64,000 bases of DNA from a bacterium (GTDB lineage: Bacteria; Patescibacteriota; Microgenomatia; UBA1406; GWC2-37-13), in contig JAJYOJ010000006.1 in assembly GCA_021796235.1 (NCBI GenBank), positions 1-64,000 on the forward strand, read 5' to 3'. A program made the position numbers and the translations under genes. Numbering within the stretch: position 1 is the first letter of the stretch; each line of letters starts with the position of its first letter. Positions 1 through 64,000 of the stretch are shown here, piece after piece. Under the pieces are notes generated by a model that saw only the letters and a list, made by a program, of their open reading frames with translations, was not told the DNA's origin and made no database searches.

Positions 1-30
1 TTAACAACCCTCGGGGTTGACAATGTTGTT
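1..30 (-). repeat. REP-like hairpin, left flank of the RAYT gene
   Basis: A 6-bp stem (CAACCC/GGGTTG) with a 3-nt loop occupies 5-19. Read on the minus strand it matches the copy at 45159-45185 at all but one position over about 26 bases. A variant in the opposite orientation lies at 821-846, so the transposase gene sits between inverted copies. Such hairpins are the usual substrates of REP-associated tyrosine transposases. The copy touches the window edge, so a longer repeat cannot be excluded. Confidence 0.75.
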
Positions 31-63
31 CTGGCAATCTACATAGTAATATGGCTACATTTT

Positions 64-741
64 TCACCACTTCTCTGCATATTTTATTAGCTCAAGTGTC
101 CTTTGATGTTCTGCGTTTGATATTACAAACCGTTCGTATTTTTTTCTATTCCCGTTAAAAAGCGATAAAATTTCGCGTTGAGAGACTAAATTATTCTTTG
201 TTATGTTGATATAGTCTTTGAAAGAAGACCAAGTATAGGTTTTTAGATCCGAATAGCTTTTGATTAGACCGCTACTGTAGGGATTCAAATGAATATATCG
301 ACTTACATGCATGAATTGAGCTTCGTTGTTTACTTTTACAGACTTGAAGTCTGGCAAAAATAATGGCCCTTTTCTTTCTAATTTAATATTAGAATAACGG
401 GTAAAAGAATTTATTACATCCGCCATAAAATGTGATATGCCTTCATCTTTACTTTGCTTAAGTAAAAGGTGAAAATGGTTAGGCATAAGACAAAAAGCCA
501 GTATGTTTATTCTAAATGATACTTTGCGGCTTATTTTTCTTAGATAGGTTTTGGCGATAGTTAGGTCCAATAATGTAAGTTTTGAATAGCTAAACTTAAT
601 TTCACCAGAGCGGTAATACTCAAGAATTCCAAAAAATTGACTACAAAACCTGCTATTGTCAAAAACACGACGGTTGTCTATAGTTTTATTGAAGATATGA
701 AAAATTCCATTATTTACAAAGGGTTCGAGACGTGACGGCAT
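64..741 (-). CDS. REP-associated tyrosine transposase (RAYT, IS200-like Y1/HUH family)
   Basis: A 225-residue protein of the TnpA-REP (RAYT) branch of single-strand DNA HUH transposases. The metal-binding His pair is in PNHFHLLL (H89, H91), and the candidate nucleophile is Tyr116 in NSFTRYSN. The C-terminal signature SRYIHLNP, followed by a TWSS motif, is typical of RAYTs. Members of this family cut and join REP hairpins and are normally domesticated, single-copy genes rather than parts of a full insertion sequence. Here the gene is bracketed by inverted REP-like hairpins (1-30 and 821-846), and further copies lie at 45.2 and 45.9 kb. The ATG at 741 is the only sensible start. The catalytic residues look intact, so it could be active. 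Confidence 0.9.
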   Translation of the reverse strand: MPSRLEPFVNNGIFHIFNKTIDNRRVFDNSRFCSQFFGILEYYRSGEIKFSYSKLTLLDLTIAKTYLRKISRKVSFRINILAFCLMPNHFHLLLKQSKDEGISHFMADVINSFTRYSNIKLERKGPLFLPDFKSVKVNNEAQFMHVSRYIHLNPYSSGLIKSYSDLKTYTWSSFKDYINITKNNLVSQREILSLFNGNRKKYERFVISNAEHQRTLELIKYAEKW

Positions 742-820
742 AATTTCAGTTATATACCGTATCCTAAGAAAAACAACGGATTATAATCCACAAAACATCC
801 TTTACGAAGCCTTACAGTAG

Positions 821-846
821 TCTTTTCAACCCCGCGGGTTGTTATT
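821..846 (+). repeat. REP-like hairpin, right flank of the RAYT gene
   Basis: Stem CAACCC (827-832), loop CGC, stem GGGTTG (836-841). It shares the TTTTCAACCCC...GGGTTGTTA core with the copy at 45159-45185 but has GC in place of GA in the loop. It is inverted relative to the copy at 1-30. Confidence 0.7.
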
Positions 847-865
847 AAATCAAATATTCTGCTAA

Positions 866-3325
866 TTATTGTTTTGTGCAAATATTCGCCTTTCCTATTA
901 TTTTGTTATATATCTGTTGAGCGAGAATCTTGTGTCCAGAACTGTTCAAATTTCCGTCGGGAAACAGGTACTGTTTCTGGTTGTACATTGAGTTAAATAG
1001 AACGAAGTTACTATTTTTTTGGTTCTTTAGAAATTGTTGAAAATAGTCTTGATCAGCTGCGCTAAGATAATTATAGCTCAGGATCCAGAGTGCGTTGTTA
1101 TTTGACCGGATGAGTTGTTCTAAATAACTCTTTTGTTCTTTAAGAATTTCGTCTCTGCTTTTTTCCTTAATAACATCCTGCATACCTAAGGTCCAGGCCG
1201 GATACTCATTCCCTTTTGCAACTTCTTTTGCGTATGCCGGATTTAACGCTTTCTGCTCATCGTATTGGATACTTTTTTCTATTAATGGGTCATCTAATTG
1301 ATAGGGGTTTGCAATAAATAATAGTATAAGATCAGGCTTGTATTTTTTCCCTTTCAATAGATACCGTTCCACCGAGTACGAAAGATCGTATCCGTCTACA
1401 CCGAGATTGATAACCTCAAATTTCTGTATATTCGGGCAGATTTTCTGTTTATTCAGCATGGTTTGTAACTGCTCCGGCCAGTTATCCTGCGTCTTGATAT
1501 AGAGACCGTAGGTTTCGGAACCGCCCAATACCATAATCCTAAATAAACCCCTGGTTTTTTGGACAGTATAATTCTCCATGCTGTTGAATCCGTCGTTATT
1601 CATTCTATTCACTACCTTACTGAACGGAATTTGGGGATTAGGGTACCGCAATTCATACGGCTTTGGCTCGTAAAAATACTTAAATCTGCATCCGGCAATC
1701 TCCTGGTCTTGGCAAAATTTGTATACCTGGTCTTCAAACTGTTTCGAAAGGTAAAAACTCTGCTTTAGCTGCGGATAAAAATGCATAAAATACTTATCTG
1801 CCTGTTCTGTTCCTTGGATATTTTTTTCAATTGCATATAACCGCGTCAGCATGTTATACGGCGGGTATCGCCAGGTATTTTTGAATGTGTCAAGAAGCCT
1901 TGACGCGGCACCTACATTGTTAATTTTCGCGTAAAATCCTGTCAGATAATCCAGGCTGGGAAGCGAAATCGGCGACAGCTGTTCATACTCATTTGCAAGC
2001 ATCTTTGCCTTGGCCAACTTGTTGTTTTTAAGATCCTGCGTAATCAACGCCTGCCAGGGTTGGTGTTGCCACGGAAATATAAGCTTAGCCAACCTGTATT
2101 GTCTGGTAAGGTTCAGGATCTGTCCGGTGATCTGCAGCCAAATAAAAATCGTAAGCAACAGGCTCAATACGGTAAATATCCCATGCTGGTATTTCCTCAT
2201 TCCTTCTTTTAACCCCAAGCCCAGAAACAAAAACAGCAAAAGGTAAAAACCGGTTATCGAGTAGGTGTAATCTGTCTGAAAATTCAGCAATAGATAGAGG
2301 GCTAGGAAAAAAGAGGGATCGGCACGCCTGTTTTTGTATGCGCAGTACAATAATAAGCCTATCACTAAAATATACGGAATAAATCCGACAATACCAAGCT
2401 CGGTAAGATTGGTCAAAAACAGGTTGAGCGCAGACCGCACCTCATCCAACGGCGCGCTTACATACTTGTTTGAAGGATAGATATAGTTACCTTCCCCCCA
2501 GCCAAACAACGGTTTGTCAAAAAAACCGCGTATTCCTTGGTGATAATACTCGGGTCTACTCGACAATATATCTCTGGGAGTAAATTTAAGCGCCTGGTCA
2601 ACTCGTGTAAAAACAGGCTTAAACAAAGGAATTGTATGTAACTGTCTTTGGGTAAACGCAAAAAAAATCGCGATACCAATAACGATCGTAAAAAATGCTT
2701 TCCTGTATTCCGCCAATACGTCTTTTCTTTGCCAGAACAATAAGGCAAGAACGGCGAGAAGGTCAATATAGGCTGATCGGGAAAACGCAAACAGAAAGAA
2801 AAGGAAAAGGATCAATAATAAAATTGTTTTGGGTTTTTTATTCAATTTGATAAACAGCGCAGACAGGATGCTTAAACCCAAAAAATCACCTAGATGGTTG
2901 TGGTTTGGATAGAGTGGGTAAAAAAACTGGAGCGCTGAGGTGGTCGGCAGTTTAACTATATTCAAAGAAAAGAAACAGAATATCAAACCCAAACCAATTA
3001 ATGTCTGCAGTAAAACGTTTTTTATCTTTTCTTGTTCATTCATAGCCATTATCATGATAAAAAACGCGACAAAATAAAAGAGAATCTTGTCAATGGTATT
3101 AATTTTGTCGACCGAAAAAAAATAGTTGACGATAAGGCTGGAAAAAAACAGCAGGAAAGCAAAAAATATTTTCCAGTCGGGAAGACGAATCGGTTCCTTT
3201 CTCAAGCTTTTTTCCACAAAATACCCTGCAGGTAGCAATGTATATAAAGGCAGAGTCAAACCGGCCGGGAGTCTGGCCAATCCTTCGAGAAAAAACAAGA
3301 GAAAAAACAAATATATAACAATCAT
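866..3325 (-). CDS. O-antigen ligase-like membrane protein fused to an SGNH/GDSL hydrolase domain
   Basis: About 819 residues from the preferred start. The N-terminal half has about ten hydrophobic segments with Wzy_C/O-antigen-ligase hallmarks: a NHNHLGD loop near residue 145, SRSAYIDLL, and a GWGEGNY loop. A helical middle region, possibly TPR-like, follows. The C-terminal 220 residues look like an SGNH hydrolase: VLGGSETYG (block I Ser), NLGVDGYDLS (block II), a LLFIANPYQ region, and a terminal SSGHKI where the catalytic His would be expected. The likely role is polymerisation or ligation of surface glycans coupled to de-esterification, at the membrane. The frame is open to 3376, but I prefer the ATG at 3325 because it begins directly with a transmembrane segment and leaves room for a promoter towards the divergent gene at 3376. 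The fusion is unusual. Confidence 0.75.
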   Translation of the reverse strand: MIVIYLFFLLFFLEGLARLPAGLTLPLYTLLPAGYFVEKSLRKEPIRLPDWKIFFAFLLFFSSLIVNYFFSVDKINTIDKILFYFVAFFIMIMAMNEQEKIKNVLLQTLIGLGLIFCFFSLNIVKLPTTSALQFFYPLYPNHNHLGDFLGLSILSALFIKLNKKPKTILLLILFLFFLFAFSRSAYIDLLAVLALLFWQRKDVLAEYRKAFFTIVIGIAIFFAFTQRQLHTIPLFKPVFTRVDQALKFTPRDILSSRPEYYHQGIRGFFDKPLFGWGEGNYIYPSNKYVSAPLDEVRSALNLFLTNLTELGIVGFIPYILVIGLLLYCAYKNRRADPSFFLALYLLLNFQTDYTYSITGFYLLLFLFLGLGLKEGMRKYQHGIFTVLSLLLTIFIWLQITGQILNLTRQYRLAKLIFPWQHQPWQALITQDLKNNKLAKAKMLANEYEQLSPISLPSLDYLTGFYAKINNVGAASRLLDTFKNTWRYPPYNMLTRLYAIEKNIQGTEQADKYFMHFYPQLKQSFYLSKQFEDQVYKFCQDQEIAGCRFKYFYEPKPYELRYPNPQIPFSKVVNRMNNDGFNSMENYTVQKTRGLFRIMVLGGSETYGLYIKTQDNWPEQLQTMLNKQKICPNIQKFEVINLGVDGYDLSYSVERYLLKGKKYKPDLILLFIANPYQLDDPLIEKSIQYDEQKALNPAYAKEVAKGNEYPAWTLGMQDVIKEKSRDEILKEQKSYLEQLIRSNNNALWILSYNYLSAADQDYFQQFLKNQKNSNFVLFNSMYNQKQYLFPDGNLNSSGHKILAQQIYNKIIGKANICTKQ

Positions 3326-3375
3326 ATTTTTGGTATTGATTTGGCAATTTATTTGTGCTAGCTTTAATTGTAGCA

Positions 3376-5064
3376 ATGAAACGAGTCATATTACTACCAT
3401 TTTTTTTAGTTATTTTCCTATCGATATTCGCCTCCGGTAAAAACGTATTAGCCGATCATACCTGTTATGCAAGTTGTGGTAGTCCTCCATCTTGTTCTCC
3501 CGGTCTATCTTGTATCGGCGGCATATGTAAAAATGCGAGCTGTACGGACCGACCGGACTGCAGCTGTAAACAACCAAATTGTACAGCCTTGAGCGGTCCT
3601 GCAACCGCGGTTGTGGGAAACAGCTACACATACTCTGCCTCATATAATAATGGCTACGGGACGCTGGACAAGGCCGGAATGGGTATCGGAACCAGCTGCA
3701 TTTCCTATATCTTACCTACCGTATACCCCGCTTCTCCGAATACATATTCTTTTAACTGGAAGCCCACAGCGGCCGGCACGTATACGGTATTTTGCGATGC
3801 GTGGAATGATGCTATAGCCGAATGCAAAGGAGCGTGTAATAACGGAGCGACCAATCCGTACGCATGCGCGGGTCCTGCTCCTGTATCTATGACCGTGAAT
3901 GTCGTAATGCCGACTCCCACGCCTACTCCTACTCCTACTCCAACCCCCACGCCTACTCCTACTCCAACCCCCTATCCCGCCTCAGTCGTTTCTGGTAATC
4001 TGCAACAACAATCAGTAACTGCCGTCTGTTCGTCTTATCCGGCAACCGGCCCGGGCCCAACCATCGCTCTAATTCCCCAATATTCAACCGGAGTAACTAC
4101 GGTTTGTGCGTCCAACCTGGCAGTCGGAAGCTATGCCTGTACGATTTCCTACGACAACCAAAACCCATTGCAACCGCCTCCACCATTATCCCAGGACTTT
4201 ACACTTAGAACAACAGCAAGCGGCTATACCACAGGACAATGGGAAACTGGCAATACCTGCGGCGGCAGCTCTAATAACACCAGAAACGTTGGTGTTGGCC
4301 AAACATATCCAAGCTGGCATATTTTTTACCTTTATACGCCCTGGATAAAAGTCTTAAACAGTTCTTTTACAACAGCCGGCCTTGGTTTTTCTTTACCGGC
4401 AACTGTTAGTAGATATGACTCTGACGATCCTGGCCACCGATATATTCTGGACGGATCAGCTGTGGGCATAGCCACAAATATTTTGACATTTAACACAACT
4501 AATCAACCCGTATCCGCGAATAACTGGCAGGTAGCGCCAAATTATACAGCTAATACAATATTTTCGAAAAGCTCTTTTCTTTCTTATGTAAGGTCTCGTA
4601 AACCCTACCAAACGTTGAACTTGCTCGATAAAAACCTAAGTCAGATTACCCAATCTGGTATTTATTATTACAACGCGAGTACGACGCCGCTTCAGGTCAT
4701 TTCAGCTCCCTCGGTCAATTTTGTACTTATTGTTGACGGTGAGATAGATATCAATCAAGACTTCAACAGAAATGCGTCAAACGACACGCCCAATGCCTCG
4801 ATTGCAATTTTAGCTGACACAATCTCTTTTAACTCAGCGGTTGCTTATGCGTATGGAATATTTTCTGCGCCTAATATAAATACCGGCCGGTCCACCACTG
4901 GACTGAAAATTAAGGGTAATCTCATTTCGGGAACGTTCGCCATGGATCGGTTTCAATCAAACAACTCCTACCCCTCGACTTTTATTGTTTTTTATCCAAA
5001 TACCTATTTAGGATTGTTACCATATTTATCAGTTGATAAATACAACTGGCAGCAGACACAGTAA
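3376..5064 (+). CDS. secreted cell-surface protein with a Pro-Thr repeat linker
   Basis: 562 residues with an N-terminal signal peptide (MKR, hydrophobic core, cleavage near VLA-DH). A Cys-rich segment of about 50 residues follows, then an immunoglobulin-like domain. A low-complexity (Pro-Thr)n linker is encoded at about 3909-3969, and the C-terminal domain of about 350 residues is unrecognised. Within the last 150 residues a stretch with VLIVDGEIDINQDFNRN and later KIKGNLISG resembles pilus-associated or polymer-forming surface proteins of Gram-positive and CPR bacteria. The pilus-like gene starts 2 nt downstream, so the two probably form an operon and act together outside the cell, perhaps in adhesion. 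The ATG at 3376 is preferred because it begins the signal peptide. Confidence 0.6.
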   Translation: MKRVILLPFFLVIFLSIFASGKNVLADHTCYASCGSPPSCSPGLSCIGGICKNASCTDRPDCSCKQPNCTALSGPATAVVGNSYTYSASYNNGYGTLDKAGMGIGTSCISYILPTVYPASPNTYSFNWKPTAAGTYTVFCDAWNDAIAECKGACNNGATNPYACAGPAPVSMTVNVVMPTPTPTPTPTPTPTPTPTPTPYPASVVSGNLQQQSVTAVCSSYPATGPGPTIALIPQYSTGVTTVCASNLAVGSYACTISYDNQNPLQPPPPLSQDFTLRTTASGYTTGQWETGNTCGGSSNNTRNVGVGQTYPSWHIFYLYTPWIKVLNSSFTTAGLGFSLPATVSRYDSDDPGHRYILDGSAVGIATNILTFNTTNQPVSANNWQVAPNYTANTIFSKSSFLSYVRSRKPYQTLNLLDKNLSQITQSGIYYYNASTTPLQVISAPSVNFVLIVDGEIDINQDFNRNASNDTPNASIAILADTISFNSAVAYAYGIFSAPNINTGRSTTGLKIKGNLISGTFAMDRFQSNNSYPSTFIVFYPNTYLGLLPYLSVDKYNWQQTQ

Positions 5065-5065
5065 C

Positions 5066-5884
5066 ATGAAAAATATCAATCAAAAAGGTCAAACCTTGCT
5101 TATTGCAATTATGCTTCTGGCAACCGCCCTAACGGTTGTCCTTGCGGTTTCTTTTAGATCAACTACAGAAACAAGCCTCACAAAACTAGAGGAAGAACAC
5201 CAAAAGGCTCTGGCCGCTGCTGAAGCTGGGATCCAGGCTGCTTTGCAAAAAGGAAATACCAACCTCGCCTCATTAAATGTCCCGACTGGTTTTACCGGAA
5301 ATGCTTCCGTCTCCACAACCACCAAAACTACCTTTGTCAGTCCTCTGCTTCAAAAGGATGAACAGTATACTTTTTACTTAACTTCGCCCGGCGGATCGGT
5401 TGATGATCCAAATTTTGCCAATCTAACTCCGAATTCAGCCTTTAGTAACTTACCTTTAACTATTTGCTTCGGTTCGTCCACTTCTGCGCCGGCTCTCGAC
5501 ATCAGCTTGATCCGAAGCGATAAAGTGATTAAATATGCTGTCAATCCCATAAGTCCAGCCGCAACAATAATTACAGGAAATAATGTCTCAACCGCAGCTT
5601 CGCCGGCTGCTAACGACTGTCCATCCGGTACCGTTTCCTTCACAAACAAATTTAATATCCCACCCGCCGACGTTGGGTTAGCCAGTTTGCTTTTAGTTGT
5701 TCATGTTCTTTCTCCGAGCCCTATCTCAACTTACCTGGGTTTACAAAGTACAGGCGGCAATCTTCCCTTCCAGGGAAGGACAATCGTATCCAACGCCCAT
5801 TCGCCTGGCGGAGTTTCAACTACAGTGCAGCTTTTTCAATCCTATCCGCAGATTCCTTCTGACTTTTTTGTGACCTCGTTTTGA
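5066..5884 (+). CDS. PilX-like type IV pilus-associated protein
   Basis: 272 residues starting MKNINQKGQTLLIAIMLL. A short basic leader ending in Gly is followed by a hydrophobic helix (about residues 9-32) and a conserved acidic/Thr segment, the pattern of class III prepilin signal peptides and of the PilX N-terminal domain. The rest is a Ser/Thr-rich extracellular domain with no recognised fold. It lies 2 nt after the secreted Pro-Thr-linker protein and is probably co-transcribed with it. It is likely a minor pilin or pseudopilin. No pilus assembly ATPase is present in this window. The stop is TGA, which supports the standard bacterial code. Confidence 0.6.
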   Translation: MKNINQKGQTLLIAIMLLATALTVVLAVSFRSTTETSLTKLEEEHQKALAAAEAGIQAALQKGNTNLASLNVPTGFTGNASVSTTTKTTFVSPLLQKDEQYTFYLTSPGGSVDDPNFANLTPNSAFSNLPLTICFGSSTSAPALDISLIRSDKVIKYAVNPISPAATIITGNNVSTAASPAANDCPSGTVSFTNKFNIPPADVGLASLLLVVHVLSPSPISTYLGLQSTGGNLPFQGRTIVSNAHSPGGVSTTVQLFQSYPQIPSDFFVTSF

Positions 5885-6112
5885 TTCAAGAGATTTTTTT
5901 ATTGTCAAGAAGCCTATACAGGGTTTGTTTAACTATTTTTTTTGAGAGATCCGAAACTTTAGAAAAAACATTTGGTTCTCCTATTGGGGTGGCTCTCAAA
6001 TAGGGGGCCTCGAAGGTTATGCGGTATTGGGGATGAATACTCTTCTGGCGTACTGTTTGCATTTATTATAGTTATAATACTGTGGGTTGTAATTTGTCAA
6101 CAACAAATTTTT
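5885..6112. other. intergenic region with no recognised gene
   Basis: 228 bases between two convergent genes. Some poly-T tracts (5893-5900, 5937-5943) follow the pilus-like gene, but no strong stem precedes them. I see no RNA gene or conserved repeat. Confidence 0.5.
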
Positions 6113-6856
6113 TTAGAATTTCTCAAAAAACACCTGATCGCGGGGGACGCCTTTTTCATAGAGATGCTGTTCTTTAATCAGTTCAACCATATTTCTTCCA
6201 CCGCAAAGATAATAATCAAAGTTTGAGATTTGCGATTTAAGATCTGCGATTTTTTGCTCCAGCGCGTTGTTTATATGCCCTAAGAAAAAATAATTTTTAT
6301 CATCCTCCGGAAGCGCAGCTAAATTTTCTTCTCTTGATAAACAAATTACAAATTGAAACCGGGGATTCGCCTCAGAGATTTTTTTTAGTTCATTAAAATA
6401 ATAAATTTCTTTAAAATATCTCATTCCCCAAAAAAGATAGATTTGAGATTTAAGATGTGCGATTTGACATTGGTCCAGAATGCTGACCATCGGTGCAATG
6501 CCGGTTCCGGTTGCCAAAAAAACTTTATCGCGGGGTGTTTCATGCAGCTTAAACATCCCGGCCGGTCCTTGAAACTCTACCTCCTGATCAACCGTTATCC
6601 TTTTCAAATACTCTGATGCCACTCCGCCCGGAACATGTTCAACCAAAAGATCAAAGCCGGTTTTTTTTGTTACGGAAGAAAAGATTGAGTAGAGTCGGCG
6701 CGCTGTCTCTCCGTTTTCCTGCGGAACCAGCAAGATCATATACTGTCCGGGTATGAAGCTAAATTCCTTCGGATCGATTAGATCAAAATGAAATAAGCAA
6801 ACCGTTTCTGTCAGTTGGGTTTTAGAAGAAAGCCGGGTTTTATAGGTTGTTAACAT
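6113..6856 (-). CDS. ferredoxin-NAD(P)+ reductase-like flavoprotein
   Basis: 247 residues. FAD-binding RRLYS (53-57) and a GPAGMF turn (97-102) are followed by the NAD-binding ATGTGIAP (115-122), a CGG motif near residue 223 and the terminal FFEKF. This is the FNR superfamily layout (FAD barrel then nucleotide-binding domain). It would shuttle electrons between NAD(P)H and a ferredoxin or flavodoxin-type partner in the cytoplasm. No iron-sulfur partner is adjacent. It lies 13 nt downstream of virD4 on the same strand. Two short in-frame repeats encode LKSQI-type segments (6222-6249 and 6442-6462) and look like late insertions. Confidence 0.8.
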   Translation of the reverse strand: MLTTYKTRLSSKTQLTETVCLFHFDLIDPKEFSFIPGQYMILLVPQENGETARRLYSIFSSVTKKTGFDLLVEHVPGGVASEYLKRITVDQEVEFQGPAGMFKLHETPRDKVFLATGTGIAPMVSILDQCQIAHLKSQIYLFWGMRYFKEIYYFNELKKISEANPRFQFVICLSREENLAALPEDDKNYFFLGHINNALEQKIADLKSQISNFDYYLCGGRNMVELIKEQHLYEKGVPRDQVFFEKF

Positions 6857-6869
6857 TATTCTTAGTTCT

Positions 6870-9224
6870 TTATAATCTGGCTCTTTGTGATACTTCTGCT
6901 TCCACTAACTCTCGTGGCCTGCCGAATTTCAGGCGCGAAAGCTGAATAATTGCCTGAGCAATTTTAGGATTGGCCAAAGACTTAAGTTTGCTTAAATCTT
7001 TGGTTAAATCCACAGAAAATGGCGGCACCGGCTCGTTGTCAACTATTGTCTTCATATAGGCATGGAATCTTTCAACGTTGATAAGATCTGTCTCGGTAAA
7101 GACCGGTTGATATTCACGCTGTAGGTAAGAAGCGTCGGTTACTCCAACCCGGAACGAGATTAAGCTTCCGACGTTGCCAAAAACAGCATTTTTTACTTCC
7201 TCATCCATCTGGCCGATAAACTGGTTGGCTACGGTTAAATTGAGATGATATTTTCTGGCCTCGGAAAGGATGGTTGCAAAATCAGGCGTAGCAAAGTTTT
7301 GGAACTCATCGACATAAAGAAAAAAATCACGCCTTTTATCTTCGGGTATTTCCTGCCGGCTCATTGCGGCAACCAAGATTTTCGGGATCAAAACCAAGCC
7401 TAAAAAGCTTGAGTTTTCTTCGCCTAATTTTCCTTTAGACAAATTTATCAGAAGAATTTTTCCCTCATCCATAACGTGGCGAAAGTCAAAGGCCGAAACC
7501 GATTGACCGATGATGTTGCGCATTGTTTTATTGGTTACAAACCGACCGAACTTCGAGACGATATAGTCCAAAACCTCAGATTTGTGGAAGTCTGACGTTT
7601 GCGCGATTTGATCTGTCCAATAACGCCGGACAATTGGATCTTCAACTTTAGGCAAAATTTCCTGAACATATTTTGGATCCTGCAAAACTCGCATCACCTC
7701 AACAAACGTTGCTCCTGGCTCATACATTACTGTCAACATTGCGTTTCGCACCGCATGTTCAAATCTGGGCCCGATAATTCCAGTTCTTTGGGGATCGTAA
7801 AGTTTATACATCAGATTAATAATTGCCGTTGTTATAAAGTGTTTTTGTTCTTCGGTTCTCGCTTCCAAAAGATTTAGCCCCATCGGTCGCTCTGTATCAG
7901 AAGGATCAAAATAGATAACGTCCTCAGCTCGCTCGGGTGGAATATATTTTACAATTTCGTCGATTAGGTCTCCGTGTGGATCGATTACACAAACGCCGTG
8001 TCCGCCCCTAATGTCTTGAAGCGCCATATCCTGAAGAAGTACGGATTTCCCAACGCCGGTTTTTCCAATAATATAAACGTGACGACGTCTATCCTCAAAT
8101 CCAATGTCGATCGGGCGTTTAACTCCACGATAGTATCCTTGACCAATAAATGTCCCGTCTTTTTGCGGAACATCCGAAGGAACAGGCGCCGTCTTTGCCC
8201 TCAACCATTGAATATGGGGTGTTTCGATTGTTTTATTGGGAAAATGATAGATCGTTGCCAGCTCGTCGGTTGACAATACCGAAGTTGACTTAGAAAATGG
8301 CAGTTCGAAAACAGGAAAAAATTTGTAGATAAAATTTATCATGAAACCACCCTTGAAAAGAATTCGCGGGCCTTTAAAACTGTTCAGGTCCGAATTAAAC
8401 TGGGTAAATGCGGTTTTTATATTTCGCAAATGCATGTCGGCCATGTTTTTGGTTTTGGCCGACACAACAAAGCGTATTGTTGTTTCGAATCCCGGGCGGG
8501 AGGTTTTTTCATCAATTTTGTCTAGGGTTTTAGGATCGGTTTTAAATGTGGCTTTTTCGGGATTGGCCTCAGTCTTTTTAGTTGAGGAAACATAAGATTT
8601 GCCTTCTTTCTTCCATTTACCCGGAGCGGGACGAATCAGCACCTGGACAACCGCCCCTTCCCCTTCCGACATTTTTGAGAGCGCCGAAGTAATTCCGGCC
8701 AAAGAGTCGGTCGACAGATCTTTATAAACCTTTATTGGCATATAGGAATAGTCTTTTTGGACTAGTGCCCCGTAAGAAACTTTGCCGTCTTCGGAAAAAA
8801 TATTCGGCTCGTCGACTCGACGGATATCGGCTGTCGGATAATATCCGTAAACTGTTTTTTCAACCAGATCAATTATCCGAGAAGGAGCTGAAACGTAAAA
8901 CCGAATTTCCGCCTCTTTTCCCACAATCTCAAACGCCAGCACGTCATCAAGGTCTAAAAACGAAAACCAGCCAGACTTTTTTAACGAGGAAAATGATGCA
9001 AACATCTGTTCTGCTGCATCAATCTTAATCTCGTTTTCCTTAGAAATTTTAACTTCCAGAGTCAACATTTCCAAAGAAATTTTCTCACGCTTTTTAAGAC
9101 GAAAATAAAGAATTATCAGATAAATAAGTATAAGGGTAACGGCGCCGGCTAAAAGCGCGGCACAAAGAGCTAAACCCAACGTCGTTAACTTGTCGGTAAA
9201 AGTTGCAACCGAACTTATGTCCAT
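6870..9224 (-). CDS. VirD4/TraG-like type IV secretion coupling ATPase
   Basis: 784 residues from the preferred start. One N-terminal transmembrane helix is followed by a long N-terminal domain. The P-loop GKTGVGKS is near residue 388, followed by VCVIDPHGDLIDE, and the Walker B LYVDEFQNF is near residue 640 with TVANQFIGQM after it. These are features of VirD4/TraD/TraG coupling proteins (the DUF87 and TraM-recognition domains), which pump DNA or protein substrates through an inner-membrane channel. The frame is open to 9254, but the ATG at 9224 starts the membrane helix and has a TATAAT 6 nt upstream on its strand (9231-9236), so I use it. Together with VirB4, PrgI, VirB2-like and VirB6 genes in this window it suggests a chromosomal secretion or DNA-transfer machine. 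Confidence 0.85.
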   Translation of the reverse strand: MDISSVATFTDKLTTLGLALCAALLAGAVTLILIYLIILYFRLKKREKISLEMLTLEVKISKENEIKIDAAEQMFASFSSLKKSGWFSFLDLDDVLAFEIVGKEAEIRFYVSAPSRIIDLVEKTVYGYYPTADIRRVDEPNIFSEDGKVSYGALVQKDYSYMPIKVYKDLSTDSLAGITSALSKMSEGEGAVVQVLIRPAPGKWKKEGKSYVSSTKKTEANPEKATFKTDPKTLDKIDEKTSRPGFETTIRFVVSAKTKNMADMHLRNIKTAFTQFNSDLNSFKGPRILFKGGFMINFIYKFFPVFELPFSKSTSVLSTDELATIYHFPNKTIETPHIQWLRAKTAPVPSDVPQKDGTFIGQGYYRGVKRPIDIGFEDRRRHVYIIGKTGVGKSVLLQDMALQDIRGGHGVCVIDPHGDLIDEIVKYIPPERAEDVIYFDPSDTERPMGLNLLEARTEEQKHFITTAIINLMYKLYDPQRTGIIGPRFEHAVRNAMLTVMYEPGATFVEVMRVLQDPKYVQEILPKVEDPIVRRYWTDQIAQTSDFHKSEVLDYIVSKFGRFVTNKTMRNIIGQSVSAFDFRHVMDEGKILLINLSKGKLGEENSSFLGLVLIPKILVAAMSRQEIPEDKRRDFFLYVDEFQNFATPDFATILSEARKYHLNLTVANQFIGQMDEEVKNAVFGNVGSLISFRVGVTDASYLQREYQPVFTETDLINVERFHAYMKTIVDNEPVPPFSVDLTKDLSKLKSLANPKIAQAIIQLSRLKFGRPRELVEAEVSQRARL

Positions 9225-9230
9225 ATAAAA

Positions 9231-9240
9231 ATTATATAAT
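9231..9240. promoter_or_regulatory. overlapping divergent -10 boxes
   Basis: The sequence ATTATATAAT contains TATAAT on both strands: plus at 9235-9240 and minus at 9236-9231. It lies 6 nt from the virD4 ATG (9224) and 14 nt from the ATG at 9255, so one AT-rich palindrome may serve both divergent genes. This is inferred from position and sequence only. Confidence 0.5.
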
Positions 9241-9254
9241 AGAAACACACTCAA

Positions 9255-9662
9255 ATGTTAAAACTCAAACCTGCCGGGCTGCTTGTTTTTTTTATTTTAT
9301 TGCTTTTCATAAGTGCAAATATTTTGGCTTCGCAAATTATCTCTCCTGTCTATTTGGGCGTTGTGAATGAAAACCAAGGTTCTGTTATTTCTTATCTAAA
9401 AAAAATTAGGAACTTACCGCTCTTCGTTCCGGAGTACCGTAAGTTTGAAGTGATTCTTGGCCCGCAAATTTGGAGCGGGGTTTTTTCTAAAGAAATTCAA
9501 CGAAACGGTTTAATCAATAAGTTACAATCAAAGTTAACTCTAAATTCGCAGTCACGTGATATTTTATATAGTTTATCCTTACTTTATAACGCGGCCGGAA
9601 ACACCGCCAGGTCCGAGAAATATTTAAAATTAGCCAAAGAAGTTGATCCTGATATTAAATAA
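9255..9662 (+). CDS. hypothetical membrane-anchored protein with a TPR-like C-terminus
   Basis: 135 residues. One N-terminal hydrophobic helix (about 8-28) is followed by a soluble region. The last 35 residues (ILYSLSLLYNAAGNTARSEK...) have the spacing of a single TPR helix pair. I do not recognise the family. It is divergent from virD4 and 12 nt upstream of the acylphosphatase, so it is probably co-transcribed with that gene. Its position beside the secretion genes hints at an accessory role but does not prove one. Confidence 0.6.
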   Translation: MLKLKPAGLLVFFILLLFISANILASQIISPVYLGVVNENQGSVISYLKKIRNLPLFVPEYRKFEVILGPQIWSGVFSKEIQRNGLINKLQSKLTLNSQSRDILYSLSLLYNAAGNTARSEKYLKLAKEVDPDIK

Positions 9663-9674
9663 TTTTGAATTATT

Positions 9675-9974
9675 ATGTTAAAACAAGCGCGTGTTTTTAT
9701 AAAAGGCGATGTAATCGGAGTTGGCTTTCGAGCCTGGACCAAGATACAGGCAAAAATCCTGGGCTTAAGCGGCTGGATAAGAAATGTCTTTGATAAGGAA
9801 GTTGTTTTTGGACCGGGCGGCGGAGTCGAGGCGCTCTTTCAGGGAGATGAAGAAAAAGTAAAAAAAATCGTTGATCTTGTCAAAAAAGGTCCTCCGATCT
9901 CCCGCGTTGAGGACGTCGAAATCTTCTGGCAAGATCCCAAAGAGGTGTTTGAAGGGTTTGAAATAAAAAAATAA
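9675..9974 (+). CDS. acyP: acylphosphatase
   Basis: 99 residues, the normal length for the family. The catalytic Arg19 is in GDVIGVGFRAW and the catalytic Asn37 in LSGWIRNV. Both motifs occur at the expected spacing, followed by the VEALFQGDEEKV helix. The enzyme hydrolyses carboxyl-phosphate bonds such as acetyl phosphate or 1,3-bisphosphoglycerate in the cytoplasm. It ends 2 nt before the 3' end of tRNA-Lys on the opposite strand. Confidence 0.9.
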   Translation: MLKQARVFIKGDVIGVGFRAWTKIQAKILGLSGWIRNVFDKEVVFGPGGGVEALFQGDEEKVKKIVDLVKKGPPISRVEDVEIFWQDPKEVFEGFEIKK

Positions 9975-9976
9975 AG

Positions 9977-10049
9977 TGAGTCCATCGGGACTCGAACCCG
10001 AAACCAACAGCTTAAAAGGCTGCTGCTCTACCAGTTGAGCTATGGACCC
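9977..10049 (-). tRNA. tRNA-Lys (anticodon UUU)
   Basis: The minus strand folds into a cloverleaf. The acceptor stem is GGGTCCA/TGGACTC with a G2:U71 pair, the D-arm has GCTC/GAGC, and the anticodon stem GCAGC/GCTGT encloses the 7-nt loop CTTTTAA (anticodon TTT). The T-arm contains GGTTCGAGTCC and the discriminator is A. CCA is not encoded. The first 10 nt overlap the end of the upstream GIY-YIG gene, whose stop codon lies inside the tRNA. Confidence 0.92.
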
Positions 10050-10300
10050 AATGTTTTAGTTCTAACAAACTCCCTGCCCCTAAAAGATTTTAATTCTTTT
10101 TCTCGTATTATAGCTTCTTCTCTCGTGTTAAATATTTCTTGATAAATCAACTTCCATCTTCCCCTATTTTTATAAGTATAACTTTTTGTTTTTGCTGGCA
10201 ACTCTAAATTATGCCGTTTTAACCTCTTTTCTCTGTCGACCGTTTGTCCTATATATATTTTGTCATTTAACTGATTTTTAATTACGTAAACGTAAAACAT
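10040..10300 (-). CDS. GIY-YIG endonuclease domain protein inserted in the tRNA-Lys locus
   Basis: 86 residues. The N-terminal VYVI and YIGQT motifs (the GIY...YIG core), the Arg in EKRLKRHN and a Glu in TREEAIIREKEL match small stand-alone GIY-YIG nucleases (UPF0213-like). The ATG lies 1 nt after a broken copy of the 5' half of tRNA-Lys (10302-10352). The last codons plus the stop (LGP-stop) are read from the first 10 bases of the intact tRNA-Lys. The gene therefore occupies the gap between two direct copies of tRNA-Lys sequence and would be on the same transcript as tRNA-Ala and tRNA-Lys. A role as a homing or mobile nuclease is an inference. Confidence 0.8.
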   Translation of the reverse strand: MFYVYVIKNQLNDKIYIGQTVDREKRLKRHNLELPAKTKSYTYKNRGRWKLIYQEIFNTREEAIIREKELKSFRGREFVRTKTLGP

Positions 10301-10301
10301 T

Positions 10302-10352
10302 ACAGCTTAAAAGTCCGCCAGCTGGCGGATCTACCAGTTGAGCTATGGACCC
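10302..10352 (-). pseudogene. partial duplicate of tRNA-Lys with the anticodon 5' stem replaced by a palindrome
   Basis: Read on the minus strand, 10352-10331 are identical to the first 22 nt of tRNA-Lys, and 10313-10302 are identical to its anticodon loop and 3' stem (12 nt). The intervening GCAGCAGC of the intact tRNA is replaced by a 16-nt palindrome. The variable, T and acceptor 3' parts are missing and the nuclease ATG follows instead. It cannot form a tRNA and appears to be the scar of an insertion. Confidence 0.85.
10314..10329. repeat. 16-bp perfect palindrome inside the broken tRNA-Lys
   Basis: TCCGCCAGCTGGCGGA is self-complementary over all 16 bases. It lies 13 nt upstream of the GIY-YIG start codon, at the point where the tRNA copy departs from the intact gene. 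It is GC-rich against an AT-rich background. Confidence 0.85.
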
Positions 10353-10365
10353 TTAGTTTAACAAG

Positions 10366-10438
10366 TGGACCCGACCGGATTTGAACCGGTGATCTCCTGA
10401 CTGCCAGCCAGGCATTCTAGCCGCTGAACTACGGGCCC
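10366..10438 (-). tRNA. tRNA-Ala (anticodon GGC)
   Basis: The minus-strand cloverleaf has acceptor GGGCCCG/CGGGTCC with the alanine identity pair G3:U70. The anticodon stem CCTGG/TCAGG encloses loop CTGGCAG (anticodon GGC), the T-arm contains GGTTCAAATCC, and the discriminator is A. CCA is not encoded. It is the first gene of a minus-strand unit running into the broken tRNA, the nuclease and tRNA-Lys. Confidence 0.92.
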
Positions 10439-10470
10439 TAATATAATCCAGATATTATAAAATATTCTCG

Positions 10471-11109
10471 ATGATATTTAAAGACCGAAAGGATGCTGCA
10501 AAAAAATTAGTTAAGGCAATTTTACAAGATAAAGGACTTTCTGACCTTTTAAAGAAAAACCATAATTTTTTTATAGTTTCACTACTGCGTGGCGGTGTCG
10601 TTTTGGGAAACATTATTTCCAAACAGTTAAAAATTAAACACCTACCTCTTCCTTCGATAAAAATTCCAGCGCCTTCTAATCCAGAACTAGCAATTGGGGC
10701 ATTCTGTTTTGATAAAACTTATATTGAAAAAGGGGTTATAGACTCCATGGCGATTGATAATAAGGAAATCTCTCAGCAGGCCACCAAAACGCGAGAAAAA
10801 TTTAAATCCTATTGTAAAGAATTTAAATTACGAAAAACTATATATGAAAAAATTAAGAATAAAATGGTTTTACTCGTTGATGACGGCATCGCAACCGGGG
10901 CAACTATTAAGGCCGCAACCCGTTTCTTGAGATCGCTTAAACCAAGGTTTTTAATATTGATTGTGCCGGTGGCGCCGTTGGGGTTTGAAACGAAAGACTT
11001 TGACAAAACAATTATTCTTCATAAAAATCCTTGCTTTTCTTCTGTTTCACAGTTTTATGAATATTTCCCGCAGGTTGAAAATTTTGAGGTAAAAAAATTA
11101 CTCAATTAA
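10471..11109 (+). CDS. phosphoribosyltransferase-family protein
   Basis: 212 residues. The PRPP-binding motif VLLVDDGIATGATIKAA (about residues 131-147) and an earlier FIVSLLRGGVVLG segment define a type I PRTase fold. Similar stand-alone proteins are annotated only as predicted phosphoribosyltransferases. The acceptor base or nucleoside is not evident. A TATAAA box ends 9 nt before the ATG, with no Shine-Dalgarno sequence. The last 12 nt overlap the end of virB4 on the other strand. Confidence 0.75.
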   Translation: MIFKDRKDAAKKLVKAILQDKGLSDLLKKNHNFFIVSLLRGGVVLGNIISKQLKIKHLPLPSIKIPAPSNPELAIGAFCFDKTYIEKGVIDSMAIDNKEISQQATKTREKFKSYCKEFKLRKTIYEKIKNKMVLLVDDGIATGATIKAATRFLRSLKPRFLILIVPVAPLGFETKDFDKTIILHKNPCFSSVSQFYEYFPQVENFEVKKLLN

Positions 11110-12858
11110 AGTTCTTTCCTCATCGGACGCAATTACTTTAACGCCAACGTGTGAGTGTCCAGCGAAGAAAAGACCTTCGCCGACTCCGGCTGAAAGCAGG
11201 AAGTGTTTTTCTCCGCCGGTAAGATAAAACGTCTCGCTTATTTTTTCAACCGCCGCCGTAGACTGTTTAAGAATAATTTGAAGGCTTGAGTTTGTAATAA
11301 TTGCCTTGCCCTCGTCGGTCGATAAAAAATCTTCAACGTCCTGGGTTATTGTGGTTAAACCCAACTGATATTTTCTGGCTCGCTTGGCAAAACTGTAAAG
11401 ATAGGCGCCCGAATCTTTTTGCTTAATAAGATACCAGCCCTCATCTACGATCAATACTCTTTGCCTTTTGTCTTTTCTGATTCGGTTCCATATATAGTCA
11501 AGAACAATATACATGGCGACCGGCCGCAGATTCTCTTCAAGATCGCGTATGCCAAAAACCGTAAACGGGTTTTTAATATCGAAGTTCGACTGTTGATTAA
11601 AAATTCCGGCCGCTGATCCGCGCACAAATTTCTCTAACCGGTCTGCCAGTTCTTTTCCTTCGGCCGTTTCCATACCGGTTAAAATCTTGTACAGATCTTC
11701 TAAAAGCGGCGGTTCGTTTTTAAAAGTTTCCGGGTCTTGAGTGATTCCTTTTTCCTGATAGGTTAAAACCAGGGCGCGATCCAAAAGCGCATCTTGCGAT
11801 GGGGTTAACTCACCCATAATTACCTTCATTAAAGAGTGCAGGTCAAGAATCTTGTTGGAAAGTTCATCTGGCTCGATCTCGGCAGTTGCCAAATCAAACG
11901 GATTTATTTTGTACTGTGAGCTTAAGGAGAATTCAACAAACTCTCCGGCAACCGAATCAGAAAGTTTTTTGTATTCATTTTCCGGATCGATTATGATCAC
12001 GTCTGTTCCCATCATGAGAAGACGCAGGGATTCTAGTTTTACCATGAAACTTTTTCCTCCGCCTGACTTTCCCAAGATTACAGAATTAGCGTTTTCCAAA
12101 GTAAAACGGTCAAAAATTATAAGACTCCCATCGGCTTCGTTCATGCCATAAAGAATTCCTTCGTTTTTGGTCAGTGAAGCCGTAGCGAAAGGAAAGGTCA
12201 TTGATAACGAGGTTGTGTCCATGTTTCGCCAAACTGAAAGTTTGTCATAAAACATTGGCATGGTTGACTTAAATCCTTCCTCCATTTCTAAAGTTGCCTG
12301 TTTTGCAATAATAAGGAGCGACGACAGGGTTGAATCAATTTCTTTTGTAATACGATTTAACTCCTCCGTGTCGTCGGCAGGAATTGTAATATAAAGCCCA
12401 AACTGAAAAAATCTTTCAGCTCCCTTGGCAAGCTCGGCCTGAAGGGCCAAAGCGTCATCTAGGGCGACTTGAACCGTTGGATCAACCACTTTGCCGGCCT
12501 TCATATCGCTTTCAATCGTCGCTTCCATTTCGGCAATTTTTCGTTTCAAATCCTCTAAAACGTTTTTTGATTCGGTTGGATAAACATACATCGAAATGTA
12601 AAGGGGGTGGTCGAACGTAATCAATGAATATAGCCAATTAGCCGAAACATAGCGGGGATAACCGATAACATAAAGGGTTCTGTAATACTTCGTGTCAATT
12701 TTAAGATAGTTAAAATCAACCTCGATAAAGGAGGGCGCAATCATGTCCTTAACCGATACGGATCCTTTTGCCAAATAACCCGACACCGTTTGGGTCGTCC
12801 GCGGTTGTTGTCCGTTGGTTTTTTGCTTTTTTTCAAAAAGACTAAACATGTTTGGCAT
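11098..12858 (-). CDS. VirB4/TraC-like type IV secretion ATPase
   Basis: 586 residues. P-loop VILGKSGGGKSFMVK is near residue 263, followed by IIIDPENEYKKL, and Walker B VLIVDEGWYLI is near residue 473, followed by TTITQDVEDFL. These are VirB4/CagE/TraC hallmarks. The N-terminal 200 residues contain the SANWLYSLITFDHPLYISMYVYP-type region of that family. VirB4 energises assembly and substrate transfer of type IV secretion systems from the cytoplasmic side. It lies 6 nt downstream of a VirB4-N-like protein and that gene 12 nt downstream of PrgI, so the three form an operon. Confidence 0.9.
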   Translation of the reverse strand: MPNMFSLFEKKQKTNGQQPRTTQTVSGYLAKGSVSVKDMIAPSFIEVDFNYLKIDTKYYRTLYVIGYPRYVSANWLYSLITFDHPLYISMYVYPTESKNVLEDLKRKIAEMEATIESDMKAGKVVDPTVQVALDDALALQAELAKGAERFFQFGLYITIPADDTEELNRITKEIDSTLSSLLIIAKQATLEMEEGFKSTMPMFYDKLSVWRNMDTTSLSMTFPFATASLTKNEGILYGMNEADGSLIIFDRFTLENANSVILGKSGGGKSFMVKLESLRLLMMGTDVIIIDPENEYKKLSDSVAGEFVEFSLSSQYKINPFDLATAEIEPDELSNKILDLHSLMKVIMGELTPSQDALLDRALVLTYQEKGITQDPETFKNEPPLLEDLYKILTGMETAEGKELADRLEKFVRGSAAGIFNQQSNFDIKNPFTVFGIRDLEENLRPVAMYIVLDYIWNRIRKDKRQRVLIVDEGWYLIKQKDSGAYLYSFAKRARKYQLGLTTITQDVEDFLSTDEGKAIITNSSLQIILKQSTAAVEKISETFYLTGGEKHFLLSAGVGEGLFFAGHSHVGVKVIASDEERTLIE

Positions 12859-12864
12859 AGTTTA

Positions 12865-13521
12865 TTAATCGCTGGTTAAAACCGTGTCGGTATAGGAATC
12901 AACCGGCGCCAAGCGCCTCCCGGTTGAGGACGGATTATATAAATTGTAAAAAAGTTCAACAATTTCCTGTTTTTGCAAAACCGTGGAACGAAGACCGATT
13001 TTTGAAAGAAGTCGCACCAGATGGTCGCGCTTAGGATATAGCGATGTTTTCGCGCGAGCTATGACATATTCTTTTTTTAAGCCCTGGGCGTTTGCCCCGC
13101 TAATTCCAAGCTCGAGCGGCGAAAAAGGAATTACAAAAAAGAAGCGCTTTTCCAATACGGTGTTTTTCTTAACTATTGTTTTAATAAACTCTTGGTAGCT
13201 CTGGAGTCGTGTTCGTATCAGATCGTTCTGTTGTTTATTAATCTTTCCACCCAAATATTCCAGGTAGGAAGAAATGTCCATTTTTTTGGAAAGGATCAAT
13301 ATCTCGACCGGAAACGAAAGTGAGTTTAGAAGTTCGGCGTAGGCATAAATTATCGACCCCTGCTCCTCTTGCGACAAAAGCCAGAAATTGACAGCTCCAA
13401 CCTCGACAACGCAGGCGGCAGAATGGTCTTTCATTAAAATAATGTCGTCCTTAACTTCTTCTATTTCAAGAAACGATTGTGTTGTTGCCTTAACTGGCGA
13501 AGTTGGTTTTTGAACCGCCAT
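12865..13521 (-). CDS. TraC/VirB4 N-domain-like protein of the secretion operon
   Basis: 218 residues with no P-loop. The sequence (FLEIEEVKDDIILM, then an ILILSKKMD strand and an RFFFVIPFSPLELG strand) resembles the amino-terminal, ATPase-free domain that precedes VirB4/TraC ATPases. A neighbouring gene encodes the ATPase, which suggests a split or accessory arrangement. It sits between PrgI and VirB4 with 6-12 nt gaps, so the products probably form one complex. The exact fold is inferred from memory of related operons. Confidence 0.65.
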   Translation of the reverse strand: MAVQKPTSPVKATTQSFLEIEEVKDDIILMKDHSAACVVEVGAVNFWLLSQEEQGSIIYAYAELLNSLSFPVEILILSKKMDISSYLEYLGGKINKQQNDLIRTRLQSYQEFIKTIVKKNTVLEKRFFFVIPFSPLELGISGANAQGLKKEYVIARAKTSLYPKRDHLVRLLSKIGLRSTVLQKQEIVELFYNLYNPSSTGRRLAPVDSYTDTVLTSD

Positions 13522-13533
13522 AATATTTTATTA

Positions 13534-14373
13534 CTACAATAATTCCTTTGAATAAAATTCAAAGGGCTTTGGGTTTTCCTCGCTCACCCGCAGTTTTATT
13601 GTATCAAAAACATAGGTCCCTCTTGGGTCTTTAAATTCAAAAGAATATTCTTGAGAAGGAAGCGGATTAAAGGTGGCAAAAACACCGTTGGGATTGGTTT
13701 TTAAAAGTCGCAGAGTTTTTCCGCCCCCATCTTTAACATAAATCAAAATTCCGGGAATTGGAATAAATTTGTGATTTTTTACGATGCCGGTAAAAAATGG
13801 CATTTTGTGCGGGGGGGCTGAAATTGTTGAGGCGGCCTGAGCTGCCGCAACCGGCGCGGCCGGATTTTGTTGAACGACCTGGTCGTTGTCGGGAATGGTT
13901 TTGGGTTTTTCAAAAGTTTGCGGAGTTTGAAGCAGTTGAACTATGTTTTGTTTTTTCTTATCTTCATGTAGGGTTTGCCTTGTTGAATTTAGATACGCGG
14001 CTAGTTTTTCTTGCGACTCAACGTGTGATAAAATCCTGTGCGGATCGGTAATAAAATAAAGATCGCTTAAAAAATAAAGAGGATTGTTGTTTTTTTGGAA
14101 AAAATATTGCGTCGGCGACGTCAGCCTCCTTACAAAATTAGTGATCCAGACATCAAGCGGGCGTTCATTTATTGGAAAAAAAGCCAGGGCAACACCCACG
14201 CCCCCAACCAGCATGGCCAATAAAATGTTTAAAAGCGGGATTGGAAATATACGAAAAACCAAGTATCCCAAAGGCAGAAATATAATGAGGTAAATAAATT
14301 GCTTTAAGGTCATAAAGCCGATTAGCTTAAACTCAAAGGTTGTAATTTGGCGAGGAATTGGGTGCTGCTCCAT
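13534..14373 (-). CDS. PrgI-family membrane protein with a C-terminal Ig/regulatory-like domain
   Basis: 279 residues. It begins MEQHPIPRQITTFEFKLIGF, then has two transmembrane helices (about 25-45 and 50-68) and INERPLDVWI, the pattern of PrgI-family proteins found beside VirB4 in Gram-positive type IV secretion loci. A Pro/Ala-rich linker of about 60 residues leads to a C-terminal beta domain (FFTGIVKNHKFIPIPGILIYV...) like carboxypeptidase-regulatory or transthyretin-like folds. It is the first gene of the PrgI/VirB4N/VirB4 operon and probably the membrane scaffold of the complex. Confidence 0.75.
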   Translation of the reverse strand: MEQHPIPRQITTFEFKLIGFMTLKQFIYLIIFLPLGYLVFRIFPIPLLNILLAMLVGGVGVALAFFPINERPLDVWITNFVRRLTSPTQYFFQKNNNPLYFLSDLYFITDPHRILSHVESQEKLAAYLNSTRQTLHEDKKKQNIVQLLQTPQTFEKPKTIPDNDQVVQQNPAAPVAAAQAASTISAPPHKMPFFTGIVKNHKFIPIPGILIYVKDGGGKTLRLLKTNPNGVFATFNPLPSQEYSFEFKDPRGTYVFDTIKLRVSEENPKPFEFYSKELL

Positions 14374-14415
14374 ATAGTTAGTATAGAGGATGGAGTATTT
14401 AGTATAAAGCAGAGA

Positions 14416-15474
14416 TTATCGGTAGGTTACTGGTCTTTCTTTTTGCGGAAGAACAAGACTCATGCGTCGGGATTTTTTATCGATTCTCTCAACAAAAACC
14501 TTTATTTTTTGACCAGTTTTAAAGTTCTCTTCTCCGGTTAGTTTGCTTATGTGGACCAACCCCTCTATCCCGGGTTCAAGACGAACAAAATATCCGTATT
14601 TTTCTTTTCTGACAATCTCTCCTTCGATTTCGCGGTCTTTTGGATATTTTTCCTCGATATCTTCCCACGGGTCTTTACTTAAACGTTTGATTGAAAGATT
14701 CAGCTTAAAATCAACCGGGTTTTTTTCGACCACAACCACGTCGAGCGTCTCGTCGGGCGTTACATAGGCCGAGGCGTCAGCAACCTTTTCCCAAGAAATC
14801 TCAGAAATGTGAATTAAACCCTCGACCCCCTCAACTTCGCAAAATACGCCAAACTCAGAAACCCCCAAAACCTTGGCCTTATATTTTCCGCCTTCTTTAA
14901 TTTTGTCAAATTTTTCCTTAAGATCTTTTTGTGAAATTTTGAACACCGCCGCTTTCTGCGAAACAACCAGCCGGTTTTTTAGTTCGTCAACCTCGAGAAT
15001 CTTAACCTTAACTTTTTGACCGGTCAGCTTCTCAGGGTGAGTAATATATTCTTCGGTAAGTTGAATCTTGGGAATTACACCTCTAATTCCCATAAAATCA
15101 ATAAACACGCCGCCTTTCCCATACTCACCGCACATTACCTCTATTTCCTCCTCTTTTTCTTTTTTTTCTGCTAAAATTTCCCATTTGCCCTTCTGGAAAA
15201 ATTTTTGCAGCGATACAACCGGATAGCCTTCTTTTGACTCGGCTGAAATAACTCTCACTTTCACGCTGTCGCCCTGTTTTAAGTATGGTAAATAAGTAGA
15301 AATTTCTCTTTGCTCAATGTTGCCTAAAACCGCATAGGCTTTTGCCCCTATATCAAAAAGCAAGCTTTTTTTTGAAAGTAAAACAATTTTAGCGTCTAGT
15401 TCCTGGCCTTTAATGATTTTTGCTATTTGACTCTTTTTCAAGAGAGCCTCCATAGGGTTTGTAGATGTGGTCAT
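14416..15474 (-). CDS. rpsA: 30S ribosomal protein S1
   Basis: 352 residues with four S1/OB-fold repeats, at roughly 20-85, 100-170, 187-255 and 272-345. The motifs KYKAKVLGVSEFGVFCEVEG with GLIHISEISW, and GYFVRLEPGIEGLVHISKL, are characteristic. This is shorter than the six-repeat proteobacterial S1 and similar to the four-repeat forms of other phyla. The protein binds mRNA on the 30S subunit and helps initiation on weakly structured or leader-poor mRNAs, which is relevant because many genes here lack Shine-Dalgarno sequences. Confidence 0.9.
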   Translation of the reverse strand: MTTSTNPMEALLKKSQIAKIIKGQELDAKIVLLSKKSLLFDIGAKAYAVLGNIEQREISTYLPYLKQGDSVKVRVISAESKEGYPVVSLQKFFQKGKWEILAEKKEKEEEIEVMCGEYGKGGVFIDFMGIRGVIPKIQLTEEYITHPEKLTGQKVKVKILEVDELKNRLVVSQKAAVFKISQKDLKEKFDKIKEGGKYKAKVLGVSEFGVFCEVEGVEGLIHISEISWEKVADASAYVTPDETLDVVVVEKNPVDFKLNLSIKRLSKDPWEDIEEKYPKDREIEGEIVRKEKYGYFVRLEPGIEGLVHISKLTGEENFKTGQKIKVFVERIDKKSRRMSLVLPQKERPVTYR

Positions 15475-15594
15475 TCGCGCTTTTTCTCCTTTTTTTTACC
15501 AAAGACATATACTATACCAAAAGCTCCGGCAAAGCGCAAGTAATTCGGGGGTGGCTTGATTTTTTTATCTCAGTGTGATATATTATGGGTTGTT

Positions 15595-16455
15595 ATGGAT
15601 AATATTCTTCTCCCTACCCTAATTGAAAAGTTTGTCGAGTTTCTAAAAAGTCAAGGCAAATCAGGCTTCACCATCATTGCCTATAGAAAAGATCTTGAAC
15701 AGTTCGTGGGTTATTTAACAAGCAAAGACCTGTCGGATGTAAGGGAAATTAAAAAAGAGAATATTGAGGGTTTTATCAATAAAATCTTGCTGGAAAACTA
15801 TACAAAAAAATCCGCCTCGAGAAAGCTTAATTCTATTCGCACCTTTTTCCGCTATTTAAAAAACGAAAGCGTAATCGCTCAAAACCCCGCCCTTGACGTT
15901 TCTCACCCAAAATATACCCAAACCCCGCCGCGTATTTTTAGCAAGCTTGAATATCGCGCCTTAAGAGATGTTGCGAAAGAAGACCTAAGAACCTTTGCTT
16001 TGGTTGAATTGTTGCTGCAAACCGGGGCAAAAATTGGCGAACTTGCGAGTATACGGCTCACCGACGTCACAAAGGAGGCGGTCCGCATTGCGCCATACGG
16101 GAAATGCCCAGAAAGGACTGTTCCTCTCAATAAATCCGCAAAAAAAGCTCTTGACGAATACCTGAAAGCCAGAAAAAGCGCCGGCTCCGACTATCTTTTT
16201 ATTACCAGAACCGGAAGGCCTCTTCTTATCAGAAACATCCGCCAGATTATTACGCGCTGCTTTCAGGAGGTGGGAATAGAAAACGCCACGGTTAACGACC
16301 TTAGAAATACTTTTATAGCCTATCAGCTAATGAATGGCTCCTCGATCGAATATATTGCGAAAATCGTTGGCCACCGCAGACTTTCTTCAACCGAGCGATT
16401 TTTAAGCCTCGTTAAAGAAGAGGCGGAGAGAAAAGAAAAGCTTGGTGAGTTATAA
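15595..16455 (+). CDS. tyrosine-recombinase-like protein with altered catalytic residues (Xer-like)
   Basis: 286 residues. A SAM-like N-terminal DNA-binding domain (TLIEKFVEFLKSQGKSGFTI...) is followed by a tyrosine-recombinase catalytic fold that aligns throughout with XerC/XerD. At the catalytic positions the usual Arg I is Lys146 (QTGAKIGEL), the box II His is Asn234 while Arg237 is kept (VNDLRNTF), and the third-box His260 is kept (VGHRRLSST). The nucleophilic Tyr is Phe269 (STERFL). The fold should bind DNA but not cleave it by the normal mechanism. A TATTAT box ends 8 nt before this ATG, which I prefer to the upstream in-frame ATG at 15556. It is followed after 8 nt by rnhA. Confidence 0.8.
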   Translation: MDNILLPTLIEKFVEFLKSQGKSGFTIIAYRKDLEQFVGYLTSKDLSDVREIKKENIEGFINKILLENYTKKSASRKLNSIRTFFRYLKNESVIAQNPALDVSHPKYTQTPPRIFSKLEYRALRDVAKEDLRTFALVELLLQTGAKIGELASIRLTDVTKEAVRIAPYGKCPERTVPLNKSAKKALDEYLKARKSAGSDYLFITRTGRPLLIRNIRQIITRCFQEVGIENATVNDLRNTFIAYQLMNGSSIEYIAKIVGHRRLSSTERFLSLVKEEAERKEKLGEL

Positions 16456-16463
16456 TTCTTCTT

Positions 16464-16862
16464 ATGAATCTTACGATTTACACCGACGGTGGGTCAAGCG
16501 GCAATCCTGGACCGGCCGCCCTGGCTTTTGTTTTCTGTCTTGGCGATAAAATTATCTTAAAACATTCTGAAAATATTGGGATTGCAACAAATAATTTTGC
16601 TGAGTATAGTGCGGTATTAAAAGCACTTAAGAAAGCCAAAGAGTTGAAAAGCATAGCCAGAATTTCTTTCTTTTCTGATTCCAGCCTGTTGGTTAATCAG
16701 CTTAACGGGCTGTTTAAGGTTAAAGATGCAAAAATTAGGTCTTTTGTCTTTGAAATCAGAATCGCCGAGCAAGAACTCGGCGTTCCCGTTTCATATACCC
16801 ATATCCCGCGCGAAAAAAATAAGGTGGCTGATTTTTTAGTAAAAAAAACCCTTTACTCCTGA
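16464..16862 (+). CDS. rnhA: ribonuclease HI-type protein
   Basis: 132 residues. The RNase H fold carries the acidic catalytic set: Asp in IYTDGGSSGNPGPA (residue 8), Glu in NFAEYSAV, Asp in FFSDSSLLVNQ, and Asp in REKNKVADFLV. It cleaves RNA in RNA:DNA hybrids. The sequence resembles the bacterial/archaeal short RNase HI subgroup (Sto-RNase HI-like) more than E. coli RNase HI. The last 10 nt overlap the end of dnaN on the opposite strand. Confidence 0.88.
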   Translation: MNLTIYTDGGSSGNPGPAALAFVFCLGDKIILKHSENIGIATNNFAEYSAVLKALKKAKELKSIARISFFSDSSLLVNQLNGLFKVKDAKIRSFVFEIRIAEQELGVPVSYTHIPREKNKVADFLVKKTLYS

Positions 16863-17947
16863 ATACGAACCGGCATTATTATGTGAAAGAAGCCAGGAAG
16901 ATTGTCTCCCCTAAATACAACCGGAGAGTCTGATCTTAAAACCTCAATTGTGATTTTTTTAGAATCAACGTGGTTTAAAAAATCTAGCAAAAAACGATAA
17001 TTAAAGGCAACCTTTTGTTCTTCGCCCGTTGTTTCTGCCGGCTGAGCGCTTCCGTTTTCTGCTCCTCCTTCAATTTTTGGACGAACCAGGACCTCGTTTT
17101 TTTTAAACTCAACCACAACGACGCTCGAATAGTCTCTGGCAAATATGGAGGCGATTTTCACATTTTGCTGAAACTCTTCTCTGTCTAGGAGCGCGGTTGT
17201 TTTTGTTTCGTTTGGAATAACTTTTTCATAGGGAGGAAAATCTCCCTCAATTATTCTTGAATAAAATTCATATTCGTCTGTTTTAAAAAGAATAATTTTA
17301 TCTTGTTCGGAAAAACTAAAGCTCACCGAGGTTCCGGCTTTTAAAAACTTTGTTGTCGTTGAGAAAAAATCGGCCGGCACAATTAGGACCGGAAGGCTTC
17401 CTATCTTTTTTGTTCTTACCAAAGAAAGCCTAAAGCCGTCGGTTGTTACCAGAACCATGTCTTCGTTGGTAATTATATTAACTCCCGTCAGCGTTGGTCT
17501 TGTCTCGTCGGCTGCCGCACTAAAAAGCACGAGAGAAAGGCTTTCTACGAGTTTTTTTGCGTCAATCTTTTGCTGTTCTGTTTCAATTTTGGGAGGAAGA
17601 GGAAAATCTTTCGCGTCCATAAAGGCAAAAACTCCTTTTGCCTTATTCGACACTAATACTATTTCTTTTTCTTTTATTTCCATATCTACCTTACCCGAAG
17701 AAAGAAGATTTAAGAATTCCAGGATTTTTTTTGGCTCAATAACAAACTCCCTGTTTTTTTCCGCCTCTACTTTCAGATAACTGTGGAAGTATGAATTTAA
17801 GTTGCTGGCATATAGGTGTAGTCTATCTTTTTCTATCTTAATAAAAGCCCCGGACAGAATCGGCAAAGAAGAAGATTTTGTCGAAGTAAAAGAGGAGGCA
17901 ATATTAAGTTTTTCAAAAAATTCTTCTTTGTTTAGTTGTAATCTCAT
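16853..17947 (-). CDS. dnaN: DNA polymerase III sliding clamp (beta subunit)
   Basis: 364 residues, the usual length for a three-domain beta clamp. Family signatures include LPILSGAFIKIE near the start, ATDGFRLSL-like TTDGFRLSLVR in the middle and a C-terminal FHIIMPVRIQE matching the MPMR(L/I) end. A polar insertion (about residues 300-314) interrupts domain 3. It encircles DNA and tethers the replicative polymerase. The gene follows dnaA on the same strand with a 118-bp gap, the classical dnaA-dnaN order. Confidence 0.95.
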   Translation of the reverse strand: MRLQLNKEEFFEKLNIASSFTSTKSSSLPILSGAFIKIEKDRLHLYASNLNSYFHSYLKVEAEKNREFVIEPKKILEFLNLLSSGKVDMEIKEKEIVLVSNKAKGVFAFMDAKDFPLPPKIETEQQKIDAKKLVESLSLVLFSAAADETRPTLTGVNIITNEDMVLVTTDGFRLSLVRTKKIGSLPVLIVPADFFSTTTKFLKAGTSVSFSFSEQDKIILFKTDEYEFYSRIIEGDFPPYEKVIPNETKTTALLDREEFQQNVKIASIFARDYSSVVVVEFKKNEVLVRPKIEGGAENGSAQPAETTGEEQKVAFNYRFLLDFLNHVDSKKITIEVLRSDSPVVFRGDNLPGFFHIIMPVRIQE

Positions 17948-18065
17948 TATTGTTATATTAAATAGTAGTAATAGAACGTGTGTACAAGTGTATAAAAAAA
18001 GTTTTGGCTTTTCAAGATGAGAAAAGACTGATTTTTTCCTTGTTTATTGTCTGTGGGCAAAGCGT

Positions 18066-19385
18066 TCATAGGTTTATAGATCTGGTTATTCTGTCGAGCT
18101 CTTCCTTAAAGGAGGGGTTTTCTACGGCGAGGCGGCTTACCTTGTTTGTCGCGTGGATTACCGTGGTGTGATCTTTTCTTCTTAAAATAAACGCGATCTG
18201 ATCAAGCTTCATTTTTAGTTCGTTACGAAGAATATACATGACTATTTGTCTGGGAAGGGCCACCTCATCAATCCGCGTTTCTCCCTTAATCTGAGATTGT
18301 TTTATGTGATAATAAGAGCAGACTGCCTTTATCACGTCAGAGGGGGAAACTCTTTTAATTTTCTTCTCGGCGTTGCCCGTAAAGAAAGAGTCAACCGCCT
18401 CAAGATCAATACTGGTTTTTTTGCCAATAATTTTTGCATAAATCGAGATAAGAGTTCCCTCAACGGCCCGCGCGTCTTCTATCTGTTCGGCAATTATTCT
18501 GGCCGCATTAATGTCGATATCAATTCCCTTTTCCTTTGCCTTAATAAGAAGAATTGCCGTCCTTAGTTCAAAATCTGGCTCTTGGATATCGACCGAGAGA
18601 CCCTGAGAAAAGCGCGAGCGAAGCCGGTCTTCGAGATTTTGAATTTCTGTGGGGTGGCGGTCCGAGGTCATAATAATTTGTCCCCCAAACGAAATAATCG
18701 AGTTAAAGGTGTGGAAAAAATCCTCCTGAACGGTTTGTTTTCCCGCAATAAACTGTACATCATCAATTATAAGAAGATCAAGCTTGCGGTATTTTTTTCG
18801 AAAGTTTTGTGTAGTATGACCGCGGATCGCCTCAATTAATTCATTTATAAACTGTTCGCTCGGACAAAACAAAACCCGCTTTTGCGGCCCGTTTTCTAGT
18901 ATTTTTCGTCCTACCGCCTGGGCGAGATGGGTTTTCCCTACCCCCACCCCCCCGTAAAGAAAAAGAGGGTTGTAGGCCTTTCCGAGACTATCAACCACGG
19001 CCTGAGAGGCCGCATAGGCCACCTGATTGGTTGAAGAAACCGCAAAGTTGTCAAACCCATACCTGTCGCTAAGGTTTGCAATCCTTAAAACGTCGTTAAC
19101 GGCGGGCTGGAAAGACAAAAGAGGCGCCTCTTTTTTTGTCTTTTTTTCCAAGACAAAAAAAGAAACGGAAAGGCGCTGTTTGGAATGTATAAGGAGGGCT
19201 CTTTCAATCTCGTCGACCTTGGTGTTTAAAAAAAACTTAAAACCCTGGTTTTCACAACCCAAAACCAGCCGCTCGTTCGTAAGTTCAATCGGGCTGAGCT
19301 GTTTTAGAAGAGAATATAGAAGCGGAAAACTTTTCTTGTCTTTTTCAAGAAAAACCAAAAACTCTTTCCAAAAAGCTGGGAGCAT
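18066..19385 (-). CDS. dnaA: chromosomal replication initiator protein DnaA
   Basis: 439 residues with the full domain order: N-terminal domain I, short linker, and AAA+ domain with P-loop GGVGVGKTHLAQA and Walker B LLIIDDVQFIAGK. The C-terminal DNA-binding domain carries the DHTTVIHA signature. It opens the origin and loads the helicase. A pair of DnaA boxes lies directly upstream (19402-19420), fitting an origin or autoregulatory site. dnaN follows downstream. Confidence 0.97.
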   Translation of the reverse strand: MLPAFWKEFLVFLEKDKKSFPLLYSLLKQLSPIELTNERLVLGCENQGFKFFLNTKVDEIERALLIHSKQRLSVSFFVLEKKTKKEAPLLSFQPAVNDVLRIANLSDRYGFDNFAVSSTNQVAYAASQAVVDSLGKAYNPLFLYGGVGVGKTHLAQAVGRKILENGPQKRVLFCPSEQFINELIEAIRGHTTQNFRKKYRKLDLLIIDDVQFIAGKQTVQEDFFHTFNSIISFGGQIIMTSDRHPTEIQNLEDRLRSRFSQGLSVDIQEPDFELRTAILLIKAKEKGIDIDINAARIIAEQIEDARAVEGTLISIYAKIIGKKTSIDLEAVDSFFTGNAEKKIKRVSPSDVIKAVCSYYHIKQSQIKGETRIDEVALPRQIVMYILRNELKMKLDQIAFILRRKDHTTVIHATNKVSRLAVENPSFKEELDRITRSINL

Positions 19386-19477
19386 GGGGCTGATTTAATA
19401 ATGTGGATAACTTGTCCACAAATAATAAACAAATGAAGACTGCTTTGCAAGGGGTATTTTGTGGTATTATTAAAAAT
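19386..19477. promoter_or_regulatory. DnaA-box pair upstream of dnaA (candidate oriC or dnaA operator)
   Basis: TGTGGATAA at 19402-19410 is the exact complement of the consensus TTATCCACA. It is followed 1 nt later by TTGTCCACA (19412-19420), one mismatch from consensus in the opposite orientation. The surrounding sequence is AT-rich. Another exact TTTTCCACA-type site (minus strand, about 20631-20639) lies in the next intergenic gap. The region is short for a full origin. Confidence 0.55.
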
Positions 19478-20116
19478 ATGGAAAATTTTATTTTAGACGC
19501 CAATCTTTTTTTCAACATGCAGGCCGGCTTGGGTCTTGGTAAGAAGACCGAAGAGGTAATTTTGGGCTTAACTAAAAAAGCCAGAGAATTAAAAAATATT
19601 AAGAAAGCTGATTTTTTTATGCCGCCAAGCGTGGTTTCCGAGTTTTTGAGTTTTTTTGAAGACAAAGGACAGCCTCTCCTCAAGAATTTTTTATCAGTAA
19701 TCACAATAAAGGCGCCGGACTATGGAAAAATAAACTTTTCTTCCGTGGTCTTTGGTGAGCTTGTGGGAGAAATTCGGCAAAGAAGCTATCGCGGCCTAAA
19801 CATTGGAGAGGAAGAGATTGAGAAAGCGGGAAGATCTCTTCAGGGGAAAAAAGACCTTGACACAAAAGGATTTCAAATAGAAATTGGAAAAAATATCAAA
19901 ACCTTTCGGGAGAGATATCGCACCGCAACCCGGATTGGTTTTTTGGATAGCGTCGCCGACCTTGACCTGATAGTTTTGGCCAAAGAAACAAACGGTTTTG
20001 TTGTTTCCACAGACGAAGGGGTTATAGCGTGGGCGCGGAAGTTTGGGGTGAAAGAGCTGCCGGCGATTGCGTTTTTGGGGCGACTGAATGATCTGGCTCT
20101 TCCTCGTCAGGAATAA
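19478..20116 (+). CDS. RNA ligase partner protein (PIN-like domain)
   Basis: 212 residues. Asp7 is in NFILDANLFF, then MPPSVVSEFLSFF, RERYRTATRIGFLDS, DLDLIVLAKE, and VVSTDEGVIAWARKFGV. This order matches the archaeal-type RNA ligase partner family, whose genes usually neighbour an Rnl3-type RNA ligase. The PIN acidic residues (D7, the Glu in SEF, and the Asp residues in DLDL and STDEG) are present, so nuclease activity is plausible. No RNA ligase is in the window. The ATG at 19478 has a TATTAT box ending 7 nt upstream. An upstream in-frame start at 19403 is less likely because it would begin inside the DnaA boxes. It overlaps the convergent next gene by 95 bp. Confidence 0.78.
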   Translation: MENFILDANLFFNMQAGLGLGKKTEEVILGLTKKARELKNIKKADFFMPPSVVSEFLSFFEDKGQPLLKNFLSVITIKAPDYGKINFSSVVFGELVGEIRQRSYRGLNIGEEEIEKAGRSLQGKKDLDTKGFQIEIGKNIKTFRERYRTATRIGFLDSVADLDLIVLAKETNGFVVSTDEGVIAWARKFGVKELPAIAFLGRLNDLALPRQE

Positions 20117-20591
20117 GTCGCGACAACCAATTGATTGCCCTGTCGGTAAAACCTTGTTGGGGTTTTTCCTGATAGACTAAATGTTCCGAGAGCAGCGACA
20201 ACAGACTCTTCTTAATTTCTTCGTTTGGCACAACCAGATAGACGTGGTAGAAATAAGGAGCGTGGCTAACCAGCGTCAATATATAAAAACCAAAACGCGA
20301 GGTAAAGTAAAAATGCGAAAGAGCCTCAAAACGAAGCGTTATTCCTGCGGTTTCAACACCAAACATGGTGATTTTGTTTTCTACCTCCGGCGGCGGAGTG
20401 ATGGTTAAAACATAAAAAAGAAAAAGCAGGGACCAAATTGGGACGAGAAGAATTTTGTCTTCAAAGAAAAAAACTACCAAAGACAGAAGCAGGGTTACGG
20501 CCAAATAGAAGCGCAGTACAAGCTTTGACCGTTTTTTATAAGCCCGAAGAGGGGCTTTCCACGCAAAAACAACCTGAGGGTTTTGTTCCAT
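20022..20591 (-). CDS. conserved-looking membrane protein of unknown function
   Basis: 189 residues. Two adjacent transmembrane helices (about 27-45 and 48-66) are followed by a beta-rich cytoplasmic domain (ITMFGVETAGITLRFEALSHFYF...) and a Pro/Ser-rich tail. The layout resembles PH-like domain membrane proteins, but I do not recognise the family. The 3' end overlaps the opposite-strand RNA-ligase-partner gene by 95 bp, so the tail of one of the two may be shorter in reality. Confidence 0.55.
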   Translation of the reverse strand: MEQNPQVVFAWKAPLRAYKKRSKLVLRFYLAVTLLLSLVVFFFEDKILLVPIWSLLFLFYVLTITPPPEVENKITMFGVETAGITLRFEALSHFYFTSRFGFYILTLVSHAPYFYHVYLVVPNEEIKKSLLSLLSEHLVYQEKPQQGFTDRAINWLSRLIPDEEEPDHSVAPKTQSPAALSPQTSAPTL

Positions 20592-20683
20592 AAATCTATT
20601 GTCGTTTTTTTTGATTTAAAAGTCAAGGTGTGGAAAAACGTCCTACTTGTAATTTATATCCTATAATGATATAATTAATTTAT

Positions 20684-21016
20684 ATGGACAGTTTTAACAA
20701 GATTATTTCTTTCATACTCGGCCTCGTGGTCGTCGTGGTGTTTCTGGCGGTTATTACGGGCAGATTAAATCTGGGTAAGCGTTTTTCGTCTTTGTCTTCA
20801 TCGACAATTTCCCCTACGCCGACTACGTCTAGTGCGGTTCCCACCCCAACAACGGTCATTAATAACTACCAATCGCAGAGTCATTCTCAAGCCGACAATC
20901 AATCGGGCAAAACACCAGGCGCAATCCCGGCAACCGGAGCGCCAACCGTTCTTTTACCGCTCGCTCTTTTTGGCTTATTTAGCGGATTTGGCCTGAAAAA
21001 GGCCGGAAAGAAATAG
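20684..21016 (+). CDS. small surface protein with a C-terminal sorting-like signal
   Basis: 110 residues. An N-terminal hydrophobic helix (about 8-26) leads to a Ser/Thr/Pro-rich spacer, then IPATGAP, a hydrophobic stretch (about 88-102) and the basic tail KKAGKK. That is the layout of LPXTG-type sortase substrates with a variant IPATG motif. It is probably anchored in the envelope and exposes a short flexible region. A TATAAT ends 8 nt before the ATG. It is convergent with the next gene, with stop codons 1 nt apart. Confidence 0.5.
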   Translation: MDSFNKIISFILGLVVVVVFLAVITGRLNLGKRFSSLSSSTISPTPTTSSAVPTPTTVINNYQSQSHSQADNQSGKTPGAIPATGAPTVLLPLALFGLFSGFGLKKAGKK

Positions 21017-21017
21017 C

Positions 21018-21581
21018 CTATTGACCAAAGCCGGGCAGTTTTAAAACGCCAGAAGCCAAAAGGTTTATGATAAACACCGAAGAAACCGAAAAGATTATTC
21101 CGACGATTGCCCCAAAAACAACCCTCTTTCCATAATTAAGCTGCTCAATGTTTCCTTGTGATGTAAGGATCAGAAACGATCCGTAAATAATAGCCAAAAG
21201 CCCAACGCCGCCAACCACAGAAAAAACAATATTTAAAAGCACCTGAACAACCGAAGAAGCTGCTCCCTCCTGCCGAAAGCTACGCAAGTCAGTTTTAATA
21301 CAGCCAAGCACGGTGTATTGATGACCCGGAAAAGGGGTGGGTCCGCTATTGGCATATGGGTCTATAAGGAGCGACTGTTTAAGTGAGGGGATAGGTGAAA
21401 CGCTCGGATAGATACAGGCTACACAATTCGCCCAAGTAGAGGGGGGGGTTGGTTGGTTGAGGGGGCAGTATCCGCAAAGATCGCACACTCCGTAACGAGT
21501 TTCACCCCGAACCAAGGTGTGGGGGAGGTTAATTAGTAAAAAAGCTGCTAAGATAAGGGTTGTTAAGAGCAAACGCTTCAT
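21018..21581 (-). CDS. VirB2/TrbC-like pilin-type membrane protein
   Basis: 187 residues. A signal peptide (residues 1-26) is followed by a Cys-rich extracellular segment (CDLCGYCP, later NCVACIYP). Two C-terminal transmembrane helices flank a short basic loop (ILTSQGNIEQLNYGKR), the arrangement of TrbC/VirB2 pilins and of related proteins in CPR secretion loci. It is a candidate pilus or channel subunit for the VirB4/VirD4/VirB6 system encoded elsewhere in this window. A TATACT box lies about 7 nt upstream of the ATG on its strand. Confidence 0.65.
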   Translation of the reverse strand: MKRLLLTTLILAAFLLINLPHTLVRGETRYGVCDLCGYCPLNQPTPPSTWANCVACIYPSVSPIPSLKQSLLIDPYANSGPTPFPGHQYTVLGCIKTDLRSFRQEGAASSVVQVLLNIVFSVVGGVGLLAIIYGSFLILTSQGNIEQLNYGKRVVFGAIVGIIFSVSSVFIINLLASGVLKLPGFGQ

Positions 21582-21621
21582 ACAGTTTTAGTATAACAGC
21601 AAATTTTCATATAATATAAGC

Positions 21622-23346
21622 ATGAAGAGAGTTTTAACAGCTTTGGTTTTAATGGTGACGCTTTTTTTTGCTTTTTTCTTTTGGCAAAAAAAAGCCCGGG
21701 CGACCTCGCTTGATGACCAAATACAGGCCGTTACCCAACAGCTCGCCAGCCTGCAAAATCTTTTGCAAAGCAAAGAGGCAGACTATCAAAAAGCCCAGCA
21801 ACAACTTAACAATATTAAGACAAAACTAGTCTATCTGGACGGACAGATTAGGCAAAAAGCCCTTGAGGTAAAACAGGGGGAAGTTGCCTTGGTCTATCAA
21901 AAAAACCTTTTAAACGAGAGAGTTAAGTCGTATTATAAAAATATTACCAGCAGTTCAGTGAGCATTATGGATTTTTTAATCGGAGAGAATCTTTCCTCGG
22001 TGTTGCAGAACTTCTTTTATCAAAAAACCATAAGCGACGATGACAAAAACACAATTATTAAAATTGTTCTGTATATAAATGATCTGGAGGCGAAAAAGGC
22101 CAGCCTAGAGAACGAACAAACCCAGATGATTGCGCTGAAAGCCGAAGTTGATAAACAGGCTGTCGTTTTAGGAACTGAGATTTCGTCCACCCAACAGCAG
22201 ATTGCCCAACTTTCAGCCCTTCAAAAACAACTTATCGCCCAAAAACTTGCCAGTTTGAATATTCCCCAAAGCGCCTATGTTGGTTTGGGGGGCGGCTGCT
22301 CTTCTGATCTTACCAACGGGAAAGACCCGGGATTTAGTCCTAGAATCGGGTTTTTCACATACGGAGTTCCTAATAGGGTCGGTTTAAATCAATACGGAGC
22401 AAAAGGGAGAGCCGAGGCTGGTCAAAGCTACGATCAGATCTTAAACGCTTATTATCAAAACTTTCAATACGCAAACGTTGACAGTAATAAGCAAATCATT
22501 GTAAACGGTACAAACGATTATGGTGAAACGTTTAACAACCAGTCGATGGGGCTTGACGACTATTTAAAACATCTTTACGAGATGCCAAGCGACTGGCGAG
22601 GTCAGGCTCTTCAGGCTCAAGCCATTGCCGCCCGTTCCTATGTTTTGGCGGCAACAGGCAACGGCTCATCCCCAATCTGTCCGAACCAACATTGTCAAGA
22701 AGTAAAACAGGAGCAAAATAGTCAGGCCTGGGTTGACGCCGTGAACGCGACCTCAGGAAAGATTATGACCAATGGAGGCAACCCAATTTCTGCCTATTAT
22801 TCTTCAACACATGGGGGTTATGTGTATGATTCGTCGTCTGGAACAAGCAATAGACCTTGGTTAAAGAACGCTCAAGACAGTAGTTCTTCGATAAATAATT
22901 TTTCTGACTTAAACAACAATGCCTATGACAAAGATTCCCCCTGGTTTTATTGTGACTGGGGTGCAAGATCTCAATATTCGAATACTGCCTGGCTCAAAAC
23001 CGACGAAGTTGCCGATATCGCAAACGTTATTCTTCTCGTACAGAAAGACGCTGGTACAGCCGAACATCTGTACCAGCCCGACAAACCAAATCCAGCCGGT
23101 ACGGATACCTGGGATGCCGGTCGTGTAAAACAAGAGCTGCAAAGCCGGGGCGGAAAGCCCTACAACAATGTAAACAATGTTTCGGTCAACGTAGACTTTG
23201 GGGCGGGTCGTGTTACAGGGGTTAACGTTTCGGGAGATGCCGGCAGCGTCACCTTTAACGCCAGCGATTTTAAAAACTATTTTAATCTAAGAGCCCCCGC
23301 GAACATTCAGATAATTGGTCCCCTATTTAACGTTGAGAATAGATAA
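21622..23346 (+). CDS. SpoIID/LytB-domain cell-wall protein with N-terminal coiled coil
   Basis: 574 residues. A signal/anchor helix (about 7-24) is followed by a long coiled coil (about 30-215) of the kind that precedes peptidoglycan hydrolases. The SpoIID domain follows, with MGLDDYLKHLYEMPSDW, LQAQAIAARSYVLA, and NATSGKIMTNGGNPISAYYSSTHGG. SpoIID-family proteins cleave or bind glycan strands of peptidoglycan. The protein probably acts outside the membrane in wall remodelling. A TATAAT ends 6 nt before the ATG and no Shine-Dalgarno sequence is seen. The last 40 nt overlap the convergent acyltransferase gene. Confidence 0.85.
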   Translation: MKRVLTALVLMVTLFFAFFFWQKKARATSLDDQIQAVTQQLASLQNLLQSKEADYQKAQQQLNNIKTKLVYLDGQIRQKALEVKQGEVALVYQKNLLNERVKSYYKNITSSSVSIMDFLIGENLSSVLQNFFYQKTISDDDKNTIIKIVLYINDLEAKKASLENEQTQMIALKAEVDKQAVVLGTEISSTQQQIAQLSALQKQLIAQKLASLNIPQSAYVGLGGGCSSDLTNGKDPGFSPRIGFFTYGVPNRVGLNQYGAKGRAEAGQSYDQILNAYYQNFQYANVDSNKQIIVNGTNDYGETFNNQSMGLDDYLKHLYEMPSDWRGQALQAQAIAARSYVLAATGNGSSPICPNQHCQEVKQEQNSQAWVDAVNATSGKIMTNGGNPISAYYSSTHGGYVYDSSSGTSNRPWLKNAQDSSSSINNFSDLNNNAYDKDSPWFYCDWGARSQYSNTAWLKTDEVADIANVILLVQKDAGTAEHLYQPDKPNPAGTDTWDAGRVKQELQSRGGKPYNNVNNVSVNVDFGAGRVTGVNVSGDAGSVTFNASDFKNYFNLRAPANIQIIGPLFNVENR

Positions 23347-24305
23347 TGTTTGGCTTTACCAAGAAGAAGCTGAATTACAATCGTGATCAAAAACACCGCT
23401 AAAAAGAAACTTTCCCAGGTAAATTTTATCCGAAAAAAAACCGTCAAGACATAAATCACCAAAAAATGAACAAAATAAATAGAATAAGACTGAGAGCTCA
23501 TAAAAAAGAAGAACTTCTTAATAATTGGGATCGACATGAAAGGCTGCTTTCCTACCAAATATAAAAGAAACACGAAGAATATTCCGTAAGAAAGATGGTA
23601 AAGGTTGGGCGGGTATTTATTATTGTACATAACCAGTGAAAGATTATGAGCATATAAAATAGTCCAGAGGAATATAAAAAAAATAAGCGAGACCACAAGG
23701 CCGGAAAAAAGAAAAAAGCGCCTGGTTTCATATTTTACAAAATAAATACTAAAAATTACAATAAGCGACCAGGGTAAAAACATTGTCACCCGATAGTTTA
23801 GAGACAGTTTGTTTGTAATAAAAAAAAGACTTGACAGTAACGCTAAACACAGGTACGAGTAAAACAGTGTTTTATTTTTTTTATATAAAATAAGGAGGAC
23901 GGGAATTAAAACGCTGAAAATTAAAAACAAAAGGACTAACCAGTTAATGTCTACGCCGCCGGTGACTAAGAGATTTTGTAAAAGAAAAGACGCCGTTAAC
24001 TTCTTTGGCTCTCCCAAGTAAACCAGGGAAAGGAAAAAAATAAGAAAAATATAATAAGGAACAATTAATCTAGCAGCCCTTTTTTTTACATAAGTTAAAA
24101 GATGGAGATTTTCTGCGAGGTGTTTTTTAAAAACAATATAACAAGAGCAGAATATAAAAACTACAACCGCAAACTCGCCCGCATCCCAAAGAAAAAAAAC
24201 GGCTTTATTAGATAAAAAATAAGCGCCGGTATGAATAAATATTATTATAAGCATGGAAAAACCGCGTAAAAAATCTATGACAAAATATCGTTCGGTTTTT
24301 TTCAT
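23307..24305 (-). CDS. acyltransferase 3 (OafA-like) membrane protein
   Basis: 332 residues with about ten transmembrane helices. It begins RYFVIDFLRGFSMLIIIFIHTG; the DFLRG and following His are the conserved start of acyltransferase-3 enzymes, which transfer acyl groups to surface glycans. The ATG overlaps the stop of the PP-loop gene by 4 nt (ATGA), so translation is probably coupled. The C-terminal end overlaps the opposite-strand SpoIID-like gene by 40 bp. Confidence 0.8.
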   Translation of the reverse strand: MKKTERYFVIDFLRGFSMLIIIFIHTGAYFLSNKAVFFLWDAGEFAVVVFIFCSCYIVFKKHLAENLHLLTYVKKRAARLIVPYYIFLIFFLSLVYLGEPKKLTASFLLQNLLVTGGVDINWLVLLFLIFSVLIPVLLILYKKNKTLFYSYLCLALLSSLFFITNKLSLNYRVTMFLPWSLIVIFSIYFVKYETRRFFLFSGLVVSLIFFIFLWTILYAHNLSLVMYNNKYPPNLYHLSYGIFFVFLLYLVGKQPFMSIPIIKKFFFFMSSQSYSIYFVHFLVIYVLTVFFRIKFTWESFFLAVFLITIVIQLLLGKAKHYLFSTLNRGPII

Positions 24306-25687
24306 GAAAGTACACGTCTCAAATATTTGAAAGCGCTTTCACGTTCTTTTTCAAAAATTCGCAAAGCCCGCGTGCGAAGCGAGGACGGGAGAGACAAAGA
24401 AGAATGAAGACTAAAATATTCATTTATAAGTTTGGGCAGGCGTTTTTCAACCTCGGTAAGATAAAGAGACTTAAACTTTTCTATAAGGTCGCCCCTTGCC
24501 CCGTTTTTGTAGGCTAGATAAAAGGCTAAAAGCTGCTCATCTCTTCCTAAGCCGGATCCGCCGAAGGCGCTTTCTACTCCGCCGTTTTCAAAGATGACAT
24601 AATAACGTTCTTTATCTGCGCTTAACATATCCTCATTAAAGCCAACTTTTTTAGGCGAGATGTCGAGCGCTCTAAACATTATATAAAGACGGGCGCATTT
24701 TTCGCAGGCCCCACACCACCGACGGTTTTTGGCGCGGTCATTTTCCGAAAAGCAAGACATTTGAAATTTTCCAAAATCTGGATAGCGATTGTGAAGAATA
24801 AAAAGAATAAGGTGATCATGCAGCGGTTCTATAAGACTGCCAATATGAGTATCAATAAAAAATTGTTTAGGAATATCTTGAAGATGCTGCATACCAAAAA
24901 CGCTTTGCTCAAAAACTGGATTTATTAAAAAGCCCTCTTTATCTTTAACGGAATAGTTGACGCTTTGTTCATTTCCAAAAAAAAGATAACGGGTTTGATA
25001 GTAAAAATAATAAGGGACCAAAACGAAAGCGTATTGAGATAAAATAATATCCCACCCCCAGTAGAGATCTCTAGTTTGACGCAGTCTTCCTATGGATAAA
25101 GGAAAAAAAACAACTTCTTCATCGAGTTTATTGTAAAAACGGTCTGCGAGTTTACGTTTATGGGCATTTTCAAAAGCACTGTTTGGTTCCTGCATAAAAA
25201 CCGGTATTACCGACACACCAAGTTCATCCAGGAGCGCATAAGTTAAAAGACTGTCTTTGCCGAATGAAAAAAGAAGAATTGCGGTTTCTTTTAGATTGTG
25301 TTTGGTTTTTTTTCCACCGTAGGAATAATTTAAACCTTTATATTGGGTTTGGAAATTTACGTTGTAGAACTGTTTTATCAGGGAAGAGGTAAGAATATTT
25401 TTTTCTTTATTTTCAAAAACCGTCATAGGAATAGAGTACATAAGCATCTTAAAGAAAACCGGCTCAATCGGGGGGTGCGGAAAATGATAGGCGGTTGCGA
25501 CATCGTCAACCATTGGAAGATGCCAGGTCGCAATATAAGTTAAACTATCGGCAAAAACTTTATGAAGAGATTTAGGAAACTTTTTCCAAATTGCCTGGTC
25601 ATAGGTAACGCGAAATTTTTTTCTCTTAATTTTTATTTCTACACCGTTGCGCAAAACCTTGCGGAATATATGCAATGTTCTTGACAT
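24302..25687 (-). CDS. PP-loop ATP-pyrophosphatase-like protein with a Cys cluster
   Basis: 461 residues. ILLFSFGKDSLLTYALLDELG (near residue 140) resembles the PP-loop SGGxDS motif. About 180 residues later a WCGACEKCARLY cluster looks like a metal-binding site. The fold could suit an adenylating or sulfur-transfer enzyme. A relative of the MurL-type UDP-MurNAc-dipeptide epimerase is one possibility I recall with a similar Cys pattern, but I cannot confirm it. Translationally coupled to the acyltransferase (4-nt overlap), which points to a cell-envelope substrate. Function is unassigned. Confidence 0.55.
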   Translation of the reverse strand: MSRTLHIFRKVLRNGVEIKIKRKKFRVTYDQAIWKKFPKSLHKVFADSLTYIATWHLPMVDDVATAYHFPHPPIEPVFFKMLMYSIPMTVFENKEKNILTSSLIKQFYNVNFQTQYKGLNYSYGGKKTKHNLKETAILLFSFGKDSLLTYALLDELGVSVIPVFMQEPNSAFENAHKRKLADRFYNKLDEEVVFFPLSIGRLRQTRDLYWGWDIILSQYAFVLVPYYFYYQTRYLFFGNEQSVNYSVKDKEGFLINPVFEQSVFGMQHLQDIPKQFFIDTHIGSLIEPLHDHLILFILHNRYPDFGKFQMSCFSENDRAKNRRWCGACEKCARLYIMFRALDISPKKVGFNEDMLSADKERYYVIFENGGVESAFGGSGLGRDEQLLAFYLAYKNGARGDLIEKFKSLYLTEVEKRLPKLINEYFSLHSSLSLPSSLRTRALRIFEKERESAFKYLRRVLS

Positions 25688-25783
25688 TTTATTTTATCAC
25701 TATTATATAGTATTTTTTATTTTTCACTTGACTTAGTGTTTTTTCGGAGTTATTATTTTAAGGTCAATTATTTTTTAATAAAT

Positions 25784-26107
25784 ATGGCGGTCGCGCAGAT
25801 TTCACAAAACAACTTTCAGAAAGAAGTACTTGATCAAAAGGGGGCGGTTTTTATTGATTTTTATGCCGACTGGTGTGGTCCTTGCAAAGTTACTTCTCCG
25901 ATCGTTGATGAACTTTCCGAGGAGATGAAAGATGTAAAATTTGTCAAAGTAAACGTCGATGAAAATCAACAGCTTGCATCTTCTTATTCGATTTTTTCCA
26001 TCCCCACATTTTTAATAGTTAAAAACGGAAAAATAGTAGGTCAGTTTGTGGGAGCGATGGGTAAAGAAGGTTTTGTAAGTGAAATAAATCAAGCCTTGCA
26101 AAAATAA
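25784..26107 (+). CDS. trxA: thioredoxin
   Basis: 107 residues. Active site YADWCGPCKV and the cis-Pro region SIPTFLIV are present at the normal spacing. It reduces disulfides in the cytoplasm and can supply electrons to the class II ribonucleotide reductase encoded at 28-31 kb. I start it at the ATG at 25784; an in-frame upstream extension to 25736 would add a non-conserved tail. Confidence 0.92.
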   Translation: MAVAQISQNNFQKEVLDQKGAVFIDFYADWCGPCKVTSPIVDELSEEMKDVKFVKVNVDENQQLASSYSIFSIPTFLIVKNGKIVGQFVGAMGKEGFVSEINQALQK

Positions 26108-26108
26108 T

Positions 26109-26528
26109 CTATCTTCTAAAAATTCGGACTACCTTTCCATGAATGGTTTTTAAACTTAGGTGCGCCTGTTTAAGAAGAAATATTGCAAAAGTTGCCAACC
26201 AACGCAGTGAAGAAGTAATAGGCGCATGCAGTCCAACCACAACCTTTTCATCGGAGATGGGAAGCTTGATATTCTGATATGCCGGAAATTGGGTTGTGTT
26301 TGCAGTCTGAAGCCCCATCTTTTTAAGATCGGGAGGGATCTCGATTGTTTCGGCTCGCGGTCGAACGAAGGGGCGGACCTCCTCCTCCGGCTTATGTTCA
26401 ACCACTTCTTTAATTTCAATCTCTTTTGCATGGGGAGACGGTTCCGCCTCTTTTGGCTGCGATATTGGTTCATCCCGCTGTCGGTGTTTTTTTACCAGAT
26501 CATCGATTGGGGTGTAATTAGTTGGCAT
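26109..26528 (-). CDS. hypothetical protein, charged linker plus a C-terminal helical region
   Basis: 139 residues. The first 70 are Glu/Lys/Pro-rich and probably disordered. A short beta-like motif (QNIKLPISDEKVVVGLHAP) and a hydrophobic helix (about 108-125) with a basic tail follow. I do not recognise the family. It lies 20 nt downstream of the riboswitch-controlled unknown gene on the same strand and may be its operon partner. Confidence 0.5.
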   Translation of the reverse strand: MPTNYTPIDDLVKKHRQRDEPISQPKEAEPSPHAKEIEIKEVVEHKPEEEVRPFVRPRAETIEIPPDLKKMGLQTANTTQFPAYQNIKLPISDEKVVVGLHAPITSSLRWLATFAIFLLKQAHLSLKTIHGKVVRIFRR

Positions 26529-26548
26529 AAAAAAATTGTAACAGAGAT

Positions 26549-27661
26549 TTAATTGGCACTAAAGGTGTAATTTTCCGCAGCTCTCATTTCCTTATCGCAT
26601 CCTTCGCAAATAAAACATGGACCAAGACCGGGATTGAAATAATGTCCGCATTTTTGGCAGTTGCCGGTCTTGTCAAACTTATAATCAATTTTATCGTCTT
26701 TTTTCCTTAGTGGACTTCCCTGCGTTGCCAATCTTGACGCTGAAGACAGGTTGGGCAAATTAATTGTGAGGCGAGACGCCGGATCAAGATCGTCATTTCT
26801 GTCTACCGACCCTCCGCAACCGCCACCCAAAACTAAAACATCGGTGCCCCGTTCTTTCATTACGCCGCGATTGATCTCGTGATACGCCCAAGAAAGTTTT
26901 TCTTGTGAAATGCTTCCGCCCCCGAACGCTAATTTTGCCGCAAGGAGCTCAGTGTTTAATCTTCCTCGCAATCTTCCAGCAACTGATTCTCCGATAAGGC
27001 GCAAAATATTTTGTAAATCATGTTCCTCGCCGTTTTTCGCTGTAAAAATATGCTGTTTAAGATTATTTTTTTGTTCGAGAAAATCTTTAATTGAGAGGTT
27101 GGTTATAAATGGGGTTGTGATAAATTGCGCAATGCGTTCTTTTGGGTCGGTTATAAAATTAAGCAGTTGGTAGTTTTCGCCAAAAGATTCAGACAACCAT
27201 TTTTCGCCCAATTTATCAACAGAAATAGACATACAATTGGTTTTTTCTCCATCAAAATACAGCAAATAAAGCTGGCCGATATCGTAGTTAACTAAAGAAT
27301 ATTTATTAGGTTTTTCCGAAAAAGAAGCCGGCCCAGGAGGACTATAAAGAAATACCAAACGATTAGGGTTATTGACAGAGTCGAGAACGGCGTTTGACAG
27401 ACCTATATTATATAGTCCTCCCCGCTCTTCTTTATCAATCGGTAGCTCGTCGGTTTTTTTACTATTGATGTAAATTTTTCTGTCGGGTCCAAGATAATAA
27501 AAATTCGGAATCGAAATAACCTGGTCGCGGGCAGTATGAAGTTCATAGGCCTCAAGATTAACCTTCAGTTTTTGATATCTTTTCTCAGGAGGCAGAAGGC
27601 TGAGTGAAGCAGCCTCTTCCGGATTAAATCCCCAGCGCGCAAGCGTATTTGCTTCCAGCAT
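26549..27661 (-). CDS. unknown protein directly downstream of a cobalamin riboswitch
   Basis: 370 residues. I do not recognise the family. It looks soluble, with no signal peptide or membrane helix. Features are an N-terminal helical part, a beta-rich centre (VISIPNFYYLGPDRKIYIN...), a Gly-rich LGGGCGGSVDR segment near residue 280, and a C-terminal zinc-ribbon-like CQKCGHYFNPG with CFICEGC. The ATG at 27661 comes right after a cobalamin-riboswitch-like leader (27664-27770) whose last hairpin covers the ribosome-binding region. Upstream on the same strand are the adenosyltransferase, the B12-dependent ribonucleotide reductase and NrdR. This context argues that its expression responds to B12 level, but the biochemical role cannot be told from the sequence. 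Confidence 0.7.
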   Translation of the reverse strand: MLEANTLARWGFNPEEAASLSLLPPEKRYQKLKVNLEAYELHTARDQVISIPNFYYLGPDRKIYINSKKTDELPIDKEERGGLYNIGLSNAVLDSVNNPNRLVFLYSPPGPASFSEKPNKYSLVNYDIGQLYLLYFDGEKTNCMSISVDKLGEKWLSESFGENYQLLNFITDPKERIAQFITTPFITNLSIKDFLEQKNNLKQHIFTAKNGEEHDLQNILRLIGESVAGRLRGRLNTELLAAKLAFGGGSISQEKLSWAYHEINRGVMKERGTDVLVLGGGCGGSVDRNDDLDPASRLTINLPNLSSASRLATQGSPLRKKDDKIDYKFDKTGNCQKCGHYFNPGLGPCFICEGCDKEMRAAENYTFSAN

Positions 27662-27663
27662 AT

Positions 27664-27770
27664 TGTTCCCTGCTCGGGGTTAAAAGATTTGGGTAGTCTC
27701 GGGCTTTACCGTTGCGGCACAGCCTAGGATTTTCACCTAGTTCCTCCTATCCAAACCTAAAATTTTAAAC
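27664..27770 (-). promoter_or_regulatory. cobalamin (B12) riboswitch-like leader
   Basis: On the minus strand the leader contains GGAACTAGGTGAAAATCC (27744-27727), then CTGTGCCGCAACGGTAA (27722-27706), then GCCCGAGACTACCC. These are the conserved core blocks of cobalamin-class riboswitches in the right order and spacing. The final segment has a small CCC/GGG hairpin next to the AGGGAAC Shine-Dalgarno-like sequence, 7 nt before the ATG at 27661. That suggests translational control, with B12 binding hiding the ribosome-binding site. The match is made by eye, and I cannot verify the fold or the AdoCbl versus aquocobalamin subclass. Confidence 0.8.
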
Positions 27771-27772
27771 GT

Positions 27773-28291
27773 TCAAACCTCGATTTCCTTCTCTTTATTA
27801 TAGTATCTTGCCAAGACAAAAAACAAGTCAGATAGTCGATTGAGATACTTAATAATAATTTTCAGGTTTAGGTTTTCAATTTTCACAGAAAAAAGAACCA
27901 CTTTTCTTTCCGCGCGTCGACAAATAACTCGTAAAATTTGAAACCAGGCGGAGATTTCAGATCCCTGAGGAAGGATAAATCCATGAAGGGCTGGAAGTTT
28001 GACGCCTATTTTATCAATGAGTCTTTCAAAGTCATTGATCTTTTTCTCAGACACGGTTTTTTTATTTGTATCTCCGGCTAAAACCGACATAATTACATAG
28101 AGATCTTTTTGAATAGAGGTTAAATAAGCCTTTTGTTTTGGATCAACTGTTTTAGCGATAACTAAACCGATAAAACTTGTGAGTTCATCGACAGATCCAT
28201 AAGCTTCAACCTGAAGATCAGATTTCGCTACGCGTTTTCCACCAAACAATGATGTTTCACCCCGATCCCCAGTTTTTGTGTAGATAGGCAT
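27773..28291 (-). CDS. cob(I)alamin adenosyltransferase, PduO type
   Basis: 172 residues. The ATP-binding TKTGDRGETSLFGG (5-18), a CRRAERKV helix near residue 127 and YLNRLSDLFFVLAR near the C-terminus are the PduO family signature. It makes adenosylcobalamin, the cofactor of the class II ribonucleotide reductase encoded 3 nt upstream. The segment KIENLNLKIII looks like a low-complexity insertion. It is the last enzyme gene before the B12 riboswitch. Confidence 0.9.
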   Translation of the reverse strand: MPIYTKTGDRGETSLFGGKRVAKSDLQVEAYGSVDELTSFIGLVIAKTVDPKQKAYLTSIQKDLYVIMSVLAGDTNKKTVSEKKINDFERLIDKIGVKLPALHGFILPQGSEISAWFQILRVICRRAERKVVLFSVKIENLNLKIIIKYLNRLSDLFFVLARYYNKEKEIEV

Positions 28292-28294
28292 GTG

Positions 28295-30667
28295 TTAGCA
28301 CTCAGAATAGCCGCAACCGTAACATTTTTTGCAGCCTTCTTCATGTGCTAAGGTTGCTTCTCCGCATTGGGGGCAGATGTCAAACATGCCCGCGGCAGGT
28401 TCGGACTGGGCCTGCATTAAGCTGGGCTGAACTTCTTGGGTTACCAGCTGTGGTGCGCTTTTTATCTCACCATTACCATTGGTTTTTTTAACTGTTTCGT
28501 TTAGGCTGTAATGCATAGCCAAAACTTTAGCAACAGCGTCTGGCAAACTGCGAATTTTATCTTTGCCAAAACCCAAGGTTCGGGCGCCACCAATTCCCTG
28601 TAATTGTTCAATTATAGCCTTTATTCTATCTAGCGCCGAAAGGTTTGAAGAAAATCTTAGGGCTAGGGAAATCATTCTGCCAAATCCTTCAGCCATGGCA
28701 AAAATATCGCTTCCCGCCTTTCCAACGTTTATGAAAACCTCTAGCGGTTCGGGCGGGTTGCCTCCATTGGTATTTATAGTTATAAAAGCCACACCAACTG
28801 GCGTACCGATACGATAGGTTGCGCCATGCACCACCAAGGGGCGCGGTTTTATTTTGTACGGCATAGTTACAGGTTTTTGTTCTTCTTTTTTTTCGTCCAA
28901 CCGCTCAAGTACCCCAGCGCGTGAGCCGTCGCGCATATAAGTAATTCCTTTGAGCCCGAGTTTGTAGGCCAGCGTATAAAGTTTTTTTACATCATCAACT
29001 GTATGATTTTTAGGGGCGTTTACGGTTTTTGATATTGAAGCATCAACGTAGGGTTGTATAGCTGCCTGAACTTTTACATGATCTTCTGGTGTAAGTTCGT
29101 TGGCAGAAACAAACCACTCTGGTTTTTTTAACTTTCCATCTTTTATTTCTTTTTCATGTTTTTTATACCATCTCTCATAAAGATCGTGACGAATAATGTG
29201 TTCACCCAAACGATCCCGACGGATAAACTCAAATTCATAGACCGGTTCAATCCCCGATGTTGTTCCCGCCATAAGCGAAGTTGAACCGGTTGGCGCCTGC
29301 ATCAAAAGAATTGAGTTTCGTATTCCGTATTTTTTAATATTTTCTTGAATATCTCTGGGGAGAGCCTGAATAAAAAGTCCTTTGGCATAAAGCTGTCTGT
29401 CAAATTTAGGGAATGTTTTTTTGTCTCTTGCTCCCTCAATTGAAGCGCGATAGGCCTCGTCGCGAATGGTTTTATATATTTTATTAATTATTTTAAGAGA
29501 CGCTTCCGATCCATAACGTAGATGCATTTTAATCAAAGCATCGCCCAAACCCATTGTTCCCACTCCGATTCTTCTTTCACCATTAAGCTGGGTTTGTTTA
29601 ATTCCCGGAAAAACATAAGGATCCATATCGACAATGTTGTCCTGAAAACGGGCGGCAACTCGCGCCAGTTTTTTTAGGGTTTTAAAATCAAAAACTCCCG
29701 CCCGGTCAACGTCTTTAGTTTTGACAAGCGCCGAAAGATTAATCGAACCAAGGTTACAAACCCCCCAGGGCGGAAGCCCCTCTTCTCCACAAGGGTTTAC
29801 GCAGTTAATCCTATTCCAGTAATAATTATTATTCCATTTATTATAGCGCTCCATAAAAACAACCCCTGGCTCGGCAGATTTCCAGGCTGCAGCGGAGATA
29901 AGATCCCAAATTTTTCTGGCCTTAACAATCTTATGGACGATTATTTTTTTGCCTAGAGATTTCCAAACCTCCAGGTCCCCATCCCATTTTTCATCGTATT
30001 CCGGGTCTGTTACATCGGGAAAGACCAGCGGCCAATCGGCGTCTTTTTCAACCGCCTCCATAAATTGATCCGATACACAAAGTGAAAGATTAGCACCATT
30101 AATTCTACTTAAATCTTGTTTTACAGTTATGAATTCCTCGATATCCGGATGCCAGTCCCAAAGCATAAGCATCAAGGCTCCACGACGAGTTCCGCCCTGT
30201 TGAATAATGTCTTTAGTCGCAACTGAAAAAAGCTCAGCCCAGTTGCAGGGGCCTGAAGAAAAACCGTTGACTTTTTTTACTCGGGAACCTTTGGGGCGAA
30301 GTGAAGAAAGATTTATCCCGACACCCCCACCTCGCGCCATAATTTCAACCATCTGTTTTAAAGTTTCTAAAATACCACCTCTGCTGTCTTTGGGGCTTGG
30401 TATAACGAAGCAGTTGTAGAAAGTGACAGAATATCCCGTACCGGCGCCGGCCAATATTCTTCCACCTGGCACATATTTAAAATCTTTCATTGCCCAGAAA
30501 AATTCTTTTTCCCATCTTTTCCTTTTGTTAGATTTTTCAGTTATGGCGACGGCTTTAGCTACTCTTTTCCACGTCTCATCTGGTGTTTTCTCAAGCGGCT
30601 TTCCAGCTTTGTCTTTCAATGAATAACGGTCCAAGAAAACCTTTTCAGAAACGCCGGAAAGTTTCAT
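28295..30667 (-). CDS. nrdJ: adenosylcobalamin-dependent (class II) ribonucleoside-triphosphate or -diphosphate reductase
   Basis: About 790 residues. An early Cys in VTFYNCFVIP, the active-site region NPCGEEGLPPWGVCNLGSINLS, and MQAPTGSTS are present. The C-terminal Cys array CPQCGEATLAHEEGC ending CGYSEC is the redox-active tail. These features place it in the B12-dependent NrdJ family, which needs no oxygen or metal-radical subunit. The ATG at 30667 is preferred over an in-frame TTG three codons upstream. NrdR precedes it by 20 nt and the adenosyltransferase follows by 3 nt, so enzyme, cofactor supply and regulator form one operon. Confidence 0.95.
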   Translation of the reverse strand: MKLSGVSEKVFLDRYSLKDKAGKPLEKTPDETWKRVAKAVAITEKSNKRKRWEKEFFWAMKDFKYVPGGRILAGAGTGYSVTFYNCFVIPSPKDSRGGILETLKQMVEIMARGGGVGINLSSLRPKGSRVKKVNGFSSGPCNWAELFSVATKDIIQQGGTRRGALMLMLWDWHPDIEEFITVKQDLSRINGANLSLCVSDQFMEAVEKDADWPLVFPDVTDPEYDEKWDGDLEVWKSLGKKIIVHKIVKARKIWDLISAAAWKSAEPGVVFMERYNKWNNNYYWNRINCVNPCGEEGLPPWGVCNLGSINLSALVKTKDVDRAGVFDFKTLKKLARVAARFQDNIVDMDPYVFPGIKQTQLNGERRIGVGTMGLGDALIKMHLRYGSEASLKIINKIYKTIRDEAYRASIEGARDKKTFPKFDRQLYAKGLFIQALPRDIQENIKKYGIRNSILLMQAPTGSTSLMAGTTSGIEPVYEFEFIRRDRLGEHIIRHDLYERWYKKHEKEIKDGKLKKPEWFVSANELTPEDHVKVQAAIQPYVDASISKTVNAPKNHTVDDVKKLYTLAYKLGLKGITYMRDGSRAGVLERLDEKKEEQKPVTMPYKIKPRPLVVHGATYRIGTPVGVAFITINTNGGNPPEPLEVFINVGKAGSDIFAMAEGFGRMISLALRFSSNLSALDRIKAIIEQLQGIGGARTLGFGKDKIRSLPDAVAKVLAMHYSLNETVKKTNGNGEIKSAPQLVTQEVQPSLMQAQSEPAAGMFDICPQCGEATLAHEEGCKKCYGCGYSEC

Positions 30668-30687
30668 ATAATTCAAACGAGATAAAT

Positions 30688-31131
30688 TTATAATTTTTTT
30701 AGTTCCTTCTCAAAATCTTCCAAGTCAACAAACCTGCGAAAAACACTGGCAAAGCGAATATAGGCTATCTTATCAACTTTTTTCAACTTCTTCGCCACTA
30801 AATTCCCAATGACCTTACTTTCTACCTCAGTTGATTCCCCTGTTTTTAGCTCTTCCTCTACTTCGGAAACGATCTTTTCGATGTCACCTGCAGTTACCGT
30901 AGTTTTTTCACAGGATTTCAGTATACCATTTCTTAATTTCTCCCTGTCAAATCTTTCGCGTTTTCCCTCTCTTTTTATTACTAAGATCGGTAACTCCTCG
31001 AGCCTTTCATAAGTTGTAAATCGTTTATCGCACTTCGGACAACGCCTGCGCCGTCTTATCACCGTTCCGTCTTCGGACACGCGTGTTTCAATGACCTCTG
31101 TGTCATTATTTTTGCAAAATATACAGTACAT
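30688..31131 (-). CDS. nrdR: transcriptional repressor NrdR
   Basis: 147 residues. An N-terminal zinc ribbon (CIFC at 3-6 and CPKC at about 31-34) and an ATP-cone domain (VIKREGKRERFDREKL...) are both present. NrdR senses dATP/ATP and represses ribonucleotide reductase genes. It lies 20 nt upstream of nrdJ and so probably regulates its own operon. An inverted repeat lies upstream at 31171-31203. Confidence 0.95.
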   Translation of the reverse strand: MYCIFCKNNDTEVIETRVSEDGTVIRRRRRCPKCDKRFTTYERLEELPILVIKREGKRERFDREKLRNGILKSCEKTTVTAGDIEKIVSEVEEELKTGESTEVESKVIGNLVAKKLKKVDKIAYIRFASVFRRFVDLEDFEKELKKL

Positions 31132-31170
31132 ATCTTTATATCTAGTGCCTTTTAAAATTTATACCACTAC

Positions 31171-31203
31171 TTATGGGTTTGCAAGTAGTCAAAATACCCA
31201 TAA
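31171..31203. promoter_or_regulatory. inverted repeat upstream of nrdR (possible operator)
   Basis: TTATGGGT (31171-31178) and ACCCATAA (31196-31203) form a perfect 8-bp inverted repeat 40-70 bp upstream of the nrdR start. The half sites only loosely resemble NrdR boxes, so the operator role is tentative. Confidence 0.35.
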
Positions 31204-31321
31204 ACTATATCAGGTTTAGTTTTAGCCTCAAGTAATTTTAAGTCTTAAGGGCGGGATAAAAAAGTCTTAATTTTTTTGAACAACTAGGGTGTTTGGAACC
31301 GTTATAATAGTTATAACAACT

Positions 31322-32008
31322 ATGTTTTTGGAGAATCTACTTTTTCCCAAGTTTTGTGTGTCTTGCGGTTTTTTAGGTTCATACTTATGCCCCAAATGTG
31401 AAAAAAAGCTGAGTTATATTGAAAGAGATGTTTGCTTATATTGTGGCTTCCCGAGTTTTTTGGGTCTGACTCATCCAAAATGTCAAAAGAAATTCGGACT
31501 TGATGGCGTTATGTCAATCTTTCATTACAATAATGTTCTAAAAAAGGTGATAAAATGCGTAAAGTATAGATTATCAACTCAAGTTTGGCAGGAATTAAAA
31601 ACCGTGATAAAACCTGAGGCAGCAGAAAAAATTTTGCGCCTTAAGCGGCTAAAGCAAAAATTTGTTATGCAACCGTTACCGTTACATGAGAGGCGACAAC
31701 GCCTGCGGGGCTTTAATCAATCCAGTCTAATCGCAGATTTTTTTAATTTGGTTTTGGATTTACCGATTGTAGACTGTTTAAAAAGACAAAGATCTACCCT
31801 TCCCCAAGCCCAAATTACCGAGAGCCGGAAACGTTATGAGAACATCCGCGGGGCATTCCGCGTTGGTTCAAACGCCACTGTGAGTAAAAATAATTTTATC
31901 CTGGTAGACGATGTTATAACCTCCGGGCTTACACTAAAAGAAGCGGCTAAAGAGTTAAAAAAAGCCGGCGCCGGATATATTTACGCACTTACTCTTGCCA
32001 AGGGTTGA
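31322..32008 (+). CDS. comF: ComF-family phosphoribosyltransferase-like competence protein
   Basis: 228 residues from the ATG at 31322. An N-terminal zinc-finger pair (CVSCG...CPKC, CLYCG) is followed by PLPLHERRQRLRGFNQS and the PRPP loop FILVDDVITSGLTLKEA, the ComF layout. ComF proteins work in uptake or processing of transforming DNA. The in-frame ATG at 31289 is upstream of TATAAT-like boxes (31303-31308, 31312-31317), so the later ATG is more likely. The gene is consistent with natural competence, like the pilus-type protein at 5 kb. Confidence 0.85.
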   Translation: MFLENLLFPKFCVSCGFLGSYLCPKCEKKLSYIERDVCLYCGFPSFLGLTHPKCQKKFGLDGVMSIFHYNNVLKKVIKCVKYRLSTQVWQELKTVIKPEAAEKILRLKRLKQKFVMQPLPLHERRQRLRGFNQSSLIADFFNLVLDLPIVDCLKRQRSTLPQAQITESRKRYENIRGAFRVGSNATVSKNNFILVDDVITSGLTLKEAAKELKKAGAGYIYALTLAKG

Positions 32009-32030
32009 GGTTTTAGAGTAAAATAAGAAG

Positions 32031-33023
32031 ATGCAAAAGGTTGAAATATCGACCAAAACTATTATTTTTACAGTTTTACTTTTACTTGGTCTGCGGTTCG
32101 TCTGGATGATAAAAGACCTGATCCTTTCTTTGTATATAGCCTTCATTATAATGAGCGCTCTTAAGCCACCCGTAATTTTTTTGCAGAAGAAACGTGTTCC
32201 TCGTTTTTTTGCCGTAGTTGTCGTTTATTTAATATTTTTAGGAATATTACTGAATCTTCTCCTTGTGATATTTCCTCCCCTTGTTCAGGAAACTGCGGTT
32301 ATGTTTCGCAATCTGCCCGGAATAGTTGTCCGTCTCTCCCCCACGATAACCCAATATGTTCATGTCGACTCTTTAACCCAGTACATTCCCAATCTTACCG
32401 TAACGATATTAGATTTTATTAGAGGCGTATTTTCTAACCTGGTTTTTTTTATCTCGACACTTTTTTTTGGTTTCTATCTTTTACTGGATGAAGACCCAAT
32501 AAAAGAATTATTAAATCAGTTTTTAGATGAGCGAAAAAGAGACGTTGTTGTTTCAGTTTTTCGCCAGACCGAACGACGGATGGCCGGCTGGTTTTGGGGA
32601 GAAATTATTTTAATGACTGTAGTTGGGATTATGACTTATATTGGATTGACTCTTATTCAGATACGTTTTGTGCTGCCCTTAGCTGTAATGGCTGGACTTT
32701 TAGAAATTGTTCCGAATCTTGGTCCGGTGCTTGCAGCGATTCCGGCCATAATCATCGGTCTTTCAGCGTCTCCGTTCCTCGGGTTGGTTACCTTAGCTCT
32801 TTATTTTTTAGTACAACAACTGGAAAATCAACTGATTGTTCCGGTGGTTATGCGAAGAGCGGTCGGTCTCCACCCAATTGTAATCTTAATAGCTCTAATA
32901 GTTGGCGGCACAGTGGCCGGAACTTTAGGAATACTTCTGGCAATCCCAATTGCCTTGTTTTTAGAAACAATCCTTGTTGAAATTCGGAAAAGAAAGGCTA
33001 CGGTTGCGGAAAAACTGCGGTAA
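32031..33023 (+). CDS. AI-2E/PerM-family membrane transporter
   Basis: 330 residues with about seven to eight transmembrane helices. Family features include the early RFVWMIKDLILSLYIAFIIMSALKP segment, an extracytoplasmic loop, and EIVPNLGPVLAAIPAIIIG with a C-terminal NQLIVPVVMRRAVGLHP. Members export or exchange small molecules or ions across the cytoplasmic membrane; the substrate here is unknown. It starts 22 nt after comF. Confidence 0.85.
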   Translation: MQKVEISTKTIIFTVLLLLGLRFVWMIKDLILSLYIAFIIMSALKPPVIFLQKKRVPRFFAVVVVYLIFLGILLNLLLVIFPPLVQETAVMFRNLPGIVVRLSPTITQYVHVDSLTQYIPNLTVTILDFIRGVFSNLVFFISTLFFGFYLLLDEDPIKELLNQFLDERKRDVVVSVFRQTERRMAGWFWGEIILMTVVGIMTYIGLTLIQIRFVLPLAVMAGLLEIVPNLGPVLAAIPAIIIGLSASPFLGLVTLALYFLVQQLENQLIVPVVMRRAVGLHPIVILIALIVGGTVAGTLGILLAIPIALFLETILVEIRKRKATVAEKLR

Positions 33024-33041
33024 TTTTGCGGGAATTATTTT

Positions 33042-34304
33042 ATGAAAATAGCAATTTTGGGAGGAGGATTTACAGGCTTAACTGCAGCATACGATCTGCA
33101 AAAAAAAGGCCATGACATAACAATCTTTGAGAAAGAAAAAATTCTGGGCGGCTTGGCGAGCGGATTTAAAGAAAATAATTGGGATTGGTATTTGGAGCGA
33201 GCCTATCATCATCTTTTAGACAGCGAAGATGACATATTGCAGTTTGCCAAAGAGATTGGTTTTAATAAGGTCTTTTTTAAAAGTACGCAAACCGATTCTC
33301 TTTATAGAGTTTCGAATAATTACCGCAGATTTACCGTAGATTCACCGCAAGACTTTCTGCGTTTTCCGCTTCTGCCCTTCCCAGAGAAGTTACGGGTTGG
33401 TACAGTCTTGGCTTTTTTAAAGTTTTCACCCTATTTTTCTCTTTATGAACGTTACACGGCAGAAAAATTTTTACAAAACTCAATGGGCGAGAAAGCTTGG
33501 AACATCTTGTGGCAGGAGCTTTTTCGGAAAAAGTTCGGTAAATATGCGGGAAATGTTCTGGCTTCTTTTATCTGGGCGCGCATTAAAAAACGGGCGAAAA
33601 AACTGGGTTACATCGAGGGCGGGTTTCAGACATTTGTAAATTATTTAGAAGAATTAAATAAGAATAATAATGTAAGTATTAAAAAAGAAGTCAACGTTGA
33701 GGCTGTTGAGAAAAGACGACAGCATTTTGTAATAAACAAGGAACAATTTGACGCCGTAATTTCGACATTGCCAACCCCAAATTTAGTTAAGATCACTCAA
33801 GAACTTTTCCCCCTTTTTTATTTAAGGCAGTTTAAAAAAATCAATTATCTACATGCAGTAAATCTGATTTTGGAAACAGACGAACCAATTTTAGAGAAAA
33901 CTTACTGGCTCAATAACTGCGTTAAAGATATACCAATAATGGTCTTGGTTCAGCACACGAATTTCATAGATAAATCTCATTACGACAATCATAATATTCT
34001 ATACCTTGGTTGGTATGTCGGTTTCGAAGATAAAATATGGAAAATGGAAGAAGCAAAACTTGTTGATTTTGTCGTGCCGTATTTAAATAAAATTTTAAAT
34101 TTTAAATTAAAAATTTTAAATTACCGCCATTTCCGCGGGCCTTTTGCCCAGCCGATTTTTGCTAAAACTTTTTTGCAAAACAAGCCGGATTTTATTACTC
34201 CTGTTAAAAACTTTTTCATTGCCAATCTGGACATGACCTATCCTTATGATCGGGGTACTAACTATGCAGTAAAATTAGGCCGCCAGGTCGCTGGAATGAT
34301 ATAA
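33042..34304 (+). CDS. FAD-dependent amine-oxidase-like oxidoreductase
   Basis: 420 residues. The dinucleotide-binding ILGGGFTGLTAAYDLQKKGHD is at the N-terminus, followed by FEKEKILGGLASGF. A C-terminal TYPYDRGTNYAVKLGRQVA segment belongs to the FAD-binding fold. This matches the protoporphyrinogen-oxidase/phytoene-desaturase-like group often found with polyprenyl and sugar enzymes in CPR. An AT-only in-frame repeat codes for KILNFKLKILN near residue 350. The substrate is unknown. It lies 18 nt after the PerM-like gene and 7 nt before a GNAT gene. Confidence 0.75.
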   Translation: MKIAILGGGFTGLTAAYDLQKKGHDITIFEKEKILGGLASGFKENNWDWYLERAYHHLLDSEDDILQFAKEIGFNKVFFKSTQTDSLYRVSNNYRRFTVDSPQDFLRFPLLPFPEKLRVGTVLAFLKFSPYFSLYERYTAEKFLQNSMGEKAWNILWQELFRKKFGKYAGNVLASFIWARIKKRAKKLGYIEGGFQTFVNYLEELNKNNNVSIKKEVNVEAVEKRRQHFVINKEQFDAVISTLPTPNLVKITQELFPLFYLRQFKKINYLHAVNLILETDEPILEKTYWLNNCVKDIPIMVLVQHTNFIDKSHYDNHNILYLGWYVGFEDKIWKMEEAKLVDFVVPYLNKILNFKLKILNYRHFRGPFAQPIFAKTFLQNKPDFITPVKNFFIANLDMTYPYDRGTNYAVKLGRQVAGMI

Positions 34305-34311
34305 TCATACG

Positions 34312-34839
34312 ATGAAAAGCGTTATTAAAAAACTCACAGTTAAGGATCTGCCAAAAGTAATATTGTTATTAAGTGCCGCTCTGCACGAAGATTTCCCGGA
34401 ATATCAGCCGAGGATTGCCAATGCCTACATACAGATTTTTAATAAAAAATATTTTAGAACTGTACTTAAGAAAAAAACCAATATTTTATTTGGGGTCTTT
34501 GACCAAAAAAAACTAACTGGATTTATCGGACTGGTGGGAAATGTGGGTGGAGTTGTTTTTGTTGACTGGTTGGTGGTTGATAAGGATTATCGTAAAAAAG
34601 GAATTGGAACAGCGCTTCTCCAAAAGGCGGAGACCTGGGCCATTAATCACAAACATCATCACGAATATTTGTACACGGAAAATATGAGATATGTTCATTT
34701 TTATGAAGGGAGAGGATTTAAATTTGTTGGAATTCAGAAGAAATCCTGGTTTGGCGCAGACGAGTACCTGATGTACAAAATTCTTAGAAACGTTCCGTTT
34801 AAGGAGGTTTTTACGAAGTACGAAAAGAAAACACTATAA
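34312..34839 (+). CDS. GNAT-family N-acetyltransferase
   Basis: 175 residues. The acetyl-CoA-binding signature KDYRKKGIGTALLQKAE is near residue 90, flanked by FVDWLVVD and FYEGRGFKFVGIQKKSW. The substrate is not evident. It may be co-transcribed with the preceding FAD protein. The following gene has its own TATAAT. Confidence 0.85.
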   Translation: MKSVIKKLTVKDLPKVILLLSAALHEDFPEYQPRIANAYIQIFNKKYFRTVLKKKTNILFGVFDQKKLTGFIGLVGNVGGVVFVDWLVVDKDYRKKGIGTALLQKAETWAINHKHHHEYLYTENMRYVHFYEGRGFKFVGIQKKSWFGADEYLMYKILRNVPFKEVFTKYEKKTL

Positions 34840-34850
34840 TATACATATAT

Positions 34851-35333
34851 ATGAAATTAGAAACAGTAAAAATAAAGAAGCCCGAAAATATTAATTTTAT
34901 TCTCGCCCAGTCGCACTTTATAAAGACAGTTGAAGATGTTTATGAAACTTTGGTTGAGGCTATACCTGGAATAAAGTTTGGGTTAGCTTTTGCCGAGGCG
35001 TCTGGACCAAGAAAAATTCGCACAGCCGGGACTGATAAAGACATGATTAAACTTGCAGTTGATAATGCAAAAGCCGTCGGTTGCGGGCACTCACTCTTTA
35101 TTTTTTTGGGCAACGCATTCCCGATAAACGTTTTAAATCGAATCAAAATGATTTCGGAAATCGTTTCTGTCCATTGTGCAACCGCTAACGCTGCAGAAAT
35201 AATTGTTGCAGAAACAAAACAGGGGAGAGCCATCTTGGGGGTTGTCGACGGTGGATCGCCGCTTGCCACAGAAAAAGAAAATGAAGTAAAAGGAAGAAAA
35301 GATTTGCTTAGAAAGTTCGGATACAAGCTTTAA
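34851..35333 (+). CDS. adenosine-specific kinase family protein
   Basis: 160 residues. The segment ETLVEAIPGIKFGLAFAEASG near residue 36, VGCGHSLFIFL, and FPINVLNRIK with VHCATANAAEI are characteristic of the COG1839 adenosine-specific kinase family, first described in archaea. The protein would phosphorylate adenosine, perhaps in nucleoside salvage. The length fits. A TATAAT at 34835-34840 ends 10 nt before the ATG, with no Shine-Dalgarno sequence. Confidence 0.85.
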   Translation: MKLETVKIKKPENINFILAQSHFIKTVEDVYETLVEAIPGIKFGLAFAEASGPRKIRTAGTDKDMIKLAVDNAKAVGCGHSLFIFLGNAFPINVLNRIKMISEIVSVHCATANAAEIIVAETKQGRAILGVVDGGSPLATEKENEVKGRKDLLRKFGYKL

Positions 35334-35350
35334 AAGCGGGCCTCTAATTT

Positions 35351-35965
35351 TTATAAAGAAGCTATTTTCGGCAGTCCTCCCAAATCTTCCTTTGTTATTT
35401 CCTTATAAAGTTTGTTGCGAATAAGTGCTGGTTTACCTTCGTGTTCGACAACATAATAGGCGAAGCCGCGCATTTTTTGGACAGGTTTGTAGTCGGCGTG
35501 GCCGGGAAGAGATGTCGGATCTTTTTCCTCGAAATCGACTGGACTGTCGTCGGCTGTTACGAGATAGGTTGTACCGACATTGGCTACGAGATGACCCCAA
35601 CCCGAATCCATATGCACACTGTCGCCGGGCTTAACACTAATTGCTCTAAATTCTTCAACCCTATCCTGAATCATGTTGCCTTTTGCATCGGTCGCAAGTT
35701 TCTGGAGAAGCACAATTCCTTCACCATAAAGGATCCAATAGGTTTCTTCAATTTTACCCACATGATAATGTCCATAGGTTTTTATGTATTCGCCACTTAC
35801 TGTTCCGGGCTCCCAGACTGTAATATTTTTTTGATTGACCCCGCCCCGAATCATATAATAATGAACTGTCGGGCCAACGCCTTTAGGGTCCATGAGAACC
35901 TCTAGCATTTTCTCATGAGTGCGAGGAGCAAAATGTTTAGGGACAAATTTGAAATTGATATTCAT
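35351..35965 (-). CDS. cupin-type phosphoglucose isomerase
   Basis: 204 residues from ATG 35965. Metal-binding GHYHVGKIEETYW and VHMDSGWGHLVANVG are the cPGI signature of the archaeal-type enzyme, which interconverts glucose- and fructose-6-phosphate. The start overlaps the stop of the upstream cupin (ATGA), so translation is coupled. A classical PGI is not seen in this window. The gene fits with gap, pgk and the aldolase in supplying central carbon flux. Confidence 0.88.
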   Translation of the reverse strand: MNINFKFVPKHFAPRTHEKMLEVLMDPKGVGPTVHYYMIRGGVNQKNITVWEPGTVSGEYIKTYGHYHVGKIEETYWILYGEGIVLLQKLATDAKGNMIQDRVEEFRAISVKPGDSVHMDSGWGHLVANVGTTYLVTADDSPVDFEEKDPTSLPGHADYKPVQKMRGFAYYVVEHEGKPALIRNKLYKEITKEDLGGLPKIASL

Positions 35966-36408
35966 ACTGCGTTTCCTTTCCAACCACGATTGGGTTGTTT
36001 TCTCATCTCTTCGGTTTCATTAGGTCTGCCGTAATCATCTTCTAGCCTTTCGGTTATACCAATTTCAGGGGTTGACACTTCGATGATATCGCAATCGGTA
36101 ATTCCCATCAAGCGATGTCGTTGCCCAATCATGCAGGTATAACCCTTACCGTACTCAAGCTCGGTTTCGATAAGTTCACCGGTTTTGCCGTCCCAAATAA
36201 GTTTGGCGCGGCCGTCCATCATGTACCAACTTTCTTGTTTTTTATCGTGTCGCTGAAGCGATAGACGCTTACCGGCTCTTATGTGAAGTATTTTTCCCAT
36301 ATACGGCAGATCGGCGGAGGTCCAGTGGATTTCAAAACCCCAAGGTTTTTCAATGCGTTTTACAAAGGCGGAGGTTGAAAAAGTTTTTGGCTTGAGAGTA
36401 CTGGCCAT
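35962..36408 (-). CDS. cupin protein like the C-terminal domain of type II mannose-6-phosphate isomerase
   Basis: 148 residues. RPWG-like KPWGFEIHWT, a KRLSLQRHDKKQESWYMMDG strand pair and MIGQRHRLMG describe a cupin fold like the isomerase half of ManC/type II PMI. It probably binds a metal and a sugar phosphate, but activity is unproven. It is operonic with cPGI. Confidence 0.7.
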   Translation of the reverse strand: MASTLKPKTFSTSAFVKRIEKPWGFEIHWTSADLPYMGKILHIRAGKRLSLQRHDKKQESWYMMDGRAKLIWDGKTGELIETELEYGKGYTCMIGQRHRLMGITDCDIIEVSTPEIGITERLEDDYGRPNETEEMRKQPNRGWKGNAV

Positions 36409-36450
36409 AGGATAATATGATAGATAAAAAAGTAGTATAATGCAATATAC

Positions 36451-37371
36451 ATGAAGAGAGAGAAGCTGAGAGTACTTTTTAGTGCCCTAAGAGTCAATCA
36501 GTGGATCAAAAACCTCGTTATCTTTATTGCGATTATTTTTTCGGGAAAGCTATTTGAACTCAACCTGCTTATGAATTCGTTATATGGATTTTTTGTATTT
36601 TGTCTTTTATCGTCGACCTCTTATGTTTTAAATGACATAATTGATTATTCTTACGATCGAAAACATCCGATAAAAAAATTCCGGCCGATCGCCTCGGGTC
36701 AGATGAGTATCCCCGAAGCAAGTTTTATTGTCTTTATTTTAACCCTGGTTTCGTTAATCGCTTCTCTATTTTTTTCCTTACCATTTTTCTTTCTGAGTTT
36801 ATTTTTTATCCTGTTGCATTTTTTTTACTCTCTCTATCTCAAGCGTCAGCCGGTTATTGATATCTTCACGATTTCGGTATCCTTCATGATTCGAACCTTT
36901 GCGGGCGAAGTTGTTTCTGGGTTTCACATTCCGATCTGGTTGCTGCTAACGATATTTTTCGGCTCACTTTTTGTTGCCTCGGTCAAGCGCCAGTCCGAAC
37001 TTCGGGTCGCCGGAAAAGAAGCGCGCGAGTCACTTTATCGGTACAGCGAACATTTCCTGGACTTTCTTACCTATACTTTCGGCACAGCAACAATTATTGC
37101 CTATGCAACCTACACCTATGTTGAGCAGCTTCCCCAGTCGAAGACACTGCTATCGGGGGTAGTTTTAGAACTTTTTTCTGGGTCAGAGTCGAGAAAATGG
37201 ATGATGATAACCATCCCGTTGGTTGTTTACGGGGTCGCCCGCTACGCTCAACTTTTATATGAGCGAGCCGAAGGCGAGCGACCAGAAAAAATCATCACTA
37301 CTGACGCTCCTCTTATAGTAACAATGTTTTTATGGGGAGTTTTGGTCATCGGACTGATATATATATTTTGA
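36451..37371 (+). CDS. UbiA-superfamily prenyltransferase, decaprenyl-phosphate phosphoribosyltransferase-like
   Basis: 306 residues with about nine membrane helices. The first Asp-rich motif is in SYVLNDIIDYSYDRKHP, and the second region is LYLKRQPVIDIFTIS. RVNQWIKNLVIF and KKFRPIASGQ match DPPR-synthase-type proteins that attach phosphoribose to polyprenyl phosphate. It likely feeds envelope glycan synthesis at the membrane. A TATAAT at 36436-36441 ends 9 nt before the ATG. Confidence 0.75.
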   Translation: MKREKLRVLFSALRVNQWIKNLVIFIAIIFSGKLFELNLLMNSLYGFFVFCLLSSTSYVLNDIIDYSYDRKHPIKKFRPIASGQMSIPEASFIVFILTLVSLIASLFFSLPFFFLSLFFILLHFFYSLYLKRQPVIDIFTISVSFMIRTFAGEVVSGFHIPIWLLLTIFFGSLFVASVKRQSELRVAGKEARESLYRYSEHFLDFLTYTFGTATIIAYATYTYVEQLPQSKTLLSGVVLELFSGSESRKWMMITIPLVVYGVARYAQLLYERAEGERPEKIITTDAPLIVTMFLWGVLVIGLIYIF

Positions 37372-37389
37372 GTTGTGGATTATAAACCA

Positions 37390-37418
37390 TTGACAGCTAC
37401 CTAAAAATATTATAAAAA
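37390..37418 (+). promoter_or_regulatory. candidate recA promoter
   Basis: TTGACA at 37390-37395 followed after 17 nt by TAAAAA (37413-37418), with further TATAAT-like motifs at 37429-37434. It lies 30-60 nt upstream of the recA ATG. No clear LexA-type operator is visible. Confidence 0.4.
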
Positions 37419-37448
37419 TTATAACCATTATAATTCTTATTAAATTTT

Positions 37449-38450
37449 ATGAAATCAGACGAAAAAAATCCAAAAAAACAGGCAGTCGCTTTTGCTATTG
37501 AACAAATTCAAAAACAGTTTGGCCGCGGCGCAATTATGCGTCTGGGCCAGGGACCGGTTGTTGCAATCGATGTACTCCCAACCGGTATTTTGCCGCTCGA
37601 TGTTGCTTTGGGTGTGGGTGGAATTCCCAAGGGAAGAATTATTGAAATCTACGGACCCGAATCATCAGGAAAAACTACTCTAAGTCTTTCGCTTATTGCA
37701 GAAACGCAGAAAAATGGCGGAGTTGCCGCATTTATTGATGCTGAACATGCGGTTGATCCGGCCTGGGCAAAAGTTTTAGGAGTCAAACTCGAAGATCTTT
37801 TGATTTCGCAACCGGACACCGGTGAACAGGCGTTGGAAATCGCCGAGCAACTGATCCGTTCGGGTGGAGTTGATTTAGTTATTGTTGATTCGGTTGCGGC
37901 TCTAGTGCCCAGAGCCGAGATTGAGGGAGAAATGGGAGATGCTCAAATGGGACTTCAGGCGCGTCTAATGTCACAGGCGCTTCGTAAATTAACCGGAGTG
38001 GTTTCCAAATCAAAAACCACAGTTCTTTTCACCAATCAGCTGCGTCTCAAAATCGGTATCATGTTTGGCAATCCCGAGACGACTCCGGGAGGATTAGCTC
38101 TCAAATTTTATGCCTCAGTTCGCATGGATGTCAGAAAAATTGAAACCTTGAAAAAAAACAATCAGGTTTATGGTGCGCGGATAAGGGTAAAGATTGTAAA
38201 GAATAAAGTGGCGCCACCCTTTAAAGAAGCTGAGATAGTGATAACTGCCAATGGAATTGATCGGGAAGAAGGATTGATTGATGCGGCTATAAATAGTGGG
38301 ATTATTGAAAAAAGCGGTTCTTTTCTCAAGCTGGGAGAAAAAATTTTAGGCCATGGTAAAGAGGAGGCAAAAGAGGTGTTGCAAAGAGATGTCAAACTAA
38401 GGTCGCAGATAGAAAAAGGCATAAAAGAAAAAACAGCGGTCAAAAAATAA
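37449..38450 (+). CDS. recA: recombinase RecA
   Basis: 333 residues. The Walker [36 protein letters not shown], and the loop [20 protein letters not shown] are all diagnostic. It forms filaments on single-stranded DNA for repair and recombination. recX follows 1 nt after the stop. Confidence 0.98.
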
Positions 38451-38451
38451 A

Positions 38452-38922
38452 ATGGAAGAGGATCTGCAGGGACTTTTAAACTACGCCTATTTCTATTTGA
38501 AGTTCCGCCCGCGGACAAAAAAAGAAGTAAGGGATTATCTTTATAAAAAAATTAAAAATCGCCACTGGTCACGGGATGATGCAGATAAAGTTCTTAAACG
38601 CCTGGAAGAGCAAGATTTTATTGACGACAAAAAATTCGTTGAGTGGTTTGTCGAGCAGAGAAATATTCTTAAACCGAAAAGCGAGTTTGCAATTCGGGCC
38701 GAACTTTATAAATACGGCGTTGAAAAAGATGTCGCGGAAAATTATTTCCAGGAGAAACCGCTTGCCGAAGATGAACTTGCCGAAAAAGCTCTGCGATCTC
38801 GCTGGGGCCGGTTTAAATTGCTCACTAAAGAAAAACGCTTCCCAAAAGCCTTAAGCTTTCTTTTACGCAGAGGATTTAGTTTTGCTGTGGCCAAAATAGT
38901 CATTGAAAAACTTGAAAGATGA
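38452..38922 (+). CDS. recX: RecX regulatory protein
   Basis: 156 residues of tandem helical repeats. RPRTKKEVRDYLYKKI near the start and FIDDKKFVEWFVEQR match RecX, which limits RecA filament growth. The adjacency to recA supports the call. Confidence 0.9.
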   Translation: MEEDLQGLLNYAYFYLKFRPRTKKEVRDYLYKKIKNRHWSRDDADKVLKRLEEQDFIDDKKFVEWFVEQRNILKPKSEFAIRAELYKYGVEKDVAENYFQEKPLAEDELAEKALRSRWGRFKLLTKEKRFPKALSFLLRRGFSFAVAKIVIEKLER

Positions 38923-38991
38923 AGTATAATAGCTATATTAGAAATTGCCTGACAGAAGGAATTAAATTTAGTAATTACCACATGTTATTTA

Positions 38992-39053
38992 TACGTCATT
39001 CAACTCTTCGAGTTTCGCTTGCAACCCGACTTGATTAAGTCGTAGGTGACGTA
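38992..39053 (+). repeat. structured element, three-stem cloverleaf-like palindrome
   Basis: A perfect 7-bp outer stem, TACGTCA (38992-38998) with TGACGTA (39047-39053), encloses two hairpins. The first is AACTC/GAGTT with a 3-nt loop (39002-39014). The second is CGACTT/AAGTCG with a 4-nt loop (39027-39042). It sits in the 173-bp gap between recX and the RNase Y gene, which I see no gene in. The function is unknown; a small RNA, a mobile palindrome or a recombination site are all possible. Confidence 0.5.
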
Positions 39054-39095
39054 TCTGTGGTCTAATAACTTCTTAGGGCTAAGAAATTTTAAGAT

Positions 39096-40553
39096 ATGAT
39101 ACAAAAATTTTTTCGCAAATTTTTTGTTTCAAAAAAAGAGACGTCTACATCCAGGGTTGATACCGATTCGAAAACCAAGGAGATATTGTTTAAGGCCAAT
39201 GAAGAAGCTTTGCGTATAAAACAGGAGGCTGAAAGCGAAGCGCGAAAGGCTATGGCCGAAGCACTTGAGCTTGAAAAACGCTTGGCAAAAAAAGAACAGC
39301 AGATCGACGACAAAGAAACATATATAGAAAAGGAACGGAATTCTATCGATCAGGGAAGAAGACAGATAGATTCATTGCATAAAGAAATAGAAGAAAAACG
39401 TGATGCCATGCTCATTAAACTGGAAAAAATCGCTTCCCTTACTAAGGACCAGGCAAGAGAGCTTTTGCTTTCCGGCTGGGAAGATAAATTAAAGTCAGAG
39501 GTTGCCAAACGGATCAAACAATCAGAAGAGGAGGTTAAAAAAGACGTGGACGAAAAAGCCAAACAGATATTGGTTGATGCAATGCGTTATGGAGCGACAG
39601 ACTACACGGCAGAATATACGCTCTCAATTATTAATCTTCCGAATGACGAGTTTAAAGGTAGGATCATCGGTAAAGATGGACGCAACATTCGCGCTTTTGA
39701 GTTGGCAACCGGAGTGGACGTTGATCTCGAGGAAGAAAAAGTTATCAGACTTTCTTCATTCGATGCCGTACGACGTGAGATCGCAAGATTATCATTAGAG
39801 CGATTGATTAAAGATGGGCGCATCCAACCGGAAAGAATCGAAGAAATAGTTAATAAAACCAGAGAAGAGGTCGAAAAAATAATTTACAAAGCCGGAGAAG
39901 AGTTAGCTCACAAAGTTGGTGTATTTAATCTGCCAAATGAGATAATTCAAAGTCTGGGTCGGTTTAAATACCGTTATTCTTACGGACAAAATATGATTGT
40001 TCACACGCTGGAAGAAACACGCATTGGTATTGCTTTAGCCCATGAGCTTAAGGCTGACGTTAATGTCGTAAAGCTTGGCTGTTTATTACACGACATTGGT
40101 AAGGTTGTGGCAGATAAAGAGGGTTCACACGTCGAGCTCGGAGTTGAACTTTTGAAGAGAAATCGTTTTCCTGAGAAAGTTATTAGCTGTATTGCTGCTC
40201 ATCACGAAGATATTCCGTTTCCTTCAGTTGAGTCGGTCATTGTTTACATTGCGGATGCGGTATCGGGCGGAAGGCCAGGCGCCCGCCATGAAGATTTTCA
40301 AGAATATCTAAAGCGAATTAAAACGATTGAAGATACTGCTAAGCTAAAAAAAGGCGTCAAAGAAGTCTACGCTCTTCAGGCTGGAAGAGAGCTTAGGGTA
40401 GTTGTTGAGCCAACCGAAATAACCGATGATGAAGCTGTCGTGTTAGCGGAAAAAATCAGAGAAGAGTTAGAAAAAAAATTTGATGTTTTTCCTGGACAAA
40501 TAAAAATCACAATAATCCGAGAGTTTAGAAGTGAAGCCACAACAAAAATTTAG
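39096..40553 (+). CDS. rny: ribonuclease Y without the usual N-terminal membrane anchor
   Basis: 485 residues. A long coiled coil (about 20-170) is followed by the KH domain GRIIGKDGRNIRAFE and the HD phosphohydrolase domain (GCLLHDIGK, AAHHEDIPF). It starts IQKFFRKFFVSKKET and has no hydrophobic helix at the N-terminus. A TAA stop lies two codons upstream in frame, so the anchor is truly absent from this reading. RNase Y starts mRNA decay and is membrane-bound in most Firmicutes; a cytosolic form is predicted here. Confidence 0.9.
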   Translation: MIQKFFRKFFVSKKETSTSRVDTDSKTKEILFKANEEALRIKQEAESEARKAMAEALELEKRLAKKEQQIDDKETYIEKERNSIDQGRRQIDSLHKEIEEKRDAMLIKLEKIASLTKDQARELLLSGWEDKLKSEVAKRIKQSEEEVKKDVDEKAKQILVDAMRYGATDYTAEYTLSIINLPNDEFKGRIIGKDGRNIRAFELATGVDVDLEEEKVIRLSSFDAVRREIARLSLERLIKDGRIQPERIEEIVNKTREEVEKIIYKAGEELAHKVGVFNLPNEIIQSLGRFKYRYSYGQNMIVHTLEETRIGIALAHELKADVNVVKLGCLLHDIGKVVADKEGSHVELGVELLKRNRFPEKVISCIAAHHEDIPFPSVESVIVYIADAVSGGRPGARHEDFQEYLKRIKTIEDTAKLKKGVKEVYALQAGRELRVVVEPTEITDDEAVVLAEKIREELEKKFDVFPGQIKITIIREFRSEATTKI

Positions 40554-40723
40554 AATTCATTATTTAGGTTTACATATCTTCTCGTGCTGGCGCTCCGATA
40601 TTGATATAGATTGTTATAATAAGATGTTTTAATATAGATTGACAAGAGGCGATAAAAATAATATTCTGATCTCGAAAGATTGTTATAATTTTCTAAACTT
40701 AGATAGCAGGGGGGTGAAAAATC

Positions 40724-40996
40724 ATGACAAAAGCAGATTTAGTTGCACAGGTTGCAAAGAAAGCCGGACTCACTGCTAAAGCAGCCAAAGACGCAGTCAA
40801 TTCAGTCTTTACTACAATGACCGACGCTTTGAAAAGAGGAGAGAAGGTTGTGGTCACAGGTTTTGGAACCTTTATGGTTCGTAAACGCGCAGCCAGGAAA
40901 GGCCGCAATCCTCAAACCGGCGCGGAAATTCAAATCCCCGCCACAAAAACACCTGGTTTTACAGCTGGTAAATCCTTGAAAAGAACCGTTAAGTAA
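40724..40996 (+). CDS. HU-family DNA-binding protein
   Basis: 90 residues. MTKADLVAQVAKKAGLTAKAAKDAV, FGTFMVRKRAARKGRNPQTG and the end GKSLKRTV are the classical HU signature. It bends and compacts DNA. Unlike most genes here it has a strong Shine-Dalgarno sequence (GGGGGGTG, 40709-40716) and is followed by an intrinsic terminator. Confidence 0.95.
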   Translation: MTKADLVAQVAKKAGLTAKAAKDAVNSVFTTMTDALKRGEKVVVTGFGTFMVRKRAARKGRNPQTGAEIQIPATKTPGFTAGKSLKRTVK

Positions 40997-41024
40997 AACT
41001 TGGTTTTTTATTTTGAGCCATATA

Positions 41025-41056
41025 AACAATCCCGCCACAAGCGGGATTGTTTTTTA
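41025..41056 (+). terminator. intrinsic terminator downstream of the HU gene
   Basis: Stem AACAATCCCGC pairs with GCGGGATTGTT around a short CACAA loop, followed by T-rich sequence. This is one of the few clear rho-independent terminators in the window. Confidence 0.85.
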
Positions 41057-41081
41057 CTTGCAAAATTGGTATAATATTTAT

Positions 41082-41648
41082 ATGTTCAAGAAGGTTCTTT
41101 CGGTTGTCTTATTCCTCCTTTTCTTAATTATTGTTCCGCCAGCTTTTTACCTTATTGATAATTCTGCAACGCCAAACCAGGCGAGTTCAGCCGCTACACT
41201 GATCGGATCTGATAAGGTGGTGTATGAGTTACCATATCCCGGCATACTCCCCGACAATCCGCTTTATTTTGTCAAAATCGTCAGAGACAGAATTGTTGAA
41301 TTTCTTACGCGTGAAAACATAAAAAAGGCCGAGCTTTACCTTCTATTTTCTGACAAACGAGCCGCAGCAGCTTTGGAGCTGGCCCAAAACGGGAAAGATG
41401 AGTTAGCAATATCCACGCTTTCCAAAGGCGAAAAATATTTCAGTAAAATTCCAAAACTTTTATCAGACTCTAAAAAACAAGGTGTCTCACCTTCATCAGA
41501 TTTAATTTCCCGCCTTCAGCTTAGCAACGCAAAACACCGTGAAGTTGCCCAAACTCTTGTTAAAGATTTGCCTTCGGGTCAAAATGATGAAATGAATCAA
41601 ATTCTTCAGTTAAATAGCGAAATTAAAAAAGAGCTAAACCGGCTATAA
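41082..41648 (+). CDS. DUF5667-type secreted or membrane-anchored protein
   Basis: 188 residues from ATG 41082. An N-terminal hydrophobic segment (about 5-24) leads to ELPYPGILPDNPLYFVKIVRDRI, the signature of DUF5667 domains, and then to a helical region (about 85-185) of amphipathic repeats. The function is unknown; it is likely extracytoplasmic. A TATAAT (41070-41075) ends 6 nt before this ATG, which is why I prefer it to the upstream in-frame ATG at 41013, which lies before the terminator stem. Confidence 0.75.
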   Translation: MFKKVLSVVLFLLFLIIVPPAFYLIDNSATPNQASSAATLIGSDKVVYELPYPGILPDNPLYFVKIVRDRIVEFLTRENIKKAELYLLFSDKRAAAALELAQNGKDELAISTLSKGEKYFSKIPKLLSDSKKQGVSPSSDLISRLQLSNAKHREVAQTLVKDLPSGQNDEMNQILQLNSEIKKELNRL

Positions 41649-42825
41649 CACCCAAAAGCAGAAAATTCTGCTGCAGCGTCAGCCAGTAGTGATCGAAAAG
41701 ACCGGTTAAAATAATTGCAGAAGCTACATAAGGATAACTTAAAACGATTTTTATAATTCTTTTATAAAGAAAAACTAAAATCATTATTGTTCCGACGATT
41801 CCAACTTCAGTTAAAACAAGTAAAAAAACATTATGTACGGGCTGGTTCAAAAGATCGAGATACTTTATTGGGAAATTCTGTTGGTATAAGAGATAGTTAT
41901 TTAGTCCAACCCCAAGCACGGAATGGTTTAAAAAGATCCTGAGCGCGTCTTTTGTAAGAAGTAATCGCTTCTCGAGGTCTTGGGGATCGCCGCGTGCTTG
42001 GAAAAAAATTAGTGACAAAACACCAATAATAATAATCTTTGCGATCGTACAGAGCCTACATTTCTTCCAGGTATTACGGAGTAAATATACTAAGTTGAGG
42101 AAAAGAAAAACTAGAATAATAAATTTTGCAAAGGAAAAAAAGATAATAAGTGAAGATGCCAACAATAAAATATTCTTCAAAAAAAAGTTTTCAAAATTCC
42201 TTTTTGTGAGATAAAAGAAATATAATAATAAATAAAATCCGGCGAGGGAATTGGGGTGAGAAAATGAAGCATAAGGTCTTAAAATCTCTGTACCAAAAAG
42301 CGCAGCCTTGGCAATCCCCAACGTTCCTAAACTGAAAGTTCTTTCGCCCAAGAAATAGAACAACCCTCCGACAGAATGCCTCTCTATGAGTTCCAAAACA
42401 GCAATAATAATTTCACCTAAAGCGCCGATTGTAAATGCGATTAAAATGAGTTTATCCGTTTTTTTTGTCTGTCTTAAAACAAAAAAAATAATAATTAATT
42501 CTATTAATTTTGCTATCCCGTAGAGGACAAGCATCCCTGATGTAGACACAAAAACCGTCACTACCAGGAAACCAATAAAAATAAGAAGTTTCTTTTTTAA
42601 AAAAGCTTTCAAGACTAATTTGAGGTTTAATAAAAGCAAAAGCAGGGCAATAATATCGGTTAAATATAATGTTGGCGCAAGATAATCAACCCGTACGCCT
42701 GAAAGGTAGGCAAAGGGAAAAAAGAAATGTTTCCCCAGCTGGGTTGGGAGAAAAAGAATGAATAAAAAGAGCAAAAGGTTATTAAAAAAGCGACCGTTGT
42801 TCTTGAATTTTGTTTGCTTGATCAT
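41623..42825 (-). CDS. O-antigen ligase/polymerase-like membrane protein
   Basis: About 400 residues with roughly eleven transmembrane helices. RPYASFSHPNSLAGFYLLLYFF near the middle and VLGVGLNNYLLYQQNFP with QPVHNVFLLVLTEVGI in the C-terminal half are Wzy_C features. It may ligate or polymerise surface polysaccharide. The C-terminal end overlaps the opposite-strand DUF5667 gene by 26 bp, and the start overlaps the EndoQ gene by 44 nt. Confidence 0.8.
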   Translation of the reverse strand: MIKQTKFKNNGRFFNNLLLFLFILFLPTQLGKHFFFPFAYLSGVRVDYLAPTLYLTDIIALLLLLLNLKLVLKAFLKKKLLIFIGFLVVTVFVSTSGMLVLYGIAKLIELIIIFFVLRQTKKTDKLILIAFTIGALGEIIIAVLELIERHSVGGLFYFLGERTFSLGTLGIAKAALFGTEILRPYASFSHPNSLAGFYLLLYFFYLTKRNFENFFLKNILLLASSLIIFFSFAKFIILVFLFLNLVYLLRNTWKKCRLCTIAKIIIIGVLSLIFFQARGDPQDLEKRLLLTKDALRIFLNHSVLGVGLNNYLLYQQNFPIKYLDLLNQPVHNVFLLVLTEVGIVGTIMILVFLYKRIIKIVLSYPYVASAIILTGLFDHYWLTLQQNFLLLGVIAGLALF

Positions 42826-44131
42826 TTTTTTCTGGAAAAATTTTTGCTGTGCCAAAAACTCCATCAAATCCCGGGTCAACATAGACTTTCCGTTCCCGTA
42901 CGATTTTAATCGCATCGCTTAATTTTTTTCCGGCGAATTTTTCGATCTCTTCATAAGATTTCTTGAGTAAAATATCAAATTCGGTAGCAAAACTTCTGGT
43001 TAACCGTTCATATTCGGCCTCCGATTTACTGGGCGAGTTATTGTTGACCTCAAGTAGTATCTCTAAAAGCGGAATTAAAGAGACAAATGGCTTCCGTTTT
43101 TTATCTTTGTCGTAGACAAAGGTTACGCCAGCCGAGTTTTTCAAAAATAAAAGATCTTTCGGTTCAAGTAGTTTTTGCGACAGATCGAGCACGCGGTTTT
43201 CAACCCCGACGGTTAAAGGTTTACCGCAAACGGGACAGATGATACCTTTTTCCTTCACTTCCTTCGGATTATATTTTATTCCACAAGCCCGATGGCCGGA
43301 CCAGTGATATTTTCCTTCCTCGGGAAAAAATTCGAGAGTGTAGCCGATTTTTAGTTTGCCGTTCTTATCCTGTTTAATTGCACCCACAACGTCGTCGAAT
43401 GTTAAATTCTGAATTCTGAAGTCTGAACTTTGGATTTGTGGAATAAAAACCGTTGCTTCGCGGCCAATTTTTGGTCCCGAGTGGGCATCGGAAAAGGAAA
43501 CAATTGATCGGCTTTCCAGCTCTTTAATTTGCCAGTTCATAATCGGGTCGCTTGACAGACCGGTTTCGATTGCATAGATGTATTCGGTAAGATCTCCAAA
43601 ACATTCTTCGATCGAATCGAATCCCGATTTTGATCCGAAGATGGAAAACCAAGGAGTCCAAGCGTGGGCAGGAATAAGAATCACTCGTTCGTCCACTTCA
43701 CGAACCAGTTTATAAAGATCATAGGATGAAATACCGACAATCGGTCGTCCATCCGCCAGAAGGTTGGCGCCGCGTTTTTCCAAGGCTTTTATAATTTTTT
43801 CGCAAACCTCAATTGAAGGAGAGAAAAAAAGGTTGTGCACACGACGCAGTTTTCCACCCTGACTATAAATGCTTGAGATCTCGGTTGAAAGAAAGAAATA
43901 GACATCATTCTGCTGGTCAATAGGTTTTTCTTTTAGGGTATATATTCCCGGGCTTGCTTCCTGCAATTTTGTCGTAATTTCCCGAAACCATAAAGGGTGT
44001 GTCCAGTCACCGGTTGCAACTAGATTAATACCTTTTTTCGAACACCAGGAAGAAATTTCGTCCAGATCCATTCTTTGGGAAACCGCGCGGGAATATTTGG
44101 AGTGGAGCTGAAGATCAGCGATGATTTGCAT
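42782..44131 (-). CDS. endonuclease Q-type PHP-domain DNA repair nuclease
   Basis: 449 residues. A PHP N-terminal domain (ADLQLHSKYSRAVSQRMDL, ATGDWTHPLWF) is followed by LSTEISSIYSQGGKLRRVHNLFF, IPAHAWTPWFSIFGSKSGFDS, ETGLSSDPIMNWQI, SFSDAHSGPKIGREA, and a zinc-binding ICPVCGKPLTVGVENRV region. This order fits archaeal EndoQ, which nicks DNA 5' of deoxyuridine, deoxyinosine and related lesions. The first His of the usual HxHS motif is Gln here. A short stretch (IQSSDFRIQNLTFDDV) looks like an in-frame repeat insertion. No other deamination-repair enzyme is seen nearby. Confidence 0.8.
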   Translation of the reverse strand: MQIIADLQLHSKYSRAVSQRMDLDEISSWCSKKGINLVATGDWTHPLWFREITTKLQEASPGIYTLKEKPIDQQNDVYFFLSTEISSIYSQGGKLRRVHNLFFSPSIEVCEKIIKALEKRGANLLADGRPIVGISSYDLYKLVREVDERVILIPAHAWTPWFSIFGSKSGFDSIEECFGDLTEYIYAIETGLSSDPIMNWQIKELESRSIVSFSDAHSGPKIGREATVFIPQIQSSDFRIQNLTFDDVVGAIKQDKNGKLKIGYTLEFFPEEGKYHWSGHRACGIKYNPKEVKEKGIICPVCGKPLTVGVENRVLDLSQKLLEPKDLLFLKNSAGVTFVYDKDKKRKPFVSLIPLLEILLEVNNNSPSKSEAEYERLTRSFATEFDILLKKSYEEIEKFAGKKLSDAIKIVRERKVYVDPGFDGVFGTAKIFPEKNDQANKIQEQRSLF

Positions 44132-44181
44132 ATTGGTAATTTTAACAAACCAGAGCCTTAAAATTGTTACAATTAGAACAT

Positions 44182-44631
44182 ATGAAAATTATCAATCGGA
44201 AATTTCACAGAGAGTATCAGGAATTGGAAAAATTTGAAGCGGGTATTATTTTGTCGGGCGGAGAAGTTAAATCAGTACGAGCGGGAAGACTAAAACTAGA
44301 AGACGCTTATGTAAAGATACTGGGTTCGGAAGCCTACCTGATTAATGCCCAAATTCCTCTCTATGAATACGCAAGAACTCCCGGTTACGATTCCAAAAGA
44401 AGCAGAAAGTTGCTGCTTCATAAGAAAGAATTATTGCGGATCAGGACCAAAATTGCATCGGGCCCCAGTTTGACTTTAGCGCCTGTTTCCTGCTATAATA
44501 AGGGTAGTTTAATCAAGGTTGAGATTGCTTTGGTTAAGGGAAGAAAAGAGGTCGAAAAGCGAAGACTGGAAAAGACAAGGGACATAGAAAGAGAACAAAA
44601 AAGAGAGGTTAAAGAATATTTAAAAAGTTAA
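44182..44631 (+). CDS. smpB: SsrA-binding protein SmpB
   Basis: 149 residues from ATG 44182. NRKFHREYQELEKFEAGIILSGGEVKSVRAG and the basic C-terminal tail fit SmpB, which loads tmRNA on stalled ribosomes. The tmRNA gene lies 90 nt downstream. A TACAAT-like box ends 8 nt before the ATG. The upstream in-frame ATG at 44164 is less likely. Confidence 0.95.
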   Translation: MKIINRKFHREYQELEKFEAGIILSGGEVKSVRAGRLKLEDAYVKILGSEAYLINAQIPLYEYARTPGYDSKRSRKLLLHKKELLRIRTKIASGPSLTLAPVSCYNKGSLIKVEIALVKGRKEVEKRRLEKTRDIEREQKREVKEYLKS

Positions 44632-44633
44632 GT

Positions 44634-44664
44634 TGTCCGCCTTCGCTAAAGCTACGGCAGGACA
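44634..44664 (+). repeat. imperfect palindrome between smpB and ssrA
   Basis: TGTCCGCC (44634-44641) pairs with GGCAGGACA (44656-44664) with one bulged A, around a loop of 14 nt. It is GC-rich against an AT-rich background, like other palindromes in the window. Confidence 0.55.
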
Positions 44665-44666
44665 TA

Positions 44667-44718
44667 AGAACGCGTAAACTCGTTAATGATTTAACTCGTT
44701 AACTCGTTAACGCGTTCT
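44667..44718 (+). repeat. palindrome with AACTCGTT tandem repeats upstream of ssrA
   Basis: AGAACGCGT (44667-44675) and ACGCGTTCT (44710-44718) are complementary over 9 bp. The loop contains the 8-mer AACTCGTT at 44677, 44693 and 44701, with related AACGCGTT at the end. It lies 3 nt upstream of tmRNA and may affect its transcription. Confidence 0.55.
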
Positions 44719-44721
44719 AAT

Positions 44722-45110
44722 GGGGATGCACGGTATCGACGGATGAGCATGCACTTTCAAAAAGGGGTAGGGCGGATCTATCCGATAAATAGAAAAAAAT
44801 TAACTGATAAAGTTTCATCTTTATCTCAGGATGAGGTAGCATTTTTGCAAGGTGCTTATAGCAACTTTGCATTTGCAACCGTCTAACTGACTCTTTTTAG
44901 ATTCATCTCGGTTCAATCTAAAAGGGGAAAACCAGCCGAGATAAGGTCCTGACGATGTTTCTAGTTGGTCGTTGGATCGACAACCTAAACTGGCTATCAT
45001 GTACGATTTGTTTATTTAAGCGGCAGGATAAGAGTTAAAAATGATCTATCTCTATCTAAACTTTTTTGAAGGGGCCCTTCCGGACCCGGGTTCAACTCCC
45101 GGCATCTCCA
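44722..45110 (+). ncRNA. ssrA: transfer-messenger RNA (tmRNA)
   Basis: About 389 nt. The tRNA-like ends pair as GGGGATG (44722-) with CATCTCC (45103-45109), including the Ala-identity G3:U70, followed by A at 45110. The 3' arm has the T-loop GGTTCAACTCC. A plausible tag reading frame GAYSNFAFATV ends at the stop 44884-44886, but the resume codon is not certain. tmRNA rescues stalled ribosomes with SmpB, encoded just upstream. Its last bases are the left end of a 48-bp repeat bounding an island. Confidence 0.88.
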
Positions 45111-45154
45111 CACTCCGCCCCGCAAAGCAGATGTTGTGACGCGGAGCTTCGCGT
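45107..45154 (+). repeat. 48-bp direct repeat, left copy, at the tmRNA 3' end
   Basis: It starts with the last four bases of tmRNA (TCCA) and continues ACACTCCGCCCCGCAAAG..., matching 49342-49389 at 47 of 48 positions (A45145 versus G49380). Inside it GCCCCGC is able to pair with GCGGAGC. It is the left boundary of a 4.2 kb AT-rich island and is a candidate attachment site or a mobile palindromic repeat. Confidence 0.75.
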
Positions 45155-45158
45155 TGTT

Positions 45159-45187
45159 ACAACATTTTCAACCCCGAGGGTTGTTAT
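45159..45187 (+). repeat. REP-like hairpin, third copy
   Basis: ACAACATTTTCAACCCCGAG and GGTTGTTAT give the same CAACCC/GGGTTG stem as the RAYT-flanking copies. It differs from the minus-strand reading of 1-30 at one position over about 26 nt. It lies 5 nt after the left island repeat. Confidence 0.75.
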
Positions 45188-45224
45188 ATTGTTATACTGT
45201 AATTCTTATTTAAAAAGTAAATTT

Positions 45225-45294
45225 GAAGCTGATGTATAAAAAAAAGACGTCGCAAATTTATTTAATTAGCGACGTCATCAAAATAATCAGCTTC
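45225..45294. repeat. nested long palindrome
   Basis: GAAGCTGAT (45225-45233) pairs with ATCAGCTTC (45286-45294), and inside it GACGTCGC (45246-45253) pairs with GCGACGTC (45269-45276). It lies between REP3 and the terminator of the adjacent gene. No gene is seen in this gap. Confidence 0.55.
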
Positions 45295-45302
45295 GATTTT
45301 AT

Positions 45303-45320
45303 AAAAAGCCGTAGGCTTTT
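45303..45320 (-). terminator. intrinsic terminator of the gene at 45325-45843
   Basis: On the minus strand AAAAGCC, a 3-nt loop and GGCTTTT form a short stem followed by T-rich sequence. It begins a few bases after the stop of the hypothetical membrane protein gene. Confidence 0.6.
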
Positions 45321-45324
45321 GTGC

Positions 45325-45843
45325 TTAGTTACATTTACTTGTGAGCAGTAAAGCATCAGGACATGATTCCGTTTCAGATATTTTGAAGTCAAATCTATAT
45401 ATAGTTACTCTAGAACAAGACACCTGAATATTTTTCTTTTTATAAGGTACTAAATTATTTAGTTGAGTTATTAAATTAGCTAAATAAGCTGACATTAAAA
45501 CTTTTCCATATTTTGAGCGGAGATTAGCTTCTTCTGTTGCAATTAATTTCTTTAATTCCTCTTGTTTATTAAAGTACTCGTCTTGTGACACATTTCCAGT
45601 AACACATTTTATTTCCTTTGTGAAGCTATCTACACGTCTTTTAATACCAAGCGAATTGACGCCTTCTCTGAAATCGCTGAAAGAGAGATAAAATCCAAAG
45701 AAGAGAATTAAAGCAATTACAAACAATAAAATATTAGTACATGATGTTTTAGATAGAAAGTACTGTCGATTGAATTTAAACCCTAAATCCTTACCAGACG
45801 AGCCTGATATTGAAGTTTCTTTAGTTGTTTTCGTATCTTCCAT
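45325..45843 (-). CDS. hypothetical single-pass membrane protein in the ssrA island
   Basis: 172 residues. A Ser/Thr-rich cytoplasmic N-terminus is followed by one transmembrane helix (about 37-54), then a helical extracytoplasmic region and a Cys-rich C-terminal segment (IQVSCSRVTIY, SETESCPDALLLTSKC). I do not recognise the family. It lies between two REP-like hairpins and has its own terminator. Its very AT-rich sequence is unlike the genes on either side of the island. Confidence 0.6.
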   Translation of the reverse strand: MEDTKTTKETSISGSSGKDLGFKFNRQYFLSKTSCTNILLFVIALILFFGFYLSFSDFREGVNSLGIKRRVDSFTKEIKCVTGNVSQDEYFNKQEELKKLIATEEANLRSKYGKVLMSAYLANLITQLNNLVPYKKKNIQVSCSRVTIYRFDFKISETESCPDALLLTSKCN

Positions 45844-45931
45844 CCAAAGATTAACAGTTTGATATTAATACATCGGTTTATAAAAAGCAATATATTTGAA
45901 GCTAAACTCTAATATGGGAGTTAGTAAACTT

Positions 45932-45963
45932 ACAACATTTTCAACCCCGAGGATTATTTATTG
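45932..45963 (+). repeat. REP-like hairpin, degenerate fourth copy
   Basis: ACAACATTTTCAACCCCGAG followed by GATTATTTATTGTT. The first 20 bases match the third copy exactly; the right arm of the stem is degraded (GGATTATT instead of GGGTTGTT). Same orientation as the third copy, so the membrane protein gene 45325-45843 lies between two direct REP copies. Confidence 0.65.
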
Positions 45964-46026
45964 TTTACTTTTCTCGGAGCAAATTTGATTATTCTCTGAA
46001 CTTATACTAGCATAAGCTTGTACATA

Positions 46027-46323
46027 ATGAATATGAAATGGTTATGTATAGTAGCAGGTATATTGCTTATTTTGGCTATCCCTACTGGTTGGCCTTATGG
46101 GTATTATATTTTATTACGGTGGTTTATCTTTATTTCATCAATTATTACTGCTGTTGGGTTTTATTCGTCAAAACTTAATAGTTGGGTACTGATTTTTGGA
46201 GCTCTTGCTTTTATTTTCAATCCACTTTTTCCTCTTTATTTAAATAAATCAACTTGGATTCCATTAGATCTTATTGGAGCTTTCCTATTTTTTATTGCGG
46301 CTTATTCCATAAAAAAGAAATGA
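46027..46323 (+). CDS. small polytopic membrane protein (DUF6804-like)
   Basis: 98 residues, four hydrophobic segments covering nearly the whole chain, with ILRWFIFISSIITAVGFYS-like architecture and a short KKK tail. It resembles the small DUF6804-type membrane proteins by layout only. The ATG at 46027 is preferred; a TTG lies three codons upstream. It is coupled to the next gene by an ATGA overlap. Function unknown. Confidence 0.55.
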   Translation: MNMKWLCIVAGILLILAIPTGWPYGYYILLRWFIFISSIITAVGFYSSKLNSWVLIFGALAFIFNPLFPLYLNKSTWIPLDLIGAFLFFIAAYSIKKK

Positions 46324-46817
46324 AAAAATATTTAACACCCTTAATTGTATTAATTATATTTTTTGGATATTTTGTTTTTTCTGCTTGGTCAGATTACACT
46401 TGGGAAGAAAGATATTTAAAAGCAGTTGGAAGTGATGCTCTAGTATTTTCTAAACAAAATAATTCAGTAGACCTTATTCACTTCTACACTCTTTTTAAAA
46501 TACCAGTTACTAGGATAGGATACATATCAAAAAAGTCAATTGTTAATAAAGGCGATGGTATTTATTTTATAAAAGAGGTCTGGTCAGATAAGGAAATAGG
46601 AGAAGGAGTTACAAGAGATGTTTTTCAGTACTTTATTGACTGCAATAAACAAAGAGAAGGTTGGTTGAGAAACTCAAAGGGAAGTGTGAATGTTCCAAGT
46701 TCAACCATAGATATTAATAAGTTGACATGGACAGGTTTTGATGAAGGAGAAAGAATATATAAAGGAGCAAATGTTACTCTTAATAAAGAATGCGAATTAT
46801 TATTAAACGATTACTAA
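46320..46817 (+). CDS. hypothetical membrane-anchored protein of the ssrA island
   Basis: 165 residues. A single N-terminal hydrophobic helix (about 5-24) is followed by a soluble domain (SDYTWEERYLKAVGSDALVFSK, then VWSDKEIGEGV, FIDCNKQREGW) of unknown family. Its ATG overlaps the preceding stop, so the two are translated together. Very AT-rich. Confidence 0.55.
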   Translation: MKKYLTPLIVLIIFFGYFVFSAWSDYTWEERYLKAVGSDALVFSKQNNSVDLIHFYTLFKIPVTRIGYISKKSIVNKGDGIYFIKEVWSDKEIGEGVTRDVFQYFIDCNKQREGWLRNSKGSVNVPSSTIDINKLTWTGFDEGERIYKGANVTLNKECELLLNDY

Positions 46818-46826
46818 AACTTAAAT

Positions 46827-47564
46827 ATGCAAACTGCGATATGGATTATTTTAATATATTTCCTCGTATTAATAGTTTGGCTCGTTCTTAATCTAGTTGT
46901 CTTTGCTATATCTTATCTGCTTAGAAGAAGTGTAAGTTCTATTCTACTTATAATAAATATGGTTATTAACTTTGTAATTTATATTACTTTTGCTTTTTGG
47001 GGACTTTTTCTATACTGGAACGCTCTTATTAATAAACAATGGCTTCTTTTCGTTATCTTATTAATCATTGGTTCGTTTGTAATCGGATTCTATCAAATAA
47101 TTGTAACTCTCATCTTAATGCCCTTCAGTCTTATTTCTTCATATTTTACTGGGAAAACGGAGAATTATAAAAATACAAAAAGAGTTGAGTATCAAGCTGA
47201 ATATTTATCACCTGAAGGAAAAGTTATGGACACAATTGAAAGCGATGATTTGATAAATAAAAAATTAGCTACATTTTTTTTACTAGATTTCTTTGGTCAT
47301 CTAGTCTATTTATTACTTCATCCACAACAATATAAAATGTATGGATTGTGGGATTACATTTTCACTCCCTTCTTCTTTCTTTTACAAGATATTTTATTTT
47401 TTATACTTATGGTTTTAATATTTAATCGTTTTAGACATGGTAGATTTATCTACTTAAGTTGGCGATCTGTTATTACACAAACACTAAAATTAGACTTTTT
47501 CTTAACTTTAGGAATACAAATTCTGGCGATCATTTTATATATTTTTTCCATCGTTATATTATAA
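46827..47564 (+). CDS. hypothetical polytopic membrane protein of the ssrA island
   Basis: 245 residues with about six transmembrane helices and a soluble central loop (TGKTENYKNTKRVEYQAEYLSPEGK). I do not recognise it. It lies 9 nt after the preceding gene, forming a three-gene membrane cluster on the plus strand. Confidence 0.55.
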   Translation: MQTAIWIILIYFLVLIVWLVLNLVVFAISYLLRRSVSSILLIINMVINFVIYITFAFWGLFLYWNALINKQWLLFVILLIIGSFVIGFYQIIVTLILMPFSLISSYFTGKTENYKNTKRVEYQAEYLSPEGKVMDTIESDDLINKKLATFFLLDFFGHLVYLLLHPQQYKMYGLWDYIFTPFFFLLQDILFFILMVLIFNRFRHGRFIYLSWRSVITQTLKLDFFLTLGIQILAIILYIFSIVIL

Positions 47565-47673
47565 ATAGGGCAAATTATAAAAAATATTCCGCAAAAAAAT
47601 ATAGAGTCTCATACCTTTTATTTCTAATGAATTTTTGGGTGTTGACTATCGTTTAAAAATTTAAAGTAGGTTC

Positions 47674-48207
47674 TTATGGTCTTGAAAGAAAAGAATGATT
47701 TATGAGAAAAATATTAGGTTGAAGAATTTGGACGACTCTAATGTTAGTTTTATTCTTATTTCTAAAGAAAAAAACTCTTTCTTCTCTCTCGGTAAAATAT
47801 GGCCGTGGATAATCATTCACATCAGCAGTTAATATCAATGAACCTGTTAGCATTGCAGTCGCAGAAATAACACGATCTTCAAAGTCAATTCCGTCCGTCT
47901 TAACAGTTTTAGCGTTTTTATATACTGTTGAAAGTTGGCTTGTTGTAATAATTACATTATCATCAATACTATATTGTTTAAAAATATTTAACGTAATACC
48001 TGCTTCAATTTCTTTCTGTCTAGGTATCCCAGAAAATAACTCACATATTGTAACTTTTGATATGGACAATATGAAACCTCTTCGTCCTAGCTCTAATAGA
48101 TAATTTAGTAAATTTGTTTTAATATTATTGTCCCCTAAATAAAACAGAATATTTGTATCTAGAATAATATCTTGCTGCGGAGTTTTATTTATCGTTGTTT
48201 GATTCAT
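47674..48207 (-). CDS. PIN-domain VapC-like ribonuclease
   Basis: 177 residues. Asp17 in DIILDTNILFYL, Glu in TICELFSG, and later Asp residues in GIDFEDRVISATA and TADVNDYP give the four acidic PIN residues. VapC toxins have this layout and cut tRNA or rRNA. A 71-residue gene overlaps its start by 23 nt, as toxin-antitoxin pairs often do. It sits in the ssrA island. Confidence 0.7.
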   Translation of the reverse strand: MNQTTINKTPQQDIILDTNILFYLGDNNIKTNLLNYLLELGRRGFILSISKVTICELFSGIPRQKEIEAGITLNIFKQYSIDDNVIITTSQLSTVYKNAKTVKTDGIDFEDRVISATAMLTGSLILTADVNDYPRPYFTEREERVFFFRNKNKTNIRVVQILQPNIFLINHSFLSRP

Positions 48208-48400
48208 TTTGTTTTTCTGGCTGGAATGTGTTTTTTTTAGTTGCCTCGTTTAGTTTATTTTCAATAACATCATTTGAGGCGGGAGGTGAGCTCGGAACTA
48301 CATCTGAACCTATATTTATATCTTTTCCTCCAATGGGCAAAGTTCCAACAAGAGATTCAGGCTTAATCTTTATTTTGTTAGAAGAATCTAAATTATTCAT
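48185..48400 (-). CDS. small hypothetical protein overlapping the PIN gene (possible antitoxin)
   Basis: 71 residues, Ser/Asn/Lys-rich and probably disordered, with KPESLVGTLPIGGKDINIG near the N-terminus. It ends 23 nt inside the PIN gene in another frame. The position fits an antitoxin, but it shows no known antitoxin DNA-binding fold. Confidence 0.4.
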   Translation of the reverse strand: MNNLDSSNKIKIKPESLVGTLPIGGKDINIGSDVVPSSPPASNDVIENKLNEATKKNTFQPEKQNESNNDK

Positions 48401-48535
48401 TTGTTAATTTGGTGATAAAATAATAAATTCTTAATAAGAATTAAGTATATTGTACCATCTAAAAACATATTCGGTAATCTGGTTCAAATTATTCTCAAGT
48501 CTGTCCACTCGATTATTTTAGATTGTTAAAATAAC
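48401..48535. other. short intergenic region, no feature seen
   Basis: AT-rich gap between the small overlapping gene and the methyltransferase, both on the minus strand. No clear promoter, hairpin or RNA gene. Confidence 0.4.
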
Positions 48536-49255
48536 CTATTTCTTTTGTACTGCCCAAACTAATCGATCACTCCCAACATTATTTATTTTTCCTAATCCTT
48601 TTGAGATGGCGGGTAGATGAGCTAGTAAGGTTGCGGTATCTTTATTCACTGTGCTGTCCACATCAGCAGCTGTTATTCCATTTCGTACAAAAAACGAGCC
48701 AAGTTTATTAGTAATTACTGCTTTTTTTGTATCAAGAGCTGCGGTCATTACACCACCAGACACTAAAAGTTCAGATAAGCTTGAAATTGTTGATTCTAAT
48801 TCATTACGTGGAATAAAATTGAGGAGGTAATCAGAGCTAATGAAATCAAAAGACGATGGGGCAAATGGTACTTTTGTCACATCTCCTTGTATTAAATCTA
48901 CTTTTTTTCTTGTTTCTGGATCTAATTGTAAAAATGCTGCAGGGTTGACATCGATAACTGTTAATTTTCCATACGAAATGAAACCTTTATTCTCCCATTG
49001 AGAAAGCGCTTCAAGAGCTTGTTTAATACTTGTGGAAGTAGCTGACCCTAATAATAACATCCTAAAAATTGGTTTGTGTCGGATTTCTTCCGGGATGGAT
49101 TGAACAAAGTTAGTATTTGCTTCTATATTGTCTCCCCATGTTTCTCCACCAAGATATTCGCTTGCTTTATATAGCGCATGATATAAGCCAGAGTTTAAGA
49201 ACAATTTTCTAAAAAGCGAAAGTGGAGTTTCATGAGAATAAGGTCCTTCGGGCAT
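48536..49255 (-). CDS. SAM-dependent methyltransferase-like protein
   Basis: 239 residues. MLLLGSATSTSIKQAL stands in the place of the Gly-rich motif I, followed by LTVIDVNPAAF (acidic end of the second strand), LIQGDVTKVPFAPSSFDFISSDYLLNF and GGVMTAALD, the Rossmann methyltransferase order. The substrate is unknown. It is the last gene before the right island boundary, a neighbour of the PIN pair. Confidence 0.7.
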   Translation of the reverse strand: MPEGPYSHETPLSLFRKLFLNSGLYHALYKASEYLGGETWGDNIEANTNFVQSIPEEIRHKPIFRMLLLGSATSTSIKQALEALSQWENKGFISYGKLTVIDVNPAAFLQLDPETRKKVDLIQGDVTKVPFAPSSFDFISSDYLLNFIPRNELESTISSLSELLVSGGVMTAALDTKKAVITNKLGSFFVRNGITAADVDSTVNKDTATLLAHLPAISKGLGKINNVGSDRLVWAVQKK

Positions 49256-49341
49256 ATGAAAACATTATATCACCAATTCAAATTCCCTCATGTAATGATG
49301 AGATGTACTCATATATTTGGTTCGAAGTATTTTGGAGCTTG

Positions 49342-49389
49342 TCCACACTCCGCCCCGCAAAGCAGATGTTGTGACGCGGGGCTTCGCGT
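49342..49389 (+). repeat. 48-bp direct repeat, right copy
   Basis: It matches 45107-45154 at 47 of 48 positions. Inside it GCCCCGC can pair with GCGGGGC perfectly. The right edge diverges after GCGT. It marks the right end of the 4.2 kb island. Confidence 0.75.
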
Positions 49390-49442
49390 GGTAAACCACC
49401 TCTAACAAATAACCTTAAGATTAGTTTATTACATAGGAGTGT

Positions 49443-49480
49443 GCCCCGCGTAGTTGAGCAAAGCGAAACGAAGTGGGGCT
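49443..49480. repeat. GC-rich imperfect palindrome upstream of the second GIY-YIG gene
   Basis: GCCCCGC and GTGGGGC flank a loop with AAAGCGAAACG. The core resembles the palindrome inside the 48-bp repeats. It lies about 65 bp before the GIY-YIG start. Confidence 0.45.
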
Positions 49481-49546
49481 ACAAATACCTACTTTTGTTG
49501 CATATAATCCATTGATTTTCTACTGGTATTATTTTAAGTTATTGAG

Positions 49547-49783
49547 GTGTACTACGTTTATATCCTTCAATTATCTGATAGAAGTTATTACATTGGATAT
49601 AGTTCAGACTTAAGAAGAAGAATTAAATACCATAACCAGGGTTTGGTTCCATCGACAAAAAATTTAAGACCCGCGAAGCTTCTTTATTATTCAGCGTTCA
49701 TATTCCAAAAGAAAGCCACAGATTTTGAAAAATATCTAAAATCTTCCTCCGGTTTCACATTCAGGAATAAAAGGCTGATTTAA
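49547..49783 (+). CDS. small GIY-YIG endonuclease domain protein
   Basis: 78 residues. MYYVYILQLSDRSYYIGYSS gives the GIY and YIG elements; RRRIKYHN contributes the conserved Arg and His, and TDFEKYLKSSSGFTFRNKRL supplies Glu and the typical end. It is of the same UPF0213-like class as the one at 10040-10300 but closer to the canonical form. The start is GTG, with no ATG in frame. It sits just outside the right end of the ssrA island. The role is uncertain. Confidence 0.75.
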   Translation: MYYVYILQLSDRSYYIGYSSDLRRRIKYHNQGLVPSTKNLRPAKLLYYSAFIFQKKATDFEKYLKSSSGFTFRNKRLI

Positions 49784-49977
49784 TTTGCACTCTAATCTGG
49801 TTCAAAGAATTTTGGGGTTTAGCCATAGACAATATAATGTTGTTATACTTTATTCGTTGTGAATTTCAATAGAAAAAGTTTTTACGAAAAATATTGTGTC
49901 TACACAATTCTCTCCTTAAGGAATTTTCAGATATACACAGGTTTGACGACGGATTTGAAAAGGAGAATGGAGGAAAA
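49784..49977. other. intergenic region, no gene seen
   Basis: About 190 bases between convergent genes. AT-rich with no strong hairpin or conserved RNA signature. Confidence 0.4.
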
Positions 49978-51639
49978 CTAGCGTTGATCTTTTTTATAAA
50001 CAACTGTTAGGCGGTTTTCGTAAATTCTGCTGAATTTTGCCGCTTTTAAGCGAAGCGCCAGTTTTTGGTAGCCGGCATTATCCTTTAAAAGATAAAAATA
50101 CTGCACAGGCAGTTGGGAGAGATCGGTTGTTCCTATATTCTCAATCTGTTTTTTTCTTGACTGATAGTTTATTGCGGTGATCTCAAGCTGTATTGTATCG
50201 GCAATATATACCGGCTTTTCCGTAAAAACCGAGATATAAGAGCTATCGGCAATTCGATCGGTCGCAATAGCCCCCGTATTTTGTTTTTTGAGAAAGGCAA
50301 GCGCCTGTAGTTCGTAAGAAGAAATAATCCGTTGTTTACCATAGGGCATGAGCATATCAGTAAGGTTGTTGGGGATAGACAGAAGTATTATAAACACAAA
50401 TAATAAAAAAGCCAACAGCCTAGATTTTTTCGCTAAAATCAGTACTGTTTGGGCTGAAAAATAGACCAGAAAAAACATGCCATAATACAAAAATTGGAAA
50501 GGATCGTTATAATATCCTTTTTGAATAAAAAATACTACCATTGCAACTGTAAAGATAAAACAGAAGAAAAAAATAGATTCTAATTTGGTTATTTTTTTTT
50601 GGATGATGCGGATAAAAACATAAACAAACCCGATATTTAACACACCAAAATAATGGAAGAAAAAGATTATTAAAGTAAACAATTCTATTGCTACCAGACG
50701 TAATGAAAATGTCGGATGAGCCAAGAGAAAATAGCGGGCCAGGACTAAGGATTTAAAATAATAAAGATCTGGAGCTTCGATGAGCGGATGGATTAGCGTA
50801 AACGGACTAAAAATAAATATAGAACCGCCTTTTAAAACAGAGAAAGGGTTATAAAAAAAGAGAACAGCTAAAACGAAGGCGATTCCATAGGAAAAAGAAG
50901 CAAGGAAAAACTCCTTAAGCAGATTTTTTTTAAATAAATAGAATAAATTATATAATCCCAAAAAAAGAGCCAGGGTTATTCCTGCGTAAAATTTCATACC
51001 CATTTGCAGAAATAAACAGATAGCCAAGATAATAAAATCTCTTAACTTAATTTTTTTTTGGCTGATCAACAATAAAACAGCTAGAAAGATAATAAAAGAA
51101 AAAGCTACATTGGGAGCAAGTATAACAGTGTTTAATTGCAAAAAAAGATCGGTAGCGCCAAGCAGTTTTCCGGTATGCATAAACAGTGGAATAAACGAAA
51201 GTGTACCGGCGAAAAAGAGAAAAAAAACATAGGAGAAAACAAACCACAGTGATTTATTAATTTTTAAAGCATAAGAGATCGTAAGAAAGACAAAAATAAT
51301 AAAAAAAAGCTGCGGCATAATTTTCCAGTAGACAAACATAGGGCTTAAGCCAATTTTTGAAAATAGAAAGACAATAAAATCATATAAGAAGTGATAACCC
51401 TGAAGTGGTATCCCCGAAAAAATCGGCATCTGGAACGGAATCGTTTTAAAAGCCGTTGTCGCTAGAGCCAGATGCCAGATGGGGTCGTGAAATAAAACGT
51501 TAGCTATTCCTATCCCACATATTTTTTTGAAACAGACATAATTTCCATTTAAGAGAGAAATTGCCAGAATATTAATATAGTAAAAAAAGAGTAAAAGAAA
51601 AAGGATTTTATTTTGCCATAAATAACGAATTGTTTTCAT
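49978..51639 (-). CDS. polytopic membrane protein, GT-C glycosyltransferase-like
   Basis: 553 residues with about twelve transmembrane helices and a C-terminal soluble tail. HDPIWHLALATTAFKTIPFQ in the first external loop has an Asp and a His that are typical of GT-C transferases using lipid-linked sugar donors. The exact family is not recognised. Its start overlaps the stop of the hydrolase gene (ATGA), so the pair probably acts on a surface glycan. Confidence 0.6.
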   Translation of the reverse strand: MKTIRYLWQNKILFLLLFFYYINILAISLLNGNYVCFKKICGIGIANVLFHDPIWHLALATTAFKTIPFQMPIFSGIPLQGYHFLYDFIVFLFSKIGLSPMFVYWKIMPQLFFIIFVFLTISYALKINKSLWFVFSYVFFLFFAGTLSFIPLFMHTGKLLGATDLFLQLNTVILAPNVAFSFIIFLAVLLLISQKKIKLRDFIILAICLFLQMGMKFYAGITLALFLGLYNLFYLFKKNLLKEFFLASFSYGIAFVLAVLFFYNPFSVLKGGSIFIFSPFTLIHPLIEAPDLYYFKSLVLARYFLLAHPTFSLRLVAIELFTLIIFFFHYFGVLNIGFVYVFIRIIQKKITKLESIFFFCFIFTVAMVVFFIQKGYYNDPFQFLYYGMFFLVYFSAQTVLILAKKSRLLAFLLFVFIILLSIPNNLTDMLMPYGKQRIISSYELQALAFLKKQNTGAIATDRIADSSYISVFTEKPVYIADTIQLEITAINYQSRKKQIENIGTTDLSQLPVQYFYLLKDNAGYQKLALRLKAAKFSRIYENRLTVVYKKDQR

Positions 51640-53030
51640 TTTTTTTGTAGTTGAATGGCTACAACCATATTGGGTACCATTAAAACATTTCTTTGCAGTT
51701 GACTGTTTGTTATCTCGATATTGTCAAAGGTAACGGTTTGACCGCTTAAATAATTTAAGGTCAGCGTATAAATGCCATTGTCTAAATTATTGAAAGACAC
51801 AGGAACTAATTCATTATTGTTATTTTGCGGATCGTAATTAACTAAAACCGAAGTAACTACATTTCCATTCTGGCTAGCTAGAGCGCGGACAAATGTTCCT
51901 TCTCCCTGAACTTTTAGTTCGGTACCGGTCAAGAGATTCAAAAGCTTCAAAGCATCATAGCGGGGTTTTGGTTTACCGGTCTGTGTTAGAATTCCCCAAC
52001 GGGGGGTTGGACCATCTTTTATTTCAAAAAGAAAAGCCATCTGATAATTCTCATCGATAAAATTTCTTATTGCAGCTATAGTGTGTGCAGCTCCGACATT
52101 GGTGTCGGCAATTGGGTTGGGTTCAGAATCATAACCCCATTCAGTGATGATTTTGGGAATATTCTGAAAAACCGTAAACTCGGATGTTGCAAGCCAAGAA
52201 TTTACATTTCTGATATCATCGGCATAGTCGTCAATATTTTTGGAATAGTGGTGCCAAGAAATAAAATCCAAACGCAGTTTATTATCACGTACATAGCGTA
52301 AAAATCCCTGCATCCAACTCTGATATGGTCTGGTTGTTGCCGGACCTCCCAAGAAAAAGTTGTTGACATTTTGGGCACGACCTGCACCGATTGCCGAATA
52401 GTAATAAAGTTGTCGGTAATCTTTTCCTCCATAGATGCTCCATTTTCCAAAAGTTTCAAGATCAGGCTCGTTCCAGACTTCATAATAGATGTCTTGGAGC
52501 AACGCACCTTTTACGTTTCCACAAAACTGGTTATATTTACCGCTGTAACGCTCAATAGTTTTTTGTACCACGTAAGACCAGTCGTCCCATTTTTTGGGTA
52601 CCGAAATCAGACTATTATCTCCAGACAAAGCTTCTGGCATATAGCCGAGAACCAAAAATGGTTTGGCACCAGTATGAAAAATATCACAGACTGTAGAATC
52701 AAGTTTCTGCCAGTTTAGAGAAATTGATCCGTCGCCACTACGACTGACAACATTATAAAAATCATAAATATGATCAATACGAATATAGCGTGGATATAGT
52801 CCGGCAACCTGCGGTACTACATTTTGTAACATTCTTACGCCGGTTTCTTCTCCACCTTGGGCCAAAGCTTTCCAGCGGTCGGGGAAAGTTCCGTTTATTT
52901 TTTTGGTATCGATAAGAATATTAGCCTTTACAGGCGTGGCTTTTGAAAGGTATTGAAAAAACCAGAAGAGAAATGGTATTCCTAAAATAATGAGGATTAA
53001 TCCTAAAAAGAGTTTCCATTTTAGTTTCAT
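51636..53030 (-). CDS. membrane-anchored glycoside hydrolase, GH39-like
   Basis: 464 residues. One N-terminal transmembrane helix (about 5-27) is followed by a (beta/alpha)8-like domain with the acid/base motif YEVWNEPDLETFG and the nucleophile region IITEWGYDSEPN, spaced as in clan GH-A families such as GH39. The C-terminal beta domain (NGIYTLTLNYLSGQTVTF...) may be a carbohydrate-binding module. It would cleave xylosidic or related sugar bonds on the outer surface. It is coupled to the GT-C-like gene by a 4-nt overlap. Confidence 0.7.
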   Translation of the reverse strand: MKLKWKLFLGLILIILGIPFLFWFFQYLSKATPVKANILIDTKKINGTFPDRWKALAQGGEETGVRMLQNVVPQVAGLYPRYIRIDHIYDFYNVVSRSGDGSISLNWQKLDSTVCDIFHTGAKPFLVLGYMPEALSGDNSLISVPKKWDDWSYVVQKTIERYSGKYNQFCGNVKGALLQDIYYEVWNEPDLETFGKWSIYGGKDYRQLYYYSAIGAGRAQNVNNFFLGGPATTRPYQSWMQGFLRYVRDNKLRLDFISWHHYSKNIDDYADDIRNVNSWLATSEFTVFQNIPKIITEWGYDSEPNPIADTNVGAAHTIAAIRNFIDENYQMAFLFEIKDGPTPRWGILTQTGKPKPRYDALKLLNLLTGTELKVQGEGTFVRALASQNGNVVTSVLVNYDPQNNNNELVPVSFNNLDNGIYTLTLNYLSGQTVTFDNIEITNSQLQRNVLMVPNMVVAIQLQKK

Positions 53031-53111
53031 GAAAGATATTGTACTTAATTAAGTTGCAGTTTAAACTACTACTTAAATAGTATATGATTAAGAGAAGGGA
53101 GGTGAGAACTT

Positions 53112-53249
53112 ATGAATGAAAAAAATTGGATAATCGCAATTATTGTGGTTGTAGTAATTGTAGGTCTTGGTTATTTTGTTTTAAAAGGGAACATGTACAA
53201 TCAAAATCACGACAGAAAGCTTCTTGGTCAAGTTTTACTGAAGTTTTAA
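53112..53249 (+). CDS. small single-pass membrane protein (45 residues)
   Basis: A short frame starting at ATG 53112 and ending at TAA 53247-53249. The sequence NEKNWIIAIIVVVVIVGLGY gives one transmembrane helix, then a short basic tail. A strong Shine-Dalgarno sequence (GGGAGGTGAG, 53098-53107) lies just upstream, unlike most genes here, which supports it as real. Function unknown. Confidence 0.6.
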   Translation: MNEKNWIIAIIVVVVIVGLGYFVLKGNMYNQNHDRKLLGQVLLKF

Positions 53250-53284
53250 ATGATTTTTTACGTCTATTTTCTTAAAAATTATTT

Positions 53285-53824
53285 TCATAAAGAGATTTTG
53301 CTAATCATAGTTTCCATCCATGGTGCAAATATTTTAGTAGGAGGAAATTTTGAATTTGTTAATTTTTCTTTATTAACCCAGTAAAATCCATAACAAAATT
53401 CATAGTTAGGATTTGGAAGATTGGCAATATCGACTTTATAAATATAATCAATCTCGTGTTCCGTATAAATGCTTCCGGAGTCTTTGGCTTTATAATAAAT
53501 TTTTCCTAAAAATTTTAACTCCTTTATTAAATCTTTTTTTGTGAGATTCCATTCACGCTTCAAACTATCGAGAATTGCTTCTTGGTCGGTTTGTAATGTT
53601 TCGGCTTTGTAAATTTGATGGGAAGAAAATGACAGATCAAAATAACCATCAAAAGCAGGATGTTTACGGTGCTGAAGAATTAATTGGTTATCGTAGATTA
53701 AAATACAGGTAAAACCGCGGTGGAGGATTCCTTTTTCATGGGCTTCCCAGCGTTCGACTTTTCCTGTTATCTGATCATTTTTATCAACAGCCGCAATATA
53801 CTGTTTCTCTTTGTAGTAATTCAC
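53285..53824 (-). CDS. Nudix hydrolase, isopentenyl-diphosphate isomerase type I-like
   Basis: 179 residues. AHEKGILHRGFTCILIYDNQLILQHRKHP, YFDLSFSSHQIY, a Nudix-like region (AILDSLKREW) and TEHEIDYIYKVD follow the type I IPP isomerase pattern, which swaps IPP and DMAPP. The His and the paired Glu (EHE) are present, but the usual active-site Cys before the His is Ser (FSSHQ). It may be a Nudix enzyme with altered chemistry. It lies 8 nt downstream of virB6 on the same strand. Confidence 0.7.
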   Translation of the reverse strand: MNYYKEKQYIAAVDKNDQITGKVERWEAHEKGILHRGFTCILIYDNQLILQHRKHPAFDGYFDLSFSSHQIYKAETLQTDQEAILDSLKREWNLTKKDLIKELKFLGKIYYKAKDSGSIYTEHEIDYIYKVDIANLPNPNYEFCYGFYWVNKEKLTNSKFPPTKIFAPWMETMISKISL

Positions 53825-53832
53825 GTTTAGAA

Positions 53833-56346
53833 TTATATACCTTTTTTGTCTTCGGTTTTATCTTCGGGGAGCTCATTCGCCATCTCCATGGTTTTTTCCG
53901 CTTCGGCTTTTTTAGGTTTAGCAACCCCGACAAGCTCTTCTTTTACTTCTTCCTTGACCTTTGATTCTATTTCTTTTTCTTTTTCGGTTGAAGCTTTAAC
54001 TTCTTTTGCAGCTTCCAGTTTGGCTTTAAGATAGACTACCAGTTCATCACCCTTAAGGTTGTTAATCATGAAGATAGGTAAAATATAGCCTACATCGTCT
54101 AGTCCCTGTTCTTTAAGTTTTTGGTCAGACGACAAAAGTTTATTTAATGTATTAGTAATAAAGATAACATCTTGCTCGACCCATTGGGCGCGTGATTTTA
54201 CATTTTCCGCAACCGGCACTTCACCTTTCTCGTACTGTCTGATCCACATCTTTTTAACCTCTTCATATTCTTCCAAAGGAACAGTCGGCAAAACAGATAC
54301 GTTCTCTTCAACGTGTTCTTCCGGCTTAGCAATAAGTGAAATCTGTGAAGCTATGACTTTTTCAACATCCTCTTCTTTGAGGTTTTGTTTTTCCGCTACT
54401 GCTTTGGCGATCTCTTTGTTGCTTTTTAGAGCTTCGGCCAGAGTTTGTACGACTTCCGCGACTTTGTTTTTATCTAGACCGGTAGCGGTTGCCAATTTTT
54501 GGATGATATCGACCGTTGGTTGATCAAGATTTTCTGTCAAAGAAGACAGGACTGACTGTACTTGGGTTGTAGGAAGTTTGACCGCTTGTGAAACATTATT
54601 GACAACTGTTGAATTGGAAGTTGCCGAAGAAACGACCGATGATGTCACTGATTTAACCAGGTCCTGCGGCATTTTTACCTTTACCGATACAATACGAGTG
54701 ATCGGTATGGTTTGGGGAATAGAACTAAGAATTTCTTCACGCTGTCTGGTTTGTTCGACCTTGGAAGTTGAGATCGAAGATAAAATTCGGGCCGCAGTTC
54801 GATCCTCTTTTATGGCGCGATTTAAAAGTTCGCTTCTAACATTCATATACTTTTGTCGTTCGGTTGGAGTTTCGGCCGAAACAGGATTTTTCAGGAAATT
54901 AAGGTTTTTATTTACAGTTTCATTGACCTGGCGGTTAGTTTCAAAATTAGCAATATCTGTTAAGTGAGACGCGGAAAGATTCATCGATTTGGCGATCTCT
55001 TCGGTTGCGGCTTTTTTAACTTCCTCGACATTTTCAAGTCTTAACCTGACTGGTATTTCGACCTCTTTAGGTATTTTAAGTGAAGTAGATGTCATAAACG
55101 GAGTTGGCGCCGGTCCGGGGGTTGGGCCGGGAGTTCCTCGCATTTGGTCATACATTGATAATAAAATATTTTTCATAGCACTTATGCCTTCGCAGCAGTA
55201 ATCTCGGAAAATTCGCAAGAGCCACCAGGGTAAAAATATTACTGCCCAAAGCATAATGAGCGTAATTATATATTCGGCAAAGGTGTCTACGTAGTTGCCA
55301 TTATTTAGAGGGCCCAAATGTTGAGCCGGTCCTCCATAGACAATGTCGATTGCGGTTGGATAGACATAGCCAGCTGCAGTCCCGGCTCGGGAGAAATCAA
55401 AAAGATAAGGTATTCCGGTTTTCCAAATGGTAGCCAGAGAGCTTAAAAAAAGCGCAAATAAGGGGCCATAAAATACCCATTGGAAAAATACGCCGATCCA
55501 GATCCAGCCGATATTTCGAATAAGGACAAAAGGCATAAGTAAAGCTAAAAATGGCGAAACAAAAAGCAGAAACCATAAGACAACCTTGCGAAGAATTAAC
55601 ATCGCGCCCATCACATAGTAAGTTACGTTTGTTAATTTTAAAAGAAACATTTCGGCTCGAGCTGCTTCCTGAACCGTTATATTTAAATCTCGACAACCAC
55701 CGGTAGTCGTTCCAAAATCAATATAATTTTTTTCCTGACTGATCGAAGCAAAGTAGATATTAAAGAGATATTTTCCTCCCAAATTTTCAATAAAAAACTT
55801 CATCAGGACTTCTGACAGCTGAATTATTACTAAAACGATTGAAGCCGACAAAGCAATGAAAAGAAGCATTAGAAGTAGCTTAAAAATTGACGGCCAGACC
55901 TTTATCTGAAAATTAAAATTCGCTCGTTGAGACACGATCATTCCGATTCCCATAACGGCTGCGATAAGAACAACAAAAAAGAAGGCGATATTACGATTTA
56001 CTTCCCAGACATTTAAAATAACTGGGTGACTATCTATAGAGCTCTTGCTGATGACCCAGTAGAGAAATTCACGGGCGCGGTCGTCGGCTTTACCTTGGGC
56101 AATAACATCTGGATCCTTAACCCAAAGATGATTGGTGATTGGATTTTGCTCAAAAGCTTCGAGGGTTGTGACGCATTGTTCACCGCGTGATTTATAAATC
56201 TGATTTATTGAGTCAATACAGCCACAAGATATAATTACATTGTTATTACTCTGAGTCGTCTGGGCAGCATCTGCATAGGCTGGCGCGGGAATGTTAACAA
56301 TACCCGCTGCCATTAAAAACAGTATGGCAATAAAAAATCTTTTCAC
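53833..56346 (-). CDS. VirB6/TrbL-like type IV secretion membrane protein
   Basis: 837 residues. A signal peptide (1-25) leads to a Cys-containing segment and about six transmembrane helices (about 115-400), including a central region with FVSPFLALLMPFVLIRNIGWIWIG, then a long cytoplasmic helical and coiled-coil C-terminal half rich in Val, Glu and Lys. This layout is VirB6/TrbL-like, the inner-membrane channel of type IV secretion. A short Pro-rich linker (TPGPTPGPAPTP) joins the halves. It would work with the VirB4, VirD4 and PrgI proteins encoded at 7-14 kb. Confidence 0.75.
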   Translation of the reverse strand: MKRFFIAILFLMAAGIVNIPAPAYADAAQTTQSNNNVIISCGCIDSINQIYKSRGEQCVTTLEAFEQNPITNHLWVKDPDVIAQGKADDRAREFLYWVISKSSIDSHPVILNVWEVNRNIAFFFVVLIAAVMGIGMIVSQRANFNFQIKVWPSIFKLLLMLLFIALSASIVLVIIQLSEVLMKFFIENLGGKYLFNIYFASISQEKNYIDFGTTTGGCRDLNITVQEAARAEMFLLKLTNVTYYVMGAMLILRKVVLWFLLFVSPFLALLMPFVLIRNIGWIWIGVFFQWVFYGPLFALFLSSLATIWKTGIPYLFDFSRAGTAAGYVYPTAIDIVYGGPAQHLGPLNNGNYVDTFAEYIITLIMLWAVIFLPWWLLRIFRDYCCEGISAMKNILLSMYDQMRGTPGPTPGPAPTPFMTSTSLKIPKEVEIPVRLRLENVEEVKKAATEEIAKSMNLSASHLTDIANFETNRQVNETVNKNLNFLKNPVSAETPTERQKYMNVRSELLNRAIKEDRTAARILSSISTSKVEQTRQREEILSSIPQTIPITRIVSVKVKMPQDLVKSVTSSVVSSATSNSTVVNNVSQAVKLPTTQVQSVLSSLTENLDQPTVDIIQKLATATGLDKNKVAEVVQTLAEALKSNKEIAKAVAEKQNLKEEDVEKVIASQISLIAKPEEHVEENVSVLPTVPLEEYEEVKKMWIRQYEKGEVPVAENVKSRAQWVEQDVIFITNTLNKLLSSDQKLKEQGLDDVGYILPIFMINNLKGDELVVYLKAKLEAAKEVKASTEKEKEIESKVKEEVKEELVGVAKPKKAEAEKTMEMANELPEDKTEDKKGI

Positions 56347-56372
56347 AATTTCATGATAGAGAGAAATTCGAT

Positions 56373-56963
56373 TTAATGCAAGTTTTTATGCGATTTTTTT
56401 TGCGGAAATTTTGAGATGACAAAAAGACCGGCGGCCAGCAAGATAAAAATACCCCCGAGTGCAGTCGATTTTGTTCCTAAGGTACTACCACCGGTTTTAG
56501 GAAGAGCTGTGGGTTGGGGTCCCTGCGGAGGGGGGCTGGGTGTAGTTCCTGGATTAAAAAGCACGCAGAGCTGAGTTGACCCAGCCGCTTGGGCGACAAG
56601 ATTAAAGGTTACAGTTGCAAATGTACCTGTACCCGTAAAGGGCGTTCCATTTTGGGCGGTAAAAATTATCTGCCCGTTGGTTGCGTCCGGACTCGCTGTA
56701 ACGCTGGAAAAGGTATTGCCGGGAGTAGTTGAAACATATTGCAGAATATCGGATTTATAAGTCATCCCAATTGTGGCATTGGATAAGGCCTGACCTTCCG
56801 TGTCGATATTTATTGTAAAACTTACCGGTTGTCCTCGCGTTAGTTGACCTGACGGCGCAGTCAGCGAATAGCTTACTGCTGAAACGGGAGTTACTTTACA
56901 AAATAAAAAAAATGCAAAAAAAATAAAACTAAAAAAAAACGTGAGCCATCGACTAGTTGTCAT
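56373..56963 (-). CDS. cohesin-domain surface protein with LPXTG sorting signal
   Basis: 196 residues. A signal peptide (about 1-29) is followed by a cohesin-like beta domain (TPSGQLTRGQPVSFTINIDTEG-type strands, TGTGTFATVTFNLVAQ) and a PPPQGPQP linker. The end is LPKTGG, a hydrophobic helix and the basic tail KFPQKKSHKN, a canonical sortase signal. It probably anchors on the cell wall and binds other surface parts. No sortase is encoded in the window. Confidence 0.75.
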   Translation of the reverse strand: MTTSRWLTFFFSFIFFAFFLFCKVTPVSAVSYSLTAPSGQLTRGQPVSFTINIDTEGQALSNATIGMTYKSDILQYVSTTPGNTFSSVTASPDATNGQIIFTAQNGTPFTGTGTFATVTFNLVAQAAGSTQLCVLFNPGTTPSPPPQGPQPTALPKTGGSTLGTKSTALGGIFILLAAGLFVISKFPQKKSHKNLH

Positions 56964-56996
56964 ACCTAAGAATTATAATAATCAATATTATTAAAA

Positions 56997-57025
56997 TTGA
57001 CAAGAGTATTAAACAAGTCTATTAT
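56997..57025 (+). promoter_or_regulatory. promoter of the first giant surface protein gene
   Basis: TTGACA (56997-57002), 17-nt spacer, TATTAT (57020-57025). The ATG of the gene is at 57033, only 7 nt after the -10 box, so the mRNA would start at or next to the ATG. It is the clearest -35/-10 pair in the window. Confidence 0.7.
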
Positions 57026-57032
57026 TAGATTT

Positions 57033-58895
57033 ATGAAACGTTTTCTTTTGTTGATATTGGGAATTTTAATTTTTTTCTGCCTAGGAAAAAACACATTAGC
57101 CGAAACTCCTCAACTTTCACAGCATTGGGTATGTCTCAATGTTGACTGGTGTATTGATCAAACCGCATTTGCGGAAGGTAAAGTTGTGCCTAATCCAGCC
57201 TGTTCGCCTGCCTCACGCGGCAATGGCCATAGAGTGAGATTGACCGCAAAAAACGACGCTAAACCGTTACCAAATTCTGATACGTATATTGTTGAATGTT
57301 TGTCAACAACCAATGGTGATCAGTGTACAACGGGAAATACAGCCGACGACAATCTGGTATATGGAAAAGATAATTCGGCTGCCTTAAAAATCAGTGATAA
57401 ATATCAATTTCAAGGTATATTTGAGGCAGATGGGACTACGTCAACTACTAATCCTCAAAAGAGTAATGCAAGTGGTGATATTGGGCCGGTCGAATGGCAG
57501 AGTTATTCGAAAGGTAACGCCCGAAAATTTCTGGCCGTAAACTTCTTTGATGCCTCAAAAAATACTGACTATTTAGGCCGGGGAGGGCAGCAGCAAAATA
57601 CCTTCAGTTTTGACGCAGCCAATAATGCAACAAACTGCATTGCTATCAGTTGGGACCCCTACGGCCGGGTATTTGATAGTCAGACTCTCGAACCAATTCC
57701 TCAAGCGGTAGTAGTGTTACAGGTTCAAAGACGAGACGGTAGTTTTTCCCAACTTTTACCAAGCGAAGTTCTAGGGGGCGCCATAGTAAATCCATTTATC
57801 ACCAAAGAGGATGGAAGCTTTAGTTTTGTTGTGCCAGATGGGACATATAAACTTAATGTTTCTGATCCAAATTACCAATTCCCGTCAGACCTTTCCAAAT
57901 TAAATTCTAACTACACAAAAATTTATTCAGATATTTATCCCGGTCAAACTGGAGATACAGTTTCGCAACATGGGACGATCTTGCACCGTGATATTCCACT
58001 TGATTCTAAAACCGGTGCAGGAATGAGCTACCCAGTAAAACTTATGCAGTATTTTTACGAGTTAAATAAAGAAACAGGGCAGGCGGTCGTAGAAGGCCGG
58101 ACATCTCATCCTTTTTCAGTCGTGAATTTGTACAGTGATAAAGTTGGCGCAACTTCAAATCAGACTCCGACCCGTTTTCGCTTACTAACATCGCAAAAGA
58201 CCGACTCATCAGGTAAATTTAAAATCGCTATAGATCAAACGACTTTTGCGAAAGATGAAATATTTGGGGAAATTGAGGTTCGAAAAAGCAATCTTATAAA
58301 TAGTCTTGGTCTCAACTTTTTATTCGGCCTTTTTAATGTTTATGCGCAGCCTACCTCGTCGACGGTGGTTCGTGTCAATCCAATTCCGAATAATATCCAA
58401 GGTTATGCCTATGATCAAAATGGAACTGTCATGCCTAATGCCAGAGTCGGCATCTATCTTTCATTTTCTAATAAACCATATTATGAGACGTCGACCGACC
58501 AAAACGGATATTATGCCATTGATACAAACAATCTTCCCAACCTGCCGTATCGGTTACAATATGTAAGTTCGACCGGTGTAACTTCCAACGTTTCAACAAC
58601 TCAATATGTTCAAGGCAATCAAAAATATTTAGCCAGCAATAAAATTAGCATTTACAATCCTAGCGGGGGAGTCCAAACACCAACGGCAGTTCCCCAGAAT
58701 CAAAATCAAAACCTAAATCAAACCTCAGCCAGACTCCCAGCCGCCGGTTCTTCGACAACTTCGGGAAGTCAAAGCGCCAATCCAGTATTTTTAATAGCTG
58801 CTATTTTATTGATACTTATTTTGGTGGTTACGGGCCTTATTCTGTTTTATATTCGAAGAAAAAATCAGATTGACAACTCAACAGAAATAAACTAA
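57033..58895 (+). CDS. large secreted surface protein, first of two paralogs
   Basis: 620 residues from ATG 57033. A signal peptide (about 1-24) is followed by several beta domains. One (CIAISWDPYGRVFDSQTLEPI and DGSFSFVVPDGTYKLNV) resembles carboxypeptidase-regulatory/CnaB-type domains, and a second copy of the same style occurs at about residue 450 (IQGYAYDQNGTVMPNARVGIYL). The C-terminus has LPAAGS, a transmembrane helix and a basic tail, a sorting-like anchor. It is followed by a paralog 17 nt after. Likely adhesive or structural, on the outer surface. Confidence 0.7.
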   Translation: MKRFLLLILGILIFFCLGKNTLAETPQLSQHWVCLNVDWCIDQTAFAEGKVVPNPACSPASRGNGHRVRLTAKNDAKPLPNSDTYIVECLSTTNGDQCTTGNTADDNLVYGKDNSAALKISDKYQFQGIFEADGTTSTTNPQKSNASGDIGPVEWQSYSKGNARKFLAVNFFDASKNTDYLGRGGQQQNTFSFDAANNATNCIAISWDPYGRVFDSQTLEPIPQAVVVLQVQRRDGSFSQLLPSEVLGGAIVNPFITKEDGSFSFVVPDGTYKLNVSDPNYQFPSDLSKLNSNYTKIYSDIYPGQTGDTVSQHGTILHRDIPLDSKTGAGMSYPVKLMQYFYELNKETGQAVVEGRTSHPFSVVNLYSDKVGATSNQTPTRFRLLTSQKTDSSGKFKIAIDQTTFAKDEIFGEIEVRKSNLINSLGLNFLFGLFNVYAQPTSSTVVRVNPIPNNIQGYAYDQNGTVMPNARVGIYLSFSNKPYYETSTDQNGYYAIDTNNLPNLPYRLQYVSSTGVTSNVSTTQYVQGNQKYLASNKISIYNPSGGVQTPTAVPQNQNQNLNQTSARLPAAGSSTTSGSQSANPVFLIAAILLILILVVTGLILFYIRRKNQIDNSTEIN

Positions 58896-58912
58896 TCTTA
58901 AAATAAGATAAA

Positions 58913-60703
58913 ATGAAAAAAATTTTGTCCCTATTAGTTGTTGCATTTTTAACGGGTGTTTTGTTTTCCTTGGTTCACACACGCGTTCTTGCAGTAGTTG
59001 CTAATCCGAAGAACTCACAAAACTCCAGTTATAAATACAGTTGTTTGGCAAGAGAGCAACTCGCTGGCCATAGAGTTCGTTTAACATCGGAGGGAGGGCT
59101 GCAACCTAATACACCGTTCTACTATCTTGAATGTTTTCTTTTGAATAATGCGAGTGTATGCACCTCTGGATCTCCGGCCCTAGACACAACTCTTTTTGGA
59201 ACAGACAATTATTCACAGCTACAGACTAAAATAGGCTATAACTTCACGAGCGGTGGAAACGGTATGTATGATGCTGCAGGAAAATCCATCACTAATTCTG
59301 TTGTTGCCGACGCCAATGGCCAGGTTGCCCCGATCGAATGGCAAAGTTCAACGCCAACCTCAGAAGGCAGGAGATTTTTAGGCTTGCAAATTATTCCACG
59401 AGATCAAACGCAAAAAAATACAGTTGCAGAAGGTGGTCAACAACAGGATACCTTTGTTCTAAACGGAGGCAATTCTGGGTGCGTTCAGGTATTTTGGGAT
59501 CCGTATGGTCGAGTATTTGACAGCCAAAGTCTTGAACCAGTTCCGGGAGCAAGTGTTACATTATCACAAAAAACTAACGGTCAATATTCGGTTGTTAGCG
59601 GTGCCAACGTTGCCAATCTGGTCAATCCGCAGTCCACAATAGAAGACGGAGCTTTTTCGTTCATAGTTCCGGATGGTACATATCAACTAAAAGTAGTACG
59701 ATCCGGGTATGTATTTCCAAACGAGGCTACGAAGCTTAGTAAAAATTACGCCTTTGCCTATTTTGATATTTACCGCGGAGAAGATATAGTTCAAGCGGGA
59801 GCAATACAACATCGCGACATCCCAATCGATTCAACCGGGACACCTTACCGCGGCGATGTTAAGCTGCTTTCTTACTCGACAATCCTCGATAAATTAAACG
59901 ATACCCTGATAATTCAGGGACGCGTTACCCACCCTTTGACAAAAATTAATATCTATGGCCAGAAGCCTGACTCGGCAAACCCAGGGAAATTTGTTCGAAC
60001 GCGTCTTCTTCTATCTACACAGGCTGATAAACAAGGACAGTTTGACATAAGAGTCAACCTAGACAATCTTGATCCGTCGGAATTTGTCGGCAACCTTGAA
60101 TTTATCAAAATCGACCTGACAACTCTTCAGGCTTCTCCTTCTGCAACCCAGCCAACAGCTATTTTGGAACCAATTCCCAATTATCTAGAAGGTTATGCTT
60201 ATGACCAAAATGGTAATTTAATGCTCAATGCAACAGTTAATATTCTTGTCAATAACACAACAAAACCTTACTTTGAGACGACGACTGATGATAAAGGTTT
60301 TTTCAAAATAGATTCAGAATCTTTACCATTTTTACCTTATAAGCTTCGTTATACAGCTGCAACAGGATCGACATTGGATGTTTCACCGTCAATGTTCATA
60401 AGTCAAAATGCAAATTATTTGACTTCGAACAAAATAAAACTTAATAGCTATTTCAATAAAAACGGCGAGTTGGTGAGAGTTACTCCGACCGCGAGCCCCA
60501 ATCAAAATCAAGCGCCTTCCGGAGCTAAAAATAACACTAGTCAAGGCGCTGGCGTTGCAGGATACGCAGCCAACGCTTATATAATTGCTTTTGTCATTCT
60601 TCTGATCATAATTTTAGTTGCCGTTTTGCTTTTCTATCTTAAAAAGAGACCTGATCAGATGCCTCCAGCTCCTCCTTCGTCTCCGACAACTCCAACCGCT
60701 TAA
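58913..60703 (+). CDS. large secreted surface protein, second paralog
   Basis: 596 residues. Signal peptide (about 1-28), then the same domain series as the preceding gene: VFWDPYGRVFDSQSLEPVPG, GAFSFIVPDGTYQLKV, IPIDSTGTPYRGDVKLLS and LEGYAYDQNGNLMLNATVNILV. A C-terminal transmembrane helix (about 549-570) ends in a KKRPDQMPP tail without a clear LPXTG. The similarity across the whole length shows a tandem duplication. It is probably co-transcribed with the first paralog. Confidence 0.7.
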   Translation: MKKILSLLVVAFLTGVLFSLVHTRVLAVVANPKNSQNSSYKYSCLAREQLAGHRVRLTSEGGLQPNTPFYYLECFLLNNASVCTSGSPALDTTLFGTDNYSQLQTKIGYNFTSGGNGMYDAAGKSITNSVVADANGQVAPIEWQSSTPTSEGRRFLGLQIIPRDQTQKNTVAEGGQQQDTFVLNGGNSGCVQVFWDPYGRVFDSQSLEPVPGASVTLSQKTNGQYSVVSGANVANLVNPQSTIEDGAFSFIVPDGTYQLKVVRSGYVFPNEATKLSKNYAFAYFDIYRGEDIVQAGAIQHRDIPIDSTGTPYRGDVKLLSYSTILDKLNDTLIIQGRVTHPLTKINIYGQKPDSANPGKFVRTRLLLSTQADKQGQFDIRVNLDNLDPSEFVGNLEFIKIDLTTLQASPSATQPTAILEPIPNYLEGYAYDQNGNLMLNATVNILVNNTTKPYFETTTDDKGFFKIDSESLPFLPYKLRYTAATGSTLDVSPSMFISQNANYLTSNKIKLNSYFNKNGELVRVTPTASPNQNQAPSGAKNNTSQGAGVAGYAANAYIIAFVILLIIILVAVLLFYLKKRPDQMPPAPPSSPTTPTA

Positions 60704-60728
60704 AGATTGTGTTAAAATTATACTGATA

Positions 60729-60802
60729 CGGAGCGTAGTTCAGATGGCCAGAACGCAGCGTTTGGGACGCTGAGGTCGCGAGTTCAAGTCTCGCCGCTCC
60801 GA
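60729..60802 (+). tRNA. tRNA-Pro (anticodon UGG)
   Basis: Cloverleaf with acceptor CGGAGCG/CGCTCCG (C1:G72, the proline type), anticodon stem CAGCG/CGCTG around TTTGGGA (anticodon TGG), T-arm with AGTTCAAGTCT and discriminator A. CCA is not encoded. The aldolase ATG begins 5 nt after the 3' end, so both may be on one transcript. Confidence 0.93.
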
Positions 60803-60807
60803 CTCAT

Positions 60808-61599
60808 ATGGATTTAGTAAAGTTTACAAAAAACGGCAAGTTTTTGATGCTGGCACTAGATCATCAAGAACATTTCAAAAAAATTGTCAATCCCGAAGAT
60901 CCGAATCTTGCAACTGCAGATCAAATTATAAAAGCGAAACAAAAAATTCTTCACGCCCTTAAAGAAGAATTTACAGCTGTACTTTTAGATACAGAGTATG
61001 GTCTTCCAGCTTATGAGGGGATTGCTAAACCTTTTATTTTAAGACTTGAGAAGAGTGGTTTTTTTGAAACCTCTGGAGTAAAAACCGTTGAAATTCAACA
61101 CAGTGTTTCTGAACTTAAAAATAAAGGAGCCTCAGGAATTAAATTTCTTTTAGCTTTTAATCCCGATCGTGAAGAATCGTTAGGAGAACTTGAGAAGGCC
61201 CGTCAGGTCAGAAGCGATTGTCAAAAGAATTCTTTACCATTATTTTTAGAGATATTAACCTATCAAAATGAGGACAGACAATTATCAAAAAGCGAATTGA
61301 TTTTGAACTCACTTGAAATATTTATGCAAAAAGGCGTTGTCCCGGATGTTTTCAAAATTGAGTATCCTGGTGATCAGGAGTCCTGTCAAAAAATCTCTCA
61401 ACTTCTTAAAGAGACGCCCTGGATTCTTTTGTCCGGCGGTGATAATTTTAACGAGTTTACAACCCGAGTTGAAGTTGCAGCCAAAAATGGCGCAGCGGGT
61501 TTTTTAGCGGGTAGAGCGGTATGGCAGGATATTCCCGATAACGAAACGCTTCTAAAAAGTAGATTTTCCGAACTTGCTAAAGTTGTTCTTGATGCATGA
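60808..61599 (+). CDS. LacD/class I tagatose-bisphosphate aldolase-like protein
   Basis: 263 residues. FLMLALDHQEH, AVLLDTEYGLPA, ASGIKFLLAFNPDR, LEILTYQNEDRQ, VFKIEYPGDQES (candidate Schiff-base Lys) and ILLSGGDNFNEF with GFLAGRAVWQDI match the LacD-type (DUF2090-like) aldolase fold. It cleaves a ketose 1,6-bisphosphate to DHAP and glyceraldehyde-3-phosphate and may serve as the glycolytic aldolase next to pgk and gap. It is translationally coupled to the DUF192 gene (ATGA). Confidence 0.75.
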   Translation: MDLVKFTKNGKFLMLALDHQEHFKKIVNPEDPNLATADQIIKAKQKILHALKEEFTAVLLDTEYGLPAYEGIAKPFILRLEKSGFFETSGVKTVEIQHSVSELKNKGASGIKFLLAFNPDREESLGELEKARQVRSDCQKNSLPLFLEILTYQNEDRQLSKSELILNSLEIFMQKGVVPDVFKIEYPGDQESCQKISQLLKETPWILLSGGDNFNEFTTRVEVAAKNGAAGFLAGRAVWQDIPDNETLLKSRFSELAKVVLDA

Positions 61600-62003
61600 A
61601 AAAAATTCTAATTTCATTATTTATTTTAATGGCTTTGGGTGGCGTTTTTTTTTATTTGTATGGTAGATTAAGGAGCCACAACCCAAACTTTTCTAAAACC
61701 GTTAAGTACACACTGAATGGAAAAACTTATCACTTTTTAGTTGCAACAAACGCTCCGGAATGGGAAAAAGGTCTAATGTACTACACAAAATTAACCAATG
61801 CCGACGGAATGCTTTTTATTTTTCCGGATCGGCGGTTCAGAACTTTTTGGAATAAGAACACGTATATGGATCTTGATGTTTATTGGTTGGATGGAAGTAG
61901 GGTGGTTACAAAAGATTTTTTGCCGTCAATCCGGAAAAGTAAAGGACTTGTGATTATATCTTCTCCCGAACCAGTAAACAAAGTTATTGAAATTCCTAGA
62001 TAA
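61596..62003 (+). CDS. DUF192-family protein with an N-terminal membrane helix
   Basis: 135 residues. One N-terminal hydrophobic segment (about 4-22) leads to EWEKGLMYYTKL, GMLFIFPD and RTFWNKNTYMDLDVYWLDGSRVV, the DUF192 pattern. Members are extracytoplasmic and of unknown role. The ATG overlaps the aldolase stop. Confidence 0.85.
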   Translation: MKKILISLFILMALGGVFFYLYGRLRSHNPNFSKTVKYTLNGKTYHFLVATNAPEWEKGLMYYTKLTNADGMLFIFPDRRFRTFWNKNTYMDLDVYWLDGSRVVTKDFLPSIRKSKGLVIISSPEPVNKVIEIPR

Positions 62004-62173
62004 TTATTATACAACCGCTTGTTTTTCTTCTGATCTTTCTGCTCGGACTTAGACATGGCATTGATTGGGATCATATTGCCGCAATTACCGATGTTGCCGG
62101 GACCTCAGAAAGTAGACGTGAAGGTCTTATCCTAGCTTCTTTATACATAATCGCTCTAGGCTTGTCGGAATAA
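62000..62173 (+). pseudogene. fragment of a Ni2+/Co2+ transporter (NiCoT/UreH-like)
   Basis: The frame from 62000 to the stop 62171-62173 encodes a hydrophobic helix and GLRHGIDWDHIAAITDVAG, the RHxxDxDHIAAI signature of nickel/cobalt permeases. It has no ATG or GTG, starts right after an in-frame TAG (61997-61999) and ends where the next membrane segment should begin. I read it as a 57-codon remnant of a once-complete transporter. Confidence 0.6.
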
Positions 62174-62245
62174 CGCTGCTTTTTTTAGGATAATATCTTT
62201 TAATTTCTTATGCCTGGTACTTATGGTTTTTTTGAAAAAGAAAAG

Positions 62246-63430
62246 CTATTTTTTTAAAGCATCAATGCCGGGAAGTGTGCCTTTTTCGATGAACTCAAGC
62301 ATTGCCCCTCCTCCGGTTGATATGTGAGTTATTTTATTTAAAAATTCTTCTTGAGAAATTGCGTTTAAGGTGTCTCCGCCGCCCACAATCGATGTCCCAG
62401 TGGAGTTTTCTACGATCGCATTATAGACGGAATCGGTCCCTTTACGAAAGAGCGGATTTTCAAAGTAGCCAACCGGACCGTTCCAAACAATAGTTTTTGC
62501 CGAAGCAATCAATGATCTAAATTTTATTAGGGTTTCTGGCCCAATATCCAGTATTTGTAATTCGGGCGAGACATCGGCAACTTTTTTAACTTCCGAGGTT
62601 GATCCATCAACAGTTCCAACCACGACATCCAATGGCAGTTGAATAACTGTATTTTTTTCAGCCGCAAAGAAAAAAAGCTGTCTTACTTTATCAAGTTCGC
62701 CGGAATCGTAGAGACTTTTGCCGACTTTAAACCCTTGAGCAGCTAAAAATGTATTTGCCAGGCCACCGCCTATTAAAAGATGGTCGGCTATCTCAGTCAG
62801 ACGCCAAAGTAGATTCATCTTGTCTGATATTTTTGCTCCGCCTATAATTGCGATGAATGGTTTTTGCGGATTAGCAATTGCCTTTGAAATTATTTCAATC
62901 TCTTTCTCTAAGAGCAGTCCAGCGTAAGAAGGGAGATATTTCGTAATCCCGACAATAGAAGAATGGACCCGATTGCATACTCCAAAGGCGTCATTCACAT
63001 AGACTTCTCCCAGATTTGCCAGGGTTTGAGTAAACACAGGATCGTTTTGTTCTTCGCCCGGATAAAATCTGATATTTTCTAATAAAATTATTTCATTCTC
63101 TTTCTGTTCGGAAATGATTTTTTTTCCGTCTTGCGAGGTAAAATCATTAACCAAAATGACTTTATAATTGGGTAAATAACTTTGCAGATCGTTGGCAACC
63201 GGGAGTAAGGAGAAGTTTATGTCGTGATTTTTCGGTCGACCCAGATGCGAAACAATAATAAGACGGTTGTTATTTTTTAAAAGATAATTTATCGTTGGGA
63301 TCGACTGCTTGATCCTAGCATCATTAGCGATTGTATGATCAGGATTCAAAGATACGTTAAAGTCGACCCGCAAAAGAACTTTTTTATTTTTAATTGGAGT
63401 TTCATAGATATATGTGATTTTTCCTGCCAT
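62246..63430 (-). CDS. pgk: phosphoglycerate kinase
   Basis: 394 residues. VLLRVDFNVSLN near the N-terminus, SHLGRPKN, FVNDAFG-like VYVNDAFGVCNR, and the C-terminal GGGDTLNAISQEE with HISTGGGAMLEF are diagnostic. It makes ATP from 1,3-bisphosphoglycerate in glycolysis. The start is 4 nt downstream of the gap stop on the minus strand, an operon. Confidence 0.97.
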   Translation of the reverse strand: MAGKITYIYETPIKNKKVLLRVDFNVSLNPDHTIANDARIKQSIPTINYLLKNNNRLIIVSHLGRPKNHDINFSLLPVANDLQSYLPNYKVILVNDFTSQDGKKIISEQKENEIILLENIRFYPGEEQNDPVFTQTLANLGEVYVNDAFGVCNRVHSSIVGITKYLPSYAGLLLEKEIEIISKAIANPQKPFIAIIGGAKISDKMNLLWRLTEIADHLLIGGGLANTFLAAQGFKVGKSLYDSGELDKVRQLFFFAAEKNTVIQLPLDVVVGTVDGSTSEVKKVADVSPELQILDIGPETLIKFRSLIASAKTIVWNGPVGYFENPLFRKGTDSVYNAIVENSTGTSIVGGGDTLNAISQEEFLNKITHISTGGGAMLEFIEKGTLPGIDALKK

Positions 63431-63434
63431 GAGA

Positions 63435-64000
63435 TTAAAAGTAGTTCGCCAATTTTTCTACCAGGTCAACCAAGCGTGTTGAATAACCCCATTCGTTATC
63501 ATACCAGCCAAAAACTTTTACAAAGTTGCCTGCCTGCGCAGGCAGGCCATTTATGACTTTTGTGTAGTTTGCGTCAAAAATCGCAGAGAAGGGAGAACCG
63601 ACATAGTCAGACGAAACAAGAACTTCAGTTTCAAAAGCCAAGATTCCTTTCATTGTGGTTTCGGCCGCGGATTTAAAAGCGTTATTTATCTCCTCGACGG
63701 TAGTTGACTTTTCCACGGTAGCCGAAATATCGGCAAACGAAACAGTTGGGACAGGAATCCTTAAAGACATTCCATCAATTTTTCCCTTGAGTTGGGGCAA
63801 AGTTTTGACAACGGCAGTTGCGGCTCCGGTGGTTGACGGGACTAAATTTAAGCCTGCCGCTCTTGATCTGTCTTTACTTTTGGCAGGATCATCCAGAAGT
63901 TCTTGGCTTGAAGTATAGGCATGAGCTGTGGTTAGAAATCCTGAAACAATCTTAAAGTTATCGTCCAGGACTTTAAAAAGCGGTGAGGCACAGTTGGTTG
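63435..64000 (-). CDS. gap: glyceraldehyde-3-phosphate dehydrogenase (partial, 5' end beyond window)
   Basis: The reading frame continues to the window edge. TNCASPLFKVL (catalytic Cys at the edge), TTAHAYTSSQ (catalytic His), NLVPSTTGAATAVVKTLP and WYDNEWGYSTRLVDLV are GAPDH signatures. It reduces NAD(P)+ while phosphorylating glyceraldehyde-3-phosphate. An odd in-frame LPAQAG is inserted between VING and NFVKVFGWYDNE, coded by a perfect 20-bp palindrome (63528-63547). pgk follows 4 nt later. Confidence 0.95.
   Translation of the reverse strand, partial: TNCASPLFKVLDDNFKIVSGFLTTAHAYTSSQELLDDPAKSKDRSRAAGLNLVPSTTGAATAVVKTLPQLKGKIDGMSLRIPVPTVSFADISATVEKSTTVEEINNAFKSAAETTMKGILAFETEVLVSSDYVGSPFSAIFDANYTKVINGLPAQAGNFVKVFGWYDNEWGYSTRLVDLVEKLANYF
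63528..63547. repeat. 20-bp perfect palindrome inside gap
   Basis: GCCTGCCTGCGCAGGCAGGC is its own reverse complement over 20 bases. It lies in the coding region of gap and adds six codons in frame (LPAQAG) where most GAPDH proteins have none. It is GC-rich unlike the flanking sequence. Confidence 0.85.

Follow-up and report, generated by a model that had tools for sequence, protein, structure and literature searches.

A cobalamin riboswitch precedes an undescribed, fast-evolving protein family beside the class II ribonucleotide reductase genes of Microgenomates

What does a cobalamin riboswitch control when the gene behind it belongs to no recognised family? The question is raised by a minus-strand operon in the window, a 64,000-nucleotide stretch of DNA from a bacterium of the class Microgenomates, in which such a switch is followed by the gene for a 370-residue protein and is itself preceded by genes of B12-dependent deoxynucleotide synthesis (Table 1). 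PduO, the class II reductase NrdJ and the regulator NrdR had been named as the upstream neighbours in a sequence-only reading of the locus, and all three assignments were reproduced by profile searches. The 370-residue protein and its relatives are hereafter called FAM. While the riboswitch itself belongs to a known type, no description of the protein family under its control was found in the libraries searched.

Table 1. Features of the riboswitch-controlled locus (positions refer to the window)
Feature	Position	Strand	Basis
C4, 139 aa, directly behind FAM	26109..26528	-	neighbourhood clusters
FAM, 370 aa, riboswitch-controlled, undescribed family	26549..27661	-	homologs behind B12 riboswitches; AlphaFold
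Zinc-ribbon cysteines C335, C338, C349, C352, C355	26597..26659	-	invariant or nearly invariant columns
Cys282 codon, conserved G-x-C-(G/P) motif	26816..26818	-	homolog alignments
Hairpin CCCCGAGCAGGG, overlapping the ribosome-binding region; presumed translational expression platform	27668..27679	-	predicted MFE structure
AdoCbl-II (cobalamin) riboswitch aptamer	27686..27757	-	Rfam RF01689, RF00174
PduO-type cob(I)alamin adenosyltransferase	27773..28291	-	PF01923 4.4e-52; TIGR00636 1.8e-51
NrdJ, class II B12-dependent ribonucleotide reductase	28295..30676	-	TIGR02504 1.1e-169
NrdR transcriptional regulator	30688..31131	-	TIGR00244 3.6e-56

The cobalamin riboswitch that had been proposed for the minus-strand leader was recovered when the whole window was compared with all Rfam models: RF01689 scored 43.3 bits (E 4.5e-7), above its gathering threshold of 36.5, and the covariance-model search matched the full AdoCbl-II aptamer (model positions 1-81). 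The same site is also matched by RF00174 with 32.7 bits, and it is the only site that either model finds in the genome (922 kb, 21 contigs). It is the covariance model which lends significance to the riboswitch and not the fold z-score of the leader, as the latter (-1.06) is unremarkable taken alone. The aptamer ends ∼25 nt 5' of the ATG of FAM, and between them the MFE structure contains a short CCC/GGG hairpin, which stops 6 nt ahead of the ATG, next to the ribosome-binding region, just as the sequence-only reading had it. In 43 of 50 homologs a C-run/GG hairpin likewise overlaps the ribosome-binding region ahead of the start codon; hence, this is a conserved expression platform and, by its appearance, a translational one. 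With a score that reaches the curated threshold, its position in the leader and a hairpin beside it that covers the ribosome-binding site, the element agrees with other AdoCbl-II/cobalamin riboswitches (RF01689, RF00174). Their known targets, however, are recognised transport, synthesis and isozyme genes, whereas the target here is an undescribed protein family. In the open-access literature searched, no paper dealt with cobalamin riboswitches from the Patescibacteria or the Candidate Phyla Radiation.

FAM is composed of a core (residues ∼1-290), a disordered linker (295-328) and a zinc-ribbon tail (331-370). Its earlier description as a soluble, unrecognised protein with C-terminal cysteine clusters holds: Pfam and NCBIfam searches yielded no family, the maximum 19-residue Kyte-Doolittle value is 0.89 with no hydrophobic segment, no signal peptide or transmembrane segment was seen, and the clustered cysteines lie within the tail. 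Two AlphaFold models, one of the protein itself (pLDDT 84.7, 36 homologs) and one with a distant member as query (pLDDT 82.5, 43 homologs), both predict a folded core that a disordered linker joins to a C-terminal zinc ribbon. In Foldseek searches of the PDB neither model had a match at E <= 0.001, the top rows being misaligned noise; PAS/TagF-like rows in one of these searches were not significant. The first model likewise had no match at this threshold among the predicted viral structures of BFVD, and the comparison of PDB sequences with the family profile gave nothing but generic zinc ribbons and chance matches, with E values of at least 0.018. Consequently, no likeness to B12-binding, transport or chaperone proteins was detected in Pfam, NCBIfam, PDB sequences or the Foldseek searches of PDB and BFVD. 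In the homolog alignments R80, S107-P108 and the zinc-ribbon cysteines are invariant or nearly so, and 46 of 50 homologs carry the G-x-C pattern according to a motif search. R80, S107-P108, G-x-C and the C-terminal zinc-ribbon cysteines, which occur in one fixed order, are proposed as the signature of the family.

Relatives of FAM were detected by phmmer in 17 of the 281 class genomes searched and by a wider profile in 114 of 329, and a first profile, applied to the taxonomic family, matched 38 of 72 genomes; a member carried by Ca. Gottesmanbacteria RIFCSPHIGHO2_02_FULL_39_14 identifies the class as the Microgenomates. All matches of the first profile in a phylum-wide sample fell within the Microgenomates, and no relatives were found on the viral contigs searched. 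A cobalamin riboswitch was detected in 160 of the 329 genomes, nearly always one per genome, and Rfam scans of the homologous loci placed RF00174 or RF01689 beside nearly every FAM homolog. In 68 of the 70 sampled genomes for which both a listed riboswitch and a FAM match are present, the switch lies directly upstream of FAM on the same strand. The class-wide scan assigned a switch to 42 of 58 strong FAM genes, and a closer scan of the remaining 16 revealed a switch before 10, a weak match only before 2 and none before 2. As the other 2 are cut by a contig start, 56 genes are evaluable, and 52 of these have a B12 riboswitch upstream, either immediately or one gene away with only pduO between. 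Thus, the homologs in other Microgenomates, which had been suggested as a check on the locus, are preceded by a B12 riboswitch almost without exception, and the predicted regulation of FAM by this switch is well supported.

The analysis also covered 60 of the loci at which the switch is not followed by a profile match. Here, an iterative profile search recruited ∼20 of the downstream ORFs to FAM, and several more share its layout; the non-FAM genes in this position code mainly for DUF4430/DUF6580 or for large proteins of 540-740 aa. Such large proteins, encoded immediately downstream of B12 riboswitches in further families of the class (L158, L161, L167, L169, L170, L172, L183, L184, L192, L195, L196, L197, L203), are partly of low complexity and could be given no identity by eye. 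The large protein of family f25 is a relative of FAM in its core, with which it aligns over 144 columns (hhalign E 4.5e-6). For the large riboswitch proteins of f9 and f12/f22/f36, orthology to FAM is suggested by their place in the operon only and was not supported by profile comparison. In f10 genomes, in which no NrdJ is recognisable (G143 = L202, L220-L222), weak riboswitch matches precede a distantly similar protein; at L202 this is a 650-aa protein with an SPPG motif. MetE was rejected as a class-wide target of the switch, as a MetE-like gene behind a cobalamin riboswitch was seen only on one 4,159-bp contig (G256:C12; L144/L053); this switch is a second and very typical one, scoring 98.7 bits, and is more likely a contaminant.

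The conserved gene order is NrdR-NrdJ-PduO-switch-FAM-C4. C4 was retained in 12 of 21 loci compared, no Pfam family was found for it or for one of its orthologues, and in some relatives it lies close to PrgI/VirB4-type genes. At seven loci of f18/f31 the switch is located between nrdJ and pduO, so that both PduO and FAM stand behind it. In f25/f12 the order is switch-large protein-DUF4430-DUF6580-C4, and in f20/f41 DUF4430-DUF6580 follow the switch directly. Like FAM, DUF4430 (PF14478) and DUF6580 (PF20221) are thus encoded behind B12 riboswitches beside NrdJ/PduO in related genomes, but they are a membrane-anchored domain and an integral membrane protein, different from FAM. The C-terminal domain of transcobalamin is of the DUF4430 type (PMC4350170), and one DUF6580 protein has a weak similarity to ECF S components (E 1.8e-4); the pair is therefore a probable B12 uptake system.

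Across the class the NrdJ profile matches 296 of the 329 sampled genomes, 261 of them above the profile cutoff, and the switch is commoner where NrdJ is strong (about 148 of 270 genomes vs 12 of 59; Fisher p 1e-6). The nrdJ frame reaches 1141-1594 aa in G630, G637, G639, G651 and G665, where the matches are split by long in-frame inserts, as expected for inteins. Other neighbours vary. At L092 (1317-5451, genome G030) FAM, the gene for a Fur-like regulator and those for a metal ABC transporter, which appears ZnuABC-like by eye, follow the riboswitch on one strand; Fur-like genes also occur near FAM in L084, L054 and L100, with CooC-like ATPases (by eye) in two of these loci. Such neighbours hint at a zinc link. 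The protein encoded at 24302-25687 of the window (461 aa) has a CGACEKC cluster and an SFGKDS motif that is PP-loop-like; no Pfam match was found for it.

Beyond what the sequence-only reading had described, FAM proved to be a class-wide and extremely fast-evolving family with interchangeable zinc-ribbon tails. In the 12 genomes holding all four genes the mean pairwise identity is 20% for FAM, compared with 49% for PduO, 68% for NrdR and 74% for NrdJ. On related cores the tails fall into about seven types (according to our own grouping), and their distribution on the core tree requires at least 23 switches between types, where 6 would be the minimum possible; even the close relatives L011/L015 and L032 carry different types. 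The C-terminal zinc ribbon has therefore been exchanged repeatedly. The strong matches of a profile of tail type A are FAM proteins alone (60 genomes), by which a role as a general secretion or targeting tag was rejected for this type. Fast evolution and tail exchange fit an ordinary metabolic enzyme poorly and leave room for an outward-acting role.

The explanation favoured here, with confidence and doubt in about equal measure, is that FAM is an AdoCbl-repressed protein which acquires or handles B12 for the class II ribonucleotide reductase, in line with the earlier suggestion of an undescribed part of B12 handling. When AdoCbl is sufficient, the AdoCbl-II riboswitch would repress the translation of FAM, with the ribosome-binding site masked within the hairpin. 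The aptamer and the hairpin are observed, while the direction and mechanism of control would be those of the known riboswitch family. When AdoCbl is short, FAM would be made together with C4, as would, elsewhere in the class, PduO or the DUF4430/DUF6580 pair; FAM would then serve corrinoid acquisition or intracellular handling, whereupon PduO would load the adjacent reductase. As to its biochemical activity, FAM may plausibly be a soluble corrinoid chaperone or receptor, the conserved G-x-C cysteine of which contacts cobalt, and that the zinc-ribbon tail may be a replaceable module for stabilisation or for the docking of partners. Cobalt ligation by Cys282 is plausible by analogy with the transporter BtuM, in which a cysteine serves as the axial cobalt ligand (PMC6072759). 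The conserved cysteine and the link to B12 acquisition nevertheless make this a possible functional parallel only, given that BtuM is an integral membrane protein, whereas FAM is soluble and its predicted fold is unmatched.

Several observations count against B12 acquisition or handling. FAM resembles B12 proteins neither in sequence nor in predicted fold and has no membrane segment or signal peptide, and its divergence is unusually fast for a cofactor-handling enzyme. The weak riboswitch matches in f10 genomes with no recognisable NrdJ and the unsupported homology of the f9/f12 proteins in the same slot also speak against it.

The sequence-only reading had also offered an alternative to a B12-dependent step, that is, a B12-sparing bypass in which FAM replaces or relieves such a step (deoxynucleotide supply) when B12 is scarce. 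B12-independent isozymes are classic targets of B12 riboswitches, as MetE replaces MetH and NrdAB replaces NrdJ; MetE and NrdAB/NrdDG under such switches obey the regulatory logic proposed for FAM, being repressed with B12 present. The riboswitch before the MetE-like gene on G256:C12, the location of FAM next to the one recognised B12-dependent enzyme and the conserved R80, S107-P108 and Cys282, which could be catalytic, would all suit this role. However, FAM has no sequence or predicted-fold likeness to these isozymes, Pfam, NCBIfam and PDB folds gave no homology to ribonucleotide reductases or other deoxynucleotide-forming enzymes, and, as neither AlphaFold model shares a fold with any PDB entry, none is shared with a reductase. 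Nor does the distribution of FAM replace NrdJ, which is present in 44 of 44 good genomes of the taxonomic family. A bypass thus appears unlikely, and acquisition or handling is preferred to it because FAM coexists with NrdJ and because PduO and the putative uptake pair are under this switch in other lineages.

The rapid divergence of FAM relative to NrdJ and PduO and the frequent change of its tail would be explained if the protein, induced by B12 starvation, acted outwards on host or neighbouring cells through B12 release, capture or competition. Microgenomates presumably rely on other cells, and PrgI/VirB4-type secretion genes (named by eye) are located nearby in several genomes, but this proximity may be inherited synteny. 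As FAM has no signal peptide or membrane segment, and as the strong matches of the type A tail to FAM proteins alone show that this type is no general export tag, the outward-acting role seems decidedly improbable. Very unlikely is a factor that binds NrdJ or NrdR and protects, regulates or reactivates the reductase at low AdoCbl, for although the operon is shared with NrdR-NrdJ-PduO and diol-dehydratase reactivases provide a precedent, the partner of so conserved an enzyme as NrdJ is not expected to diverge to this extent, and FAM lies far from nrdJ in several genomes (L084, L099-L101).

To return to acquisition or handling of B12, FAM might found a new class of cobalamin-handling proteins of unmatched fold, by which B12 would be obtained or processed for the class II reductase throughout the Microgenomates, with rapid diversification and tail exchange perhaps directed against different partner cells; this wider proposal is made tentatively, with more doubt than confidence. 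Most sampled Microgenomates appear to make their deoxynucleotides via the B12-dependent enzyme, and in the genome of the window not even a DUF6580 uptake candidate was found. That about half of the genomes place one gene behind a B12 sensor points at a missing B12 factor. For the part of B12 acquisition or handling that is missing in Microgenomates FAM is a strong candidate, and, as a single family to express and assay, it makes the B12 supply of these bacteria a testable question.
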